A DNA stretch of 64,000 nt, from contig NZ_JAHLPV010000002.1 of assembly GCF_018918095.1 (NCBI RefSeq), positions 1 to 64,000 of the forward strand, given 5' to 3'. This stretch comes from Acetivibrio sp. MSJd-27. Its GTDB lineage: Bacteria; Bacillota; Clostridia; UMGS1840; HGM11507. This document shows, piece by piece, positions 1 through 64,000 of this stretch. The first letter of the stretch is position 1. Every line of letters begins with the position of its first letter. The position numbers were made by a program, and so were the translations under genes. The notes under the pieces were generated by a model that worked only from the letters and a program-made list of their open reading frames with translations, ran no database searches and was not told the DNA's origin.

Positions 1-78
1 GCTGGCCATGTGGAAGTGGCGGGATGGGAACCATGGCACGCTGCATCGGATACTCATGTTTTTATTCCCAATAGACAC

Positions 79-118
79 AAAAACGCGTGGATTCGCTTGA
101 TGGAATCCATGCGTTTTT
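79..118 (+). terminator. Intrinsic terminator at left edge
   Basis: A 16-bp stem (79-94 with 102-118, one G-U pair) closed by a short loop and ending in a T run. It would end a plus-strand gene lying mostly outside the window. Bases 1-72 are open in all three plus-strand frames, but no recognisable protein end could be assigned. Confidence 0.7.
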
Positions 119-128
119 CGACAGGCTG

Positions 129-160
129 AAATGTCCTCCTTAAGCAGGAGGACATTTTTT
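129..160 (+). terminator. Second hairpin with T run
   Basis: A perfect 12-bp stem (129-140 with 146-157), five-base loop, then a run of T. It follows the first terminator by 10 bases and lies directly before a dispersed repeat copy. Its sequence resembles an Shine-Dalgarno/anti-Shine-Dalgarno pair (TCCTCCT/AGGAGGA). Confidence 0.6.
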
Positions 161-165
161 CATAT

Positions 166-258
166 TTCAATAAGGGCTTGTCCCGTCATTCAGCGTGGAA
201 AAGGGCACTGCACAGCAGTGCCCAAAGAGGCAGAGGACACTTTGCCGCCAGTTATAAC
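166..258 (+). repeat. Dispersed element R1, copy A
   Basis: Begins TTCAATAAGGGCTTG and ends AGTTATAAC. The middle has a 9-bp perfect hairpin (GGGCACTGC/GCAGTGCCC). Copies with the same two ends are at 17098-17196, 40146-40292 and 41605-41660, with diverged ones near 31966 and 32108. Apparent reading frames here are translated repeat, not genes. Confidence 0.8.
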
Positions 259-321
259 GTTTCATAAAGGGCTCACACCAGAACTTCATCGCTTTCCGAG
301 CAGCTCGGCATAGAAACAAGA

Positions 322-1593
322 CTATATTTTCTGAAATGCCTGCTCCAAATCATCTATAATATCCTGAATATTTTCCAGTCCCACGGACAGCCGTATCAGT
401 CCCGGAGTGATGCCCGCCGCCTTCAGCTGTTCATCCGTCAGCTGCCTGTGGGTTGAGCTTGCTGGATGCAGCACACAGGTTCGTATATCGGCAACGTGAA
501 CCACGTTGGATGCAAGCTTCAGGTTGTCAAGAAACCGAACCGCATTCTCCCGGCTTCCCCTTAAAGAGAAAGAGATGACGCCGCTGCAGCCCTTAGGCAC
601 ATATTTCTGATATAAAGTATGATATTTGTTATCCTTCAGAGCGGGGTAATTCACAAATTCAATTTTCTCCTGGGCAGCCAAATATTGCGCCACTTTCAGA
701 GCATTTTCACAATGTCTCTCCATTCGAACCGCCAAAGTTTCCAGTCCAAGATTGAGCAGGAATGCGGCATTTGCAGAAGGATATGTGCCAAAATCACGCG
801 TAAGCTGTACCCGTGCCTTGGTAATATATGCGGCTTTCCCGAAATCCCTGGTGTATATCACACCATGGTAACTCTCATCGGGTTCTGTATATTCAGGAAA
901 TTTCCCGTTTGTCCAGTCAAAATTTCCGCTGTCGACGATAACTCCGCCGACCTGAACTGCATGACCATCCATATATTTTGTGGTGGAATGAATCACAATG
1001 TCCGCACCAAATGCAATTGGGCGGCATAGAATTGGCGTCGCAAACGTATTGTCTACGATGAGAGGCACATTGTTTTTATGGGCGATTTTCGCGAATTTCT
1101 CAATATCAAAAATAGCAATTGCCGGATTTGCGATCGTTTCCCCAAACACTGCTTTGGTATTTTCACGGAATGCTTTCTGGATTTCTTCCTCGTCCGCATC
1201 CGGATCTACAAAGGTACATTCAATCCCAAATTTTTTTAAAGTGACTGCAAACAGGTTGATGGTTCCCCCGTATATCGTCGCGGCGCTGATAAAATGATCA
1301 CCTGCTTTCATAATATTCAAAATGGAAAGCAGAGAGGCCGCTTGCCCTGAGGTTGTACACAAAGCCCCAACACCGCCCTCCAAAGCGGCAATTTTCTTCT
1401 CTACCGCTTCAACCGTTGGATTGGAGATTCTTGAATACATATGTCCTTCTACGGATAAGTCAAACAATTTTCCAATATGTTCTGTGGAATCATATTTGTA
1501 AGTTGTGCTCTGGTAAATAGGCAGAACTCTAGTCTCCCCGTTTTTTGGTTCATAGCCTTCATGAAGACATTGGGTTTCTATTCTCATCGTCAT
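322..1593 (-). CDS. metY: O-acetylhomoserine sulfhydrylase (MetY type)
   Basis: A 423-residue PLP enzyme of the Cys/Met metabolism family, the usual length for O-acetylhomoserine aminocarboxypropyltransferase. It would make homocysteine from O-acetylhomoserine and sulfide in the cytoplasm. The motif HSTTKYMDGH near residue 206 has the PLP-binding lysine, and SRISNPT near 54-60 is also typical. The start reads ATG-ACG-ATG after AAGAAGGGATCG; the second ATG (1587) has the better spacing and is equally possible. A consensus promoter lies 137 bases upstream. Close relatives (cystathionine gamma-synthase or lyase) cannot be fully excluded, but the N-terminus fits MetY best. Confidence 0.9.
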   Translation of the reverse strand: MTMRIETQCLHEGYEPKNGETRVLPIYQSTTYKYDSTEHIGKLFDLSVEGHMYSRISNPTVEAVEKKIAALEGGVGALCTTSGQAASLLSILNIMKAGDHFISAATIYGGTINLFAVTLKKFGIECTFVDPDADEEEIQKAFRENTKAVFGETIANPAIAIFDIEKFAKIAHKNNVPLIVDNTFATPILCRPIAFGADIVIHSTTKYMDGHAVQVGGVIVDSGNFDWTNGKFPEYTEPDESYHGVIYTRDFGKAAYITKARVQLTRDFGTYPSANAAFLLNLGLETLAVRMERHCENALKVAQYLAAQEKIEFVNYPALKDNKYHTLYQKYVPKGCSGVISFSLRGSRENAVRFLDNLKLASNVVHVADIRTCVLHPASSTHRQLTDEQLKAAGITPGLIRLSVGLENIQDIIDDLEQAFQKI

Positions 1594-1729
1594 CGATCCC
1601 TTCTTTATTCTAAGTTATTTCATAAGAAACATTGCTCTGAAATAAAGCCATTCAGCATAAAACGCATTCCCGCTGAAAAAATGATTCCCACCGTGTGAAC
1701 AGGCAGGTGAGCATCTTGCTTTTATTACC

Positions 1730-1758
1730 ATGATACCACATATGAAATCCCAAGTCAA
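1730..1758 (-). promoter_or_regulatory. Promoter of metY
   Basis: On the minus strand TTGACT, 17 bases, TATCAT. The transcript would have a leader of about 130 nt. The leader was checked for SAM-I (S-box), SAM-II and T-box signatures and none was recognised. Confidence 0.6.
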
Positions 1759-1805
1759 TAAACCGACTCTTCCTGTTTTGAAACCAAACTGTAATGAAAA
1801 ATCAG

Positions 1806-1834
1806 TTTACATTATTTATCAATTGTTGTATAAT
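1806..1834 (+). promoter_or_regulatory. Promoter of secreted M3 peptidase
   Basis: TTTACA, 17 bases, TATAAT, about 150 bases before the start codon. It is divergent from the metY promoter; together they explain the 387-base gap between the two genes. Confidence 0.65.
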
Positions 1835-1980
1835 GGAATCAAGATTATCCCCGCATCAAAAAGAATGGATTTCCCCCAATATTTCCAGATGGTGCTTTTA
1901 ACGCCGGAAAATTAGCTCTTTACACAGATGGAAAATCTTTTTTGTTTTGTTTTACCAATCGATGAAAAGGAGATGGATTT

Positions 1981-4164
1981 ATGAAAAAGCAAACACTCGC
2001 TTTACTACTTTGCCTTATCCTGATACTATGCCCGTTTTCTTTTGTAAATGCGGAGACCGGCGAACAGGATTGGAGCAAATACACTTGGGATTTAACCGAG
2101 TTTTTTTCTTCTAATGAAGCGTTTCTCCAGACCTGTAGCAGTATGCAGGAAGGGATTGTATTTTTGAACAGCTGCAAAGGCAAGCTACATAATCCGGACG
2201 TTTTTATTCAATTCAACAATACGCTTGACGAAGTATACGAGAAGCTTTTAGATGTATACTACTATGCATCTCTTTCCTTCCAAAAAAATTATACTTCCAG
2301 CGAGGCCACCGCATCTTACGTAAAAGCCAATGATATATATAATAGTTTTTTTGCCGCTTACCGGATGTTCAACAATGAAATCGCGACGATGGATGATGCA
2401 AAGTTTTCCAGTCTGCTGTCCGACCGCCGTTTTGCCATGATGGCTTCCACTCTGAAATCCATTCGGGAAGATCCGGAAAATGCGGATTATAATGATGATA
2501 AAAAATTAATTTCCGAGTTAAACACAATCAGCGATTTTGAAAGCGTATACAGCACACTAAAAGATGGAGAACTAGGCGCTGCTTCCATTTTGGACGAGGA
2601 GGGAACCCTCGTTCCCTCAAGTGAAAAATATCTGTTCAGTTCAGTGGAATCCGTCCGCAGGGATGCGGTGGATGCCCTCAATTATCCCTATCTATCTAAG
2701 CAGAATACGTTTGCCTCCCTGTACGATAAACATGTGCGGCAGAGTCTGACGAACAATAAGTATGAAGGCTATGATTCTACTCTAAGCGCACAGCTTGAAA
2801 ATTATCAGGTTTCCCGCAAAGCTTATGACCTGCTCATGTCAAATACAATGAATAATCTCACTGTTATCAACGAGAAATATGACATACAGCGGAAAGCTCT
2901 GGGATACGAAAAGCTGGAGTCGTACAATATGTATCAGAATTATCTCCCCTCCTCCCAAAAAATTTATACGATGGAGGAAGCCAGACGCGATATCATCGCC
3001 GCGGCACAGCCTTTGGGAGAGGAGTATATCTCCGTGCTGAACAAGGCTTTTGATGAACACTGGATCGACGCCAAGCCGGGCAACGGAAAGTACAGCGGCG
3101 GCTTTACTATGCCTACCACCAAGCATCCTTTTATTTTAGTCAACTTTACCGGAACACTGAGCGATGTAGGAGATTTAGCCCACGAGCTCGGGCATGCTGT
3201 ACATATGTACCTGTCCGCCCAAAACCAGCCTCCCCAATATCAGAATGCCCCCTATGTGTCTTCGGAAATCGCCTCCACCACCAATGAGACTTTATATTAT
3301 CAATATAAACTGAAACAGGCAAAGGACGACGACGAAATTTTATATTATACCGCACAGATGGAAAGTTATATGTTCGGCTATGGCATCGAAGTGATGAAAC
3401 AGGCAAAGATCGAGGAAATCGCACAGGATGCTGTTTTGAACGGAGAAGTACTGACCGCTGACTTTATGAACAAAACAACAATGGATGTGTTAAAACAATT
3501 TTATGGTCCGGCTGTTAACGTAGCCGAAAGCTCCAAGATATATTGGGCGAAAATCCCCCATTATTACAGTGATTTTTATGTGTTCAACTATGCAATGTCC
3601 TATACCGCGACAAATATGGTGGTAAAGGATATCAACGCAGGCAAAGCCTCCCGGTTTCTCAGTTTCCTAAAAGCCGGCTCCTCCAAAGACGCTTTGGAGC
3701 TGATTAAAGAAATGGGAATCGATATGGAGAGCGAAACGCCATATAAAACACTGTATCAGGATTACCGCAGTTATCTGGAAAAGGAGAGAGAATTGCTTTG
3801 CAAAAACGGTCAGCAGATGAGCGATGACGGCAGCATTCAGGTCGTTTACAAAGGAAATCTGATAAATTTTGAAAACAAACCGATTTCCATCGATTATGTT
3901 ACCTTGGTCGATGCGGAAGCGCTGCTCCGGCAGATAGGACTTGCCGTTTCAATGGAGAACGGTCTTACCGCGTCCGCTGATGGCACGGAGCTTCGCTTTC
4001 AGGAAGGCCAGCAGAACGCGTCAGTAAACGGCGTAAACGTACCCATGCAGCTTGCAGCGCAGACAGTAAATAACAAATTGTTTGTTCCCATTCGTTTTAT
4101 CGCGGATCAGCTAGGTCTCTCGATTTCCTATAATGAACGGACAAAAACAGTGGTCTTAAAATAA
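1981..4164 (+). CDS. Secreted M3-family oligoendopeptidase with C-terminal stalk domain
   Basis: A 727-residue zinc peptidase of the PepF/M3 family. The HELGH motif is at residues 401-405 and the third ligand Glu at about 429 in SEIASTTNE. Unlike cytoplasmic PepF (about 600 residues), it starts with a lipophilic signal peptide (residues 1-24, ending VNA) and has an extra C-terminal domain from about 618 to 727 that matches the stalk or copper-amine-oxidase-N-like repeat (note FVPIRFIADQLG). It should act outside the membrane on peptides. The start is set by AAAGGAG eight bases upstream. It is monocistronic, with its own promoter and a terminator at 4188. The substrate is unknown. Confidence 0.88.
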   Translation: MKKQTLALLLCLILILCPFSFVNAETGEQDWSKYTWDLTEFFSSNEAFLQTCSSMQEGIVFLNSCKGKLHNPDVFIQFNNTLDEVYEKLLDVYYYASLSFQKNYTSSEATASYVKANDIYNSFFAAYRMFNNEIATMDDAKFSSLLSDRRFAMMASTLKSIREDPENADYNDDKKLISELNTISDFESVYSTLKDGELGAASILDEEGTLVPSSEKYLFSSVESVRRDAVDALNYPYLSKQNTFASLYDKHVRQSLTNNKYEGYDSTLSAQLENYQVSRKAYDLLMSNTMNNLTVINEKYDIQRKALGYEKLESYNMYQNYLPSSQKIYTMEEARRDIIAAAQPLGEEYISVLNKAFDEHWIDAKPGNGKYSGGFTMPTTKHPFILVNFTGTLSDVGDLAHELGHAVHMYLSAQNQPPQYQNAPYVSSEIASTTNETLYYQYKLKQAKDDDEILYYTAQMESYMFGYGIEVMKQAKIEEIAQDAVLNGEVLTADFMNKTTMDVLKQFYGPAVNVAESSKIYWAKIPHYYSDFYVFNYAMSYTATNMVVKDINAGKASRFLSFLKAGSSKDALELIKEMGIDMESETPYKTLYQDYRSYLEKERELLCKNGQQMSDDGSIQVVYKGNLINFENKPISIDYVTLVDAEALLRQIGLAVSMENGLTASADGTELRFQEGQQNASVNGVNVPMQLAAQTVNNKLFVPIRFIADQLGLSISYNERTKTVVLK

Positions 4165-4187
4165 TTCTGAATAATGGATTGAAGAGA

Positions 4188-4227
4188 GAAAGCTCTTTCG
4201 CATCATTTTTATGCGGAAGAGCTTTTC
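4188..4227 (+). terminator. Terminator after M3 peptidase
   Basis: Stem GAAAGCTCTTTCGCAT with ATGCGGAAGAGCTTTTC, A/T-rich loop, T-rich tail. It may also serve the convergent acetyltransferase gene. Confidence 0.75.
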
Positions 4228-4257
4228 TGTTTCTGTTAGACATTAGAGACTCAATTT

Positions 4258-4758
4258 TTAAATCTCCTGCTCCATAATATAATCATCCATAAAAAATCCA
4301 TCGCCGATATCTGCTTTCACTTCGTCCACCTTGCGGAAGCCCATCTTCTCATAGACTGCAATGGAATTTTTATTGTTTTTGTTGACCGTCAAGTAAATGC
4401 TTTTTAACCCTGCCTCCTCCGCAATATCCAAAATGTCCCGCAGCATCACTGTGGCGATACCTTTCCCGCGGTGTTCCTTGTCTATATATACTTTGCTCAG
4501 AAAAATTTTGCTCTTCTCCGGTTCTTTTTTCACAGCATAGTATCCCACGGGCTTTTCATTCCATAAAGCAATTTTATAGATGGTCCCCTGCTCTATTTGC
4601 TCAGAAATTGCATCCTGGCTCTGAAACTTATTGACCATATAATGAACCTGCTTGGCCCCAATCAGCCTGTCATAATGTCTATGCCATATCTCCTTTGCCA
4701 ACGCTGCAACCGTCACAATATCTTCCTGGGTTTCCGCCTGTTTTAATAAAACTGCCAT
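4258..4758 (-). CDS. GNAT-family N-acetyltransferase
   Basis: A 166-residue GNAT acyltransferase using acetyl-CoA. The acetyl-CoA loop is visible as HRGKGIATVML, followed by NKNNKNSIAVYEKMGF, the usual C-terminal signature. The open frame extends upstream by 29 codons to base 4845, but AGGAGG lies seven bases before the ATG at 4758, so that start is used. It follows dtd after 87 bases and is probably the last gene of the recJ-relA-dtd transcript. The substrate cannot be told; similar proteins act on small amines or on ribosomal proteins. Confidence 0.82.
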   Translation of the reverse strand: MAVLLKQAETQEDIVTVAALAKEIWHRHYDRLIGAKQVHYMVNKFQSQDAISEQIEQGTIYKIALWNEKPVGYYAVKKEPEKSKIFLSKVYIDKEHRGKGIATVMLRDILDIAEEAGLKSIYLTVNKNNKNSIAVYEKMGFRKVDEVKADIGDGFFMDDYIMEQEI

Positions 4759-4845
4759 TTTGAGTCCTCCTCGTTTTCCTATGAAACAATAACGCTGTAT
4801 TGTTCTTTTCAATTTCCTGAGATACAAAATTTTTGGTTCCGCCAT

Positions 4846-5298
4846 TCACATTATTTCATCAGAGTCAAGAACAATTGTAACCGGTCCATCATTGACCAGT
4901 TCAACCTTCATGTCAGCACCGAACTGTCCGGTCTGTATTTTTCCCGGAAGCAAATGTTCCAAGTACTTTATCATATTTTCATACATCTGTTCTGCAAAAG
5001 CAGGAGAACCTGCTTTGATAAAACTGGGCCTGCGGCCTTTTTTGCAGTCGGCATATAACGTAAACTGTGAAATCAGAAGGATTTCACCTCCGACATCCAA
5101 AAGAGAACGGTTCATTTTTCCGGCTTCATCCTCAAAAATTCGAAGATTTATCATCTTTTCCGCCATATATTTCAGAATCTCTTCCGTGTCCGTATCCGTA
5201 ATGCCCACAAGTGCCATATAGCCTTCGCCTATCCGTCCCTTTACTCTTTCCTCAACCGTAACGCTGGCACGGCTGACCCTTTGCAATACTATCTTCAC
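4846..5298 (-). CDS. dtd: D-aminoacyl-tRNA deacylase
   Basis: A 150-residue DTD protein that hydrolyses D-amino acids from mis-charged tRNAs. The diagnostic motifs are SQFTLYAD near residue 77 and the C-terminal NDGPVTIVLDS. The start codon is GTG with AGGA nine bases upstream. It lies 11 bases after the relA stop, so the two are surely co-transcribed; the relA-dtd order is common in Firmicutes. Confidence 0.95.
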   Translation of the reverse strand: MKIVLQRVSRASVTVEERVKGRIGEGYMALVGITDTDTEEILKYMAEKMINLRIFEDEAGKMNRSLLDVGGEILLISQFTLYADCKKGRRPSFIKAGSPAFAEQMYENMIKYLEHLLPGKIQTGQFGADMKVELVNDGPVTIVLDSDEIM

Positions 5299-5309
5299 TT
5301 CATCACATC

Positions 5310-7478
5310 CTACAGCTTTTTATTGGTTCTGGTAACACTCAATACATCCTTGATGGTTTTCACTTTGCTGATCGCCCTGGAAAGCTGATCGGAGCTTTTG
5401 ATTTCCAAAGTCAGCGTAATAAGGCACAGCGCATCCTTTGTGGTTTTTGCGTTCATTGCCCGCAGAGGGATTTTCATCTCATTAAAACAGACCGTCAAAT
5501 CCACCAAAATACCTGCCCGATCATTCGCGGTTACCAAAAGTTCTGCCTGGTATACAGCTGCCTCCGAAATGGTCCACTCCACTTCGATCAGCCTGTTGGT
5601 ATCTCCGTCGGCCTTCTCCACATCCCGGATGGACAGACAGTCTGCCCGGTGCACGGAAACCCCCCTTCCGCGGGTGATATAACCGATGATCTCATCCCCT
5701 GGAAGAGGGTTGCAACACTTGGCAAATTTCACAAGGCAATTGTCGATTCCCTTCACACGAATTCCTGTTTTGTCCGATTTCGCATGCTTTAATGGGGTTA
5801 TCATTGCTGTGATATCGGGGGAAAGCTCTTTTTTATTTTTTTTCAGGTAATCACGAACCCGGTAAACCACTTTATCTACCGAAATACCGCCGTACCCGAT
5901 GGTCGCATAGAAATCGTCCGGATGGCTGAAAGAAAATTTCTTTAACACAAATGCGTTTAGTTCTGGTTCATAGAAATCGTTCATGGTCAGATCCATTTTC
6001 TTCAGCTCTTTTTCGATCAATTCCTTCCCTTTTATAATATTAGCATCCCTGTTTTCTTTTTTAAACCAAGCGTTTATTTTGTTTTTGGCCTGGGAGGTCT
6101 TAGCGATTTTCAGCCAATCCAGACTGGGGCCGGCAGAGGTTTTTGAAGTCATAACCTCCACAATGTCCCCATTGTTCAGCTTGGTATCCAGCGTAACAAT
6201 TTTACCGTTTACCTTGGCTCCAATCATCTTCCATCCCACCGCTGTGTGGATGCTAAATGCAAAATCAATCGGAGTAGAACCAAGCGGCAGACTGATAACA
6301 TCTCCTTTCGGAGTGAAGACAAACACTTCATCCGAAAAAAGATCGATCTTCAAATTGCTGATGAACTCATATGGGCTTTCCGTATCCTTCTCCACCTCCA
6401 GCAGCTGCCGGATCCAGGCGAGCTTCGAATCCCAGTCGGTCGCCGCAGTCTTTCCCTCTTTGTATTTCCAGTGGGCAGCAATACCATATTCAGCCGTCTT
6501 ATGCATCTCATGCGTTCTTATCTGAATCTCAAAAGGCGATCCGTTGGTACCAATTAGCGTGGAGTGCAGAGACTGATACATGTTCTTCTTTGGCATTCCG
6601 ATATAGTCCTTGAACCGTCCCGGCATCGGCTTATACAGTTCATGGGCAATCCCCAAAGCGGTATAGCAGTCCTTGAGGTCATCCACAATCACTCTCACGG
6701 CAAACAAGTCATATATCTCGTCCATCGTCTTATTTTTTGAATACAGCTTCCGGTAAATACTATAGAAATGTTTTACCCTGCCTTCCACCTGTGCCTTTAA
6801 GCCGACTTCGTCAAATTTCCTTTTCAGCGTATTTTTAATCTCTTCCAATACCTCTAAACGCTCTTCCCGCTTCTGCGCAATCGCGCTGGATATCTCTTTG
6901 TACGCCACAGGATCCAGATACATCAAGGACAAGTCCTCGATCTCCCATTTAATACTGTTCATGCCCAGACGATGGGCGATGGGCGCATAAATCTCCATCG
7001 TTTCCAGCGCTTTTTCTCTTCTCTTCTCCTCCGGCATGCTCTTTATAGTGCGCAGGTTATGCAGACGGTCGGCAAGTTTGATGATGATGACGCGGATATC
7101 CTTAGCCATCGCCATAAGCATTTTGCGCAGGTTCTCCGCCTGCTGTTCTTCCTTGGAACTGTATGGAATCTGTCCCAGCTTTGTAACCCCTTCCACCAAA
7201 ATGGCAACCTCTTCGCCGAATTCTTTTTTAATATCTTCAAAGGTGTACTGGGTATCCTCGATGGTGTCATGCAGCATTGCCGCCGCAATGGCAGCATCAT
7301 CCATCCCCAGATCGCTCAAAATCAAGGCAACCTCGACGGGATGGGTAAAGAAGGGTTCCCCGGATTTCCGAAATTGCCCCTCATGTGCCTTTTTGGAAAA
7401 GTAAAACGCCTTCGTGATCAGCGCTTTGTTTATTTTTTTGTTATATTTTTCCATGTTGGAGAAAAGCTCATCCAGCAT
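5310..7478 (-). CDS. relA: Bifunctional (p)ppGpp synthetase/hydrolase (Rel/Spo family)
   Basis: A long Rel protein (722 residues from this start). Visible in order are the HD hydrolase (His at about 46, HD at 70-71 in MLHDTIED), the synthetase (GRFKDYIGMPKKNMYQSLH), TGS, the zinc-finger-like CCNPLPGDEIIGY region and a C-terminal ACT domain. It should make and remove the stringent alarmone. The frame is open to a GTG at 7550, inside recJ, but that codon has no clear ribosome site; the ATG at 7478 has GGAAG eight bases upstream and lies 25 bases after recJ, giving the normal family N-terminus. Both halves look intact. Confidence 0.95.
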   Translation of the reverse strand: MLDELFSNMEKYNKKINKALITKAFYFSKKAHEGQFRKSGEPFFTHPVEVALILSDLGMDDAAIAAAMLHDTIEDTQYTFEDIKKEFGEEVAILVEGVTKLGQIPYSSKEEQQAENLRKMLMAMAKDIRVIIIKLADRLHNLRTIKSMPEEKRREKALETMEIYAPIAHRLGMNSIKWEIEDLSLMYLDPVAYKEISSAIAQKREERLEVLEEIKNTLKRKFDEVGLKAQVEGRVKHFYSIYRKLYSKNKTMDEIYDLFAVRVIVDDLKDCYTALGIAHELYKPMPGRFKDYIGMPKKNMYQSLHSTLIGTNGSPFEIQIRTHEMHKTAEYGIAAHWKYKEGKTAATDWDSKLAWIRQLLEVEKDTESPYEFISNLKIDLFSDEVFVFTPKGDVISLPLGSTPIDFAFSIHTAVGWKMIGAKVNGKIVTLDTKLNNGDIVEVMTSKTSAGPSLDWLKIAKTSQAKNKINAWFKKENRDANIIKGKELIEKELKKMDLTMNDFYEPELNAFVLKKFSFSHPDDFYATIGYGGISVDKVVYRVRDYLKKNKKELSPDITAMITPLKHAKSDKTGIRVKGIDNCLVKFAKCCNPLPGDEIIGYITRGRGVSVHRADCLSIRDVEKADGDTNRLIEVEWTISEAAVYQAELLVTANDRAGILVDLTVCFNEMKIPLRAMNAKTTKDALCLITLTLEIKSSDQLSRAISKVKTIKDVLSVTRTNKKL

Positions 7479-7503
7479 TTTTTTATCTTCCGAAAACCCC
7501 TCA

Positions 7504-9201
7504 CTATGAGAGCCGGATATCCTTGATTCTGATTGAAAAATATTTCTCACCTCGAAACTCGTTGATATAGATATTTCCTGCGACCGAAACTTGATCCCCT
7601 TTTTTCAGCACGGTGCTGTATCTTCCCATAGAGAATCCGACCGCATCGATATATTTATCACGCTGACAGAGGGATAGTTTTAGATGCTTGCCCTCCTTAA
7701 ACGCAAAATTCTTTACAATTTTCGCTTTCCGAACCAAAAAATTAGGCTGTGCATTTCCCATTCCAAAAGGCTCCAGCATTTTCAGTTCCTCCACCAGCTG
7801 CTGTGTCATGTCGCTGTCATGAATTTCTCCATCCAGCGGAACCTGCTGTATCAGTACTTCAGCGGAAACATGCTCTTTGCAGTAAGCCTCCAAAGCCTGC
7901 TGAAACGCTTCAAATTTTTCACTCTGAAGGGTAAGGCCCGCGGCCAGCTCGTGTCCTCCAAACCGCTCAATATAGGGACTGACCGCATAGAGTGCATCAT
8001 AGATGTTAAACCCTTTCACACTCCGGGCGGATCCCTTTAAAGTGCCATTTTCCTCGGTAAACAGGATGCACGGTTTATAGTATTCCTCCGTCAGCCTGGA
8101 TGCGACAATGCCGATTACTCCATGATGCCAGCCACTGTGACTCAGTATAATTATGTTGTGCGATAAAATAGATTTGTCGTCTCGAATGATAGCCTGCGCC
8201 TCTTCAAAAATCTGCTGTTCAATCTCTTTTCTAAGTTGATTCTGTTCATCCAGCATATCCGCGATATCCTTTGCTTCCTGTATATCGCCGGAGGTAAACA
8301 GTCTCACCCCCATATCGGCATTTCCTATCCTTCCCGCCGCATTGATTCTAGGCGCCAGCTGAAACCCCAGTGTCCCGGAAGTGATTTCTTTCTCCGCAAA
8401 CCCGGCTACCTGCAAAAGTGCCTGAATCCCAAGATTTTTCTCCTTCTTCATATTCTTGATTCCATAGAACACCGTAACCCTGTTTTCATCTTTTAGCGGC
8501 ACAATATCCGCCACTGTCCCCAAAGCTGCCAGTGCCCCATACTGTTCCATCAAAACGGGGAGATTTTCCATTCCCATAAGCGCCTGAACCAATTTAAATG
8601 CTACACCGACACCTGCCAAATCCTGAAATGGGTAGGAACAGCCTGGTTGTTTGGGATTGATTACAGCCAGCGCCGCCGGAATTTTGCCGGGACATTTATG
8701 GTGATCCGTTATGATTGTGTCAATCCCAAGTTCTTTTCCCAAGCGAACCTCGTCGATTGCCGTAATTCCGCAATCTACCGTAATAATCAAAGAAACTCCC
8801 TGCTCCCCTAATCGCCGGACTGCATCTGCATTGACCCCATATCCCTCTTTGCTCCGATCCGGGATAAAATAAATGACATCCGCTTTCATCTCTTTTAACG
8901 CCAGATATAACACGGAAACACTGGTAATGCCGTCCACATCATAATCGCCGTATACAGCCACTGTTTCTTTCTGCTCTATGGCCTTCCGAATCCGGCGCAC
9001 TGCCTTATCCATATCCTTCAAAAGATAAGGATCGTGAAAACGGCAAATGTCCGGACGGATAAACGCGTTCATTTCCTCTTTCGACTTCAGTCCTCTGTTC
9101 ATCATCACCTTAACGACTAACGGGTTTAAGGACAATTCTCTGGACAGATATTCAATTGTCTCTTTGTCCTGGTTTTTCAAAATCCAGCGCTTTTTGTTCA
9201 T
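7504..9201 (-). CDS. recJ: Single-stranded-DNA-specific exonuclease RecJ
   Basis: A 565-residue DHH-family 5'-3' exonuclease for recombination and repair. Motif I DYDVDG (Asp 86, 88, 90), Asp 143 in VDCG and the DHH triad at 166-168 are all present. The DHHA1 domain follows, including GGHELAAG, then the OB fold. The ATG follows GGTGGA at six bases. It is the first gene of a recJ-relA-dtd operon whose promoter lies in a repeat at 9234-9262. Confidence 0.95.
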   Translation of the reverse strand: MNKKRWILKNQDKETIEYLSRELSLNPLVVKVMMNRGLKSKEEMNAFIRPDICRFHDPYLLKDMDKAVRRIRKAIEQKETVAVYGDYDVDGITSVSVLYLALKEMKADVIYFIPDRSKEGYGVNADAVRRLGEQGVSLIITVDCGITAIDEVRLGKELGIDTIITDHHKCPGKIPAALAVINPKQPGCSYPFQDLAGVGVAFKLVQALMGMENLPVLMEQYGALAALGTVADIVPLKDENRVTVFYGIKNMKKEKNLGIQALLQVAGFAEKEITSGTLGFQLAPRINAAGRIGNADMGVRLFTSGDIQEAKDIADMLDEQNQLRKEIEQQIFEEAQAIIRDDKSILSHNIIILSHSGWHHGVIGIVASRLTEEYYKPCILFTEENGTLKGSARSVKGFNIYDALYAVSPYIERFGGHELAAGLTLQSEKFEAFQQALEAYCKEHVSAEVLIQQVPLDGEIHDSDMTQQLVEELKMLEPFGMGNAQPNFLVRKAKIVKNFAFKEGKHLKLSLCQRDKYIDAVGFSMGRYSTVLKKGDQVSVAGNIYINEFRGEKYFSIRIKDIRLS

Positions 9202-9232
9202 AACTGTTCCACCAAATTTATTTTCTTAATTT

Positions 9233-9312
9233 TATTATAACAAGATAAAAACGCTTTTGCAAGGAAAAAGCCCCCTGAAAAAGCGTTTCAACCTTGCGAA
9301 GAAGAGAATATT
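9233..9312 (-). repeat. Repeat R2, copy 1 (carries a promoter)
   Basis: About 80 bases, starting TTATTATAACAAGATAAAA and containing CTTTTGCAAGG and GCGTTTCA. A homologous block is at 39421-39502. On the minus strand it reads TTGCAA, 17 bases, TATAAT (9234-9262), placed correctly to drive recJ. A shorter similar stretch, GTTATAACAAAATAG, recurs at 9472-9486. Confidence 0.7.
9234..9262 (-). promoter_or_regulatory. Promoter of recJ-relA operon
   Basis: TTGCAA, 17 bases, TATAAT on the minus strand, with an extended -10 (TGT before TATAAT). The predicted start of transcription is about 25 bases before the recJ start codon, leaving room for its ribosome site. Confidence 0.65.
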
Positions 9313-9439
9313 TTTCTTCTGTCTGCTCATAAATTGGCACCAGACCACTATATAGCAATACCAAGACGCATTGTTTCAAGGGTGTCAAGGGTTTTAGCTG
9401 GAGATTTGCATACGAATTTACTGCCCGTCCCTTGACAGG

Positions 9440-9479
9440 TTCTTGCGGAGGCAGGAGGACATTTCTAGCGAGGTTATAA
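9440..9479 (+). repeat. Partial R1-like end
   Basis: Reads GAGGACATTTCTAGCGAGG then TTATAAC, resembling the right end of R1 copies (GACATNTTG..GTTATAAC), most closely the diverged copies at 31966 and 32108. No matching left end is seen. The rest of the gap 9202-9655 holds the R2 repeat and the murQ promoter; the 91-codon open frame across it is translated repeat. Confidence 0.45.
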
Positions 9480-9536
9480 CAAAATAGAGGCACTTTTACA
9501 AGAAGTTATTTTGTAGGGCAAATAATCACGGATGGC

Positions 9537-9565
9537 TTGTTTTTGTTAAAACGTTGTGCTATATT
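9537..9565 (+). promoter_or_regulatory. Possible promoter of murQ-murK
   Basis: TTGTTT, 17 bases, TATATT, about 90 bases before the murQ start codon. Confidence 0.45.
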
Positions 9566-9655
9566 AATGTCAACTGGACGATTTCTATTTTCAAATGGCA
9601 TTTTGGCAAGACCAGGTGTTGCTATTAGCGGCAAACAGGCAGAAAGGAGAGTCCA

Positions 9656-10564
9656 TTGGATATCAATCAACTGACTACCGAACAAAATAACAGGGATACC
9701 CTCGGCATTTCAGAGTCCGATACACTTGAAATGCTGCAAATGATCAACCGGGAGGATCAAAAGGTCGCTCTAGCTGTCGAGAAAGAACTTGCTTCCGTTG
9801 CGAAAGCGGTGGACAAAGCCGTGCAAAGAATGAAGCGCGGGGGCAGAATGTTCTATTTCGGTGCCGGCACCAGCGGACGGCTGGGGGTTATCGATGCCAG
9901 CGAAGTGCGCTGTACCTTTGGGGCCACATCCATAAAAGCCATCATCGCCGGCGGAGAATCGGCTGTCTTTGACGCGGCGCGCGGCGCGGAGGATGACAGA
10001 GAGGCAGGGCGACGGGAGATTACGGCGAATGATATCAGTGAAACGGATATTGTTGTGGGCATTGCGGCAAGCGGCCGAACACCTTATGTACTGGGTGCGC
10101 TGGAGGCAGGCAAAGACTGCGGAGCCTTCACTATAGGTATCTGTAACAACAAAAATAGTGAAATGTCCCGAATTGCCGATATTTGTATTGATCCACTGAC
10201 TGGTCCTGAAGCCGTGGAGGGATCCACAAGAATGAAAGCGGGCACTAGCCAGAAAATGATCCTAAATATGCTGTCTACCGGCATTATGATAAAGCTGGGA
10301 CGTGTTTATCAGAACCGAATGATTTATATGACTCCCAACAACGAAAAGCTGAAAATCCGCTCTGAGAGAATTGTACAGAACTGCACCGGCTGCAATAAAA
10401 AGCAAGCGATTCAGGCTTTGGAAGCATCCGGCTATTGTATCAGCCAGGCTATTGTGATGCTTCAGTTTGACTGCTGTGTGGAAAAGGCGGCGCAGCTGCT
10501 GGAGGAATTTCAGGGAAATATATCAGAAATGAGGAAAGCTCATGGACTGCTTCATCGGAATTGA
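9656..10564 (+). CDS. murQ: N-acetylmuramic acid 6-phosphate etherase
   Basis: A 302-residue MurQ that cleaves the D-lactyl ether of MurNAc-6-phosphate to GlcNAc-6-phosphate, in recycling of the cell's own or dietary peptidoglycan. The SIS-domain signature GAGTSGRLGVIDASE spans 69-83 with catalytic Glu 83, and a second acidic residue sits near 112. A C-terminal UBA-like helical part follows. The start codon is TTG with GGAG seven bases before it. The frame overlaps the next gene by 23 bases, so translation is probably coupled. Confidence 0.94.
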   Translation: MDINQLTTEQNNRDTLGISESDTLEMLQMINREDQKVALAVEKELASVAKAVDKAVQRMKRGGRMFYFGAGTSGRLGVIDASEVRCTFGATSIKAIIAGGESAVFDAARGAEDDREAGRREITANDISETDIVVGIAASGRTPYVLGALEAGKDCGAFTIGICNNKNSEMSRIADICIDPLTGPEAVEGSTRMKAGTSQKMILNMLSTGIMIKLGRVYQNRMIYMTPNNEKLKIRSERIVQNCTGCNKKQAIQALEASGYCISQAIVMLQFDCCVEKAAQLLEEFQGNISEMRKAHGLLHRN

Positions 10565-11468
10565 CGGAGGCGGAACCAAAACGCTTCTTCGAGCCGTAGA
10601 TTCACAAAAAAATATGCTGTGTGAGATCGTGGGTGGAGGAACCAATATCTATTCTCTAGGAGAAGAAGCCGTCCGAATCAATGTAGATCTTCTGCTCCGG
10701 GAATGCCTTTCGAAGCTTCCACCCAACAGTATTATAAAAGGCATCTGCCTCGGTTCGGCAGGCGTGGTTGGAGAAGAAAACCGGAAAGCACTGCACCGCA
10801 TGATACGAAATATAGCGCACTGTGACTGCATCATTGTCACTAATGACGCTGTTACCGCACTGTATGCTGAATTGAAGGGAATTGCCGGCATTTCTGTCAC
10901 TTCCGGAACCGGCTCCATTTGCCTTGCCAAGGACAGCGAGGGTAACCTAGCACGCTGCGGAGGCTGGGGACATTTGTTCTCAGATGAGGGAAGCGCCTAT
11001 TCCATTGCACTTCAAGCCCTTTCCCGGGTCTCGAAAGCTCATGACGGACGCATGCCGCCGACATCATTGACAGAACAGTTTCTATCCTATTTTCAAACTG
11101 CTTCCTTTGATGAAATGATTGAGCGAATCTATCGGAATCATCACACCAAAAAGGAGATGGCGTCTTTGGCTGTTTTGGTTGATGCCGCTGCAAGTGATGG
11201 CGATCCAGCTGCCCTATCCATTCTCTCAGACGCAGCGGAGGAACTGTATCAGATGTGTGAGACGACGGTAAAACAGCTAAAAATTGAAAATGCTCCCTTG
11301 CTTGTTATCATGAATGGCAGTACCCTGCTGAAAAATAAAATGCTGGCTGATTTCTTCATCTCAAAAATGAAAAAGACCTTTCCAAAAAGCAGGATTCAAC
11401 CGGGAGGAAAGGACGCCGCCTGGGGTGCCCTATATTATCTCGACGAAAAAATTGAGGTTTTCCTGTAA
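10542..11468 (+). CDS. BadF/BadG-family sugar kinase, MurNAc/GlcNAc kinase-like
   Basis: A 308-residue ASKHA-fold kinase with the phosphate-1 motif GIDGGGTKT at 6-14 and TSGTGSICLA in the middle. In Clostridium acetobutylicum a kinase of this family (MurK) phosphorylates MurNAc and GlcNAc and is encoded with murQ, so the overlap with murQ here makes that role likely. A plain GlcNAc kinase is the alternative. No transporter or glycosidase for muropeptides is adjacent in this window. The start follows GAGGA at six bases. Confidence 0.85.
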   Translation: MDCFIGIDGGGTKTLLRAVDSQKNMLCEIVGGGTNIYSLGEEAVRINVDLLLRECLSKLPPNSIIKGICLGSAGVVGEENRKALHRMIRNIAHCDCIIVTNDAVTALYAELKGIAGISVTSGTGSICLAKDSEGNLARCGGWGHLFSDEGSAYSIALQALSRVSKAHDGRMPPTSLTEQFLSYFQTASFDEMIERIYRNHHTKKEMASLAVLVDAAASDGDPAALSILSDAAEELYQMCETTVKQLKIENAPLLVIMNGSTLLKNKMLADFFISKMKKTFPKSRIQPGGKDAAWGALYYLDEKIEVFL

Positions 11469-11524
11469 ATTGCTGTTTTTTTTAATTCTCAGTAAAAAAT
11501 AGTCAGAAAAAAATAGAAAACGTA

Positions 11525-11553
11525 TTGTAAATGTAAGAAAATAAGATTATAAT
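11525..11553 (+). promoter_or_regulatory. Promoter of T-box operon
   Basis: TTGTAA, 17 bases, TATAAT; RNA would start about 20 bases before the first T-box stem. Confidence 0.65.
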
Positions 11554-11580
11554 ATTTAATAATAGATAAAACACGTTTGA

Positions 11581-11815
11581 GGAGAGACCGGCTGCTTTAC
11601 ATCGTCTTTTTCAGAGAGCGGTGATTGGTGAAAATCCGCAGAGGCATGAAGCAGTGAATCAGCTTTCCAAGTGGATATGGAAAAGCTTCGGCAGAACATA
11701 TCCGGCTTCCCCCCGTTACAGGCGGAAAATATCAAGTGGGTTTCTTCAACCAATTTGGGTGGTACCGCGTAAAGATTTTCTTTTCGTCCCGATGTTTCTG
11801 TCGGGACGTTTTTTG
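11581..11815 (+). ncRNA. T-box riboswitch leader
   Basis: The T-box sequence AATTTGGGTGGTACCGCG is at 11752-11769, followed by an intrinsic terminator (CGTCCCGA 11785-11792 with TCGGGACG 11801-11808, then T run). Stem I is recognisable: lower helix GGAGAG (11581-11586) with CTTTCC, upper helix GCTGCTT with AAGCAGT, AGAGAG bulge and GGTGATTGGTGAAAATCC distal part. Between the 3' arms lies GAATCAG (about 11656-11662). With the usual GAA before the specifier this gives UCA (Ser); one base earlier gives AUC (Ile). Uncharged cognate tRNA would permit read-through into the XRE-cupin and acyl-CoA ligase genes. Confidence 0.93.
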
Positions 11816-11868
11816 ATGGTATGAAAATGGACCGCAGATGCGGTTGAAATAAAAAAGGAGGCGTTTTT

Positions 11869-12444
11869 ATGCAGGACATGTATATTGAAATTGCCGCAAG
11901 GCTGAAAGATTTGAGAGAAATTATGGACTACAGCATAGAGGAAATGGCAAAATTGACCGATGTGACTCCGGAGGAATACCAGGTGTTGGAATCTGGAAAC
12001 TCCGACTTTGGTTTTACCTTCCTCTATAAAGCAGCGAAAGCATTGCGGGTTGACATTACAGATTTGGTTGCCGGTGAGTCTCCCAGGCTTTCTACTTTCA
12101 CCGTGGTGAGAAACGGCGAAGGGTTTCCGATCAAGAGGCGCTCCGGTTTTAATTATCAGCATCTTGCTTATCTGTTTAAAAACAAGAAAATGGAGCCGTT
12201 CGTGGTTCAGGTCCCCTATGAGAAGGAAGCCATGAGCAAGCCGATTCCGCTCTCCACCCATAAAGGCCAAGAATTGGATTATATTCTGGAAGGAGAGCTG
12301 AAAACCGTAGTGGACTCCCATGAAACGGTTTTAAAGAAGGGTGACTGTATTTATTACGATTCTTCCAAACCCCATGGTATGATTGCAAACAGCCCGGAAG
12401 GAGTCACCTTTTTGGCAATTGTAACCGCTGGAGATGCGGAGTAA
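11869..12444 (+). CDS. XRE-family regulator with C-terminal cupin
   Basis: A 191-residue protein with an N-terminal Cro/CI helix-turn-helix (about 8-66) and a C-terminal cupin (about 110-185, with GQELDYILEGELK and KGDCIYYDSSKPHGM). Such proteins usually bind DNA and sense a small ligand through the cupin. It is the first gene after the T-box and is followed after 19 bases by an acyl-CoA ligase, a pairing that suggests it controls that enzyme in response to its acid or acyl-CoA. AAAGGAGG lies seven bases before the ATG. Confidence 0.88.
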   Translation: MQDMYIEIAARLKDLREIMDYSIEEMAKLTDVTPEEYQVLESGNSDFGFTFLYKAAKALRVDITDLVAGESPRLSTFTVVRNGEGFPIKRRSGFNYQHLAYLFKNKKMEPFVVQVPYEKEAMSKPIPLSTHKGQELDYILEGELKTVVDSHETVLKKGDCIYYDSSKPHGMIANSPEGVTFLAIVTAGDAE

Positions 12445-12463
12445 AAACTTAAGGAGAGAAACA

Positions 12464-14119
12464 ATGAGTTTATTATGCGAAAAATATGTAAGAGAAGTCT
12501 ATGACAGTCAGGGAAAGCTGACGGATTATGATATAAAGGTCGACGGAACCTTCAATTTCGGTTTCGACGTGGTTGATAAGCTGGCGGAGGAACAGCCGGA
12601 CAAGCGGGCCATGCTTTGGATCTCCAAGGACAATGAAGCAAAGGATATTTCCTTTCTGGAGATGAAAGAGAAATCCAACCAGTGCGCAAACTTTTTGAAA
12701 TCTCTGGGAATTAAAAAAGGGGATAAGGTCATGCTGGTGCTGAAACGGCATTATGAATGGTGGTATCTTATCGTTGCACTGCACAAAATCGGCGCAGTCT
12801 GCATCCCCGCCACCAATCAGCTGATGGCAAAAGATTTTGTGTACCGGTTCAATTCCGCCGGTGTCAAAGCAATTGTCTGTACAGCAGAGGGCGAAGTAGC
12901 CGATGCGGTAGACGAGGCCCAGAAAAAATCCCCCACGCTGGAATACAAAATCCTTTCCCGCGGTACAAAGGAGGGCTGGATCCCTTTCTTTGAAGAGATG
13001 GAAAAGTTCCCGTCAACCTTTGCACGTCCGTCTGGTGATGAGGAAGTAAAAAACGAGGATCCGATTCTGATGTATTTTACCTCCGGCACCACTGGATTTC
13101 CCAAAATGGTACAGCACAATGCCCTGTATCCGCTGGGTCATATCTTTACGGCCCGCCACTGGCATAACGTGCAGCAGGACGGTCTTCATCTGACTGTTGC
13201 GGAAACCGGATGGGGCAAAGCTGTCTGGGGTAAGCTCTATGGTCAGTGGCTTTGCGAGGCCGCCGTTATGGTCTATGATTTTGACCGGTTTGACGCCCAC
13301 GATCTGTTAAAGGCAGTTTCAGACTATAAGGTCACAACCTTCTGTGCACCGCCTACCATTTACCGTTTCATGATTCAGGAAGATCTCTCCCACTATGATC
13401 TCTCCAGCCTCCGCTATGCAACCATTGCAGGGGAAGCGCTGAATCCCGAAGTATACGAAAAATTTTACGCAGCCACCGGCATTAAACTGATGGAAGCCTT
13501 TGGCCAAACCGAAACAACCGTAGTGGTCGTCACCTCGAAGTATATGGATCCAAAGCCCGGCTCCATGGGCAAACCCTCCCCGCAGTTTGATGTCTGTATT
13601 GCAGATGAAAATGGAAAGGAAATCAACACCGGAGAAATTGGCGAGATCTGTATCCGCACAGCTGAAAAAACGCCCGTTGGTCTGTTTATGGGATATTATC
13701 TGAACGATGAATTGACAAAGAAAGCTTGGCATGACGGCCTGTACCATACAGGCGATCTGGCCTGGAAAGACGAGGACGGTTATCTGTGGTATGTGGGTCG
13801 TGACGATGATATCATTAAAAGTTCAGGATACCGTATCGGGCCTTTTGAGGTGGAAAGCGTACTGATGGAGCATCCCTCGGTTGTCGAATGTGCCATCACC
13901 GCCGCACCGGATCCGGTAAGAGGCCAGGTAGTCAAAGCAACCATCGTTCTGGCAAAGGGATACGAGCCTTCCGATACGCTGAAAAAGGAACTGCAGAATT
14001 ATGTGAAACATGCGACCGCCCCTTATAAATATCCTCGTATCGTAGATTTCGTGGAGGAACTTCCCAAAACCATCAGCGGAAAAATCAGGCGGGTGGAGAT
14101 CCGCGGCGAGTCCAAATAA
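12464..14119 (+). CDS. AMP-forming acyl-CoA synthetase (acetyl/medium-chain type)
   Basis: A 551-residue member of the ANL adenylating superfamily. Visible are TSGTTGFPK at about 206-214 (ATP P-loop), EAFGQTETT (A5), HTGDLAWKDEDGYLWYVGRDDDIIK (A7-A8, given here only as landmarks) and PKTISGKIRR with the catalytic Lys near 540. It would activate a short or medium-chain, branched or aryl acid to its CoA thioester. The frame is open to 12434, but GGAG stands eight bases before the ATG at 12464, so that start is preferred. The T-box upstream suggests the acid is linked to amino-acid metabolism; substrate not determined. Confidence 0.9.
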   Translation: MSLLCEKYVREVYDSQGKLTDYDIKVDGTFNFGFDVVDKLAEEQPDKRAMLWISKDNEAKDISFLEMKEKSNQCANFLKSLGIKKGDKVMLVLKRHYEWWYLIVALHKIGAVCIPATNQLMAKDFVYRFNSAGVKAIVCTAEGEVADAVDEAQKKSPTLEYKILSRGTKEGWIPFFEEMEKFPSTFARPSGDEEVKNEDPILMYFTSGTTGFPKMVQHNALYPLGHIFTARHWHNVQQDGLHLTVAETGWGKAVWGKLYGQWLCEAAVMVYDFDRFDAHDLLKAVSDYKVTTFCAPPTIYRFMIQEDLSHYDLSSLRYATIAGEALNPEVYEKFYAATGIKLMEAFGQTETTVVVVTSKYMDPKPGSMGKPSPQFDVCIADENGKEINTGEIGEICIRTAEKTPVGLFMGYYLNDELTKKAWHDGLYHTGDLAWKDEDGYLWYVGRDDDIIKSSGYRIGPFEVESVLMEHPSVVECAITAAPDPVRGQVVKATIVLAKGYEPSDTLKKELQNYVKHATAPYKYPRIVDFVEELPKTISGKIRRVEIRGESK

Positions 14120-14175
14120 AAAAGCTTTTCATTCTGAAAATCGCAATCGCGCTTCGCACGCTGTTTCTTGAAACA

Positions 14176-14465
14176 TGCGGATAAGCATTAGGGAGTCGAA
14201 CACAATATATGGTTTACGCAGGCAAATTTTCCGCAATCCTGCGTCAAAATGCTCGTCAATCCGTCAGGATTATCTGCGCTTTTTCCTTGTCTTACGAAAA
14301 AAATCTGCTCTGTGGAAACTCTGCGACCCTGCGCATAGGAAAATTTTCGTTTTTTTGGTGCGTAAGGGTGCAGCAAGGCTGACGCCTTGCAAGACCGACA
14401 ATCCAAAAGGGCGGAAATTTAACAAGTGCAGGGCATATGGGGTTCGACTCTCTAATGCTTACGCA
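14176..14465. repeat. MITE-like element with ~33-bp inverted ends
   Basis: Left end at 14176-14210 reads TAAGCATTAGGGAGTCGAAC; the right end at 14433-14465 is its reverse complement with few changes. Inside is a perfect 7-bp hairpin (14373-14379 with 14384-14390). No transposase frame is seen. A 20-base block similar to the ends recurs at 27098-27117. It fills most of the 622-base gap between the ligase and the SLH gene. Confidence 0.6.
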
Positions 14466-14620
14466 CAAATACATGCCGGTTCCTATGTTATAAAAAAGTT
14501 TTTCACGAAAAAGGAGTCTTTCTGCAACGCACTCTCTGCGCTGCAAAAAGGCTCCTTTTCAGCATCATTTCAAATTTGTGAACATTATGTTACCGAATGC
14601 TGACAAAGCCGTTACATCGA

Positions 14621-14649
14621 TTTACTTTCCAGAACCAACATAGTATAAT
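14621..14649 (+). promoter_or_regulatory. Promoter of SLH protein gene
   Basis: TTTACT, 17 bases, TATAAT, about 93 bases before the start codon. Confidence 0.6.
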
Positions 14650-14741
14650 TTACACATGATAAGAATAGATTGGAACAATTGGAAACAAATTTGATTGTTC
14701 TTGCGTCAAAGAACTGTACAATACGGAAAGGAGACAAAAAG

Positions 14742-16955
14742 ATGAAAAAACTCATATCAATACTTACCATATTATGTCTGACCGCAGGTGTTCTGACATT
14801 TCCTGCAACAGCAGCCCCCGACATCACTCCAGGAGTTTATATCCAAATGGGAGCATACAATGAGGAACCAATACTCTGGAGATGTGTAAAGGCAGATGAA
14901 ACAGGTGTTTTACTGATAAGCGACCGTATTCTTGTACTTCATTCCTTTGATACCTCTGGCGGTATAAAGACAAATGACACAACGGATAGCCAACGTGCAC
15001 AAAACGGTTCCAACCTTTGGGAGGAATCCGCAGTTCGCTCCTGGCTGAACACAGACTTCCTGGCCGGCTTTACCAAAGAGGAAAAAGCAGGAATCAAATC
15101 CGTCACATTAAAAACAATCGTACATGAAAACGACAAAACACTGGACGGCGTCACCGGAACAGAGGCACTGGCCTATGCAGAATCCCTGACTGAGGTGCTT
15201 CAGAATTATGAGACAGCCTATGCAAAGGCCGAGACAGAGAAAGTCTTTCTGCCGGACATTAAGCAGCTGAATGAAATCGCTGCAAATACGGTTGTTCTGG
15301 GAGAAAACTACCATCTGGCGAAACCCACTGAAAAAGCGGTTGAAAACAGCGATATTGCCGGAGAAAGCGGTTTATCCGCAGAGGAAAACTGGGCTTATTT
15401 TCTTCGGACACCAGAAGCGGTTGAACCGCAGCCCTCTGTAACACCGGCACCGGTTCCCTCCTCAACACCTGAATCGGAACCTTCCGAAGAGCCAGTTGAA
15501 CCAGCGGTTACAGGTACATGCGCCCCATCCGCTACATCCTTGCCCTCTTCCGTTTTGTCTGCTGAAACCACCTCACAGCCGACCGCCTCTCCTTCTGACA
15601 GCAGCGGGGCAACCACCTCTATCTATGTGCGTACGGCAGAGACTGACGGTACTGTCAAAAGTGCAGTCGCAAAACAGGATAATATAGGGTTACGCCCCAT
15701 GTTCTATCTGGACACAGAAAAGGTTGTTTTTTCTTCGGGTGACGGTAAGGCGGAAAGCCCTTATGTTGTGAAAAAAAACTCCTCTTCCATCACAGTGTCT
15801 GTCAGCAAGACATCCGTTGCGTGGGATGACACCTTTACTGTCTCCAGCAGTGAAGACGGTACTCTTTATGTCGTTCCAAAGGGCTCCTATCCGGATGCTG
15901 CAAGTTTGGAGAAAGCAAAAGGAAAATTAAAATATACCTGTGAAAAGGATAAAAAAATAACGGTTGCCGCTTCTGATTTAAAAATCGGCGATTTTCAGGT
16001 TTACGCAGTCGACGCGGACGGCATCCTCTCAGCAGGGGCCGCCATACAGATTACAAAGGCAACTCCTATTGTTGTGAAAGCGCCTGTCTCCTCCAAAATT
16101 GAGACTGGTAAAATGCTCTCTTCCTCCAAATTGACCAGCGGAAAAATGGCTAATGCAAAAGGGGATGCCGTGCCCGGAAGTTTCAAATGGGAGCTTTCCG
16201 GAAAATATATGCGCAAAGCGGGAACTTCGTATCAAACTGTTATTTTTACACCCCAGGATATTGACCATTATAACACGATTGATCTGACCGTTCGTGTTAC
16301 CGTTACCAAAATATCTACAGGTGGTTTGACGGTCAACACCGGCGGTGGTGAAAACTATCATGAAGCTTATATGTCCGGTTATGCGGATAATACATTTCAT
16401 CCGGATGAAGGGATCCTAAGAGCAGAGACAGCAGCTGTCTTAGCACGTTTGTCTAAAAACTACCATGCAGGATACTATTATGAACCCTCTTTCCCTGATC
16501 TGGAAAGCCAGGCATGGTATTTAAACTATGTCGGCTTTATGGAACAAGCCGGAATTATGAAGGGAGACGAAAATGGGTTCTTCCATCCAGATGAACCGAT
16601 CACACGTGCTGAATTTGCGGCTGTGATCGCTGACTTTTCCGATCTTCCCCTCGGTCAGAATGCCTCTTTTACGGACACAAAAGGTCACTGGGCGGAATCG
16701 TATATCGCAGCCCTGGCTCAAAGCGGTCTTATCAGTGGCGACGGTGACGGAACTTTCCGTCCGGAAGACCCGATTACCAGAGCGGAAGTGGCAAAGATAG
16801 TAAACCGGGTATTGGGCAGGATCCCAAACCGCGTATCCATCTCTGCAAACAGCGGATCCATCCGCAATCCTTTCACGGATGTCAGCGAAACCCATTGGGC
16901 ATATTATGAAATCTTGGAAGCTGTTGTTGCCCATAACAGTAAATTGTTCCATTAA
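14742..16955 (+). CDS. S-layer-homology surface protein with DUF6273-like N-domain
   Basis: A 737-residue exported protein. A signal peptide covers residues 1-25. The N-terminal part (about 30-215) has the pattern of DUF6273 (LWRCVKADETGVLLISD and SAVRSWLNTDFL). A Pro/Ser/Thr/Glu-rich linker covers about 228-295, followed by Ig-like or repeat regions, then three SLH domains (about 540-580, 587-635 and 643-695) with the TRAE motifs, and a shortened fourth SLH-like stretch at the end. It should sit on pyruvylated cell-wall polymer made with the csaB gene product encoded at 58.5 kb. The ATG at 14742 follows AGGAG at nine bases; an upstream ATG at 14670 lacks a site. Confidence 0.85.
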   Translation: MKKLISILTILCLTAGVLTFPATAAPDITPGVYIQMGAYNEEPILWRCVKADETGVLLISDRILVLHSFDTSGGIKTNDTTDSQRAQNGSNLWEESAVRSWLNTDFLAGFTKEEKAGIKSVTLKTIVHENDKTLDGVTGTEALAYAESLTEVLQNYETAYAKAETEKVFLPDIKQLNEIAANTVVLGENYHLAKPTEKAVENSDIAGESGLSAEENWAYFLRTPEAVEPQPSVTPAPVPSSTPESEPSEEPVEPAVTGTCAPSATSLPSSVLSAETTSQPTASPSDSSGATTSIYVRTAETDGTVKSAVAKQDNIGLRPMFYLDTEKVVFSSGDGKAESPYVVKKNSSSITVSVSKTSVAWDDTFTVSSSEDGTLYVVPKGSYPDAASLEKAKGKLKYTCEKDKKITVAASDLKIGDFQVYAVDADGILSAGAAIQITKATPIVVKAPVSSKIETGKMLSSSKLTSGKMANAKGDAVPGSFKWELSGKYMRKAGTSYQTVIFTPQDIDHYNTIDLTVRVTVTKISTGGLTVNTGGGENYHEAYMSGYADNTFHPDEGILRAETAAVLARLSKNYHAGYYYEPSFPDLESQAWYLNYVGFMEQAGIMKGDENGFFHPDEPITRAEFAAVIADFSDLPLGQNASFTDTKGHWAESYIAALAQSGLISGDGDGTFRPEDPITRAEVAKIVNRVLGRIPNRVSISANSGSIRNPFTDVSETHWAYYEILEAVVAHNSKLFH

Positions 16956-16987
16956 TTATCGCGCTCAATTTCTCTTTTATTATTTAT

Positions 16988-17030
16988 AAAGAAAGCCTCT
17001 TTATCCTCTTTGGATAAGGGGCTTTCTTTC
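16988..17030 (+). terminator. Terminator after SLH protein
   Basis: AAAGAAAGCCTCTTTATCC pairs with GGATAAGGGGCTTTCTTT, with one bulge. Confidence 0.75.
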
Positions 17031-17097
17031 GATTGACAAAATCTCTGTCTTCCCGCACAAATAAAATGACAGGCTTTCCCAATATGATAAAAGATGA

Positions 17098-17196
17098 TTC
17101 AATAAGGGCTCGCCCCGTCATTCAACGAGGACAAGAACACTGCTTGGCAGTGCCGCCGCCTGAAGAGGCGGGGGACATCTTGCCCACAGTTATAAC
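17098..17196 (+). repeat. Dispersed element R1, copy B
   Basis: Starts ATTCAATAAGGGCTCG, ends ACAGTTATAAC, and contains hairpins CACTGC/GCAGTG and CCGCC/GGCGG. About 80 bases further on, ATCTTGTTATAA (17273-17284) recurs, a motif shared with R2 copies. The rest of the gap 16956-17303 is unassigned. Confidence 0.8.
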
Positions 17197-17303
17197 CTTA
17201 CTTCGATTTCTCTCGTTTCGCAAGATGGAAGCTTGTATCGCAACTTTGCGCACAGTGTGCGGAAAAGCATTTCATCTTGTTATAAAAATTCATAGAAAAT
17301 ACC

Positions 17304-18170
17304 TTATTCTTCGCCGAAGAAAAGCAAAAAGGACTGTGCAGCAGAGGAGAGATACTTTTGTTTTCTCCAGATCGCCCCGATTTTTGTGCACAGCTTCGGT
17401 TCATCAATCGCCTTACAAATCATATTTTCTCCACGGATAATCTTGGAGGCTGACATGGGTACCATCCCAATACCCAGCCCTTTATTCGCCCACATCAGTG
17501 TTGTCCTCGCATCATCATTTTTGCAGAACACTTCCGGTTCAAAGCCTTTCTCTATGCAGCAGGAATGAATCAGATTTTCAAAACGGCGGTATAATATAAT
17601 CGGCTTTCTTTTCAGTTCTTCCAAACGTATCATCTCTTTATCAAACGAAAAGAAATGACTGTGATACACGGCCGCCATCGGTTCCTGTTCCAGATAAACC
17701 GAATCAAAGCCCTCCGCCAGAAAGGGGGTTCTCACAATGCCAACCTCTATGATTCCTGCGTGAAGCAGTTCAATCAGTTCATAGGTATTCCCTTCGTGAA
17801 TTTCAAAACGTACATTGGGAAAACTGCGGTGAAATTTTGTCATACGTTCGTTCAGCAAAGCAGTTCCCGAGGAGGATATGGTGCCGAGGGACAAGGTGCT
17901 GTTTTGTTTGTTCTGTATGTCGCTGACCTCTTTTTTTGCCGTGTCTGCCAGCTCAAGAATATGATTTGCACGTTTGTATAAAATTCTTCCTGCATCCGTT
18001 AAAGTTACTTTCCGGGCGCCCCGATCCAGTAATCGAACCTGTAACTCTTCCTCCAACTGTTTCAACTGATGGCTTAAGGGCGGCTGCGCAATATGCAGTT
18101 TTTTTGCAGCGGAAGTAATATTCCCCTCCTCGACAATTGTGACAAAATAGGTGAGCTGTTTCAAATCCAT
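17304..18170 (-). CDS. LysR-family transcriptional regulator
   Basis: A 288-residue LysR regulator. The winged helix-turn-helix covers about 1-60 (FVTIVEEGNITSAAKKLHIAQPPLSHQLKQLE, cited by its first and last parts), and the periplasmic-binding-like effector domain follows. It is divergent from a two-gene ABC exporter with 146 bases between start codons, so it probably controls that exporter and itself. The ribosome site GGAGG is eight bases before the ATG. The effector is unknown. Confidence 0.88.
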   Translation of the reverse strand: MDLKQLTYFVTIVEEGNITSAAKKLHIAQPPLSHQLKQLEEELQVRLLDRGARKVTLTDAGRILYKRANHILELADTAKKEVSDIQNKQNSTLSLGTISSSGTALLNERMTKFHRSFPNVRFEIHEGNTYELIELLHAGIIEVGIVRTPFLAEGFDSVYLEQEPMAAVYHSHFFSFDKEMIRLEELKRKPIILYRRFENLIHSCCIEKGFEPEVFCKNDDARTTLMWANKGLGIGMVPMSASKIIRGENMICKAIDEPKLCTKIGAIWRKQKYLSSAAQSFLLFFGEE

Positions 18171-18221
18171 TATTTCAACCTCCCATACTTTTTACATATA
18201 GAATATATATAAACGAAATAT

Positions 18222-18250
18222 TTTTCATATGGTTTATTTTATGATACAAT
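18222..18250 (+). promoter_or_regulatory. Possible promoter of the ABC exporter operon
   Basis: TTTTCA, 17 bases, TACAAT with TGA just before the -10. TCAT and ATGA half-sites (18225-18228, 18241-18244) flank it symmetrically and could be a LysR site; this is weak. Confidence 0.4.
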
Positions 18251-18316
18251 AGTTAAAAAAGATTTTCAAGTGAAAAAACGGCAGACTTTTTACAGAAATA
18301 AAAGGGGACAAGAACC

Positions 18317-20056
18317 ATGTTTGAACTGGCAAAATATCTAAAGCATTTTAAAAAGGAAGTCATCCTGGGCCCGCTTTTCAAGCTGACAGAGGCAATCTTC
18401 GAGCTGATTGTACCGCTGATTATGGCAAAAATCATTGATATTGGGATAAAGAACAGCGATCTCTCCTATATCCTGCGGCAAGGCGGTATTTTAGTCCTGT
18501 TAGGCATTGTCGGCCTTACCTGTGCGCTTATCTGCCAGTACTTTGCCGCCAAAGCCTCCCAGGGCTTCGGAACGATGGTGCGCAACGATCTGTTTGCAAA
18601 AATCAATTCCTTTTCCCATACAGAGATAGACGCGGTCGGGACAGCTTCCATGATCAATCGAATCAACAATGATGTCAATCAGCTGCAGGTAGCGGTAGCA
18701 ATGCTGATACGCCTTGTCGTGCGGGCGCCTTTTCTTATTATAGGGGCCACGGTAATGTCCATGTTTCTTGACCTGAGGCTCTCCCTTATTTTCTGGATCG
18801 CCGCCCCGCTAATCGCTGCAACCCTTTTTCTTGTAATGGGAAAATCGATTCCCTTTTACCGCGTGATTCAAAAAAAGCTGGATAAAATCTCCCTGATCAC
18901 CCGCGAAAATCTGGAAGGCGTTCGGGTTATTCGGGCATTCTGCAAGCAGGACAGTGAAAAACACCGTTTCGCCGAAGCGGCGGAAGATGTGAGTGACTGT
19001 GCCGTACATGTTGCCAAAATTTCAGCCTTTCTGAATCCGGTTACTTACATCATTATGAACCTTGCCATCGTCGCAATTATATGGTTCGGCGGAATGCGGG
19101 TGAATTCCGGCGCACTGAGCCAGGGGCAGATCATCGCCTTTGTCAACTACATGACGCAGATCCTTCTGGCGTTGGTGGTTGTAGCAAATCTGGTGGTTAT
19201 CTTCACCAAGGCTTCCGCCTCTGCGGCAAGAGTGAATGAAATTTTTCATATCCGTCCTTCCCTGGTTGAGACCCCCAAACCGCTTGCCGAAATAAAGCCT
19301 ATACAGAGCCAGGCCTTGCTGGAATTTAAAAATGTTTCTTTCTCTTACTCCAACAACGGGGAGGATGCGCTTCAAAACATTTCCTTTCAGGTGTGGGAAG
19401 GGGAACGCATTGGAATCATCGGGGGAACCGGGTCGGGAAAATCCACTCTTGTTCAGTTGATTCCGCGTTTTTATGATGTCACACAGGGCGAAATTCTTCT
19501 GTATGGGATCAATATCAAAAAATATGCCTTTGGAGCACTGCGGCGTTTTATCGGGATGGTCCCCCAGAAAGCCGTTCTGTTTTCCGGCACCATTCGAGAA
19601 AACCTTTCCTGGGGAAACGAGACAATCACGGATAAGGAAATATCCGAGGCATTACAGACGGCACAGGCGAGTGAGTTTGTAGAGCAGATGGACCAAAAAT
19701 ACGATGCCGAAGTCCGGCAGGGCGGGAAAAACTTTTCCGGCGGACAGCGGCAGAGGCTCACCATCGCAAGAGCTCTGACTTCCCATCCGAAAATTCTCAT
19801 TCTGGACGACAGCTCCAGCGCATTGGACTATGCAACCGAGGCGTCGCTCTCCAAAGCGCTCCGGGAAAATCAGCAGAATATGACGGTGATCACCGTATCC
19901 CAGAGGGCGCATTCCATTCAGGATTCCGACCGGATCATCGTTCTGGATGACGGCATCCCGGCAGGGATCGGAACCCACGAAAGTCTTCTAAAAACCTGTG
20001 AGGTTTATCGGGAAATTGTGCTGTCACAGCAGACGGAAAAGGAGGAGATCGCATGA
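18317..20056 (+). CDS. ABC exporter subunit with degenerate ATP site
   Basis: A 579-residue half-transporter with six membrane helices (about 1-310) fused to an ATPase. Walker A is GGTGSGKST at 369-377 and the signature FSGGQRQR is intact. After Walker B the catalytic Glu is replaced by Asp (D498 in ILDDSSSALD), and the H-loop His by Gln (Q529 in VSQRAHS). This is the pattern of the degenerate half in heterodimeric exporters such as TM287/288 and BmrCD. Its stop overlaps the next start (ATGA), and that gene has the canonical site. Drug, peptide or lipid export is possible. Confidence 0.92.
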   Translation: MFELAKYLKHFKKEVILGPLFKLTEAIFELIVPLIMAKIIDIGIKNSDLSYILRQGGILVLLGIVGLTCALICQYFAAKASQGFGTMVRNDLFAKINSFSHTEIDAVGTASMINRINNDVNQLQVAVAMLIRLVVRAPFLIIGATVMSMFLDLRLSLIFWIAAPLIAATLFLVMGKSIPFYRVIQKKLDKISLITRENLEGVRVIRAFCKQDSEKHRFAEAAEDVSDCAVHVAKISAFLNPVTYIIMNLAIVAIIWFGGMRVNSGALSQGQIIAFVNYMTQILLALVVVANLVVIFTKASASAARVNEIFHIRPSLVETPKPLAEIKPIQSQALLEFKNVSFSYSNNGEDALQNISFQVWEGERIGIIGGTGSGKSTLVQLIPRFYDVTQGEILLYGINIKKYAFGALRRFIGMVPQKAVLFSGTIRENLSWGNETITDKEISEALQTAQASEFVEQMDQKYDAEVRQGGKNFSGGQRQRLTIARALTSHPKILILDDSSSALDYATEASLSKALRENQQNMTVITVSQRAHSIQDSDRIIVLDDGIPAGIGTHESLLKTCEVYREIVLSQQTEKEEIA

Positions 20057-21801
20057 ATCAATCGGTATTAAAGCGGCTCCTTGCCTACACAAAGCCCTAT
20101 ATGGGGTATTTTGCCGGTTCTGTCATAAGCGCTGTGCTGAGCGTTGCGCTGACTCTTCTGGCTCCAGTCCTGATCGGAGACGCCATCGATTTCATCGTTG
20201 GGGCAGGTACGGTGGATTTTGAAAGCATTCTGCCGATTTTAGGGTGGCTGGCACTGTCTATTTTTCTGGCAGCACTCTTTCAATGGGTGCTGGCGCTGTG
20301 CAACAATACTCTGACGCAAAAAACAGTCAAAAGCATGCGGATCGCAGTGTTCAGCAAGCTGAACAGTGTCCCGCTCAAATATATAGATGCCCATGCCCAC
20401 GGCGACCTGAACAGCCGTGTGATCAACGATATGGAACAGATAGGGGATGGCCTTTTGCAGGGCTTTACCCAGCTGTTTACCGGAGTCATCACCATTCTGG
20501 GCACGCTGATTTTTATGCTGTCTATCAATGTGACCATCGCGGTAACCGTTGTGATTCTGACGCCTATTTCCCTGTTTGTGGCCTCGTTTATCGCAAAGCG
20601 CTCCCATAATTCCTTCGCAAAACAATCAAAAACCAGGGGAGAAATCGGCGGATATGCCGAAGAGATGATCAGCAATCAAAAAGTTATCAAAGCTTTTTGC
20701 TACGAAAAGCGCTCTCAGGAAACATTTGAAGAGATCAACCACAGGCTTTACGAGTCCGGCGTGAAATCTCAGTTCTACTCTTCTATGACAAACCCATGCA
20801 CCCGCTTTGTCAACGGCCTCGTCTATGCGGCTGTTGGGATTATCGGGGCAGTCAGCGCGCTGAGCGGACGGCTATCCATTGGACAGATATCCTGTTTTCT
20901 GACCTATGCAAACCAGTATACCAAGCCCTTTAACGAAATTTCCGGCGTGATCACCGAACTGCAGACAGCCTTCGCGTCTGCCCGCCGGATCTTTCAGGTG
21001 CTGGATGAGCCCTCCGAGTCCATTCGATCCGACGCACTGGAAGCAAAGGATTGCAAGGGAAAAGTCGATATGAAAAATGTCTCTTTCTCATACCAGCAAG
21101 GAGTGCCTTTGATTGAACATCTGAATCTGTCGGTTTCCGAGCATCAAAAGATTGCGATCGTGGGTCCCACCGGATGCGGGAAAACCACTGTCATCAACCT
21201 GCTGATGCGGTTCTATGATGTGAAGAAAGGAGAAATAGCGGTGGACGGTACCGACATCCGGAAATTATCCCGCAATTCCCTGAGAAGATTCTACGGAATG
21301 GTTTTACAGGAGACATGGCTGTTTCACGGTACTGTCCGGGAAAATATCGCTTACGGGAAACCGGACGCACCGGAGGAAGAAATCCTGGCTGCTTCAAAGG
21401 CCGCCTATGCGCACAGCTTTATCAAACGGCTGCCCCAAGGCTATGACACGGTGATCTCGGAGGACGGGGGAAACCTGTCCCAAGGACAGAAACAGCTTCT
21501 GTGTATCGCCCGGGTGATGCTGACCAAACCGCCCATGCTGATTCTGGACGAAGCGACAAGCAGCATTGATACGCGAACAGAGCTTCGGATTCAAAAAGCC
21601 TTTGAAAAAATGATGCAGGGCAGAACCAGCTTTATTGTAGCCCACAGGCTTTCCACCATTGTCAATGCAGACACCATTTTGGTCATGAATCAGGGGAAAA
21701 TTATCGAACAGGGAAATCATCGGGAACTTTTGAAGAAAAATGGTTTCTATGCAAAGCTCTACAACAGCCAGTTTGCCGGACAGACGGAACCATCCGGTTG
21801 A
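20053..21801 (+). CDS. ABC exporter subunit with canonical ATP site
   Basis: A 582-residue half-transporter, partner of the preceding gene (4-base overlap). Six membrane helices are followed by an ATPase with Walker A GPTGCGKTT, signature LSQGQKQ, Walker B LILDEATSSID with catalytic Glu, and H-loop His in VAHRLS. The heterodimer therefore has one full and one degenerate hydrolysis site. The stop codon overlaps the -35 box of the ABC-F leader promoter (21798), so the next unit starts independently. Confidence 0.93.
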   Translation: MNQSVLKRLLAYTKPYMGYFAGSVISAVLSVALTLLAPVLIGDAIDFIVGAGTVDFESILPILGWLALSIFLAALFQWVLALCNNTLTQKTVKSMRIAVFSKLNSVPLKYIDAHAHGDLNSRVINDMEQIGDGLLQGFTQLFTGVITILGTLIFMLSINVTIAVTVVILTPISLFVASFIAKRSHNSFAKQSKTRGEIGGYAEEMISNQKVIKAFCYEKRSQETFEEINHRLYESGVKSQFYSSMTNPCTRFVNGLVYAAVGIIGAVSALSGRLSIGQISCFLTYANQYTKPFNEISGVITELQTAFASARRIFQVLDEPSESIRSDALEAKDCKGKVDMKNVSFSYQQGVPLIEHLNLSVSEHQKIAIVGPTGCGKTTVINLLMRFYDVKKGEIAVDGTDIRKLSRNSLRRFYGMVLQETWLFHGTVRENIAYGKPDAPEEEILAASKAAYAHSFIKRLPQGYDTVISEDGGNLSQGQKQLLCIARVMLTKPPMLILDEATSSIDTRTELRIQKAFEKMMQGRTSFIVAHRLSTIVNADTILVMNQGKIIEQGNHRELLKKNGFYAKLYNSQFAGQTEPSG

Positions 21802-21826
21802 CAAAAATACAGACATATGCTAAGAT
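21798..21826 (+). promoter_or_regulatory. Promoter of ABC-F leader
   Basis: TTGACA, 17 bases, TAAGAT. It gives a leader of about 260 nt before the ABC-F gene. Confidence 0.7.
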
Positions 21827-21890
21827 AATTTCACGAAGGGCAGCAAAGAAAAGCGGTTCCCTTCCAATAGATGAGATCTGAGGTGAAAGG

Positions 21891-21902
21891 ATGCGTAACT
21901 AA
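21891..21902 (+). CDS. Three-residue leader peptide (MRN)
   Basis: ATG CGT AAC TAA preceded by GAGGTG at six bases. Short leader peptides of this kind upstream of ABC-F resistance genes in Firmicutes sense ribosome stalling by antibiotics and prevent early termination. Following the peptide are a hairpin around 21930-21950 (AAGCGATT/AATCGCTT) and an intrinsic terminator at 22032. Position, ribosome site and terminator fit that mechanism; function is inferred. Confidence 0.6.
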   Translation: MRN

Positions 21903-22031
21903 TCTTGCCGAAATCAGGCGCAGAAGCAATAAGCGATTCAAATCGCTTGGTTTGCTGTGCCCTCTGCAAGAAAGTTATGTATGCTTTTTATAGTCAGCGG
22001 TATATTATTGTACGCTGCTTTACTGTATTTT

Positions 22032-22063
22032 AAGCTGCAGGAATAACTTTCCTGCAGCTTTTT
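22032..22063 (+). terminator. Attenuator before ABC-F gene
   Basis: A perfect 11-bp stem AAGCTGCAGGA/TCCTGCAGCTT followed by T run, ending 28 bases before the ABC-F start codon. Placed inside the leader, it should be a conditional terminator. Confidence 0.82.
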
Positions 22064-22091
22064 CATTATTCTTTTGGAGGTGCATCATAGT

Positions 22092-23570
22092 ATGTCACAG
22101 ATCACAGTCAGCAATCTGACGTTCGCTTATGAAGGCAGCTACGACAATATATTTGAAGGGGTATCCTTCCGTCTCGACACAGACTGGAAACTCGGCTTTA
22201 CCGGCCGCAACGGAAGAGGAAAAACCACGTTTCTGAACCTTTTGCTTGGGAAACTGGAATACCAGGGCAGGATATCTTCCTCTGTTGATTTTGATTATTT
22301 TCCGTTTCCGATTACAAATAAAACACAGCCGGCGATAGAGATTGCCCGAACGCTCAATCCCGCTCTGGAAGACTGGGAACTGCAGAGAGAAGCCTCTGTT
22401 TTAGGAGTGGAGGAAGAAGCCCTGTCCCGCCCCTTTGGGACTCTTTCCAACGGGGAACAGACGAAAGTGCTGTTAGCTATCCTATTTTTGAAACAGAACC
22501 ATTTTCTGCTTATAGACGAACCTACGAATCATTTAGATTCCGAAGCAAGAAAAGCAGTGAGCGCCTATTTAAAATCAAAAAAAGGATTTATTTTGGTGTC
22601 CCATGACAGAACCTTTTTGGACGGCTGTATTGACCATATTTTATCCATCAACAAAACCAATATTGAGGTGCAAAAAGGGAATTTTTTCACTTGGTACGCA
22701 AACAAACAGCTGCAGGATCAATTTGAACAGGCGGAGAATGAAAAGCTGAAAAACGAAATCAAACGATTGTATCAAGCATCAAAACGAACGGCCGTCTGGT
22801 CCGATCAGCTTGAGAAAACGAAAAAAGGAACACGCAGCAGCGGCCTCCGCCCGGATAGAGGCTATATCGGACACAAATCCGCGAAAATGATGAAACGATC
22901 CAAGGTTTTGGAACACAGGCAGCGTTCCCATATTGAGGAAAAGACTAAGCTGCTCAAAAACATAGAAAGCGCGGACGATCTAAAAATCTCTCCACTGAAT
23001 TATTCCAAAGACAAATTATTGTGTTTAAACAATATCTCCATTTGTTACGGAGAAAAAACGGTTTGCCGCGACATCTCTTTCACGGTAAGCCAAGGAGACC
23101 GAATTGTCCTTCAAGGAAAAAATGGATGCGGAAAAACCAGTATTCTAAAGCTGATTCAGGGAGAAAACATTGCATATATCGGGGACCTTCAAAAGGGAAG
23201 CAATTTAAAGATATCCTATGTTTCTCAGCAAACTTCCCACCTAAGCGGAAGCCTGTCCGGTTACGCCGAACAATACGGTGTTGATGAAAGTCAACTGAAA
23301 ACCATTCTGCGAAAGCTGGATTTCTCCAGAATCCAGCTCGAAAAGAACATGGAAACCTTCAGTGAAGGACAGAAGAAGAAAGTCCTGATCGCCCGCAGCC
23401 TGTGCGAAAAAGCCCATCTCTACATCTGGGATGAGCCTTTGAACTTTATTGACGTCCTCTCCCGCATTCAGATAGAAAATCTGCTGCTTTCAAGTGATCT
23501 TACCCTTCTGTTCGTGGAGCACGATAAATTGTTTGCAGAACATGTAGCAACCAAATTTCTCTCTTTTTAA
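22092..23570 (+). CDS. ABC-F ribosomal protection protein, Lsa-like
   Basis: A 492-residue ABC-F protein without membrane segments. Two ATPase modules are seen: GRNGRGKTT, LSNGEQ and LIDEPTNHLD in the first; GKNGCGKTS, FSEGQKK and IWDEPLNFID in the second. Between them (about 200-295) is a long basic linker (KRTAVWSDQLEKTKKG), which reaches the ribosomal P/A site in resistance proteins. Length and sequence pattern are closest to Lsa/Vga-type proteins (lincosamide, pleuromutilin, streptogramin A), but a housekeeping ABC-F is possible. ATG 22092 follows GGAGG at 11 bases. The leader has attenuation signals. Confidence 0.87.
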   Translation: MSQITVSNLTFAYEGSYDNIFEGVSFRLDTDWKLGFTGRNGRGKTTFLNLLLGKLEYQGRISSSVDFDYFPFPITNKTQPAIEIARTLNPALEDWELQREASVLGVEEEALSRPFGTLSNGEQTKVLLAILFLKQNHFLLIDEPTNHLDSEARKAVSAYLKSKKGFILVSHDRTFLDGCIDHILSINKTNIEVQKGNFFTWYANKQLQDQFEQAENEKLKNEIKRLYQASKRTAVWSDQLEKTKKGTRSSGLRPDRGYIGHKSAKMMKRSKVLEHRQRSHIEEKTKLLKNIESADDLKISPLNYSKDKLLCLNNISICYGEKTVCRDISFTVSQGDRIVLQGKNGCGKTSILKLIQGENIAYIGDLQKGSNLKISYVSQQTSHLSGSLSGYAEQYGVDESQLKTILRKLDFSRIQLEKNMETFSEGQKKKVLIARSLCEKAHLYIWDEPLNFIDVLSRIQIENLLLSSDLTLLFVEHDKLFAEHVATKFLSF

Positions 23571-23620
23571 GCCTTGCCGTTTCGGTGTACGGATAAATCT
23601 AATTTTCATACGAAAAGAAA

Positions 23621-23651
23621 CCCCTGCCCTATAAGATACAGAGGGCAGGGG
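23621..23651 (-). terminator. Terminator of small HTH gene
   Basis: A perfect 10-bp stem CCCCTGCCCT/AGGGCAGGGG. The T-rich flank is on the minus strand; it may also act on the ABC-F transcript. Confidence 0.65.
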
Positions 23652-23693
23652 CTCATTTCGGATGTCATAAATTAAGCTTTGACTGTATTTCTT

Positions 23694-23927
23694 TCATTTC
23701 AGGTTCATTTTAAATAATTCAGCCAAGGAAACCTCTAAATATTTTGCCGCAAGAAAGATGGAAGAAACGCCCAGTCTCTTCGTCGGTATCCCGCTTTCAA
23801 GCAACCGCAATGACTTTTCTGAAATATGCAATTTCTTTGAAAAATCAGACACAGGAATTTTCTTTTCTTCTCTAAGCCTTTTTATATTCTGTCCCAAAAT
23901 CTTAAACTCATCTTTTTTATTACTCAT
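23694..23927 (-). CDS. Small XRE-family HTH regulator
   Basis: A 77-residue, single-domain Cro/CI-type protein (HTH about 11-66, with SDFSKKLHISEKSLRLLE as the two helices). It is divergent from another small XRE gene, with 91 bases between. Its promoter is consensus-perfect and has an operator-like palindrome between -35 and -10, so the pair is likely to regulate itself. No phage or toxin genes are nearby. GAGGTG precedes the ATG at five bases. Confidence 0.8.
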   Translation of the reverse strand: MSNKKDEFKILGQNIKRLREEKKIPVSDFSKKLHISEKSLRLLESGIPTKRLGVSSIFLAAKYLEVSLAELFKMNLK

Positions 23928-23944
23928 AAAATCACCTCAAAAAT

Positions 23945-23994
23945 ATTATATAGCCACATATGGCTAATGTCAATAGTTTCACATGTGATTAGTG
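23945..23994 (-). promoter_or_regulatory. Divergent HTH promoter-operator region
   Basis: On the minus strand TTGACA, 17 bases, TATAAT (23945-23973). Between the boxes lies GCCACATATGGC (23953-23964). A perfect palindrome TCACATGTGA is at 23979-23988. The two 16-base blocks at 23954 and 23979 are direct repeats 25 bases apart that differ only by transitions, suggesting two binding sites of one repressor. Confidence 0.65.
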
Positions 23995-24018
23995 ATAATA
24001 TGATAAAGAGGTGATAAA

Positions 24019-24246
24019 ATGAACATAGTTCTAAAATTAAAAGATTTGCGAGAAGATCACGATCTAACCCAAAAAGATGTTGCTGTAGTAATTGGAACCA
24101 CTCCACAGTATTATCAGAAATATGAAAAAGGAATTAGACCTCTCCCTATTGAGAGATTATGTTTGTTAGCTGATTTTTATCATACATCAACCGATTATTT
24201 GCTAGGTCGCACAAATATAAAAGAACCTTATTCATCTCAGAAATAA
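24019..24246 (+). CDS. Small XRE-family HTH regulator
   Basis: A 75-residue Cro/CI-type protein: HTH from about 4 to 60 (LTQKDVAVVIGTTPQYYQKYE) and the frequent TSTDYLLGRT tail. It is divergent from the other XRE gene. GAGGTG stands five bases before the ATG. No partner gene follows; the next 320 bases hold a palindromic repeat. Confidence 0.82.
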   Translation: MNIVLKLKDLREDHDLTQKDVAVVIGTTPQYYQKYEKGIRPLPIERLCLLADFYHTSTDYLLGRTNIKEPYSSQK

Positions 24247-24347
24247 AAACAATTGGCTATGTCACAATAAGTGGTTGATTATGAAAAACAATGTCATCCC
24301 AAGCCTTCTACTTGAGAAAACACTAATTGCTTAAGGTTCCCAACGAT

Positions 24348-24452
24348 CAATCCTCCCGTCAGCCTTCGGCTGCCCCCCTCCTTTACACAAGGAGAGCTTC
24401 TTGCGCGGCTCCCTTGTGCAAAGGGAGCTGTCACGAAGTGACTGAGGGATTG
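24348..24452. repeat. Long imperfect palindrome (gut-clostridial type repeat)
   Basis: The left arm CAATCCTCCCGTCAGCC pairs with the right arm ending CTGAGGGATTG; the inner arms are CTCCTTTACACAAGGAG and GGCTCCCTTGTGCAAAGG. From memory, blocks like CTCCCTTGTGCAAAGGGAG are widespread in Clostridia genomes. It lies in the gap 24247-24566 with no gene. Confidence 0.65.
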
Positions 24453-24566
24453 TGAAAAGCAATGAAATCATCATTTATTTGAGAAAAAGCCCGACAAGAA
24501 AATTCGCTTAAGTTAACAAAAGCAACTTATACTTGTGACAGAGCCAAACAATTAAACACTGTTCTT

Positions 24567-26288
24567 TTATTGATTCGCCATAACCAGCTTTCGATAAGGT
24601 CCGTCTATCCGCAGCAATTCCTCATGCTTCCCAATCTGTTCAATGCCGTTCTCGGAGAGCACCACGATCCGGTCCGCGTTTTTGATGGTAGAAAGGCGAT
24701 GGGCGATGATAATGGTGGTTCGGTCTCGGCTGACCTTTTCGATCGCCTCCTGAATCAGCCGCTCCGTCGCCGTATCCACCGCGGCGGTAGCCTCGTCAAG
24801 AATCAGGATTTTCCGGTTGCGAAGAATCGCTCTCGCGATGGAAAGCCTTTGCTTCTGCCCGCCGGATAATTTTGTACCCCGCTCACCGATCACTGTGTCA
24901 TAACCGTTCTCCATTTTGTCGATAAATTCATCCGCATTAGCGATTTTTGCCGCCTGCATGACCGCTTCTCTGGAAGCCTCCTTGCAGCCGTAAGCAATGT
25001 TTTCAAGAACCGTACCATTGAACAGGAATACATCCTGCAAAACAATACTAATATTATCCCGCAGGGATTTCAGGGTGATATCCCGCAGATCCTTTCCATC
25101 CAGCAGAATTCTTCCGCCGTCCGGATCATAAAAGCGTGTAATCAGATTCACAAAGGTCGTTTTTCCTACTCCCGTGGGTCCAACAAGAGCGATCGTCTCC
25201 CCACTTTTGATCCTCAGATTGATATCGCACAGTACCCGAGTCTTTTCCTCATAGGAGAAATCCACATGCTCAAATGTAATCTCACCGCTTACATCCCGAA
25301 TTGGAAAGGCTCCTTTTCGATCCTGTACCTCGGAATGAGTGTCCAGTACCTCAAAAATCCGGTCGGCGGCCGTCAGCGCATTCTGCATATCCTCCACAAT
25401 CCTGCCAAGCGTCAGCATCGGCTGGTAAAATAGGGAGGAATACATCATAAAGGCCACGATATCCGAAGCCATCAGCTTGCCCTGAAAGGCCAGAATTCCG
25501 CCTGCGACCACGATAACAACACTTCCGAGGTTGTTTACAAACGAGATAAACGGCTGGAATACAGCGCTCTTTTTCAATGCTCCAAGTAGATATTTCACAT
25601 GTTCCTTTGATTTTTGATCGACATTCGCTCTTTCTTCCCTTTGCTGATTAAAAACCTGGATCTCTTTTATGCCAGAGAGATTATCCTGCAAAACAGCGTT
25701 TAACTCCCCCATCTTTACATGCCCGAAACGGAACAAGGGTCTCACCTTTGTGGAATAAATCCAAACCACAAGGGCGGTCAGCGGAAGTGTGAGCAGTGTC
25801 AATGCGGCCAGCAACGGATTGATGGAAAACAGAATGACAGCTGCCCCCGCAAAAATAAAAAGATTGACAATGGTGTCAGGAAGCGCATGTCCAATCAGCA
25901 CCTCAATATTGCTGCTGTCCGCTGTGATCCGGCTCATCAACTGCCCTACCTGCTTATCCTGGAAATAGGACATGGAAAGATACTGAATATGGTCATAGAG
26001 TTTAATCCTCAGGTCGCTGATACAATTCCATGCGGCATAATGGGAATAATAACTTTTGAAGTAGGTGCATAAGGATTGCAGGAAATAAACTCCAAGCAGA
26101 ATTCCGCCCAAGGTAATCGCCTGTTTTGGTAAATCTGGGGACCCGGTTTCAATCAGAGCAACCAGCTTTCTTGTGATCAGAGGAAAATAGAGCTGTGCTG
26201 CTGTCAACATCAGCATGGCGAAAAAGGTGATTGCCAGATATCTGTAATACCCTTTCATTTCTTTTAAAATTTTTCGTAACGTATCCAT
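24567..26288 (-). CDS. ABC exporter (homodimer type)
   Basis: A 573-residue half-transporter with six membrane helices (about 1-310) and an ATPase. All hydrolysis residues are canonical: GPTGVGKTT, LSGGQKQR, LILDEATAAVD and IAHRLST, so unlike the pair at 18-22 kb it could work as a homodimer (MsbA/LmrA-like). Its start codon lies only 20 bases beyond the upp terminator stem, so it depends on read-through or on a promoter inside upp. The substrate is unknown. Confidence 0.9.
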   Translation of the reverse strand: MDTLRKILKEMKGYYRYLAITFFAMLMLTAAQLYFPLITRKLVALIETGSPDLPKQAITLGGILLGVYFLQSLCTYFKSYYSHYAAWNCISDLRIKLYDHIQYLSMSYFQDKQVGQLMSRITADSSNIEVLIGHALPDTIVNLFIFAGAAVILFSINPLLAALTLLTLPLTALVVWIYSTKVRPLFRFGHVKMGELNAVLQDNLSGIKEIQVFNQQREERANVDQKSKEHVKYLLGALKKSAVFQPFISFVNNLGSVVIVVAGGILAFQGKLMASDIVAFMMYSSLFYQPMLTLGRIVEDMQNALTAADRIFEVLDTHSEVQDRKGAFPIRDVSGEITFEHVDFSYEEKTRVLCDINLRIKSGETIALVGPTGVGKTTFVNLITRFYDPDGGRILLDGKDLRDITLKSLRDNISIVLQDVFLFNGTVLENIAYGCKEASREAVMQAAKIANADEFIDKMENGYDTVIGERGTKLSGGQKQRLSIARAILRNRKILILDEATAAVDTATERLIQEAIEKVSRDRTTIIIAHRLSTIKNADRIVVLSENGIEQIGKHEELLRIDGPYRKLVMANQ

Positions 26289-26308
26289 AAGAGATTGCCT
26301 TTCTGCAA

Positions 26309-26343
26309 GAAAGAGGCTGTATCACGGCGATACAGCCTCTTTC
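26309..26343 (-). terminator. Terminator between upp and ABC gene
   Basis: A perfect 15-bp stem GAAAGAGGCTGTATC/GATACAGCCTCTTTC. The T-rich flank lies on the minus strand. Confidence 0.75.
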
Positions 26344-26363
26344 CCAAGCATTGTAACTACACT

Positions 26364-26993
26364 TTATTTCGTACCAAAAATACGGTCACCCGCATCCCCC
26401 AGACCGGGAACAATGTATTTGTGGTCGTTCAGCTTTTCGTCCACCGCGCCAATATAGATATCCACATCGGGATGCTCCTTCTGGAGTACTTCGATCCCCT
26501 CCGGTGCACCGATCAGGCACATCAGCTTGATATTCACAGCGCCTCGTTCCTTTAAGAAAGAGATAGCCGCACTGGCGGAACCGCCGGTTGCAAGCATGGG
26601 ATCCAGAACAATAACCTCGCGTTTTTCAATGTCCTTTGGCAGTTTACAATAATACTCCACCGGTTTAAAGGTTTCCGGGTCGCGGTACAGGCCGATATGT
26701 CCAACCCGTGCAGAGGGAATCAGGGACAGCATTCCATCAACCATTCCCAAGCCAGCACGCAGAATCGGAATCAGCGCCAAGCGTTTTCCTGCAATCACCT
26801 TGGTCTTGGTGGTACAGATTGGGGTTTCTATTTCGACTTCTTTCATGGGAAGCTCTCTGGTCGCTTCATAACACATCAGCATTGCGATTTCTTTAACCAA
26901 CTCGCGGAACTCTTTACTTCCTGTTTTTGTATCCCGGATCAAAGACAGCTTGTGAATGATCAGGGGATGATCCATTACATGCAACGTACTCAT
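26364..26993 (-). CDS. upp: Uracil phosphoribosyltransferase
   Basis: A 209-residue UPRT making UMP from uracil and PRPP. The PRPP motif [10 protein letters not shown] and the uracil-binding C-terminus ([15 protein letters not shown]) are clear. The frame begins four codons earlier (27005), but the ATG at 26993 has GGAG six bases upstream and gives the standard length. The 5' region contains GC-rich hairpins (27009-27026, 27049-27068) that could influence translation. Confidence 0.95.
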
Positions 26994-27092
26994 ATCAAAC
27001 TCCATTCCGCCGTTGTGCCGCGGCGTTCTTTTTTTGTTTTTCCCCTTCCCGCATGCACATTTGCGGGAAAACGGCTTGTCCCATTTAAGGAT

Positions 27093-27122
27093 TGGGGAGT
27101 TGAACCCAATCCTTCAAGACAG
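27093..27122. repeat. Hairpin similar to the 14-kb inverted ends
   Basis: AAGGATTGGG and CCCAATCCTT form a perfect stem around GAGTTGAA. The block ATTGGGGAGTTGAACCCAAT resembles the ends of the element at 14176-14465 and also a tRNA T-arm; no tRNA is present. Confidence 0.4.
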
Positions 27123-27128
27123 ACATCG

Positions 27129-27157
27129 AAAAAGTCTGAATATTCTTCAGACTTTTT
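27129..27157 (-). terminator. Terminator of fhs-tsaE-tsaB-rpiB operon
   Basis: A perfect 12-bp stem AAAAAGTCTGAA/TTCAGACTTTTT, about 40 bases after the rpiB stop. Confidence 0.82.
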
Positions 27158-27195
27158 CCTTTTTTCGTACTTTTAACATACTTATTATAATTATT

Positions 27196-27630
27196 TTACT
27201 CCAGACCGTGAATTTTGTCAACTCTCTGTTGATGTCTTCCCCCATCAAAATCTGCGGAGAGAAATGCATCCGTCACTGATTTTGCAACCTCTACCCCCAT
27301 CACACGCTCGCCCAGGCAAAGAATGTTGGCATCGTTGTGATGGCGGCAGATCCTTCCGCAGTATTCATTGGTGCACAGGGCGGCGCGGACACCTTTTATT
27401 TTATTGGCGGCGATGGAGATCCCAATCCCTGTGCCGCAGATCAAAATGCCGAAGTCACTTTTTTTATCGACAACATTGCGGGCAACCACCTGTGCGATAT
27501 CCGGATAGTCCACGCTCTCGGTGCCATAGGTACCGAAATCCTCGACCTCAACACCCTGTGCCAGTAAGTGATTTTTAATTGCTTCCTTCATGTGTACACC
27601 GCCGTGATCGGCGCCGATTGCTATCTTCAT
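27196..27630 (-). CDS. rpiB: Ribose-5-phosphate isomerase B
   Basis: A 144-residue RpiB/LacA-type isomerase converting ribose-5-P and ribulose-5-P. GADHGG at 6-11 and the catalytic cysteine of CGTGIG (Cys 65) are present, with RHHNDANILCLGER near 95. It overlaps tsaB by four bases (ATGA). With the split transketolase at 36 kb it supplies the non-oxidative pentose phosphate route. Confidence 0.94.
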   Translation of the reverse strand: MKIAIGADHGGVHMKEAIKNHLLAQGVEVEDFGTYGTESVDYPDIAQVVARNVVDKKSDFGILICGTGIGISIAANKIKGVRAALCTNEYCGRICRHHNDANILCLGERVMGVEVAKSVTDAFLSADFDGGRHQQRVDKIHGLE

Positions 27631-28328
27631 TGTACTGTTTCTCCTCTCATTTTTTCCGCCCGCTCCCGTTCTGCCTGAGAGACTCTAAGGTAGCTGGGCT
27701 CCACCTGATAATAGGGGAGAGACGCCCCGTCCCGAAACGCCTTTATCCCTACTCTTGCTAAGGATGCAGCGTTTTGATACCGAAACTGTTCCGGCTGAAA
27801 AAGAGCGTTTTCTCCGAGTTCCTTTTGAATCGTTTCCCGGTGAACGTCTACGCCGTCACCCAGAAACAGGGTTTTTCTGCCGTTTAAAAATGCCAGCAGT
27901 TCCGCAAGCGGAATGGCACAGTCGTTCCGAATCTTTTCTCCGTTCCCGTAAACCGCACAGTACACCTGCGACCGGCGTGCATCCAATATGGGACATACCA
28001 GTGTCTGATCCTGCACGAAACAATTCTCCGCCAGAGAGTCCAGTGTTGAGACGACGACAACCGGTTTATTACCCGCATGCGCCAGCGCTTTGACCGTGGC
28101 AATCCCTATCCGCAGCCCGGTGAAGGAGCCCGGCCCTTTGGCGACAACAAACAGGTCGATCTCCGCCATGTCCCACAGCGCTGTTTTCAGCATGTGGTCG
28201 ATCATAGGGAGCAATTTTTCCGAATGGGTACGCTTATGATTCATGGAAAACTGCGCAATTGTTTTTTCATCCTCGGCAATGGCAACGGATGCTGTCATGC
28301 CGGAGGTATCGACTGCAAGAATTTTCAT
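27627..28328 (-). CDS. tsaB: tRNA t6A synthesis protein TsaB
   Basis: A 233-residue TsaB (YeaZ). The N-terminal ILAVDTSG and GPGSFTGLRIG near 65-75 are typical. It is the scaffold partner of TsaD and TsaE for N6-threonylcarbamoyl-adenosine at tRNA position 37. It lies nine bases after tsaE; tsaD is not in the window. Confidence 0.94.
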   Translation of the reverse strand: MKILAVDTSGMTASVAIAEDEKTIAQFSMNHKRTHSEKLLPMIDHMLKTALWDMAEIDLFVVAKGPGSFTGLRIGIATVKALAHAGNKPVVVVSTLDSLAENCFVQDQTLVCPILDARRSQVYCAVYGNGEKIRNDCAIPLAELLAFLNGRKTLFLGDGVDVHRETIQKELGENALFQPEQFRYQNAASLARVGIKAFRDGASLPYYQVEPSYLRVSQAERERAEKMRGETVQ

Positions 28329-28337
28329 GTTTTCTCC

Positions 28338-28763
28338 TTAGAGGATGATAATTTTTCTTTCCTCATCCTCTTCCGCCTTTTTGATTTGAATGTAGAGCAC
28401 ATTAGGGTACTCTTCCAAAATGCCACGAGCATAGGTACCCCACTCTATAATGGATATGGCGCCGCTGTCCAGGTATTCTGTGAATCCAATGTCATAGAGC
28501 TCCTCTTCATCCCCGATGCGGTACACATCGAAATGAAACACTTTTCCGCCCCGGCCGGTATACTCATTGACCAGTGTGTAAGTGGGGCTGTTTACCACAT
28601 CCTTCACGCCCAAGCCGTCACAGAGGCCCTTGGTGAAAATGGTTTTGCCCGCGCCCAGATCGCCGTCCAGCGAAATGATGTCTCCCGCTTTCAGTCCTTC
28701 CGCAAATGATTTTGCAAACGCATAGGTTTCCCTTTCGCTATGTGTTACTATTTCCCGTTTCAT
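28338..28763 (-). CDS. tsaE: tRNA t6A synthesis ATPase TsaE
   Basis: A 141-residue P-loop ATPase with GDLGAGKTIFTKGL (about 34-47) and SPTYTLVNEY, as in TsaE (YjeE). It works with TsaB and TsaD. Its ATG directly abuts the fhs stop codon (TAG then ATG, no gap), so its translation is probably coupled to fhs. Confidence 0.95.
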   Translation of the reverse strand: MKREIVTHSERETYAFAKSFAEGLKAGDIISLDGDLGAGKTIFTKGLCDGLGVKDVVNSPTYTLVNEYTGRGGKVFHFDVYRIGDEEELYDIGFTEYLDSGAISIIEWGTYARGILEEYPNVLYIQIKKAEEDEERKIIIL

Positions 28764-30434
28764 CTAAAACAACCCGTCAATGCTTCCATCCGGCAGAATA
28801 TCAACCTTCTCCGCGGCAGGAATTTTCGGGAGACCGGGCATGGTGAGAATTTTTCCGGTCAGAACGGTGATAAAGCCCGCGCCCCGGTTCACATACAGAT
28901 CCCGCACGGTCAGAGTGAAGCCCTCCGGCCTTGCCAGCAGGGCTGGATTATCCGAAAGGGAATACTGGTTTTTTGCCATGCACACCGGCATACTGCCGAA
29001 GCCATCCCGCGTGAACTCCTCTAGCTTTTTGAGCGCCTGCGGCTCATAATAAACATCCTTACCGCCATATATCTCTCTGACAACGGTTTCTATTTTTTCG
29101 CGGATGGGAAGCTCATCCCCATACAGCACGTGAAAATCGGAGGTATCCTTATCCAGAATATCCACGATGGTCCGAGCCAACTTCACTCCGCCCTCGCCGC
29201 CTTTGGCGAACATCTGAGACAGCTCGCACTTCGTATGCAGGGAAGCGCAGTATTCCTCCACAAAGGCGATCTCCTTATCGGTATCCGTAGCGAATTGGTT
29301 GATGGCAACCACCGGCTCCAATCCATATTTGCGGATATTTTCAATATGCTTTCCAAGATTGGGGATTCCCTTTTTCAAAGCATCCAGATTTTCCGCCGCC
29401 AGCTCGGTTTTCTTCACACCGCCGTTATATTTCAACGCCTTAATCGTGGCGACAATCACCACCAAAGACGGCTTTAAGCCGCCAAACCGGCATTTAATGT
29501 CCAGAAATTTTTCCGCACCCAGATCCGCGCCGAAGCCAGCCTCCGTAATGGTATAGTCCGCCAGCTTCAGGGCTGTTTTTGTCGCAATCAGACTGTTACA
29601 GCCATGAGCGATATTCGCAAAGGGACCGCCGTGCATAATGCAGGGCGTATTTTCCAGAGTCTGTACCAGATTCGGCTTCACGGCATCCTTCAAAAGCACC
29701 GCCATGGCACCTTCCGCTTTCAAATCCCGCGCCGTGACCATTTCACCGCTGTAACTGTAACCAACTATGATGTCGCCCAGCCTTTTTTTCAGATCTTCCA
29801 GATCACTGCACAGGCAGAGTATGGCCATGACCTCGCAGGCTACGGTTATCATGAAGCTATCCTGCCTCACGACGCCGTCCGCCTTTGCGCCAAGCCCAAT
29901 GACAACACTGCGCAGAGCGCGGTCATTGATATCCAGCACACGTTTTATGGTTATCCTTTTCGGATCGATGCCCAGCGTATTTCCCTGATGTATATGATTG
30001 TCCACCATTGCGCAGAGCAGGTTATTCGCCGCCGTGATGGCATGCATATCACCTGTGAAATGCAGATTGATGTCCTCCATAGGAACCACCTGCGCATAGC
30101 CGCCGCCCGCCGCTCCGCCTTTTACGCCAAAGGTTGGTCCAAGAGAGGGTTCCCGAAGGGCAATCACTGCATTTTTGCCAATTTTCGCAAACGATTCCCC
30201 CAGCCCTACCGTTATGGTTGTCTTTCCCTCCCCTGCCGGAGTTGGATTGATGGCGGTCACCAGTATCAGTTTGCCGTCTTTCTTTTCTTTTCTCTCCTCC
30301 AGGATATCCAGGGACAGCTTGGCCTTGTATTTTCCATAGTGCTCCAGTTTGTCGTCTCCGATTCCCATTTTTTCAGCTATCTGGGAAATTGACAGCATTT
30401 TTGCGCTCTGTGCAATTTTGATATCTGACTGCAT
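28764..30434 (-). CDS. fhs: Formate-tetrahydrofolate ligase
   Basis: A 556-residue ligase that makes 10-formyl-THF from formate, THF and ATP, for purine and one-carbon metabolism or acetogenesis. [10 protein letters not shown] (about 66-75) is the P-loop and the EPSLGPTFG motif follows. The frame is open for 68 more codons upstream but AAGGAG is seven bases before the ATG at 30434 and gives the normal length and N-terminus. It is the first gene of fhs-tsaE-tsaB-rpiB. No other Wood-Ljungdahl genes are in the window. No THF riboswitch was recognised upstream. Confidence 0.96.
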
Positions 30435-30481
30435 ACAAAGACTCCTTTTTATCTTAAATTGATTGTTATCTTTTTGTGAAC

Positions 30482-30545
30482 AAAGCCCCTGACGGGCAGA
30501 TAATATCCGGCCCCTACAAAGGGCAGAAAACCGCGGATTGAATTC
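30482..30545. repeat. Palindromic intergenic block before fhs
   Basis: Contains CGGGCAGATAATATCCGGC and GGATTGAATTCCATCC, short imperfect palindromes with GTAGGGG on the minus strand, resembling small dispersed repeats of gut Clostridia. It lies in the 934-base gap 30435-31368, which otherwise holds AT-rich DNA, Spo0A-box-like sites and the agr promoter and leader. Confidence 0.4.
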
Positions 30546-30796
30546 CATCCATGTCATCTGTCCGCTGTACAAGGACAGGCAAAGCTGGAAGGGCAAAACC
30601 GAGCTTTTCTTTTCAAATTTATCAAAGCCCTCTGTCATGGGCGTCCCAACCGTTTAAAATTTGTTTTTCCATATTTTATTCTCTACAGTCTTTTGCTTGA
30701 CCCCAAAGAAATTCTCTAAATAGTATATCACAAAAGGACATTGAAATAAAGTAAATTTGCCAAATTTTCTTGCTGGAAACGCTTTTTCAACAGACG

Positions 30797-30816
30797 TTTG
30801 TCGATTTTTTCGACAT
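30797..30816. promoter_or_regulatory. Inverted pair of Spo0A-box-like sites
   Basis: TGTCGA and TCGACA form a perfect inverted repeat (30799-30815); the flanks give TTTGTCGA and TTCGACA, close to the Spo0A box TGTCGAA. It is about 220 bases upstream of the agr promoter. Confidence 0.45.
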
Positions 30817-30988
30817 GAATTTTATTAAGCCTTGATTTGTTACAGAGTCCATTTACAAGAATATCAGAGTTTTTCCTATGCTAAATTTAAAATCCAAAGG
30901 AAATAAGGTTAAAAACCATATAGCATCCACAAATCTTTCTGAATTTTCTATTCTCACGGCATTTTTTCTTTTTTTCTCTTGATTTTAG

Positions 30989-30996
30989 TGTCGAAA
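30989..30996 (+). promoter_or_regulatory. Spo0A-box-like site before agr promoter
   Basis: TGTCGAAA, an exact match to the core 0A box, 19 bases upstream of the -35 element at 31015. The location suits activation or repression by Spo0A, encoded 4 kb away. Confidence 0.5.
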
Positions 30997-31014
30997 TTGT
31001 TCTGTTTTTTTGGG

Positions 31015-31044
31015 TTGCTTTGTATTGGACAAGCCTGTTATAAT
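31015..31044 (+). promoter_or_regulatory. Promoter of agr operon
   Basis: TTGCTT, 18 bases, TATAAT with TGT before it (extended -10). The leader before agrB would be about 320 nt. A second, weaker extended -10 (TGTTATAAA, 31335-31343) lies just before agrB. Confidence 0.55.
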
Positions 31045-31128
31045 GAATTCACGAGACAAGACAAAATCACAAAGATTTCTCAGCGCACCAATAGCTTAAC
31101 ACTTTGTATCCCCTTTGTGGGGGTGCCA

Positions 31129-31251
31129 ACCGCATGCCGATTTTACCGGCATGCCGGAGGCGGCATAGCCGTCCCCTTCTTCTCCGGAAGAAGGCTTTCC
31201 TATGATACCCCAACCTTTCTCTTTTGTAGGGGAGGGTCTTCGGACCCTCCT
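31129..31251 (+). other. Hairpin-rich agr leader
   Basis: Three perfect 8-bp hairpins in a row: GCATGCCG/CGGCATGC (31132-31154), CCTTCTTC/GAAGAAGG (31175-31194) and GGAGGGTC/GACCCTCC with a TTCG loop (31231-31250). None is followed by a T run, so these are not plain terminators. They could be an RNA element or dispersed repeats. Confidence 0.5.
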
Positions 31252-31368
31252 GTACACATAGCAGAGTCAAGGGGAAAGCCAGGCCAAAAAAATATTTTCT
31301 GCACATTGTGTGTAAAAGTTCTCATTGAAATCTTGTTATAAAATCAAATTGAAGTTAGGAGTTTCAAA

Positions 31369-31971
31369 ATGTTTCATAAAATGGCCTTAAGTATTTCAGA
31401 AGCTATGAAGCAAAATAATCAAAACCTCAGCAAGGAGAAAGCGGAAGAAATTACATACGGTCTGGAGATTCTCCTTTATGAAATTTTTCTCTTCGGTGCT
31501 GCATTCCTGTCGGCTTTGCCCTTCGGGTTATTTTTCAACATGCTGTCGGCTGTAATAGGTTATGCTTGTATACGTGGCTTTGCCAGCGGCGCTCATGCCA
31601 GAACAAGAGCTATCTGCTTCATTTCCTACTTTATTATGTTATACATCAGTGTGCTCGTGCCTGTTTTTCTTTTGAAATCATACTCTTTCCAATTGATGAT
31701 GTTGCTTTTCTGCATTGATATGATCCTTTTGCTGAAATACGCACCAGGAGACACGATGGAAAATCCCATGACGGATGAAAAGAAGGTCAAGCAAAAAAAG
31801 GTCTTATCCTGCCTCTCGCTGACCGCTATTTTTATTGTATCATTCTTCTTGGGCGATACTATACCGCTTTACGCCAACAGTCTGCTTTTGGCCGCGTCCT
31901 TTGGATGTGTTATGACGACTCCCCTTATGTACCAGTTGTTAGGCTGCAAGCGTAAGCTTTCCACTTTATAA
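31369..31971 (+). CDS. agrB: AgrB-type peptide-processing membrane protease
   Basis: A 200-residue membrane protein of the accessory-gene-regulator B family. The catalytic pair His 76 (in SGAHARTR) and Cys 83 keep the seven-residue spacing of staphylococcal AgrB (H77/C84). About six hydrophobic segments follow the N-terminal amphipathic part. It should cleave the C-terminus of AgrD and close the cyclic autoinducer. AGGAG stands seven bases before the ATG. Its TAA stop lies inside the TTATAAC end of an R1-like repeat, which continues downstream. Near-identical 25-base direct repeats (AAATCTTGTTAT) flank the gene at 31318 and 32090. Confidence 0.92.
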   Translation: MFHKMALSISEAMKQNNQNLSKEKAEEITYGLEILLYEIFLFGAAFLSALPFGLFFNMLSAVIGYACIRGFASGAHARTRAICFISYFIMLYISVLVPVFLLKSYSFQLMMLLFCIDMILLLKYAPGDTMENPMTDEKKVKQKKVLSCLSLTAIFIVSFFLGDTIPLYANSLLLAASFGCVMTTPLMYQLLGCKRKLSTL

Positions 31972-32020
31972 CCTCGCTGTAGGTTCTCCATTTCTAAAGT
32001 GGCGGGTATCTTATTTAAAG
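31966..32020 (-). repeat. Diverged R1-like copy at the agrB stop
   Basis: Minus-strand ends are AAATAAG and GCGAGGTTATAA, with CCCGCCACTT inside. The TTATAA end includes the agrB stop codon. Confidence 0.5.
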
Positions 32021-32107
32021 AGCAAGCGGCGAGCATAATCTTGCGCTTCGCTCGGTTGAAACGCCATTAAGATAATTTTGCTACGCAAAAGTGTTCAATG
32101 AAATCTT

Positions 32108-32226
32108 GTTATGACCTCGCCAAAATGTCTCCGCTTTTTAGCGGTGGGGAATTCACTTAATATTTTCGGACGAGGCACAAGTTCCCGCCGAACATACTGA
32201 CAATAGCGGGAAAATCCCTTATTGAA
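32108..32226 (-). repeat. Dispersed element R1, diverged copy F
   Basis: Minus-strand ends are TTCAATAAGGG and GACATTTTGGCGAGGTCATAAC. The inner part has a CCGC/GCGG hairpin and differs from other copies. It separates agrB from the next gene of the agr set, in the 275-base gap. Confidence 0.6.
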
Positions 32227-32246
32227 ACTGAAAGGAGTTTTTTGGA

Positions 32247-32540
32247 ATGATTACCAAAGAGTTGATGTACGAATTACAGCTGGAGGATCAAAAAAAGGAA
32301 GCCTTTCAAATGCGCTATTACCTTGTCACCTGCCTCCGGCAGGACTTATACTTCCGCTCGCAGATAAGCTACGGCGTCCAGCTGGAGAAGCAGTGCGAAC
32401 AAGGAACGGAAGAAATGTTGCTCCCCTGCGTCTCCCTGAAAAAGGAACGTGCTTCCTCCATTTTGGACGCTCTTTACAAAAACCACGTCACAATCGTGGA
32501 TTCCGATATGATTGTGGAGGATATCATCGATCTTTATTAA
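32247..32540 (+). CDS. Small 97-residue protein in agr locus (DUF6514-like)
   Basis: A 97-residue soluble protein, no signal or membrane segment. It contains RYYLVTCLRQDLYFRS, SYGVQLEKQ and a C-terminal DSDMIVEDIIDLY. The pattern resembles small Firmicutes proteins annotated as DUF6514, but this is from memory and not certain. It lies between agrB and agrD, an unusual position since these two are normally adjacent. AAAGGAG is nine bases before the ATG. The role is unknown; a link to agr expression or peptide maturation is only suggested by location. Confidence 0.75.
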   Translation: MITKELMYELQLEDQKKEAFQMRYYLVTCLRQDLYFRSQISYGVQLEKQCEQGTEEMLLPCVSLKKERASSILDALYKNHVTIVDSDMIVEDIIDLY

Positions 32541-32615
32541 AAGCATCATGCTTTAATGAGATATACACGCAACTTACTAACAACAACTATACTTTTGTCT
32601 AAGGAGGTGAACTGA

Positions 32616-32750
32616 ATGAAAAGAATGTTAATGCTGAGCTTAAGTGTTATCGCAGGATTAAGCCTTTTTATCGCACAAATCACAACAGTCGGCGCTTGCC
32701 CTCCTTTTGCGGTTTATCAGCCCGAAGTACCCGCTTCCTTAAAGAAATAA
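32616..32750 (+). CDS. agrD: AgrD-type cyclic autoinducer precursor (44 aa)
   Basis: A 44-residue precursor beginning MKRMLMLSLSVIAGLSLF (amphipathic/hydrophobic leader) and ending ACPPFAVYQPEVPASLKK. The YQPEVP motif is the conserved AgrD C-terminal recognition tail, and the single Cys (residue 28) would form the thiolactone. In Listeria AgrD the Cys is followed by four residues before Y-E-P-E; here five residues (PPFAV) come before YQPEVP, so the ring is either CPPFA or one residue larger. AAGGAGG precedes the ATG. A strong terminator follows at once. No other ORF competes. Confidence 0.9.
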   Translation: MKRMLMLSLSVIAGLSLFIAQITTVGACPPFAVYQPEVPASLKK

Positions 32751-32762
32751 TCTGATTTACAT

Positions 32763-32787
32763 AAAGCCGGATGCAAATCCGGCTTTT
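32763..32787 (+). terminator. Terminator of agrB-agrD operon
   Basis: AAAGCCGGAT/ATCCGGCTTT with a GCAA loop and T run, 12 bases after the agrD stop. Confidence 0.88.
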
Positions 32788-32832
32788 TGCTTGCCCTCAA
32801 AAGAAGAAGCCTATATACGGTTTTAAGATGAC

Positions 32833-32870
32833 AAAAAAGCCTCGGAACGCAAATATGTGTCCCGAGGCTT
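32833..32870 (-). terminator. Terminator of the AgrC-like kinase gene
   Basis: AAGCCTCGG (32837-32845) pairs with CCGAGGCTT (32862-32870), with a T run on the minus strand, about 220 bases after the kinase stop. The stretch between shows no convincing gene. Confidence 0.75.
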
Positions 32871-33091
32871 CTACTCATTAACCGAGAAACTCTCCCCTAC
32901 GATTGCCACAGAATTGCTTTATTCGGAGTGATGCTCTTGCGGATTGCAGCATCTGCTCTGTATGTAGGCACAGTCACTTTTTCCCATCACAGTGCTGCTT
33001 CCCCTACTTATTACACGCTTTCTCTGCCACGGGCATCGCCCGCAAACGATCCTCTCGATTAGAGAAGACTTTCTGTCTTTCCAGGCAGAGA

Positions 33092-34444
33092 CTACACTTT
33101 CAATGGTTCCATCCTCTTCACATGGGCCAATTCAATGGACAGAATTTGCACAAAGGTTTTCCCAACCCTCCTTGTCTCCAAAGACAATCGATTATTGGTA
33201 TTCACAATATGATTTACCTCATACAGGCCGATCCCACTATGCCCTTCTTTGCTGGAAAAGCCCCGCTGCACGATCTTCTCACGATCAATTTCCCCCTCAT
33301 AGGTATTGCTTATACTGATCTTCTGCACATTTTCTTCAACAGAAAATTTGACATCTATCTTTCTGTCCCGGGATTCCGCCGCAGCTTCCAGCGCATTGTC
33401 CATCAAGATGCCGAATATCCTGTCTATCTTGGGCAGAGCCAAGGCATTGGTGTTGACCGTCCCCAGCACGGAAAGATTCATCTCGATGTTCTTCGCCTCC
33501 GCAATCACGATCTTGGAAAGAAAAACACCATAAAAAGCAGGAGCGTTTTTGAAATGGGAGTCCACAATCGGTGTGGTTTTACAGATGGAATACTCTGCCT
33601 GGGCAATCTTTATCTGCTCTTTTAACCCATTCCAGTCTTCCAGATAGACACAGCCGTTGATCGACTGAATAAAATTGGGGAAATCATGCTTGAATTCCCT
33701 GAGTTTCTGCAAAGAAATTTCCATAGATTGACCAGTCATTTTTAAGACTTCAACCTCTTTTTCCCGTATTGCCAATTGATTTTGCTTTCTGATATTATAG
33801 AGACTATAAAAAATAATCACGAACGCAGAAAAAAAGTTAAAAATAATCATAAAGGCCGAAACTGTATTATGACTATAATCAAAATATAGAATATTCGGAA
33901 CAACTAGCATCATTGTCAAAATTATTTGTATAATAACAGTATAACTTTTTATATCATAAAATTCTATTTTATATTCTTTGTTTTTCTTTTTAAAAGCATA
34001 AACTATCATATTCAGCATAAATAGAAATAAAACTGTAGCAAATCGTAATATTACAATCCCAAAAGAAGCAGTCTCAGCTAATTGCCCCACTGATGCGTTA
34101 ATCTTTAATAAATTCATGCCTATCATGGCAATAAATTCACAAATCATTGACACAACTAAATGTGAAAAAGTATAAAGAAAAGTTTGAATGGTATTACTCT
34201 TTATAATGAATCGATAGCCTATAAACATAGCGGCCATTGTAATGCCAAAAGAAGTCAGTAAAGTATTTTTCACAGGCACAAACATAGGAATTAGATTTAC
34301 AACTGTCATAAATAACACTGAGACAGCAAGTCTTCCTACAGATACATCCGCACGATTGTTAACCATCAAAACTAAATTGACTGACAAAAATATAATGACA
34401 AAAGTGAAGGCTGCCAAAACTGCATCCAGAATAAAACCCTCCAT
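33092..34444 (-). CDS. AgrC-like membrane sensor histidine kinase (GHKL)
   Basis: A 450-residue peptide-sensor kinase. About six or seven membrane helices fill residues 1-220. A short coiled linker (225-245) leads to the phospho-acceptor His 253 in REFKHDFPN, then the N-box at MDNALEA (Asn 350) and the G-box SGIGL (403-407), as in the HPK10/AgrC family. It is convergent to agrB-agrD, has its own promoter (34469-34497), and no LytTR AgrA gene is near. The closest response regulator is Spo0A, 317 bases away on the same strand. It should sense the AgrD peptide; the phosphorylation partner is not known. Confidence 0.88.
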   Translation of the reverse strand: MEGFILDAVLAAFTFVIIFLSVNLVLMVNNRADVSVGRLAVSVLFMTVVNLIPMFVPVKNTLLTSFGITMAAMFIGYRFIIKSNTIQTFLYTFSHLVVSMICEFIAMIGMNLLKINASVGQLAETASFGIVILRFATVLFLFMLNMIVYAFKKKNKEYKIEFYDIKSYTVIIQIILTMMLVVPNILYFDYSHNTVSAFMIIFNFFSAFVIIFYSLYNIRKQNQLAIREKEVEVLKMTGQSMEISLQKLREFKHDFPNFIQSINGCVYLEDWNGLKEQIKIAQAEYSICKTTPIVDSHFKNAPAFYGVFLSKIVIAEAKNIEMNLSVLGTVNTNALALPKIDRIFGILMDNALEAAAESRDRKIDVKFSVEENVQKISISNTYEGEIDREKIVQRGFSSKEGHSGIGLYEVNHIVNTNNRLSLETRRVGKTFVQILSIELAHVKRMEPLKV

Positions 34445-34468
34445 AAAAATCCCTCCAAATCTAAGAAT

Positions 34469-34497
34469 ATTTTAATATTTTTCCCCTTATAAGTCAA
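34469..34497 (-). promoter_or_regulatory. Promoter of AgrC-like kinase
   Basis: TTGACT, 17 bases, TAAAAT on the minus strand, about 25 bases before the start codon, downstream of the spo0A terminator. The kinase is thus separate from the spo0A transcript. Confidence 0.65.
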
Positions 34498-34669
34498 TAA
34501 AAAAGTTTTTATTACAGAAAAATACAATTCTCCGAGTTGTGAGCTCGCCGCCTATGTCCCTGCTTAACCGCTGTATTCGGGAGAAAAATAAGATGACAAT
34601 CCCATCCCCGCGCCATCTTACAGATGAACTTGTTCGCAGCGAGCAGAGCCCTCACAGGTAAAACCTGAA

Positions 34670-34730
34670 TATGCGAAAAAATAACTTTCGACTTTGCATT
34701 GGCAGTGTCGAAAGTTATTTTTTTCGCATA
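34670..34730 (-). terminator. Terminator of spo0A
   Basis: A very long stem (about 23 bp, 34670-34692 with 34707-34730) with T runs on both strands. The arm contains TGTCGAAA, equal to a Spo0A box. The remainder of the 317-base gap (34500-34660) shows nothing recognisable. Confidence 0.85.
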
Positions 34731-34761
34731 TATCTGAAAAAATATCTTTCAAAGAACAAAC

Positions 34762-35559
34762 TTAGTGTAATTTCGAAAGATTCTGCATCCGCAGTTTATC
34801 CGCGATCATTGCAATAAATTCAGAATTTGTCGGTTTCCCACGGTTGCTTTTCACCGTGTATCCAAAAATGCTGTTCAGAGTTTCCGTATCTCCTCTGTCC
34901 CAAGCGACCTCGATCGCATGGCGGATTGCCCTTTCCACTCTGGTCGCCGTTGTGTTAAACTGCTTGGCAACCATCGGATAGAGTTCTTTTGTGACGGAGT
35001 TAATAATATCAATATTCAGAAACACTTCCCGGATGGCATGTCTCAAATACTGATATCCCTTAATATGAGCGGGAATCCCAATCTTATGGATAACATTGGT
35101 GATCTTCTGCTCGATCAGTTCCTCCGAATTCTTTTCCGTATGTACAGGTATAGAAGGTGCCGGCGTCCCGCCCGTTTGGGGTGCTGACACGATTCCTTTG
35201 GCGACATCCATGATATACTCATTGGAACATGGCTTTGCAAGGAAATAATCCGCCCCCATTTCAATCACTTTGCTTATAATCTTCTCTAAAGTAACTGCAG
35301 AAACGATAATCACGTTCATATGGTTCAGCAAATTATAGCTGCGCAATCGGTCTAAAACCCATAGCCCATCAGCAAAAGGCATGATAATGTCCAGAAGCAG
35401 GAGATCCGGTTTGAGCTTTTCCACCAGTTCCGGAACATTTCTTCCATCTTCTGCGACTCCAACGACTTCAAAAGAGCCGTCCTCCTCCAAATCTCTATAT
35501 AAGAGATCGGTGTACTTTTTATTGTCATCGACAATGAGGACTTTAATCTTATGATCCAT
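34762..35559 (-). CDS. spo0A: Sporulation master regulator Spo0A
   Basis: A 265-residue response regulator. The receiver has the acidic pair in IVDDN and the phospho-accepting Asp in LLLLDIIMP (about residue 57), and the Lys of FLAKP. The C-terminal DNA-binding domain has the Spo0A-specific [27 protein letters not shown] and [10 protein letters not shown]. Its presence marks the organism as an endospore former. A GTG at 35571 overlaps the AGGAG site, so the ATG at 35559 is used. It has a sigma-A-like promoter; no sigma-H promoter was recognised. Confidence 0.97.
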
Positions 35560-35613
35560 CTGTTCGTGCACTCCTATTCAATTTTACTACAACCATACAC
35601 TAACAACTTGTTT

Positions 35614-35642
35614 ATTATACTACAAATTTCAAGGAAAATCAA
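35614..35642 (-). promoter_or_regulatory. Promoter of spo0A
   Basis: TTGATT, 17 bases, TATAAT on the minus strand, about 55 bases before the start codon. Confidence 0.65.
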
Positions 35643-35708
35643 TACTTTTCTTGGTTAAATTTGCAATATTTTATCATTTTAACAAATTAAAGTACCGAAC
35701 AGATAAAA

Positions 35709-36650
35709 TCATCTTATTTTTCTTGACAATACGGTTTTGATTTTACAGATTATGTCGTCTGCTGTGAGATGATATTTCTCCATCAACTCCTGCGGTTTCC
35801 CGGAACAGCCGAACACATCCAGCGTGCCGATCCGCTCCATGGGGACGGGTATGTTTTCTACCAGCACCTCACTGACCGCACTTCCAAGCCCACCGTTTAT
35901 ATTATGTTCTTCCGCCGTGACAACCGCACCTGTTTCCCGGGCGGCTTTCACAATGATCTCTTTGTCGATCGGCTTAATGGTGGAGATATTGACAACCCGT
36001 ACACTGACGCCTTCCCCTTCTAATCTTTGTGCAGCGATCAGGGCTTCATTCACCATGATGCCTGTGGCGATCACAGTGACATCCCTTCCCTCCCGGACGG
36101 TGATCCCTTTGCCAATTTGAAAATCATAGGAATCATCGAACAGCACAGGCACAGCAGCTCTTCCCACGCGAATATACACAGGCCCCTGCCAGGAAATTGC
36201 CGCCTGAACAGCTTTCTCCGTCTCCACCGCGTCCGCCGGATTAATGACCACCATATTCGGAAGCGTGCGCATCACCCCCAGATCCTCAAGGCACTGATGC
36301 GTCGCGCCGTCCTCCCCCACAGTAACTCCCGCATGGGACGCAACGACCTTCACGTTCAGTTTGGGATAGCAGATGGAGTTACGGATCTGCTCAAAGGCAC
36401 GAAGGGCGGCAAACATGGCAAAGGAACTTGCAAACACTGTCTTTCCACAGGCGGCAAGGCCTGCCGCAACCGCCATCATATTGCCCTCAGCGATGCCGCA
36501 GTTAATAAACCGATCCGGATATTCCTTCTTAAACATATCCGTCTTGGTCGACTTTGACAAGTCGGCATCCAAAACAACAATATTTTTATCCCCGCCAAAT
36601 TTTTTCAGAGCTTGTCCATAGGCCTCTCTTGTCGCGATCTTCTTTTCCAT
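35709..36650 (-). CDS. Transketolase, C-terminal subunit
   Basis: A 313-residue half-transketolase: pyrimidine-binding domain (about 3-165, with GIAEGNM and GEDGATHQ) and the transketolase C-terminal domain. With the N-terminal subunit encoded immediately upstream it forms a complete enzyme that moves two-carbon units in the pentose phosphate pathway. The start shares one base with the preceding stop (TAATG). Start chosen at the ATG at 36650 with GGAGG ten bases upstream. Confidence 0.93.
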   Translation of the reverse strand: MEKKIATREAYGQALKKFGGDKNIVVLDADLSKSTKTDMFKKEYPDRFINCGIAEGNMMAVAAGLAACGKTVFASSFAMFAALRAFEQIRNSICYPKLNVKVVASHAGVTVGEDGATHQCLEDLGVMRTLPNMVVINPADAVETEKAVQAAISWQGPVYIRVGRAAVPVLFDDSYDFQIGKGITVREGRDVTVIATGIMVNEALIAAQRLEGEGVSVRVVNISTIKPIDKEIIVKAARETGAVVTAEEHNINGGLGSAVSEVLVENIPVPMERIGTLDVFGCSGKPQELMEKYHLTADDIICKIKTVLSRKIR

Positions 36651-37498
36651 TACTCTGCCACCTCCAAACATTTTATCCGCGCCTGTATCTCACTGACCGC
36701 CTGTTCATACTGTTCTCTGCTTGGAGCATTGCCATGCCAGCCAGCCTCGTTTTCCATAAAGGACACGCCCTTGCCCTTGATATTATGGCAGATGATTACC
36801 GTAGGTTTGCCCTTGGTCTGCTCCGCTTCGGCAAATGCCTTATCGATCTGCACAAAATCATGACCGTTTATCTGAATCACATGAAATCCAAAGCCCTCAA
36901 ATTTTTTATCGATGGGGCAGGGGGACATAACATCGGTTATCTTCCCGTCGATCTGCAGGCCATTGAAGTCCACCATAGCCGTGAAGTTATCCAATTTATA
37001 ATGAGCGGCAAACATCGCCGCCTCCCAGACTTCCCCCTCCTCCAGCTCGCCGTCACCGAGAATCGCATACACACGGTAGGCAAGGCCGTCCAGCTTGGCG
37101 TTCAACGCCATACCGCAGGCGGCAGAAATCCCCTGCCCCAGAGAGCCTGTGGACATGTCCACACCGGGCGTACCTTTCATATCGGGATGTCCCTGCAGAA
37201 AACTGTCAATTTTCCGAAGTGTTTTACAGGCTTCCTCCGGGAAATACCCTTTCAGCGCCAACGCGCCGTAAAGCGCAGGAGCACAGTGGCCTTTGGAGAG
37301 AACAAACCTGTCCCGGTTTGGATCTTTCGGGTTTTTTGGATCGACTTTCATCTTATAAAAATAAAGGTATGAAAGCAAATCCGCAATGGAAAGAGAGCCA
37401 CCGGGATGACCGGAAGCCGCACCATAAATCCCTTCCAGCGCATGAAGCCTAATTTTTTCAGCATTCCACTGAAGCTGTCTTTTCGTGGTATCGTCCAT
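36650..37498 (-). CDS. Transketolase, N-terminal subunit
   Basis: A 282-residue thiamine-diphosphate-binding half. The TPP motif begins GDGELEEGEVWEAA near 150 and ends VDFN; SGHPGGSLS near 30 and SKGHCAPALY near 70 are catalytic-site signatures. It is translationally joined to the C-terminal subunit. A GTG three codons upstream is possible, but the ATG at 37498 fits the ribosome site AAAGG better. Confidence 0.93.
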   Translation of the reverse strand: MDDTTKRQLQWNAEKIRLHALEGIYGAASGHPGGSLSIADLLSYLYFYKMKVDPKNPKDPNRDRFVLSKGHCAPALYGALALKGYFPEEACKTLRKIDSFLQGHPDMKGTPGVDMSTGSLGQGISAACGMALNAKLDGLAYRVYAILGDGELEEGEVWEAAMFAAHYKLDNFTAMVDFNGLQIDGKITDVMSPCPIDKKFEGFGFHVIQINGHDFVQIDKAFAEAEQTKGKPTVIICHNIKGKGVSFMENEAGWHGNAPSREQYEQAVSEIQARIKCLEVAE

Positions 37499-37646
37499 AT
37501 TTTGCACACCTTTCTATTCCCTTTGATTTCTTTTCCGACCGCTTTCTATCTTTTTTATTTTAGCAAATGATGGGGAAAAAAGCAATATTCAAGACTACCA
37601 ATGATTTTTCCTTTTCCGTCATAAAATACACAAAGACAGACAAACA

Positions 37647-37679
37647 GCCCGAAATATGTACAAGGTACCGTATTCGGGC
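37647..37679 (-). terminator. Hairpin after AraC gene
   Basis: GCCCGAAATATGTAC and GTACCGTATTCGGGC pair with an internal mismatch loop; the T run is weak on the minus strand. It lies between the AraC gene and the transketolase operon. Confidence 0.45.
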
Positions 37680-37725
37680 CGACGATTTTTTGATTCCATT
37701 TTCCTGAGAACAGGAAAAATGAGCC

Positions 37726-38580
37726 TCATGTGTCAAAACGTATGATAAAACCGTCACGAAGGGCGGCTCTGTATTCATAGGGAGTCAACTTTTCCATCTT
37801 GGTAAAATAACGACTGAAATAATGGATTCCGTTAAACCCTGCCGCTTCCGACACCTCCGTGATTGTCATTTCGGTTGCCGCAAGCAGCTCTTTCGCCCGT
37901 TCCAAACGCAGAAAATTGATATATTTAATCGGGGACATATGAAACTTTTTTGTAAACTTTCTGCACAGATGGGCTTCGCTCAGCATAAAGCGGACGGCAA
38001 GATCGTGAAGTGTGATTTTCTCCAGATAATTTTCCTCTATGTACTGCTTCGCCTTTTCAATTGCTGTCGGCTCCTTTCCTGTGTCCTCAAAAACCGGTTT
38101 TTTGCCCGGCTTCTGCCGCTTGGACAAACACTCCCCTTTTCTGGCAAGAATATATATCATCTGTGTGACGTAGAGCGTTATAACCGGCTCGTAATAGCTT
38201 CTTTTATTGTTTCCTTCGCTGATAACAGACAACAGGATATCTCTCACGGCATTCGTCTCATCCGCAACTTTTACCGGATAGTTTTCCATGATGGTCTCCA
38301 AATCAGGGGAAAGAATGTCAAATTTCAGTTCATAGGTCGTCATGGCTCCGGTTTTGCAATAAAATGAATGGCTTACATACGGTTTCAGAAAAAAGACCTC
38401 ACCCTCTTTGGCTTCGGTATCTTTTCCGTCAATTGAGATGATGCCGCCGCCTGCGACGATATAAACCAGCTGATAAAAATCGTGGAAATGTTCCCGCAGG
38501 GCCTTGGGGGGTGTATTCTTATTTTTGTATTTGCACTTGATGACTGCATGAACCTGGATCGCGTTTTCATTCATTATCAT
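37726..38580 (-). CDS. AraC-family regulator with cupin sensor domain
   Basis: A 284-residue regulator. An AraC-type cupin is at about 10-95 (EHFHDFYQLVYIVAGGG), and two helix-turn-helices in the C-terminal 100 residues (ITLHDLAVRFMLSEAHLCRKF and the FNGIHYFSRYF signature of the second). Such proteins usually control sugar or secondary-metabolite genes. It starts four bases after the phosphoesterase stop (ATG 38580; AAAGGA ten bases upstream), so the two are one operon. The target could be the transketolase genes downstream, but there is no direct sign. Confidence 0.88.
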   Translation of the reverse strand: MIMNENAIQVHAVIKCKYKNKNTPPKALREHFHDFYQLVYIVAGGGIISIDGKDTEAKEGEVFFLKPYVSHSFYCKTGAMTTYELKFDILSPDLETIMENYPVKVADETNAVRDILLSVISEGNNKRSYYEPVITLYVTQMIYILARKGECLSKRQKPGKKPVFEDTGKEPTAIEKAKQYIEENYLEKITLHDLAVRFMLSEAHLCRKFTKKFHMSPIKYINFLRLERAKELLAATEMTITEVSEAAGFNGIHYFSRYFTKMEKLTPYEYRAALRDGFIIRFDT

Positions 38581-38584
38581 AATC

Positions 38585-39406
38585 TCACATTCCTTTGATT
38601 TCAAATATTGTCATCTGGCTTCGATTTAAAAAACGCAGGGGAACACGCGTCGTCCCCAATCCGCTGTCCACATACAGCAATGTTGCACCCAAGCGGTAAA
38701 ATCCTTTGCTGTATTTGCGCAGAATATCTTTTTCTTTCATAATGTGATCTTTTATGACGGGCAGCCTCACCTGGCCGCCATGCGTATGACCGGAGATCAT
38801 CAAATCGACTTTGCCTTCCGGCAGTTGATCTGCGGCTGCCGGCGTATGGGATAGCAGAATGGTATACGTCTGGTTGTCTGTTCCTGCCAGAGCGGCGTTC
38901 AAATCGTGATATTTAGTATTAAAATCCTCAATCCCACAGATTGTGACAGAAGAGGTGCCTATCTGCACCGTCTCATTTTGGTTGACCAGAACTCTGACTC
39001 CCTGCTGTACAGCCTGCCGCTGAAGCGCCTCCCAATCGTCCCATGGCTCGTGGTTTCCAGAGACATAAAAAACCGGTTTTCCAAACCGAAGAAGCCCCTC
39101 AAAAAAGGTATAAGAATACGCAAAAATATCTACATCGGCTGTTTTGTCAACCACATCCCCAGTGCAAACAATGATGTCCGGATCCGCTTTGGAAACCAGA
39201 CCGAAAAGCCTTTCATTATCACCGCCGAACCATTTGCTGTGCAAGTCCGTCAGATGGAGGACGGTGAGCGCTTCCCCCTGCTGTATCTTATCCGTTTCTA
39301 CCCATTCACGGATCAGCTTGGGATAGTTCAGCTCAATATGTATGTCGGCAGCCGCCGCAACAAAAAGCGCAATCATAATATATAAAATCTTACGATATAA
39401 TTTCAA
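38585..39406 (-). CDS. Membrane-anchored metallophosphoesterase
   Basis: A 273-residue calcineurin-like phosphoesterase (YkuE/YaeI-like). One N-terminal membrane segment (about 5-20) precedes the metal-binding motifs DLH, GDVVD, GNHEPW and GHTHGGQ in the standard order. The best start is TTG at 39406, since GGAGG is eight bases upstream; the ATG at 39421 lies inside the repeat boundary and has no ribosome site. Relatives act on UDP-sugars or lipids at the membrane, but the substrate is not known here. Confidence 0.88.
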   Translation of the reverse strand: MKLYRKILYIMIALFVAAAADIHIELNYPKLIREWVETDKIQQGEALTVLHLTDLHSKWFGGDNERLFGLVSKADPDIIVCTGDVVDKTADVDIFAYSYTFFEGLLRFGKPVFYVSGNHEPWDDWEALQRQAVQQGVRVLVNQNETVQIGTSSVTICGIEDFNTKYHDLNAALAGTDNQTYTILLSHTPAAADQLPEGKVDLMISGHTHGGQVRLPVIKDHIMKEKDILRKYSKGFYRLGATLLYVDSGLGTTRVPLRFLNRSQMTIFEIKGM

Positions 39407-39420
39407 CAGAAATCCCTCCA

Positions 39421-39502
39421 TTATTATAACAAGATAAAAGCACTTTTGCAAGGCAAAAGCTATCCTAAAAACGTTTCAGCCCCGCTAAGCAAGAATATTT
39501 AC
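39421..39502 (-). repeat. Repeat R2, copy 2 (carries a promoter)
   Basis: Starts TTATTATAACAAGATAAAAG, as at 9233, and has CTTTTGCAAGG and ACGTTTCAGCC. Minus strand reads TTGCAA, 17 bases, TATAAT (39423-39451). RNA from this promoter would begin almost at the phosphoesterase ribosome site, so its use for that gene is doubtful. The 313-base gap also has the perR promoter. Confidence 0.7.
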
Positions 39503-39643
39503 CCGCCAATTGTATTTTAGGAATACAGAAGCAAGTTTATAAACCAATCCTTTCGTGCTATCTTTAGTATCCGACTATTTTTTTGATTTATGTAATCCGA
39601 TTTCTCACAGTTTCCTGTATTACAAGAAAGTTTAAAAATACTA

Positions 39644-39695
39644 TTGAAATAACCGAAAGGATATGGTATACTTTTGTTATCAATAATAATTATCA
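39644..39695 (+). promoter_or_regulatory. perR promoter with Per/Fur box
   Basis: TTGAAA, 17 bases, TATACT (39644-39672). Just downstream, CAATAATAATTATCA (39681-39695) matches 13 of 14 non-spacer... positions of the Fur-family 7-1-7 inverted repeat TGATAATNATTATCA except the first two bases, and is also close to the PerR box. It suggests autoregulation. Confidence 0.65.
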
Positions 39696-39719
39696 ATATT
39701 ATCTTGAGGAGGATACCGG

Positions 39720-40112
39720 ATGTCTGAACAGAGACGATTCTCAAAACAGAGAAAATTGATCTATGATATGATTGTGGAGAATCCCATTCATCCATCCGCA
39801 GATGTCATTTATTCCAGGCTGCGCGCCGACCATCCTGAATTGAGTTTGGGAACGGTTTACCGAAACTTGAATGTTTTATCCGAAATGGGTGCAATTAAAA
39901 AAATTGATTCCCGCATGAAATCGGAACGCTATGACGGCCGCACCGATGACCACTATCATATGATATGTGAAAAATGCGGAAAAATGTTTGATGTGGAAAC
40001 GGAATATCAAACCGATCTGATCCATGAGGCACAGAGAAAGACACCTCATTTATTAAAAGAGCACAATATCATTTTTTACGGAATCTGTGAAAAATGCTGT
40101 GATAAAAATTAA
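39720..40112 (+). CDS. perR: Peroxide-responsive Fur-family repressor PerR
   Basis: A 130-residue Fur-family protein. The regulatory metal ligands His 24, Asp 72, His 78, His 80 and Asp 91 have exactly the spacing of Bacillus PerR H37/D85/H91/H93/D104, and the last being Asp rather than Glu argues for PerR over Fur. The structural zinc cysteines are 83, 86, 123 and 126. The N-terminus is 13 residues shorter than in Bacillus. The next gene is rubrerythrin, a typical PerR target. GAGGAGG precedes the ATG. Confidence 0.9.
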   Translation: MSEQRRFSKQRKLIYDMIVENPIHPSADVIYSRLRADHPELSLGTVYRNLNVLSEMGAIKKIDSRMKSERYDGRTDDHYHMICEKCGKMFDVETEYQTDLIHEAQRKTPHLLKEHNIIFYGICEKCCDKN

Positions 40113-40145
40113 TCCGGATACTTGAAATTGCTGCAGAATATACGA

Positions 40146-40292
40146 ATTATAACTGCGTGCAAGATGTCCCCCGCCTTTTAAGGCGGCGGGTTCCATATCC
40201 GCAATCAGCGGGAGATTGCACTCCCGCTGATTGCGGCACTGCACAGCAGTGCCCTTGTCCTCGTTGAATGACGGGACAAGCCCTTATTGAAT
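40146..40292 (-). repeat. Dispersed element R1, copy C (long form)
   Basis: Minus-strand ends are ATTCAATAAGGGCTTG and CAGTTATAAT. Inside are three hairpins: GGCACTGC/GCAGTGCC, a perfect 16-bp stem (about 40199-40236) and CCGCCTT/AAGGCGG. It lies between perR and rubrerythrin, so a transcript through both would carry this strong structure. Confidence 0.82.
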
Positions 40293-40343
40293 GGGGTTTT
40301 CCGCGGCAATTTCCGAATATTTATAAAAAATGGAGGTTTTGTT

Positions 40344-40880
40344 ATGAATTTAAAGGGCTCTAAAACAGAAGCAAATTTGCTGGCAGCGTTTGCGGGGGAA
40401 TCACAGGCAAGAAACAAGTATACCTATTACGCATCCAAGGCAAAAAAGGATGGTTACGTGCAGATTGCGGCTTTATTTGAAGAGACGGCAAACAACGAAA
40501 AGGAACACGCAAAAATCTGGTTTAAGCTTCTTCATGACGGGATTGGTTCCACACCAGACAATCTGAAAGACGCCGCTGCAGGTGAAAACTATGAGTGGAC
40601 TGACATGTATGCAAATTTTGCCAAAGAAGCTAAGGAAGAGGGATTTGACCACATTGCATATCTGTTTGAAGAAGTTGCCAAGATTGAGAAGGAACACGAA
40701 GAGAGATATAAGGCTCTTTTGACAAATATTGAAGAGAATAAGGTTTTCAAAAGAGGAGATATCGTCATTTGGAAATGTTCCAACTGCGGCCATATCCACA
40801 TCGGTATGGAAGCTCCCGAAGTATGTCCTGTATGTGCACATCCCCAGAGTTACTTTGAAATAAAAGCCGAAAATTATTAA
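40344..40880 (+). CDS. rbr: Rubrerythrin
   Basis: A 178-residue non-haem di-iron protein for peroxide reduction in anaerobes. The ferritin-like part has the ligand motifs [14 protein letters not shown] and EKEHEER; the C-terminal rubredoxin has the pairs CSNCG and CPVC. The frame is open 19 codons upstream, but GGAGG stands seven bases before the ATG at 40344. With perR upstream it forms an oxidative-stress unit. Confidence 0.95.
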
Positions 40881-40905
40881 TACATAATCCATCCCTTATA
40901 ATGAA

Positions 40906-40938
40906 AAGAGGCTGCAGTTGGTTTTGCTGCAGTCTTTT
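40906..40938 (+). terminator. Terminator after rubrerythrin
   Basis: AAGAGGCTGCAG pairs with CTGCAGTCTT (one G-U), followed by T run. Confidence 0.7.
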
Positions 40939-40963
40939 TAACGAATTTTAACAGGAGATAGCC

Positions 40964-41611
40964 ATGATAAACTGTTGTATTTTTGACTTGGACGGCACTC
41001 TGATTGATTCCCTGACGGATTTAGGAGAAACGGTTAATCAGCTTTTAAAAGAAAAAAATCTTACTCCATATCCCATCGAAGATTACCGTATGATGGTGGG
41101 AGATGGAGTAAAAATGCTGCTAAAACGCGCTTTCCCACAGGCGGATGAGACAGAGCTTTGCCAACTGAAAGAAATGTTTGACATGATTTACCCCAAAAAC
41201 TGTTTTCAAAATACCCGACCATACCATGGGATACCAGAGGTACTGGATAGACTGAAAAAGCAGCATGTCCGGTTAGCCGTCCTGTCGAATAAGCCCGATT
41301 TGTTTGCAAAACAGATCTGCTCCCGCTTTTTCGGGAACGATCTGTTTTTTACGATTGCCGGCCAACGGGAGGATTTCCCGAAGAAGCCTTCCCCGGAAGG
41401 TGCGGAAGAGATCATACGGCGCTGCGGCTGTAAAAAAGAACAGGTTCTTTTTGTCGGGGATTCCAATGTGGACATTTTCACTGCCAAACATGCAGGGATA
41501 AAATCCTGCGGCGTGCTTTGGGGCTTTCGATCCAAAAAAGAACTGTCGGCCGCCGGGGCGGACTATCTGATTGCAGAGCCCTATGAATTATTGGAGTGCC
41601 TTTCTATATAA
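40964..41611 (+). CDS. HAD-superfamily phosphatase, phosphoglycolate-type
   Basis: A 215-residue HAD hydrolase. Motif I is DLDGTL (Asp 8 and 10), motif II in LAVLSNKP, the Lys in KPSPE and motif IV in FVGDSNVD. The cap domain is of the C1 helical type, as in phosphoglycolate phosphatase Gph. Related phosphatases use other sugar phosphates, so the substrate is not sure. Its TAA stop lies inside the TATAAC end of repeat copy D. Confidence 0.85.
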   Translation: MINCCIFDLDGTLIDSLTDLGETVNQLLKEKNLTPYPIEDYRMMVGDGVKMLLKRAFPQADETELCQLKEMFDMIYPKNCFQNTRPYHGIPEVLDRLKKQHVRLAVLSNKPDLFAKQICSRFFGNDLFFTIAGQREDFPKKPSPEGAEEIIRRCGCKKEQVLFVGDSNVDIFTAKHAGIKSCGVLWGFRSKKELSAAGADYLIAEPYELLECLSI

Positions 41612-41660
41612 CTGTGAGCAAGATGTCACCGTTGAATGACGGGACAGGTCCTTATTGAAT
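41605..41660 (-). repeat. Dispersed element R1, copy D (short form)
   Basis: A 56-base version with both ends (ATTCAATAAGG and GTTATATA) and without the internal hairpins. It exactly fills the space between two convergent genes and supplies both stop codons: TAA at 41609-41611 and, on the minus strand, TAA at 41652-41654. Confidence 0.78.
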
Positions 41661-42287
41661 ATCTTTTACCAGATTGACGCCGTTGTCGAGCATACTGTTC
41701 CAGAAAATCAGATTGAACAACTCCGCACTGTGAATACCCAGTTCAAAGGTATCCACCATGGAAAGCGGAACAATGATATCCGTTTTCCGGTTCTTCTGAT
41801 TGAACCAGCATTTCAAAGCCACTGCGAACTGATAGATACAGATATCGGTGCATACTCCTGTCACGACAAACTGCTGTTTTCCTTCCTTTTCTGACAGCCA
41901 GTCCAGAAACCCGGGAGCGAATATTGCGTTGGTTGAATTTTTATGAAACAGAGGATAACCAGAAAGCTCTTTTACCACTGCGCTCTCCTCGCTTCCCTCC
42001 AAACAGTGGGGCGGATAGCCTTCAAACTCCGGGGAATCAGAGGGATGGGAATCCGCAAAAGTGATTACTTCGATTCCTTTTTCTTTACAGCGTCCGGCAA
42101 AAGAGGCGATTTTAGGAATCAATTTTTCTGTCCGCGGGCTGTATAAAGCGCCTTTTTTAGCAAAACCGCCGATCATATCTACAATGAATACCGCTGTGTT
42201 CTCCCTGTCCAACATTTCTGCTGACAGTGATTCCAACTGATCCAGCCTTTGGCTTATGGCTTCGATTTGTTTTGAAAAGTCCTTCAT
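41652..42287 (-). CDS. Isochorismatase-family hydrolase, nicotinamidase-like
   Basis: A 211-residue cysteine hydrolase. Catalytic triad candidates are Asp 37 (VDMIGGF), Lys 116 and Cys 146 (GVCTDIC). A metal site as in nicotinamidase PncA is suggested by Asp 79, His 81 (ADSH) and His 94 (YPPHC). It probably deamidates nicotinamide or a similar amide for NAD salvage. The last codons (gat att caa taa) are the R1 end, so the C-terminus was probably changed by the element. Confidence 0.85.
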   Translation of the reverse strand: MKDFSKQIEAISQRLDQLESLSAEMLDRENTAVFIVDMIGGFAKKGALYSPRTEKLIPKIASFAGRCKEKGIEVITFADSHPSDSPEFEGYPPHCLEGSEESAVVKELSGYPLFHKNSTNAIFAPGFLDWLSEKEGKQQFVVTGVCTDICIYQFAVALKCWFNQKNRKTDIIVPLSMVDTFELGIHSAELFNLIFWNSMLDNGVNLVKDIQ

Positions 42288-42375
42288 GAAATAGGCCTCC
42301 TTACTCTTTTCTCTCTGTCTTTAAGATATCATAAATGATACGGATTATGCAACTCTTTCCCCGATTATCCTATGG

Positions 42376-42403
42376 AAAAGGCAGGAAACTCTCCTGCCTT
42401 TTT
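42376..42403 (-). terminator. Terminator of surface-protein operon
   Basis: AAAAGGCAGGA/TCCTGCCTTTTT, perfect stem, directly after the 42406 gene stop; T runs on both strands. Confidence 0.82.
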
Positions 42404-42405
42404 CG

Positions 42406-43659
42406 TTATTCTTTTATCGTTGCCATTCGTGTGGCTTCGTCCCACTCCACGGTATAACCAAGGTTTTCGGATAAGAAGCGCAGGGGAACCATGGTTTTAT
42501 CATTCACCAGCCGTGCAGGGACATCCATTGCAGCGGGCTGACCATTCACCACCGCATTGTTTTGATCGATGGAAAAGCTGAGTACCGTGTTGGCTTTCTG
42601 CGCTGTCGCGGTTTCCGTTTCCTGATCCCAGCTGACCTCCGCCCCCAGCTTCTCAAACAGAAAGCGCATGGGCACCAGCGTCCGATCGCTTTCTGTTATA
42701 GGTGGTGTTTCAAAGCCGAGGATTGTGTCATTTAAACAGACATACGGAGCATCTTTTAACCGTTCCAGTTCATCATAAATTGGTTGTTTTGGCGTCCGCA
42801 GGCGATAGCTTTCTTCTTGAATTCCACCTCTTCCATACCAATCTATGACAAGTTCTTCTTCATATTCATAGACACGACTTGGTCTTACCCATAGGTTTCT
42901 GTTGATTGGATGAACAACATTCACCGAATAAACATAATCATTTGTAAATTCTGCTCTATCATAGTAGCTATCAAATGTATAATCTATGAATCTCGTCTCA
43001 TTCAATTCTTTCTCGCCGCTTTCGTATTCTACACTGTAAAAATCACTTTCATTGACAGACAATTTCATTTCTGTTCTTCCGCTATTATCCGGTTTCTTCA
43101 AACAATGATAAACAATATTGCCCACCTGATCTGCAAACACAAGGTCTGTCTCCGATTTTGTCCAGTTTTGCATATCCGTGCTTTGCCATACCCCGCTCCA
43201 ATATACGTCGCAATATACGATTCCATTGGAGTAACCAATTTTTTTGACATACCCATCAAATTTTGCCGTATGAATCAATTCAAAATCAGTGTTGTAAATC
43301 TTTAAATAGCCAACATGCAATCTGTTAATCCAAGCTGATTGCTCTGCACTGGCATCCCTTATAATATAATATTCTCCAGTGAATATGCAATCGTAATTAT
43401 AGTCAAACCCCATAAAAAAGTCATAGACCGCCGGATCATATTTCACCGGATGGCAACTGCTTTGTAAGCTTTTCCACATATACCTCACTCCGTTTATTTC
43501 GACCGTGTCAGGTATACTGTTTTTGTCATAGCCCAACGGCACCGGTACATTGTTTTCCATTTCTTCTATTGACCCTTGAAACACAGATGCACCAAACGCT
43601 GGAACAGCTGACAAAATCATAATCAAAATTGCTATGAAAGTCATCGTTGTTTTTTTCAT
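42406..43659 (-). CDS. Exported protein with C-terminal stalk domain
   Basis: A 417-residue exported protein. Signal peptide at 1-24 (ending AFGA). The middle (about 30-300) has repeats reminiscent of beta-propeller strands (VYWSGVWQSTDMQNW) but no family was recognised. The C-terminal 110 residues are a stalk (copper-amine-oxidase-N-like) domain with LVPMRFLFEKLGAEVSWD and MVPLRFLSENLGYTVEWD. It starts 18 bases after the stop of the giant surface-protein gene (AGGAG eight bases before ATG 43659), so the two are co-transcribed. Confidence 0.82.
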   Translation of the reverse strand: MKKTTMTFIAILIMILSAVPAFGASVFQGSIEEMENNVPVPLGYDKNSIPDTVEINGVRYMWKSLQSSCHPVKYDPAVYDFFMGFDYNYDCIFTGEYYIIRDASAEQSAWINRLHVGYLKIYNTDFELIHTAKFDGYVKKIGYSNGIVYCDVYWSGVWQSTDMQNWTKSETDLVFADQVGNIVYHCLKKPDNSGRTEMKLSVNESDFYSVEYESGEKELNETRFIDYTFDSYYDRAEFTNDYVYSVNVVHPINRNLWVRPSRVYEYEEELVIDWYGRGGIQEESYRLRTPKQPIYDELERLKDAPYVCLNDTILGFETPPITESDRTLVPMRFLFEKLGAEVSWDQETETATAQKANTVLSFSIDQNNAVVNGQPAAMDVPARLVNDKTMVPLRFLSENLGYTVEWDEATRMATIKE

Positions 43660-43677
43660 CGGAGTTTCTCCTTTCAA

Positions 43678-46600
43678 CTAGTCATTTTGGGGATATACTA
43701 TCGCTTCGCCAGATACGTGGATTGGTTTACTTGGCAAACCATCACTTGGGTTATCATTTGGTCTTTTATATAAAACATGGCCGCCTTTATCTTCAAGCAT
43801 TTCGTCCGGCACATTAATAGAAAAGGCATTGTGAGCGGTAGGATTTGAACTGTTTAAGATTTCAACCCATATTTTAATTCTGGTTGTCTCATTTGGCGGC
43901 AGAGGGATTTCAAACACCTGTTCTGCAGCGACAGAGATATAGTACTGTCCTGTAGGATCCGGTTGGACAAAATCAGATGCAGCACCCTGTATTTGTTCTA
44001 TAGGAAGATTTTCAATTGGGCCATCGTTCACTTGCCACCTTATATTAAACAAGTTTCCCTCAAACAGATAGCTGAAATACCTTGTTATATTATCTTCACT
44101 GCTGTTATAAATTGAAATGTTATACTCATTAATGATACCAAAGCCGGGGTTCAAGCATGGATTATCTTCCCATCTTTTGATCTGCAGCTGCTGCAGCGTC
44201 TCATCAAATATATATTCCTGGGTTCTGGAAAGAGTCGTAAATATACTCTGACGGGCTTCAAATTCCGGGTAATTGTTATTCAATAACTCCGCATCATTAT
44301 AATTCCCCTGACTATCCGTCACCAAGCTGTTTATCCATGCCTTGTCGAATTCCTCGTTTGGTTCAAAGGCTGTCTTGCCGGCATAATATCCTGTTCTGGC
44401 GGCTTCCGGAATCTCTTTTCCTCGAATATCGACGCAGTGAGACGGGGCAAAGATCCATGTATCATCCTCCCTAGGGCTAGACACCGGCTCTCCGTTGGGA
44501 TGCCCTGCCTTCGCGTTTCTTCCGACGATGCCGTCCCCCTGATATGTGTGCCGGACGATGGAGGAATCCACCATATTCCAGCGATTCCCGGGCGACAGGG
44601 ATGAATTGTGGGTTGAAAAATAGTCCAGTTTCCGGTTTGTAAAAAATTGATTGGTAATCCCAAAGGTCAGGCGGGTTTCCTGATCCAACGGAAAGGTATC
44701 GTCAATGACATATTGAAAATCCGCTGAGATGGTTTCCTGTGTTGCCGCTTTCCCTTTGATGGTTTCCAGCGTTTCATATGGAGCGCGCAAATTGCCATTC
44801 TCTTTCCACGAATTAAAGGTTTGATCAGACGGCTTTTGATGATAGGCCGCCGTGGCGAAGCTGACTGTTCCGGCTGTCACCTCAAATTCCATCATCAAAT
44901 CAACGCCCCCCCATTCCCCGTTCTGACAGAACAGCACATCAATAATGTTATGTTGATTCCACAACACATCGGTTATCCATCGCGGTTTTGTACTGCTGAG
45001 TTCAGAAAAAGTATAATTATAAACCATACCTATATTTTGAGCTTTATTGTTTACCCACATCTGATTGATTGTTACATTGTTATTAACCGTCGCATCATAA
45101 AATACCGCGTCAAAATAGGTATTTCCCTGAACGTGCTCAAAATCAAAATCCAGATAGTCGTCATTGACGCTCCGGGTAGAAAATACCTTATAAATCCCCG
45201 GCGTCAAATTGTCAAATTTGGCAAGCATTGTTCCCTGCAGCAGGCCTTCCACGCTTGTATCATCCATCAAATCGCAGGGACGTACATGTTCCGGATGGTC
45301 GTCAAAGATGAGATAATGTTCTTTTCCATTTTCATCTGTTTTTCCATGTTTGAACTCCACTTCCACCGGCTGCGCCTTCCCCCCCATATCGGAAACCTGA
45401 AGCGCGTGGAACGCGTTGGAGGCAAGTGCCTTTGCATTTTCCCCATTCTCCTCCAGATCCGAGGCTTCAAACAACCGCGCTGTGGTAAGCAATTTCTGAT
45501 TGTTATTCTGCGCGCTGTTGCTGTACAGAGGAATATCCTCAAACACTTGATCCGCCCCGTCCGTCCCAGCGGGCAGCGTGAAGTTCATTCTCTGTTTTTC
45601 ATACCCGATTGCGGGCGCTTGGGCATCATTTTCCCATTTCATATACACAATCATGGTATATTCGGTTTTCTTTGTCCGTGCGTTTTTGGACAAACGGAAG
45701 GGAATGTCGTTGTACCCCACTTGCAATCCGCTCAGTTCCGCCTGGGAGATTGTTTCCCCGGATTTTACGATGGAGAAGATATAGTTCCCCTGCCAGGGCG
45801 CGGTCAAATTCAAATAATAGGTTTGTCCTGCTTCCAGCTGCTGGACGATGCCGTCCCCCGGCTTCATTCCGTTCGTTCTTCCTTCTATCAGTTCCCCTGC
45901 GCTGTTATACAGATATGCGTACATCAAAGAGGCATCATTCTCCATTTCATTGGAGATGATATACAGCCCGCTTTCCGGAACAGTAAATTTGACATAATCC
46001 TCATCGTTGTCATAGTTGACGCGCCCGGATATATCGTTGGAGATATCAACCAGCGCCGCCTGTGCCATGGTATTCCCGTACGAATCGGCGGTCTGAGAGT
46101 TGAGATTCATCTGTGGTATCACATCCTGCCCCTCGCTGTCCCGGTTGTAGAAGATAGCGGAATCAATCGTATTGGTGTCCACATTTGTATACCAGCCGGC
46201 CTGCCCTGAAACAGGTATGGTTTTCTTATAACTGCTGCTTTTTACCCATTGTCCCTCTTTGAAGTAATCGTTGATTACCTCCGCGTTGGAAGCTGTCTGG
46301 GCATTGTTTATCATATTCCCCGCAACCATCATATCTCTGTCCGGCGCAATATACTGCTCGCAGTATTTTCCATCCATTTTCAGCGCATAACTGTAATCCA
46401 TATCGTTGGATGACTGGGCTGCCAAACCGCTTGACATGCTGCGGACACTTGCAGAAGCCGGCTGTGTTACCGGACCGGTTGCCAAATCCGTATCGAGCTG
46501 AAGTCCCGGCGGCTGGCTTTGGATACCATCCGGCGTTGCGACCAGCGGCGTCATAAGCGGCACCATACTGCCCTCGTACAGGTCGCATCCTTCCAGATAA

Positions 46601-49600
46601 AATATTTTCATTTGGTATCCGGTTATATTTGCAGGGGTTTTCATCTGAAGCTTCACCGTGCTTACCTCCGACGGCTGAAGCATGGAACTGACAGAGATAT
46701 AGTCATACAGCATGTTGTCCTCATCATACAGAGCCATCAAAAACATGGCTGTCTGCGCTTCCTTGGAATTGTTTGTGATTTCCGCCTGATAAGCCATGGC
46801 GCTGTCTGCTTCCAGAAAGCTGCAGCTATATTTATGAGCGACGGACAGGGGATTGACATCGCCAATCGGATCAGGGTGAATTGCAGAATAACCGAATGCT
46901 GACTCTCCGCTTCCATAGCTTACCGATGCGCGGCAGGTTTCTCCGTTTTCTTCCGTGCTTACTAAAACCTGATATAACCCATTCTCCAGCTCCGAAAGGG
47001 GGAAGCTCTTACTGTACTCACCCTCTGTTCCGCAAACGATCTGATCCATAGCCAGAAGTCTGTTTGACGGGCTAAAAACTCTGATAAAAATCTTTTTCAA
47101 ATATCGCATTCTAAGCATGTGATCGTTTATATGCCCGCTGACGGTGATCTGGTTATCTTCCATACTCGCCTCTGCAACCAGGCATCTTGTCTTTTGCAGT
47201 TCCAATATGTAACTGCCTGTCTGTGTACTGCTGTTGTGACGCACCACTACATAATAAGTTTCTCCCGGCTTTAAGCTAACCACAAGCTTTTTCTTTTCCA
47301 TGCTTTCCGTGCCGGTTACGCGATCACGTTCCCCGCCGTTTTCCCGGTAGACAACCGCGTTCATTTCTTGCCCGGAAAGACGAAGAACAAATTCAAATTC
47401 TTTATCCTCCTCATTCTTAAGCTTATAATAATGCCCTTCTCCCGGATTGTCAACAGCAACGCTGACTCTTCTTGTAACATTTACAAGCGGCGCGGATTCA
47501 AAGCTTGTACCATATCCTACATCCTCTGCTGCCGATGGATTAAACGTCACATTATACAAAACAGCATAATTGTATTGATGAGAGGCGCTGAGATCCCAAA
47601 CATCTTCAAAATCAAATCCTGTATAATAATTTTGATTTCTTAGCTGGCTTTCTGTTCTTGATTGGTAAGAAGCATTGATGTCACCTTCACTTGTACCTTT
47701 ATACCAAGGGGTTTCCAAATAGAAATTGTTGGAGCTCTGATCGATATCTTGGTTGATATTTGCACCGTAAACAGCGCATATTCCACCGATTTCCAGATTA
47801 TTGCTCATCAAAATTCCTACATTGTAGGTACGTTTGATCCACGATGTGGATTCCTCCATCAATGATGTTATTCCACCCACATAATTATTTCCTGTCAATG
47901 TTCCACAGTTAAAACAATCTTCCACTTTTGATGTCCGCAGGTATCCTGTGATTCCACCAATAAATTGGTATCCGTCGAGAATTCCATAGTTTAAACATCG
48001 TTTCACTAATGTGTTTTGATCGCATGCTCCGGCAATTCCTCCGATATTCACTCTGCCTTGAATATTGCCATTAAAACTACAGGCTTCCAATGTGCTTTGA
48101 TTGACAAAACCAGCAATTCCACCTACATAGCTATCTCCTTTGATATCGGCGTTGTAAATATGAATATTCTTTAGCGTTGCTTGAGAAACCGAACCAAACA
48201 GTCCAACATTGGACATCTCCGACTGATTGATTTGAAAACCGCTTATGGTATATCCTTGCCCATCAAAATGACCTTTAAAGCAGTCGTCAATATAAATTCC
48301 TCCAGGTGTGGTAAATACTCCTCCTATTGGCTCAAAACTGTTTCCGTCCGCATCGGTTTCACTAAAAAAGATGCTGTTCATCAGTTTGTAGTGAGAAGTC
48401 ATATTGTATCTTATATTGCTTAGATCATTTTTGGTATAGATCAGGAATGGCTCCGCAGCAGTTCCTTTTCCTTCCAAAAAGATTCCAGCAGCAGCTGGAA
48501 CAGAAGAATGCATAAAATATGGGAATTTATAGACATTGTTTTCACTTATAGACCACCAATCATTAAAATCAAATCCTACATAGCTTTCCTGACTCTGCAT
48601 TTGGGCGTTTGACAGCGGAGTAAACGCTCCCTGTTTGTCCCCATCCTTTGTTCCTTGATAATATGGGCTGGCTAGATAATAGTTATTCTGGCTGGAATCA
48701 TTCTCAATATTTGTGCTATCGAAATAACCTACAATTCCACCTATCCGATCGGTATCACAGGTAAGAATACCAATGCTATAGCAGGCTTCTACAGGTGCAC
48801 TTTCAACGATAGAACCTAAAATACCTCCTACCGCATAAGTTCCAATTAGCTTCCCCGTATTGAAGCTATTTGATACAGAACCATATCTGGAATAGGAACT
48901 TATTCCTCCTATATCACTTCCGATAATTGTACCATAATTCATACAGCTATCGTAAAATCCACTGTCGTCAATTCCTCCACAGATTCCGCCCGCAATTTCT
49001 CCCTCAACCGTTCCGGAAAAACTCAGCATCTCCAAATGGCTGCCATATGCTGCACACCCGACAACACCTCCTGCCCAACTACCTTTTATGTCTCCGTTTC
49101 TTATATGCAAATACCAAACTTGTCCTGATGTAATCCCAAAAAGACCTGCTTCATAGTCATCATTCCGGTTAATGTGAAGACTATAAATTGAATGATCTTC
49201 GCCATAATATTCCCCTGTAAAAAATTCGTTCATATTACCGATAGGCTCAAATCCTTTTCCGTCATTGTAAAATGCACCGCCCGCAGCAAAATCAGCTTCA
49301 GTAAACGTGATGTCCGCCGTCTGATAATAGTGGGCATCTAAGTTCAGCCTAACCTTATCCAGATCTTCCTTAGAAGATACTCTAAATGGATCGGACTCTG
49401 TGCCGCTTCCAATCAAGCCATTGGATACATAGGCTTCCGACATGCGTAATTCCGGCAGTTTGCTCTCCGGATTAACTGTCCATATTTTCAGAAAATTGAA
49501 ATCCCGGTAAAGCTCCGGCAATTCTGCTCTTTTATCAACAGCCTCTTCCGGCGGTATCGTTTCCTGAAGGGGTTCATTGGGTTCCAAAGTCTCTGCCGGC

Positions 49601-50970
49601 TGCGGTGTTATGACAGGCTCCGCTGTATAATCCGGCAATATAGGTTCCGCAGTATTCTCCGGTTCCAATGTTTCAAGATCAGGTGTCTGCGTCTGAGCAG
49701 GATTTTCCGTCTCTTCTTCGGTCATATTTTCAGAGGCAATCGATGCTTCCTCTTTCGTTGTTTCTTCCTCAGATTTTATCGTATCTAACGGCTCCGGCTC
49801 TTTTGTCGTTTGCTGCAAGCTTTTCTCAGTTCCTGATGATGAATTGGGAACACCGCCGCTCAGCCTCTCTTTATGTGACAAAGGTTTTTTCTCAATGAAC
49901 GACGGCTGCGGTTCCTCTGACGGTACCGGAACCTCGATCACAGGAGCGGTATCTGCAGAAAAGACACGCTCCACCGTTCCGCCCTCTATAAGACCGAAAT
50001 TTGATTCCGACGAGTTTATACCTTCGCCCTGTCCGCTACTATAACAATCTTGAACAAAGCTTCCATCCGAAACGATTCCCACAATGCTGCCGGCCTGACC
50101 AGCCGACTGGATATTTACGGCTGAGAAGCTGGTATGAACCTTTCCTTTGTTCAAAAGCTTACCGATTATACCACCAACATTTGTCTCTGCGTCTCCTCCG
50201 ATCGTCCCATACATTTTACAATTGCGAATCCACCCCTCGGAAACACCTGCAAGCAGTCCTGCATTCTCTTTTCCACTTGTATCTAATATTTCATCCGATT
50301 GATACTCCAATGTGAGATTTTCCACTCTGGCATTCACTCCAAGATTCGAAAAAAAGCCCAGATTTGACGTACTGTTTGATGAATATTTGAGGTTCGACAG
50401 AGTATGATGCTGTCCATCGAAATATCCATAAAAATATTCTATGGGGCTCCATTCTTCCGATAAAACAATATCATCTTCCAATTGAAAATAAGCGGCATTA
50501 TTTTCTCTGAGTATCTTTAGCTGTGCTTCATTGGCAATCCGATATGGAGAATCCTTGGTTCCTTCTCCTGCGCAAGGCAGATCATCATCCGAGAGAGAAA
50601 AACGGTTTATCGCACTATCCTGATAAAATTCAGCTGATTTAATCGTACCACGCGCAGTCAGATAACGGATCATCTTATCCGCATTTTCCCTTGATTCCAG
50701 CCCGATGGTTACTTTTTTTCTATTTTCATCTGTTTCCATGATTTGAAAGGACGCGTTCCTTTTTCGATAACAATCCAATGCATAATCAAAATCACCTTTT
50801 TGCCTATAGAGAACAATAATTTTCTGATTTACTTGTATCTCAATCTCTGGAGCATCCTGTATATTTTTTGAAATACGTTCTTGCGTTTGATCAGCAGATA
50901 CAAAATTATATTGAGAGAAGAGAGCCACAATCAGAATAACTGCTAACTTTCGAATTCTTATTGTTTCCAT
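43678..50970 (-). CDS. Giant exported GLUG-repeat protein (2430 aa)
   Basis: Signal peptide at about 1-26. Three beta-helix-like blocks with GLUG-type units (GGIVGY, GGIAGF, VGGITG and similar) lie at about 130-335, 510-840 and 840-1165. Blocks one and two are separated by a Pro/Glu/Thr-rich linker (340-485). A prepeptidase C-terminal-like beta sandwich follows at about 1165-1265 and a second at 1635-1740 (NDEDYVKFTVPESGLY). The last 700 residues match nothing I recognise. No SLH, LPXTG or membrane anchor is visible. Possibly an adhesin or matrix protein. It has a leader with a short ORF and a terminator. GGAGG is six bases before the ATG. Confidence 0.85.
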   Translation of the reverse strand: METIRIRKLAVILIVALFSQYNFVSADQTQERISKNIQDAPEIEIQVNQKIIVLYRQKGDFDYALDCYRKRNASFQIMETDENRKKVTIGLESRENADKMIRYLTARGTIKSAEFYQDSAINRFSLSDDDLPCAGEGTKDSPYRIANEAQLKILRENNAAYFQLEDDIVLSEEWSPIEYFYGYFDGQHHTLSNLKYSSNSTSNLGFFSNLGVNARVENLTLEYQSDEILDTSGKENAGLLAGVSEGWIRNCKMYGTIGGDAETNVGGIIGKLLNKGKVHTSFSAVNIQSAGQAGSIVGIVSDGSFVQDCYSSGQGEGINSSESNFGLIEGGTVERVFSADTAPVIEVPVPSEEPQPSFIEKKPLSHKERLSGGVPNSSSGTEKSLQQTTKEPEPLDTIKSEEETTKEEASIASENMTEEETENPAQTQTPDLETLEPENTAEPILPDYTAEPVITPQPAETLEPNEPLQETIPPEEAVDKRAELPELYRDFNFLKIWTVNPESKLPELRMSEAYVSNGLIGSGTESDPFRVSSKEDLDKVRLNLDAHYYQTADITFTEADFAAGGAFYNDGKGFEPIGNMNEFFTGEYYGEDHSIYSLHINRNDDYEAGLFGITSGQVWYLHIRNGDIKGSWAGGVVGCAAYGSHLEMLSFSGTVEGEIAGGICGGIDDSGFYDSCMNYGTIIGSDIGGISSYSRYGSVSNSFNTGKLIGTYAVGGILGSIVESAPVEACYSIGILTCDTDRIGGIVGYFDSTNIENDSSQNNYYLASPYYQGTKDGDKQGAFTPLSNAQMQSQESYVGFDFNDWWSISENNVYKFPYFMHSSVPAAAGIFLEGKGTAAEPFLIYTKNDLSNIRYNMTSHYKLMNSIFFSETDADGNSFEPIGGVFTTPGGIYIDDCFKGHFDGQGYTISGFQINQSEMSNVGLFGSVSQATLKNIHIYNADIKGDSYVGGIAGFVNQSTLEACSFNGNIQGRVNIGGIAGACDQNTLVKRCLNYGILDGYQFIGGITGYLRTSKVEDCFNCGTLTGNNYVGGITSLMEESTSWIKRTYNVGILMSNNLEIGGICAVYGANINQDIDQSSNNFYLETPWYKGTSEGDINASYQSRTESQLRNQNYYTGFDFEDVWDLSASHQYNYAVLYNVTFNPSAAEDVGYGTSFESAPLVNVTRRVSVAVDNPGEGHYYKLKNEEDKEFEFVLRLSGQEMNAVVYRENGGERDRVTGTESMEKKKLVVSLKPGETYYVVVRHNSSTQTGSYILELQKTRCLVAEASMEDNQITVSGHINDHMLRMRYLKKIFIRVFSPSNRLLAMDQIVCGTEGEYSKSFPLSELENGLYQVLVSTEENGETCRASVSYGSGESAFGYSAIHPDPIGDVNPLSVAHKYSCSFLEADSAMAYQAEITNNSKEAQTAMFLMALYDEDNMLYDYISVSSMLQPSEVSTVKLQMKTPANITGYQMKIFYLEGCDLYEGSMVPLMTPLVATPDGIQSQPPGLQLDTDLATGPVTQPASASVRSMSSGLAAQSSNDMDYSYALKMDGKYCEQYIAPDRDMMVAGNMINNAQTASNAEVINDYFKEGQWVKSSSYKKTIPVSGQAGWYTNVDTNTIDSAIFYNRDSEGQDVIPQMNLNSQTADSYGNTMAQAALVDISNDISGRVNYDNDEDYVKFTVPESGLYIISNEMENDASLMYAYLYNSAGELIEGRTNGMKPGDGIVQQLEAGQTYYLNLTAPWQGNYIFSIVKSGETISQAELSGLQVGYNDIPFRLSKNARTKKTEYTMIVYMKWENDAQAPAIGYEKQRMNFTLPAGTDGADQVFEDIPLYSNSAQNNNQKLLTTARLFEASDLEENGENAKALASNAFHALQVSDMGGKAQPVEVEFKHGKTDENGKEHYLIFDDHPEHVRPCDLMDDTSVEGLLQGTMLAKFDNLTPGIYKVFSTRSVNDDYLDFDFEHVQGNTYFDAVFYDATVNNNVTINQMWVNNKAQNIGMVYNYTFSELSSTKPRWITDVLWNQHNIIDVLFCQNGEWGGVDLMMEFEVTAGTVSFATAAYHQKPSDQTFNSWKENGNLRAPYETLETIKGKAATQETISADFQYVIDDTFPLDQETRLTFGITNQFFTNRKLDYFSTHNSSLSPGNRWNMVDSSIVRHTYQGDGIVGRNAKAGHPNGEPVSSPREDDTWIFAPSHCVDIRGKEIPEAARTGYYAGKTAFEPNEEFDKAWINSLVTDSQGNYNDAELLNNNYPEFEARQSIFTTLSRTQEYIFDETLQQLQIKRWEDNPCLNPGFGIINEYNISIYNSSEDNITRYFSYLFEGNLFNIRWQVNDGPIENLPIEQIQGAASDFVQPDPTGQYYISVAAEQVFEIPLPPNETTRIKIWVEILNSSNPTAHNAFSINVPDEMLEDKGGHVLYKRPNDNPSDGLPSKPIHVSGEAIVYPQND

Positions 50971-51038
50971 CCTTTCCTCCTCCGTATTTTCAAAAAGTGA
51001 AGTTCTTATTACTTTTTATCTTTCATTAAGAAAAACAA

Positions 51039-51081
51039 ACAAAAAAATAGCTATCCGGTATATCTTTAATATATCGGACAG
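51039..51081 (-). terminator. Terminator/attenuator before giant gene
   Basis: AGCTGTCCGATATAT pairs with ATATACCGGATAGCT, followed by seven T on the minus strand. It comes immediately after the stop of a 29-codon ORF and 70 bases before the giant gene. No strong promoter lies between, so read-through or attenuation is suspected. Confidence 0.7.
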
Positions 51082-51171
51082 CTACTTATGAACATTCGGA
51101 CTGCGTTTTGAAAGATTGAGCGTATAACAGAGTACCTTTTCATAAAAATTACAAAAATGTTGAAATAACAT
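51082..51171 (-). CDS. 29-residue ORF in the giant-gene leader
   Basis: Begins MLFQHFCNFYEKVLCYTLN and ends NVHK; the ribosome site GGAGG is seven bases before the ATG, as good as that of any gene here. A promoter is at 51235-51263 and a terminator starts right after its stop. It has no known homology to me. It could be a leader peptide for attenuation of the downstream surface-protein operon, or a small protein gene. Confidence 0.5.
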   Translation of the reverse strand: MLFQHFCNFYEKVLCYTLNLSKRSPNVHK

Positions 51172-51234
51172 GCTATTCCCTCCAAGGAAACAATCACAAC
51201 TGTTAAACATCCAATTTATTTTATTTATGTAATT

Positions 51235-51263
51235 ATTATATATGTTTTTGATAATTTTGTAAA
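51235..51263 (-). promoter_or_regulatory. Promoter of giant-gene leader
   Basis: TTTACA, 17 bases, TATAAT on the minus strand in very AT-rich DNA (gap 50971-51412). Confidence 0.6.
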
Positions 51264-51338
51264 TATTAACATTTTTATATATACTAATAAAATTAACGGC
51301 GCTCAATATTTTAATGATCTATTACAAGATAGTATGTA

Positions 51339-51366
51339 AAAAAGACCAGCGCAGCTGATCTTTTTA
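51339..51366 (-). terminator. Terminator after patatin gene
   Basis: AAAAAGATCAGC and GCTGGTCTTTTTT pair on the minus strand with one G-U, T run at the end, about 50 bases after the patatin stop. Confidence 0.75.
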
Positions 51367-51412
51367 TATAGAAAATTATATCATTTTATATATTAAATCC
51401 AAATCCGCTTTC

Positions 51413-52762
51413 TCATTGTCCGCGCAACAGAATTCTGCCCGCAAAGGACTGTCTCAGCCGATCCGTCAGCGCCAAATAAAACATCGCTGAGGTTGTCTCC
51501 AGAGGAATACAGATAAAAAATAGGTAAAAAATACCCCGCTCGTTATTTCCGCCCTGCATTTGTTTCAGCATCCGTATCAGATATTTCACGATAACCTTGC
51601 GATCAATTTTTGCTATGAGAGCGGTTAAAGAATCTATATTTTCAATAAATTTTTTGGTCCTGCCGATTTCAGCAATCTTCTCTTCCAGGATGTGCGCCGG
51701 CGCATCGTCAATTGTTTCATATGAATGTATCAGTTCTTTTACCATACTGTGATAGGTATAAGGAAAAAATCGATCGAATTCAAAAATTTCCATCAGCCCC
51801 TCACACATCGCCTGGTATAATTCTTCCCTTTGCAGACGGCGGTTACTATGAAAACGTTTTTTATACAGGGCGTCCGCACTCATCTGCGCCATATGGATCA
51901 AAGCGTTATTGGCATCACAGAAAATTTCCTCCTTCCGCTTTTCCATATAGGGATAAACCCGTTGAAAGATTTTCTCCGTTTCCCCTAACCGAAAGCAAAA
52001 TTTCTTTCCTTCGGATTTGCCGAAAGCTTTCAGTGTGTCAGCATATCCCTGTTTCATGTTACGCTTTGCTTGTTCTCTGTCGAAGATCAGCATTGGTCCC
52101 AGAGGCCATTCACTTTTAACAGTAATCACGGATACATCAGGGCGTCTCTTCTCTTTGCGCATTACGCCAACTGCTTCCAAGTCAACAGCAACAATTTCCC
52201 TTGCCCCCCGCGCAATTGCCAAATCAATAGGCAAGTTATCATAATACCCGCCGTCAATATATTTTTCACCGTCAATTTCATGTTTTTTCATAGCAGGAAA
52301 ACAGGCTGCACTGGCAAGAAGATAGTCAATCAGCTTTCCTTCCTCTATCTGGTCAACGAAAAGCTGAACAGGCTGCATAAGGGGATAGCGTACAGTCACT
52401 AAACCAAAATCTACCCCGGCAGCCCTTATTTTCTCTTCACTTATAACTTCTGTGAGAAGTTTCTCCAGATTGCGGTAACTCAAGCCTTTCTTTTCAACCA
52501 GCAGCTTCCCAAGTTCCTTATAATTTATTTCTTCTGGGGAAAGGTCATCTATATCCAGCACTCTTGTTGTGTCAATATCAAGCCACATTTTTTTCGCTAG
52601 TTTCAAGTCTTTTTGTGCAAACAGAGCGCCGTTCAAGCTTCCCACCGAGGTTCCTGTCACAATTTGATAATCAAACCTGAGTTCTATCAGAGCTTCCATT
52701 ACACCGATTTCATAAGCTCCTTTGGCGCCTCCGCCGCCAAGCACCACTGCTTTTTTTCCCAT
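51413..52762 (-). CDS. Patatin-like phospholipase
   Basis: A 449-residue lipolytic enzyme. GGGGAKGAYEIG is the oxyanion hole (9-20), GTSVGS holds the nucleophile Ser (about 39), and DGGYYDN the catalytic Asp (about 171). A long C-terminal helical part (270-420) is followed by a hydrophobic stretch (FYLFFICIPL), which may touch the membrane. It follows the polysaccharide deacetylase gene by 17 bases and is co-transcribed. The start has AGGTG five bases upstream. It probably acts on membrane lipids in the cell, as no signal peptide is seen. Confidence 0.87.
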   Translation of the reverse strand: MGKKAVVLGGGGAKGAYEIGVMEALIELRFDYQIVTGTSVGSLNGALFAQKDLKLAKKMWLDIDTTRVLDIDDLSPEEINYKELGKLLVEKKGLSYRNLEKLLTEVISEEKIRAAGVDFGLVTVRYPLMQPVQLFVDQIEEGKLIDYLLASAACFPAMKKHEIDGEKYIDGGYYDNLPIDLAIARGAREIVAVDLEAVGVMRKEKRRPDVSVITVKSEWPLGPMLIFDREQAKRNMKQGYADTLKAFGKSEGKKFCFRLGETEKIFQRVYPYMEKRKEEIFCDANNALIHMAQMSADALYKKRFHSNRRLQREELYQAMCEGLMEIFEFDRFFPYTYHSMVKELIHSYETIDDAPAHILEEKIAEIGRTKKFIENIDSLTALIAKIDRKVIVKYLIRMLKQMQGGNNERGIFYLFFICIPLETTSAMFYLALTDRLRQSFAGRILLRGQ

Positions 52763-52779
52763 TGCTGCACCTGCCGTTT

Positions 52780-53988
52780 CTATTGAAATTTTGAAAGATT
52801 TGCCTGAAGACCGGGGATATCCATCCCTCTTGGGATAACAATACGTGCATAGCCAAAAGCACTTCCAGGAATCTCCTGCAGCACGGTAAACGCACTTTTA
52901 TAGTATTTCTTTGCCTCTTCAATGACTGCGGCAGAAAATTTGCCAAAGGGATAACTAATATCCGTGATTTCTTTTCCAACAGCCTGCTCTAATTTCCGTT
53001 TTGATTCCTCAAATTCATATTTCAGTTCCTGCCTGCTTAACAGGGACAAATCCTTATGAGACATAGTATGGCTGCCGATATTCACGATTCTACTCTGTGT
53101 CATTTCCCGCAGCTGGACGCTTGACAAATATCCCGGCTTATCAAGATAGTCTCCTACCATATATATCGTTATCTTTGCATTATATTTTTTTGCTATGCGA
53201 TATGCCCAGTAATAGTTATTGTCATATCCGTCATCAAAAGTCACGATTATCGGCTTATGGCAAGAGTCGGCATAGTAAATTTCGTTCGGAAACAGAAAGG
53301 TATAGCCCTGCTGCTTTAAATATTTCATCTGTTGATCGAAAGCTTCCGGACTCACGCAGAGATATCCATAAGGACTTTTTTCACTTGGCGGATTCCCAAT
53401 GACATGATACATCAGTACCGGAACCTTTCTTTTCGGGAGAACGCCTGGTTTCGCCATGGGCTGGCTATCCCTATTTTCAAAAATTTTTTCGATCATTGCT
53501 CGGGCCGTCCCTTCCTCCAATGGCTCCTCCGGATGAAAGGCTCCGTTCGGTATCACATCCGTCATGGACAAAAAAGCGATAGAAGATGCCGCATAGCCTT
53601 TTATCTTTTCCCATTCCTTTCCCTTTTTTTCTTTCGCCGTGTCATAGATAAGCTGTGGAGCAATATAATCCTGGAGGCGTTTAAGGATAACCGCCGCATC
53701 CTGACTGGAAATTTCCTTTTCAGGATGAAACTCTCCTTTTTCATTGCCTTGAATAATTCCAATTTCATAAGCCTTCTGCACGTTTGGATTATAGGTATCG
53801 GAAAAGTGTTGTCTGGCTGAAACAGTGTCATCGATTACAGAGCTTTTCTCCAATGTTTCAATGATAAGATTACAGAATTCCTCTCTGGAAAATGTCATCT
53901 CATTCGCAAAAACCGCCGTTATTGTCAGTATTACAATCGCGCTGATAAGAGTGCAGATGGTGACTCTGTATTTTTTTTTGCTGTTCAT
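52780..53988 (-). CDS. SLH-domain polysaccharide deacetylase
   Basis: A 402-residue exported enzyme. After a signal or anchor segment (about 9-30) come two SLH-like domains (about 35-90 and 120-180), then a NodB deacetylase: TFDDGYDNN near 248 with the metal Asp, SHTMSHKDLS with the two His ligands, and the YPFGKFS motif. It would remove acetyl groups from peptidoglycan or wall polymer while held on the wall through SLH. ATG 53988 has GGGAGG eight bases upstream; an in-frame ATG at 54012 has none. Confidence 0.88.
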   Translation of the reverse strand: MNSKKKYRVTICTLISAIVILTITAVFANEMTFSREEFCNLIIETLEKSSVIDDTVSARQHFSDTYNPNVQKAYEIGIIQGNEKGEFHPEKEISSQDAAVILKRLQDYIAPQLIYDTAKEKKGKEWEKIKGYAASSIAFLSMTDVIPNGAFHPEEPLEEGTARAMIEKIFENRDSQPMAKPGVLPKRKVPVLMYHVIGNPPSEKSPYGYLCVSPEAFDQQMKYLKQQGYTFLFPNEIYYADSCHKPIIVTFDDGYDNNYYWAYRIAKKYNAKITIYMVGDYLDKPGYLSSVQLREMTQSRIVNIGSHTMSHKDLSLLSRQELKYEFEESKRKLEQAVGKEITDISYPFGKFSAAVIEEAKKYYKSAFTVLQEIPGSAFGYARIVIPRGMDIPGLQANLSKFQ

Positions 53989-54118
53989 TTGTTTTGCCTC
54001 CCGTAAAATCAATTTTTCTGATGAAAAGTCTCCGGTTCTCCAGCCGCAGATCCCGGAAAAATTCCAACATCTACAAGACGCATAACAGATCTGTTTTGTT
54101 ATATTTTATTACATCTTT

Positions 54119-56890
54119 CTATATTAATTTACAAAACTCATAGGAAAGCACATTATCTTTTATATTAAATTTTAGATAAGTCCCCCCCGCAATGCTGTTG
54201 GCAAAGCTGAAAATATTTCCGCCGCTTATTCGGCCAATGGTTAGATAGCGGACTCCGTCCTGTACTCTTACACTGTCCTTCTCTCCGCTGGAAACAATGA
54301 ATAACTTTTTCCCCTGGCGGGTGATATGTTTCTCCAGCAAGTCCTCCACAGCCGCTTTTTCCAAAGCATCTGTAAATTGATCTAGCCCCTTGTTCATGAT
54401 CAAAATAACATAATCTGTATGGATATTTTCAATATCGCTCGCAAACCATTCAAATTGGGCATAGGTAGGCGATTTGATGCTTCCGCTTTGGGTGTCTACT
54501 GTGATCGTGGTCACATTCTCGTTCTCTGTCTTAAAATAATTTTCCGTGTAATGAGATCGTGCGTTCGTCCGCAGATAATCAGTGGATGTCATCATCACAT
54601 TGATATCACTGTAAATGCCAGATTTTCCAACTACTTTGTTCTCCAGAATGCGGTTGATCATTTGTTTTCCCGTCTGCAATTCTCCAAAAACAGTGATATT
54701 AAAGCCCTGTGCCGGATCAAAATCCTTATTGTGCAAAGCATCTTTGTTCAGATACGGTTCATCTGATTTTTGAAGAGTACCGGAATAGCCAATGCTCAAA
54801 TTGTCAAAATAAACGGTGCCGCTTCCCTTTTGGGAAGGATCATATTGTAAGATATAGAGTTTTCGAATTTTCATAGGCCGTGCAATATCGGAAGATACCG
54901 GTGCTTCATAATACTGCCAATCCGTGCTGGAAATTCCTTGCGTCGTAAAATAGGTGCGTTGGATTTCGCCGTTTCCGTCTTGAATTTCACAGCCAAGCCA
55001 ATGGGGCACTTTCTGATCCGACTTTGCCCAGACTCCAAGTTTCGCTGCGCTGTCCGGAAGCGGAATTCCTCCATTGTCAAAGAGAATGTAGGCTCCTTTT
55101 TTATCCGCCGCTTCCGACGAAAAATCATAGGTTAATTTTCCCGCGCTGTTTCCTTCCTTCTTCTCCTCCTTTGATACCGTATAACTGCCGGTCACATAGG
55201 AAGGATAACCGGTAAAAGTACCATTGGCTTTCTCAAAATTCAAAATGTCCGGGTCAACCGGAACGGATGCCGTCTCGGAATGAGTGCTTCCCGTTATCCC
55301 CTGATAAGATACCTTTATCTCGAAAGACCCGTTCACAAGCGAAACGGCCTTATCTCCTTCCAATCGGATTTTATCTGATTCAAAGGTCACGAAGCGATTC
55401 GGGATCATTGCACTCCTTCCGTTTGCGTCAATTCCTTTTACCCAAACATTTAGAGGCTCACCCTTGACGGGATTATCCGTATAGCATTCCACCAGCAATT
55501 TTTCCGGTTTATCCAGCACTTCGATTTCACAAGATCCTTGGACATCTCCCAGAGACCCCGTTATTTTCAGCTTTCCTGTCTCCTGCGGATAATATTCTTG
55601 TCCTTGAAAATTCCCCTGCACGCCAAAAGCGGACAACGTCACTTGTTGTGCATCGATATCCATAGGCTTTAAATTCGTGTCCTCCGCACGCATGGCAACA
55701 TTCACTGAAGTTCCCTGAAAAACTGTTTTTTCCGGTTCCAAAATAAGTTTGCTGAGAATATTGGTCGGCTGCGCATTGGATTTTACACCAATCCCGTTAA
55801 TAACAGCACGGTTTTCCGTAGGTTCATTGACCACCTTAAGTGAACCGTCGCTGTTTTCTTTCGCTACCATCTGTGTGGAACCGCCTCCGTCAAAATTCAT
55901 GGCGTCATAGGCTCCCAATTCAAACATGAAATCTCTTAACTCCTGCAGAGTCATCCCCACCGATCGCTGAGTCCTTCCGTCTACTGTAACCAGCATCAAT
56001 ATTTTCCCCGTCTGATCAATTCCAACTGCGGTACGGGGATGGACTCCGCTGACATTATGGGTGTTTTTTGCCGCTATCCCGCCGGTTATGAGCATGGTTC
56101 CGCCTCCGACAGCAGTCTGAAGCGTTCTGTTCGGTGATAAGCTTACATCTGTTTTCACCGCATCCCCCACCTGGAAATTGTCCAGAAGAAAGCTATTAAA
56201 CTCAGGAAGAAAGGTAAGGACATATCCGTTTTCGGGGATCAACACCGGCTCCATGTCCCTCCTGATTTCGGTTACCCTATCGTTTTCCACTACCATCTCC
56301 ACGATGTTGTTTTTCGAGCCCAGAGAAGTGTTTTGAAAGTCCCTCGTATACATTACAATACCGTCTAGACTGTCATATTTATTCAGATGCTTTATCTGAG
56401 TGGAACTGCCGTTGGGTGCAGTCACCGTGATCGATGTTCTCACATACTCAATAATCAACTTGCCAAATTCGTCCTGTACCAGAGACGCCATATTATCCGT
56501 GGTGTCGCTGGAGGTTAAAAGCTCTCCGTTTTCCACCATCATGCCGATGGATGAGCCATGACCGGCCTGTCCTGTCCGCCAAGCAAAAAAATCCGCGTTT
56601 ACAGCCGCGTCCACATCACTGTTTTTCGCATGCTGCAATACAGTCTCCAGATTGGAAACACCGTCCGGTGAGCGGAGAAGCTTCATCTGAAGCGTAGGCT
56701 CGTTCAGATCCGCTGTTATGACATTGATATTTTGCCATCCCTTATCCGTCAGCCTGACAATATGTTTATGTACCAGGCCTTTTGCAATGATGTTTTCATC
56801 TGTCTTTTCATAAGCCACATTGCCGGCGAATACCATTTGACCGGCAATCAAAAATACAATGATAAATATGGAAATAATACGTTTCTTCAT
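54119..56890 (-). CDS. Exported phosphodiester glycosidase (NAGPA-like), multidomain
   Basis: A 923-residue exported protein. Signal peptide at 1-22. The NAGPA-type domain (about 75-375) has ADFFAW, HPRTAVGI and NFDGGGSTQM, as in enzymes that uncover GlcNAc-1-phosphodiesters. Ig-like segments (380-560) and a beta-sandwich resembling a carbohydrate-binding module (about 560-720) follow. The C-terminal 190 residues start FNITVFGELQTGK and contain ILIMNKG, which look like a metallophosphoesterase with lost metal ligands. It may trim wall polymer or exopolysaccharide. AGGAGG is six bases before the ATG. Confidence 0.85.
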   Translation of the reverse strand: MKKRIISIFIIVFLIAGQMVFAGNVAYEKTDENIIAKGLVHKHIVRLTDKGWQNINVITADLNEPTLQMKLLRSPDGVSNLETVLQHAKNSDVDAAVNADFFAWRTGQAGHGSSIGMMVENGELLTSSDTTDNMASLVQDEFGKLIIEYVRTSITVTAPNGSSTQIKHLNKYDSLDGIVMYTRDFQNTSLGSKNNIVEMVVENDRVTEIRRDMEPVLIPENGYVLTFLPEFNSFLLDNFQVGDAVKTDVSLSPNRTLQTAVGGGTMLITGGIAAKNTHNVSGVHPRTAVGIDQTGKILMLVTVDGRTQRSVGMTLQELRDFMFELGAYDAMNFDGGGSTQMVAKENSDGSLKVVNEPTENRAVINGIGVKSNAQPTNILSKLILEPEKTVFQGTSVNVAMRAEDTNLKPMDIDAQQVTLSAFGVQGNFQGQEYYPQETGKLKITGSLGDVQGSCEIEVLDKPEKLLVECYTDNPVKGEPLNVWVKGIDANGRSAMIPNRFVTFESDKIRLEGDKAVSLVNGSFEIKVSYQGITGSTHSETASVPVDPDILNFEKANGTFTGYPSYVTGSYTVSKEEKKEGNSAGKLTYDFSSEAADKKGAYILFDNGGIPLPDSAAKLGVWAKSDQKVPHWLGCEIQDGNGEIQRTYFTTQGISSTDWQYYEAPVSSDIARPMKIRKLYILQYDPSQKGSGTVYFDNLSIGYSGTLQKSDEPYLNKDALHNKDFDPAQGFNITVFGELQTGKQMINRILENKVVGKSGIYSDINVMMTSTDYLRTNARSHYTENYFKTENENVTTITVDTQSGSIKSPTYAQFEWFASDIENIHTDYVILIMNKGLDQFTDALEKAAVEDLLEKHITRQGKKLFIVSSGEKDSVRVQDGVRYLTIGRISGGNIFSFANSIAGGTYLKFNIKDNVLSYEFCKLI

Positions 56891-57095
56891 CCGTGACCTC
56901 CTGTCCGTTGTGTGTTGTTCTTTTTCTATTTGACTTGCTGTCGGTTTGCTTTGTTCCGGATAATATTGTAAAATTGACGTTCTTGATGGGAATCAGCATA
57001 TCATAAGCTGCGAATCTGCCGCCCATACTTACAACATGTTTCTATTATAATACAAATTGCGTCAATTGTATAGTTCCAATATTCCTCATTTTTGA

Positions 57096-57124
57096 TTGAA
57101 ATCTGCATTGTTTTAGGGTATAAT
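57096..57124 (+). promoter_or_regulatory. Promoter of envelope-glycan operon
   Basis: TTGAAA, 17 bases, TATAAT. The leader to the first gene is about 205 nt and contains a partial R1 end and an imperfect hairpin (57178-57217). Confidence 0.7.
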
Positions 57125-57165
57125 AAAGACACGCCGTGAGCGGAAGCAAGCTCGCGACGGCTGAG

Positions 57166-57178
57166 TCCTTATTGAATC
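57166..57178 (-). repeat. Partial R1 end (copy E)
   Basis: TTCAATAAGGA on the minus strand, the left end of R1, without a right end. It lies in the leader of the glycan operon, in the gap 56891-57337. Confidence 0.5.
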
Positions 57179-57337
57179 ACAATACTTCGGCGACATTACG
57201 CCGCCTTCGTTATTGTGGTATCATAATATTCAGTATTTGCAAAAGTTCAATAAATTACACTTTGATTTCTGCCAAAAGAAAGATTCAGCCCGCCTTTTTT
57301 ATAAATCAGGCCGGCTGTAAGGAGAGGAAAAGAAACA

Positions 57338-58465
57338 ATGAATCAAAGCCCCAAAATCCTGCTTGCCCTTATGGGCCTGTCCATCGGCGGCGCGGAAACC
57401 CATGTTGTAGAACTGGCAATCGGATTAAAAAACGCCGGCTTTACGCCTATTGTCGCTTCCAACGGGGGTGTCTATGTAAAGGTTCTGGAGGAAAACGGAA
57501 TCAAACATTACCAGGTTCCCCTGAATAATAAAAATCCGCTGAATATGCTCCGGTCTTACCGGCGCTTAGAGCATATTTTAAAGGACGAGAACATAGATCT
57601 AATACATGCTCATGCACGGATTCCCGCTTTTATTTTAGGGTTTCTCCATGAAAAGACAAAGATCCCCTTCGTCACAACGGCACACTGGGTTTTTGACACC
57701 AGTTTCTACTTTAAGTATTTGACGAACTGGGGGCAGTATTCCTTAGCTGTCAGCAATGACATCAAAAAATACTTAATGGATAATTACCATGTGCCGGAAG
57801 AACATATCAAGGTCACAATCAATGGTATTTCCACCCAGCGTTTTAACGATAAAATCAATTACTCCCACCTTTTAAAAGAGCTGAATCTGCAGCCGGACAA
57901 TCGTCACATTGTGTATATCAGTAGGATGGACGTATCCCGCAGCCTTGTCGCTCACCATATCTGTGATATCGCACCTTATCTGTTTGAAAAGTATCCGGAT
58001 ATTGATATTACCTTGGTTGGAGACGGAGATGATTTTGCCCAAGTTCAGAAAAAAGCGGCCCTTCTTCAGGAAAAGTACGGTAAAAACAAGATTGTTATGG
58101 CGGGAGCGCGTACAAATATCAATGAGTTCGTATCCATGTCTGACTTTTTTATCGGTGTCAGCCGCTCTGTAATGGAGGCAATGGCAGCCGGCAAGCCAGT
58201 TATCGTATCTGGGAACGAGGGCTATATCGGCATTTTTGACCGTGATAAGCTAGAGCCTTCCATCCTGACGAATTTCTGCTGCCGCGGAGAACAGCCCGCC
58301 ACCGCTCAGCTTTTAAAAAGGGACTTAACTAAGCTTCTGGAACTCCCGGAAGAGAAAATTGAGGAACTGAAAGCCTACGGAAAGGAAGTCATTTTGGAGC
58401 GGTATTCGATCCAGAAGATGACCAATGATAACATCGAAGTCTACAACCTGTTTTTAAACCGTTAA
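57338..58465 (+). CDS. GT4-family glycosyltransferase
   Basis: A 375-residue GT-B fold glycosyltransferase. The N-terminal LSIGGAETHVVELA loop and C-terminal VGDGDDF and SRSVMEAMAAGKPVIVSG (the usual E-x7-E region modified) indicate GT4. It is the first gene of an operon with csaB, murJ and a polymerase or ligase, so it likely adds a sugar to a lipid-linked wall polymer. GAGAGG precedes the ATG. Confidence 0.86.
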   Translation: MNQSPKILLALMGLSIGGAETHVVELAIGLKNAGFTPIVASNGGVYVKVLEENGIKHYQVPLNNKNPLNMLRSYRRLEHILKDENIDLIHAHARIPAFILGFLHEKTKIPFVTTAHWVFDTSFYFKYLTNWGQYSLAVSNDIKKYLMDNYHVPEEHIKVTINGISTQRFNDKINYSHLLKELNLQPDNRHIVYISRMDVSRSLVAHHICDIAPYLFEKYPDIDITLVGDGDDFAQVQKKAALLQEKYGKNKIVMAGARTNINEFVSMSDFFIGVSRSVMEAMAAGKPVIVSGNEGYIGIFDRDKLEPSILTNFCCRGEQPATAQLLKRDLTKLLELPEEKIEELKAYGKEVILERYSIQKMTNDNIEVYNLFLNR

Positions 58466-58488
58466 TCCGTAAAAAAAGGAGCATATAT

Positions 58489-59577
58489 ATGATTGATATA
58501 TTGATTTCCGGGTTCTACGGATTCAGTAACAGCGGTGACGAGGCCGTATTACAGTCCATTGTAGAACTATTGAAAACAAACAAGCCGGAAATAACCATCG
58601 GGGCTCTGACACAGAACGGAAAAAGTATTTATGTCAGAGGGATTCAGCCCGTCAACCGGACCAACCTGTTTCAAATTATAAGAATCATGAAAAAAAGCAA
58701 GCTGTTTATCAGCGGCGGCGGAAGCCTTATCCAGGACGTGACCAGCTCCCGTTCCCTTTATTACTATCTGGGCCTTATCCTGCTGGCTAAAATGATGGGA
58801 ACCAAAGTGATGCTTTATGCCAATGGGATCGGCCCTGTCAACGGTTCTTTTAACCGCTGGCTGTCCAGACGTATTGTGAACAAAGTGGATTTAATTACCC
58901 TCCGGGAGACGGATTCCCAGCATGAGCTGAAAGCGATGGGAATTACCAAGCCGCCCTGCTATGTCACGGCCGATCCCGCAATCGAAATTCCTCCCATTGG
59001 AGAGCAGGAAATTGCGGCTTTAAAGAAAAAAATCGGAATGGATCCCGCAAAAAATACGGTTTGCCTTTCCATCCGAAAATGGGGAAAATACACGGATAAA
59101 ATGGTGGATATCCTCGCAAGAACAGCCGACCGTCTGATAGAAGACAGCGGTGTTCAAATCCTGCTGCTTCCCCTGCATTTTTCGAACGACTATAAAATTT
59201 GTGATCGTCTCAGAAACACTATGAAACACAACTGTATCCTCCCCGACAAGGATTACCGGGTGCCTGAAATTTTAGGACTCATGAAAGGGTCTCAAGCCGT
59301 GATAGGAATGCGTCTGCATTCTTTGATTTATGCCGCTTCGCTGAATGTCCCTGTCGTCGGAATCGTTTATGATACCAAAGTCAAGGGCTTTTTAAATTAT
59401 ATCGGTCAGCCTTTTATGGAAACGGTGGAAGAGATTCAGTTTGAAAGTCTCTTTGAGAAGATAACATACGTCATACAGCAGCGCGGCGCCATCACACAGG
59501 AACTCGACAAAAGAATGGCTGAACTGCGGAAACTGACCAAAAAAGACGCGGAGATGGCTATCGGTTTTCTAGAGTAA
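58489..59577 (+). CDS. csaB: Polysaccharide pyruvyl transferase CsaB
   Basis: A 362-residue member of the pyruvyltransferase family. GFYGFSNSGDEAVL near the N-terminus, FISGGGSLIQD near 72 and GMRLHSLIYA near 282 are CsaB signatures. It adds ketal pyruvate to the secondary wall polymer so that SLH domains can bind. This agrees with SLH proteins encoded at 14.7 and 53 kb. It begins 23 bases after the GT4 gene. Confidence 0.93.
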   Translation: MIDILISGFYGFSNSGDEAVLQSIVELLKTNKPEITIGALTQNGKSIYVRGIQPVNRTNLFQIIRIMKKSKLFISGGGSLIQDVTSSRSLYYYLGLILLAKMMGTKVMLYANGIGPVNGSFNRWLSRRIVNKVDLITLRETDSQHELKAMGITKPPCYVTADPAIEIPPIGEQEIAALKKKIGMDPAKNTVCLSIRKWGKYTDKMVDILARTADRLIEDSGVQILLLPLHFSNDYKICDRLRNTMKHNCILPDKDYRVPEILGLMKGSQAVIGMRLHSLIYAASLNVPVVGIVYDTKVKGFLNYIGQPFMETVEEIQFESLFEKITYVIQQRGAITQELDKRMAELRKLTKKDAEMAIGFLE

Positions 59578-59619
59578 ATGCGCTGTATATCGTATGTCAG
59601 CGTCTAAGGAGGCACTATT

Positions 59620-61194
59620 TTGATAAAAAAAAATACGGCGGTCAAGACGGTCAGCATTATGTTTTTACTGACCTTCTCCGCAAAAATACTGGGACAGCTT
59701 CGGGAAATGCTTGCGGCCAGCGCTTATGGCACCGGCGATATGGCAAACGCTTACCAGGTGGCATCACAGATTCCGCTTCTGTTCTTTGAAATCAGCTTGG
59801 GTGCGGCAATCTCCTCCACCTTTATCCCGGTGTTCAATGAGATCATGCAGCTGGAGGGACGGGAAAAAGCCTTTCGCTTTTCCTCCAATTTTGTCTGGAT
59901 TGTATGCGCGATAGCGGCATTTTTCAGCGTAATCGGCATCGTGTTTGCCGAACAAATTATCAGTTTTCAAGGCTCCGGGTTAAAGGAAAATGCGTACAAT
60001 GCATATCTTATGGCTGTCAATATCCTGCGGATCATGATGCCCATTATGATATTCACGGCGGCTTCCTACTCCTTTGCCGGGATTCTTCAATCACTGGATG
60101 AATTTAATACCCCGGCTTCCATGAGCCTAGTTTCCAATTTGTTGGTTATTCTGTATTTTCTGCTATTAAACCGCTACCTTGGCGTCTATGGTTTAGCCGT
60201 ATTTGTTCTGCTGGGATGGATACTTCAGCTTGTTATCCTGATTCCGGCCTTGAAGAAAAAGCAGTACCGTCTGTCTTTTGTATTCAATCCCAAGGACAGC
60301 GGAATCATCAAGACGGCAAAGCTCGCCCTTCCTGTCTTTATCAGTGTATGGGTACAGCCGATCAACAGCATGATTAACACCAAGCTTGCTTCCTATCTAA
60401 ACGATGGACAGGCCGTTTCGGCTTTGAGCTATGCGAACAAGCTGTATGTGATTATCTCCAGCGTTTTCACATTGGTTCTGACCAACTATATCTTTCCGAA
60501 AATGTCCCGGCTGTATACCGCCGGGGATAAGGAGGGGGTTGCTGATGTTTTAAGATCCTCTCTGCGGATTGTTGTTTTGATTATACTGCCGATTATGATT
60601 TTGTTTATGACACTGGCAACGCCCATCATCCGTCTGATATATGAACGAGGTGCATTTGACGCAATGTCCACTCGTCTGACAGCTACCGCCTTGCTTTTCT
60701 ACAGTGTGGGGATGCTGGCTTTGGGATTGATGGAGGTCTTCAACAAAACCTTTTATGCCATGCAAAAGTCTAAGATACCCATGCGGGTATCCATGATAGG
60801 CATTACCCTCAATATTATCTTAAGCATTGTGCTTTCCAAGGCGATGGGGTTAGGCGGAATTGCTCTGGCCTCCTCCATTGCGATGATTAGCATGGCCTTT
60901 CTTCTGGGATTTCAAATGCGCAGATATGTGCCGCATTTGTTCGACCGCGCTTTTGTGAGCAACACCGTGAAGATTCTGATTTCCGGCGGAGTGATGACGG
61001 CTGTTGTCCTGCTTCTGAATCCGATTCTCGCCGCACATTTCACAGGCGGATTTCTGAAAACATTTTTGTGGCTGGCGATTGCGGCCTCCGCCGGAGGAAT
61101 CGCCTATCTGGCAGCCGCTGTTTTTCTGAGAGTAGATGAAATCATTATGGTTCTAAATAAATTTTTGAAAAAAGGAAGTGACTCCGATGCATGA
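59620..61194 (+). CDS. murJ: MurJ/MviN-type lipid flippase
   Basis: A 524-residue membrane protein with about 14 helices of the MOP superfamily. The N-terminal FSAKILGQLREMLAASAYG and the loop GAFDAMST with conserved Arg residues are as in MurJ. It may flip lipid II, or a lipid-linked wall-polymer unit given its place in a glycan operon. The start is TTG with AAGGAGG seven bases upstream. It overlaps the next gene by eight bases. Confidence 0.9.
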   Translation: MIKKNTAVKTVSIMFLLTFSAKILGQLREMLAASAYGTGDMANAYQVASQIPLLFFEISLGAAISSTFIPVFNEIMQLEGREKAFRFSSNFVWIVCAIAAFFSVIGIVFAEQIISFQGSGLKENAYNAYLMAVNILRIMMPIMIFTAASYSFAGILQSLDEFNTPASMSLVSNLLVILYFLLLNRYLGVYGLAVFVLLGWILQLVILIPALKKKQYRLSFVFNPKDSGIIKTAKLALPVFISVWVQPINSMINTKLASYLNDGQAVSALSYANKLYVIISSVFTLVLTNYIFPKMSRLYTAGDKEGVADVLRSSLRIVVLIILPIMILFMTLATPIIRLIYERGAFDAMSTRLTATALLFYSVGMLALGLMEVFNKTFYAMQKSKIPMRVSMIGITLNIILSIVLSKAMGLGGIALASSIAMISMAFLLGFQMRRYVPHLFDRAFVSNTVKILISGGVMTAVVLLLNPILAAHFTGGFLKTFLWLAIAASAGGIAYLAAAVFLRVDEIIMVLNKFLKKGSDSDA

Positions 61195-62905
61195 CAGCCT
61201 AATCTTAGGATTTTTTCTCCGCATTGCCGCCATATATCAGCAAAGTGGAATAAAACATCTGATTGACCGTATTTTTGATCCACTGAAAAAAAAGTGGAAC
61301 GACAGTTTTCTGTATCATCTGCTTTTTTTGAAAAAAGCAAGCGATCAAGAATGCAGATTGCTCAGCAGTTTTGTTCATATTATCAACCGTATCATTCGCT
61401 GGTTATCCAAAAAACTACAGGCATTTTTCGGTCTTTTCAGCAACAGCGCAATTACATACGGAACGCGAAGTACCGTGAATTATCTAGCCAATCTTTTTCA
61501 CAAAAGTTTTTTCGGCAAGCTTTTTTATCGGTATATGGAGTTGAAAATTCCGGAGGGATACAGCAGCGTTAATAAAAAAGCAGTTCTCTACACGATAGGA
61601 GCCTGGTTTTTGGTATCCCTGTTAGGTGCCGTTCTGCTGCCGCTGAAATATGCCGTTCTGTTAAGCGGCGGGATAGTCTTTGCCGCACTGGTTTTTGTAT
61701 ACCCTGTGTTTGGTGTTTTTACCGTTGTAGTGGGCTCCGCTTTTCTGCCCACAATGGCTCTGGTGGGAATGATTCTTCTAACCATTGTTTCTTTTATGGC
61801 AAGACTTATTAAACAGCCGAAGAAGCCTCTGAAAATCGATCTGCTGGGCATTGCCATCGGTGTGTTTTTCGTGGTCATTGTCATTTCCAGCCTGTTTTCT
61901 TATGAGCGCACAGAAAGCTTAAAAGTAGCCGCTGTTGTTTTGGTTTTTATGACTTTTTATGTTGTTTTATATAATCTGATTGAAAACAAGAGACAGCTGA
62001 AAGCTTTGATCTCCCTGTTTCTTTTGACCGGTCTGGGAATTGCCCTTATCGGCATTTATCAAAACTTTGCCGGAACATCGGCCGGAAACGTATGGATTGA
62101 TCAGGATATGTTTTCGGATATCCAGGGAAGAGTCTACTCCACCTTTGACAATCCGAATGTGTTCGGTGAATATCTGCTTTTGCTGATCCCACTTTCTTTT
62201 GCATGGTTTGTCCATATGAAAAAGCCCCTGGCAAAGAGCGTCACTTTAATGAACACGCTGTTTTTGTGCCTGTGTATGATATTCACCTATTCCCGCGGAT
62301 GCTGGCTTGGCCTCATCTTCGCCGTTGTCCTCTTTACGGCATTTTACAATAAACACTACTTTGTGCTTTTCGGGATTGTTGGCGTTGTAGCTGTTATGTT
62401 CCTGCCTGACAGCATTATCAACCGGTTTACCAGTATCGGAAATTTGGAGGATTCCTCCTCCCTTTACCGTTTATTTATCTATCTGGGTTCCATCGGTTTA
62501 TTGAGGCATTTCTGGTTCTCCGGCATCGGCCCCGGTACGCCTGCCTTCAACCGAATATACCCCTATTATTCCTATAGCACCATCATTGCGCCCCATTCCC
62601 ACAACTTGTATCTGCAGACCTTTATCGAATATGGACTGGCCGGGATCGTTTCTTTTCTGACTATCTGCTGCGTATTTTTCCAGAGGGCTTTTCATACTGT
62701 GAAGGAATATGGGGAAAACAAAGAAAAAATAATTGTAGTCGCAATGATTGCAGGGATGACCGGCTATCTGATTCAGAGTGTGTTTGACTATACGTTTTAT
62801 AATTACAGAATGATATTGATATTCTATATGTATCTCTGTTTCAGTTCGCTATACCGCAAATTTTTACTCATCGAAAAGGAGCAGACAAATGCTGAAAGTA
62901 TTTAA
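61187..62905 (+). CDS. O-antigen ligase/polymerase-like membrane protein
   Basis: A 572-residue protein with about 12 membrane helices and a large outside loop (about 430-500) that has GPGTPAFN and APHSHNLYLQTFIEYGLAG, the signature of O-antigen ligases and Wzy-type polymerases. The first 130 residues are soluble or peripheral and not recognised. The ATG at 61187 has AGGA ten bases upstream; a GTG at 61178 is too near that site. It overlaps the next gene by 17 bases. It probably joins or polymerises the wall glycan outside the membrane. Confidence 0.85.
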   Translation: MHDSLILGFFLRIAAIYQQSGIKHLIDRIFDPLKKKWNDSFLYHLLFLKKASDQECRLLSSFVHIINRIIRWLSKKLQAFFGLFSNSAITYGTRSTVNYLANLFHKSFFGKLFYRYMELKIPEGYSSVNKKAVLYTIGAWFLVSLLGAVLLPLKYAVLLSGGIVFAALVFVYPVFGVFTVVVGSAFLPTMALVGMILLTIVSFMARLIKQPKKPLKIDLLGIAIGVFFVVIVISSLFSYERTESLKVAAVVLVFMTFYVVLYNLIENKRQLKALISLFLLTGLGIALIGIYQNFAGTSAGNVWIDQDMFSDIQGRVYSTFDNPNVFGEYLLLLIPLSFAWFVHMKKPLAKSVTLMNTLFLCLCMIFTYSRGCWLGLIFAVVLFTAFYNKHYFVLFGIVGVVAVMFLPDSIINRFTSIGNLEDSSSLYRLFIYLGSIGLLRHFWFSGIGPGTPAFNRIYPYYSYSTIIAPHSHNLYLQTFIEYGLAGIVSFLTICCVFFQRAFHTVKEYGENKEKIIVVAMIAGMTGYLIQSVFDYTFYNYRMILIFYMYLCFSSLYRKFLLIEKEQTNAESI

Positions 62906-64000
62906 CGTAACCTCCGATTCCAATATCGGCGGGGCGGGAAAATGTGTGCTGACTTACGCAAAGTATCATGATCGTTCCAAAATTGATTTGAGTGTCGTGA
63001 TCCCCACCGGAAGTTTGCTTGAGCCCGCTTTAAAAGAGTTAAAAACCCGTTACTTTGCATTACCCAACTATGCGGATAAATCTCTCTCTTTCAAAGGAAT
63101 CAAAGAGTTTTACAGGCTGTTTCAAAAAGAGCACCCGCAGATTGTTCATACCCACGGAAGTTTATCTGCCCGAATCGCCGCACGGCTTGCCGGCGTTGAC
63201 AGGATTATCTATACCCGCCATTGCGTGTTTGAGCCAAAGCCTTTTCTTACAACACCGATCGGGAAATGGGTGTCCCGCCTGACCACCAAGCTGTTTACCG
63301 ACAAAATCATTGCGGTGGCGGAAGCAGCCAAGGATAATATCGTTGCGGAGGGCGTATATCCCGATTACATCACGGTGGTCAAAAATGGAGTCGAACCCCT
63401 GTCCCCAGCGGATCCGACTGTCATTTCCGCCCTGCGGGAAAAATACCATTTCAAAGAAGGAGACTTTGTCACTGCACTAGTGGCAAGATTACATAAAGTA
63501 AAAGGACATGAATACTATATTCAAGCCGCAAAAATATTCAAAGAGAAAGGCTTACCCATTAAATGCTTTATTGCCGGTACTGGCGATGAAGAGGAAAACT
63601 TAAAGCAGCTTGCAAACGATTTGGATGTCACGGATTATGTGGTGTTCGCGGGTTTTGTGAGCAATGTATCTGAGATCATGAGTATGATCGATTTACAGAT
63701 CAACGCTTCTTACGGCACCGAGGCGACCAGTCTCTCCCTTCTTGAGGGAATGAGCTTGCACAAGCCGGCTGTGGTCACCGATTTCGGAGGAAATCCCGGT
63801 GTGATTTATCCGGAGAAAAACGGCTTGCTGGTTCCGATTAAGGACGGTGACGCGCTGGCGAAAGCCGTTATCCGTATCTATGAGAATGAAGCGCTGAGAA
63901 ACCAGTTAATTCGTGGAGCCCAAGAAGTCTTTGAAAAGGAATTCCGTGCGGAAATTATGACAAGAAACATCGAGCAGGTTTACTTCGATGTGATGGGAGG
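62889..64000 (+). CDS. GT4-family glycosyltransferase (partial, runs off window)
   Basis: At least 370 residues, open to the right edge without a stop. It begins MLKVFNVTSDSNIGGAGKC; ARLHKVKGHEYYIQAA and the E-x7-E motif EATSLSLLE near 278-286 place it in GT4. AAAGGAG is seven bases before the ATG. It is translationally coupled to the ligase-like gene. The end is close to the usual length, so little is probably missing. Confidence 0.9.
   Translation, partial: MLKVFNVTSDSNIGGAGKCVLTYAKYHDRSKIDLSVVIPTGSLLEPALKELKTRYFALPNYADKSLSFKGIKEFYRLFQKEHPQIVHTHGSLSARIAARLAGVDRIIYTRHCVFEPKPFLTTPIGKWVSRLTTKLFTDKIIAVAEAAKDNIVAEGVYPDYITVVKNGVEPLSPADPTVISALREKYHFKEGDFVTALVARLHKVKGHEYYIQAAKIFKEKGLPIKCFIAGTGDEEENLKQLANDLDVTDYVVFAGFVSNVSEIMSMIDLQINASYGTEATSLSLLEGMSLHKPAVVTDFGGNPGVIYPEKNGLLVPIKDGDALAKAVIRIYENEALRNQLIRGAQEVFEKEFRAEIMTRNIEQVYFDVMG

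Follow-up and report, generated by a model that had tools for sequence, protein, structure and literature searches.

The window analysed here, the 64,000 nucleotides at positions 1 to 64,000 of contig NZ_JAHLPV010000002.1 (C2:1-64000), contains a set of Agr-type genes next door to spo0A. The original prediction for this DNA had named agrB, a 97-aa gene, agrD, a convergent kinase and spo0A, and all five were found where it had placed them. The genes and the non-coding elements around them are as follows:

30799..30815, no strand assigned: inverted Spo0A-box-like pair TGTCGA-TTTTT-TCGACA, including one perfect box, TTCGACA, at 30809
30989..30995, + strand: perfect Spo0A box TGTCGAA, ~45 bp upstream of the extended -10 element
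31036..31044, + strand: candidate extended -10 promoter TGTTATAAT for agrB, as read from the sequence
31369-31971, + strand: agrB, peptide-processing membrane protease of 200 aa (PF04647, E = 6.9e-32)
32247-32540, + strand: DUF6514 gene between agrB and agrD, 97 aa (PF20124, E = 2.3e-12)
32616-32750, + strand: agrD, precursor of 44 aa with core ACPPFAVYQPEVPASL (TIGR04223, E = 1e-7)
33092-34444, - strand: orphan AgrC-type sensor kinase, 450 aa (PF14501, E = 1.8e-15)
34676..34723, no strand assigned: hairpin separating spo0A from the kinase gene, a probable terminator, with 22-bp arms that are 91% complementary (z = -6.7)
34762-35571, - strand: spo0A, canonical master regulator of sporulation, 269 aa (TIGR02875, PF08769, PF00072)

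All genes of the locus are intact. AgrB keeps the catalytic motif GAH-x6-C (as GAHARTRAIC), and AgrD scores 31.9 bits against TIGR04223, for which the cut-off is 19. The DUF6514 gene that stands between them had no match in the scanned loci of relatives, and a search for literature on the family returned nothing. Spo0A is the canonical orthologue, with a TIGR02875 score of 310 bits (cut-off 200), a receiver (PF00072, E = 6.5e-22) and a Spo0A_C domain (PF08769, E = 5.8e-45). The kinase gene is convergent to agrBD, and its product combines a helical membrane N-terminus, recovered in a predicted model of pTM 0.40, with an H-box (FKHDFPN) and a HATPase_c_5/GHKL domain. Its best named matches were DcuS/MalK (3e-18) and staphylococcal AgrC (1e-14), both far below curated cut-offs. 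A profile of the clade to which we assign it below matched the solved kinase module of Staphylococcus aureus AgrC in the PDB (E = 1.5e-35; structures 6e52 and 4bxi), and no HisKA domain was matched in the kinase, its H-box being of the AgrC/GHKL type instead. The GHKL match and the likeness of the clade profile to AgrC structures bear out the earlier description of the protein as an HPK10-type kinase.

Two perfect Spo0A boxes lie in the 730 bp upstream of agrB, compared with 0.07 expected (P = 0.002). The role of the 30799..30815 site as a Spo0A-box pair is uncertain, because the same site can also be read as a weak terminator-like hairpin. No enrichment of such boxes was seen upstream of agrB in relatives, and we rejected them as a family-wide feature; a further perfect box at 34706 was dropped, as it lies inside the hairpin that follows spo0A. 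That hairpin is very strong, and spo0A and the kinase gene are therefore probably not part of one transcript: transcription of spo0A would probably end there, with the kinase gene served by a promoter of its own.

LytTR regulators and the orphan kinase clade

LytTR domains occur in only two places genome-wide, on contigs C1 and C9, both outside the window, in agreement with the earlier statement that the window holds no LytTR regulator. The C1 protein has no receiver domain. The protein at C9:38990 is the genome's only receiver-LytTR response regulator; its gene is split between two reading frames at an A7 run, and immediately after it comes an AgrC-like kinase of its own, distant from the window kinase. 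Upstream of this regulator lies a gene that, from its sequence alone, would be called integrase-like. Neither the C9 regulator with its own kinase nor the hairpin between spo0A and the window kinase had featured in the original prediction. The claimed absence of AgrA stands locally; across the genome it is qualified by the one LytTR response regulator, paired with another kinase and frameshifted, and in an assembly of 104 contigs that is 98.8% complete a missing AgrA is conceivable. Spo0A aside, the window kinase lacks a dedicated response regulator gene. Among the parts of an Agr system, AgrB, AgrD and an AgrC-type polytopic kinase are thus present at the locus and a co-encoded AgrA is absent; since AgrA was looked for and not found, this is not a complete Agr system, and it is Agr-like as far as the kinase.

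An initial search of genome contigs with the window kinase alone gave no matches; a search with an alignment of relatives did find kinase relatives. Several of the relatives that score highest against the window kinase have no regulator. In the layout common among the relatives, agrB-agrD faces a convergent kinase gene, which in turn overlaps or adjoins an upstream LytTR regulator gene, and the window has this arrangement (agrBD><agrC-agrA) with spo0A in the agrA slot. Sampling was extended with further members from the order of genome G382 and with named records (Pseudobacteroides cellulosolvens, which has two loci, and a Bacillota MAG); the order of G023, searched for more members, yielded only G023 itself. 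Thirteen AgrC-like kinases, including that of the window, form one clade (support 98/96) that spans at least seven families. None of the 13 has an adjacent response regulator, compared with 15/15 in the sister group, and the 'no regulator' label needs 3 changes on the tree versus 15.0 in shuffles. The branch of the window kinase is long, and grouping this kinase with the regulator-paired ones was not rejected by an AU test (p = 0.22). The placement of the window kinase in the orphan clade is supported by a separate gene, agrD, since the window precursor (CPPFAVYQP) carries the clade signature [CS]xP[FW]xxYQP, which a scan recovered in 9/9 clade loci with an agrD and in none of the AgrDs it detected at regulator-paired or thermocellus-type loci. 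Nine of the 13 clade kinases are convergent to agrBD; agrBD aside, the neighbours of clade members are mostly unrelated. No close relatives of the kinases were found in phage and plasmid collections. The window kinase probably belongs to a clade of orphan AgrC-like kinases without AgrA, which in several lineages stand beside genes of the Spo0A pathway.

LytTR regulators are present somewhere in the clade genomes other than G424, and some of them (in G023 and G222) have no neighbouring kinase. G407 has two clade loci with agrBD and a single LytTR regulator, which is partnered with a His_kinase/7TM-DISM kinase; because this sole regulator belongs to a different type of kinase, both G407 clade kinases probably need some other receiver. 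A check for an AgrA that consistently co-occurs with the kinase, as the original prediction had proposed, found none, given that no clade kinase has an adjacent response regulator and that the G407 regulator has a different partner. Another group of AgrBDC loci that lack AgrA, distinct from the clade, was found in G117, G182, G347, G395 and G397; in G347, which is a single contig, the sole LytTR trace is degenerate.

Possible links between the kinase and the Spo0A pathway

Adjacency of the kinase and spo0A was found in this genome and not in any other relative fetched. Within the order, the remaining eight genomes have neither AgrB nor such a kinase, and their spo0A genes stand among other, varying neighbours, so that a conserved kinase-spo0A adjacency was rejected. 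At two other clade loci, a Spo0E-like gene (PF09388) adjoins the kinase gene on the same strand within ~150 bp, directly upstream in G382 (E = 6e-9) and directly downstream in G427 (E = 8e-10), and these genomes represent two genera and two families. Two such cases among the 12 other clade kinases correspond to a Poisson P of 3e-5 (300 bp) to 1e-3 (2 kb), given 2 to 10 Spo0E-like genes per genome and a test framed after the first case had been seen. In Bacillus, Spo0A is inactivated by Spo0E; the Spo0E of Clostridioides difficile binds Spo0A, and Spo0E-like proteins may have other partners (PMC11115286). In G260 and G403 a Spo0E-like gene lies 1.6-3.5 kb from the kinase. Spo0E beside the kinases was rejected as a general rule, direct adjacency being confined to two orphan-clade loci, as was a Spo0B-like helical domain (SPOB_a) as a mark of Spo0A specificity, which does not discriminate between orphan (11/13) and paired kinases (17/28).

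The earlier proposal that the kinase relays the peptide signal to Spo0A gained ground from the AgrA-less clade and the recurrent Spo0E-like neighbours, and lost it where it leaned on the adjacency of spo0A, which is not conserved. On these comparative grounds the putative route from peptide through orphan AgrC to Spo0A is better supported than a single adjacency would allow, because the clade is without AgrA, its AgrDs share a signature and Spo0E-like genes recur beside its kinases.

Candidate receivers of the kinase

We propose, with a probability of about 0.5, that the locus encodes a quorum-sensing circuit of Agr type without AgrA, in which the kinase would directly phosphorylate Spo0A. By analogy with its family, AgrB would cut and cyclise AgrD, and the core of the resulting small cyclic peptide would lie near CPPFA. 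The kinase would sense this peptide at the membrane, as suggested by its own family, its convergence with agrBD and the shared peptide signature, and would most likely phosphorylate Spo0A, encoded next door, instead of AgrA, with sporulation promoted under crowding. Spo0A might in turn feed back on peptide production via the boxes upstream of agrB. In clostridia, the accepted mode is for orphan kinases to phosphorylate Spo0A directly (PMC11210211). The Spo0A kinases tabulated in the 2024 review are all of HisKA type and none is of AgrC/GHKL type (PMC11210211), and the window kinase would therefore be of a different class with the same target. Direct phosphorylation of Spo0A is weighed against by these HisKA-only precedents, by an adjacency seen in one genome, by the hairpin and by the AU result. 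More tentatively, and at somewhat less than even odds, some Agr systems may form a class whose AgrC-type kinase acts on Spo0A directly rather than on AgrA, giving one-step quorum-to-sporulation signalling that dedicated Spo0E-like phosphatases would restrain in some lineages.

An ordinary agr system in an unusual gene order would result if the kinase signalled in trans to a LytTR regulator elsewhere, either the one on C9 or one lost in an assembly gap, which we consider unlikely. Such a receiver-LytTR protein does exist at C9:38990, its frameshift at the A7 run could be an assembly error, and the fragmented assembly could be missing a LytTR regulator gene altogether; the RgaS-RgaR pair of C. 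difficile is an example of an AgrC-like kinase encoded separately from its LytTR regulator (PMC10602386). However, the C9 regulator is followed by its own AgrC-like kinase, which is distant from that of the window, relatives G407 and G424 have the clade kinase and no free LytTR regulator, and the clade members consistently lack an adjacent regulator. Phosphorylation of some other, non-LytTR receiver, such as another regulator of Spo0A type, seems improbable: the genome encodes two further proteins with a receiver and Spo0A_C, on C4 and C42, and the one on C4 has no adjoining kinase, whereas the C42 paralogue abuts a HisKA kinase of its own and neither was seen beside agr genes, as the canonical spo0A is.

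The position of spo0A could also reflect a chance change in gene order, with agrBD and the kinase horizontally gained or decaying and unlinked to sporulation. Consistent with this are the absence of AgrB from the order's other eight genomes, where the spo0A neighbourhood varies, the hairpin that divides spo0A from the kinase gene, and the mostly unrelated neighbours of clade kinases beyond agrBD. All genes are intact, however, and AgrB retains its catalytic motif, the clade has two independent Spo0E-like neighbours, and two perfect Spo0A boxes precede agrB, and we hold this explanation to be improbable.

Comparison with known systems

Agr peptides have a positive effect on sporulation in several clostridia; for AgrD1 of C. 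difficile, neither a receptor nor a route to Spo0A has been assigned (PMC10602386, PMC11210211). In that species agr1 promotes early sporulation via an unidentified receptor, and RgaS-RgaR does not sense AgrD1 (PMC10602386). AgrC-like kinases without AgrA and with a peptide signature of their own are candidate receptors for such sporulation-linked Agr peptides. If the proposed route to Spo0A is true, then, judged against the kinases listed in the 2024 review, the window kinase would be the first of AgrC/GHKL type that acts on Spo0A (PMC11210211).

The locus resembles the staphylococcal type of Agr in its AgrB with catalytic motif, its AgrD precursor and its AgrC-type GHKL kinase, and differs from it in having no AgrA, in the DUF6514 gene that splits agrB from agrD and in having spo0A at the agrA position; the convergence of agrBD to the kinase is as in many clostridia. 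The agr1 locus of C. difficile (agrB1D1) likewise has agrBD without an adjoining AgrA and is linked to sporulation at a step before Spo0A (PMC10602386), but encodes no kinase, whereas the window encodes a candidate receptor alongside. A precedent for agrC, agrB and agrD without agrA is agr3 of C. difficile phage phiCDHM1 (PMC3901668), which, unlike the present locus, is phage-borne and has no link to Spo0A genes. Clo1313_2818 of Clostridium thermocellum gives rise to a proven AgrD-type cyclic pentapeptide to which no AgrB, AgrC or AgrA has been assigned (PMC5322536), and its agrD, in contrast to that of the window, lies outside any agr operon. The clostridial orphan kinases CAC0323, Clo1313_2735 and CPR0195 are proposed to phosphorylate Spo0A directly without a regulator of their own (PMC11210211), as we propose for the window kinase; they are of HisKA type, whereas the kinase described here is of AgrC/GHKL type and tied to a peptide signal.

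The interval between agrB and agrD

In the window, agrB and agrD are separated by a gene of the DUF6514 family (32247-32540), for which no counterpart was matched in the agr loci of relatives and no mention was found in the literature searched. A 26-nt direct repeat, its copies 88% identical, lies before agrB (31314-31339) and again before the DUF6514-agrD pair (32087-32112), and could be a common control site. Elsewhere in the window, the minus strand carries an open reading frame of unusual length for this stretch (2430 aa, 43681-50970).

Other Spo0A-type and LytTR regulators of the genome

Besides the spo0A of the window, the genome encodes three proteins with a Spo0A_C domain, and an AgrC-like kinase accompanied by a LytTR regulator:

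L104:3520-5998 (contig C42), Spo0A_C protein with receiver, adjoining a PAS-GAF-HisKA kinase
L103:9448-10203 (contig C4), Spo0A_C protein with receiver, without a neighbouring kinase
L102:3318-3686 (contig C11), Spo0A_C protein consisting of the DNA-binding domain only
L081:9685-11661 (contig C9), AgrC-like kinase and LytTR regulator

The reading frame of the C9 regulator is interrupted at an A7 run, and no agrBD was found at this locus; an integrase-like gene lies near the pair.

AgrA-less loci of relatives

A separate, second group of AgrBDC loci without AgrA (L071, L074, L235, L238 and L241, from genomes G347, G117, G395, G397 and G182) has the precursor core C[TV][SA]W..EQP, and in L071 and L074 a radical-SAM-like ORF adjoins agrB. 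The Pseudobacteroides-type genomes G405 and G407 each carry two AgrA-less agrBDC loci (L224:8775-13468 and L226). In the AgrD precursors of their second loci Ser replaces Cys (ASIPW, ASIPF), a substitution which suggests that the predicted peptides would be closed by lactone instead of thiolactone rings.
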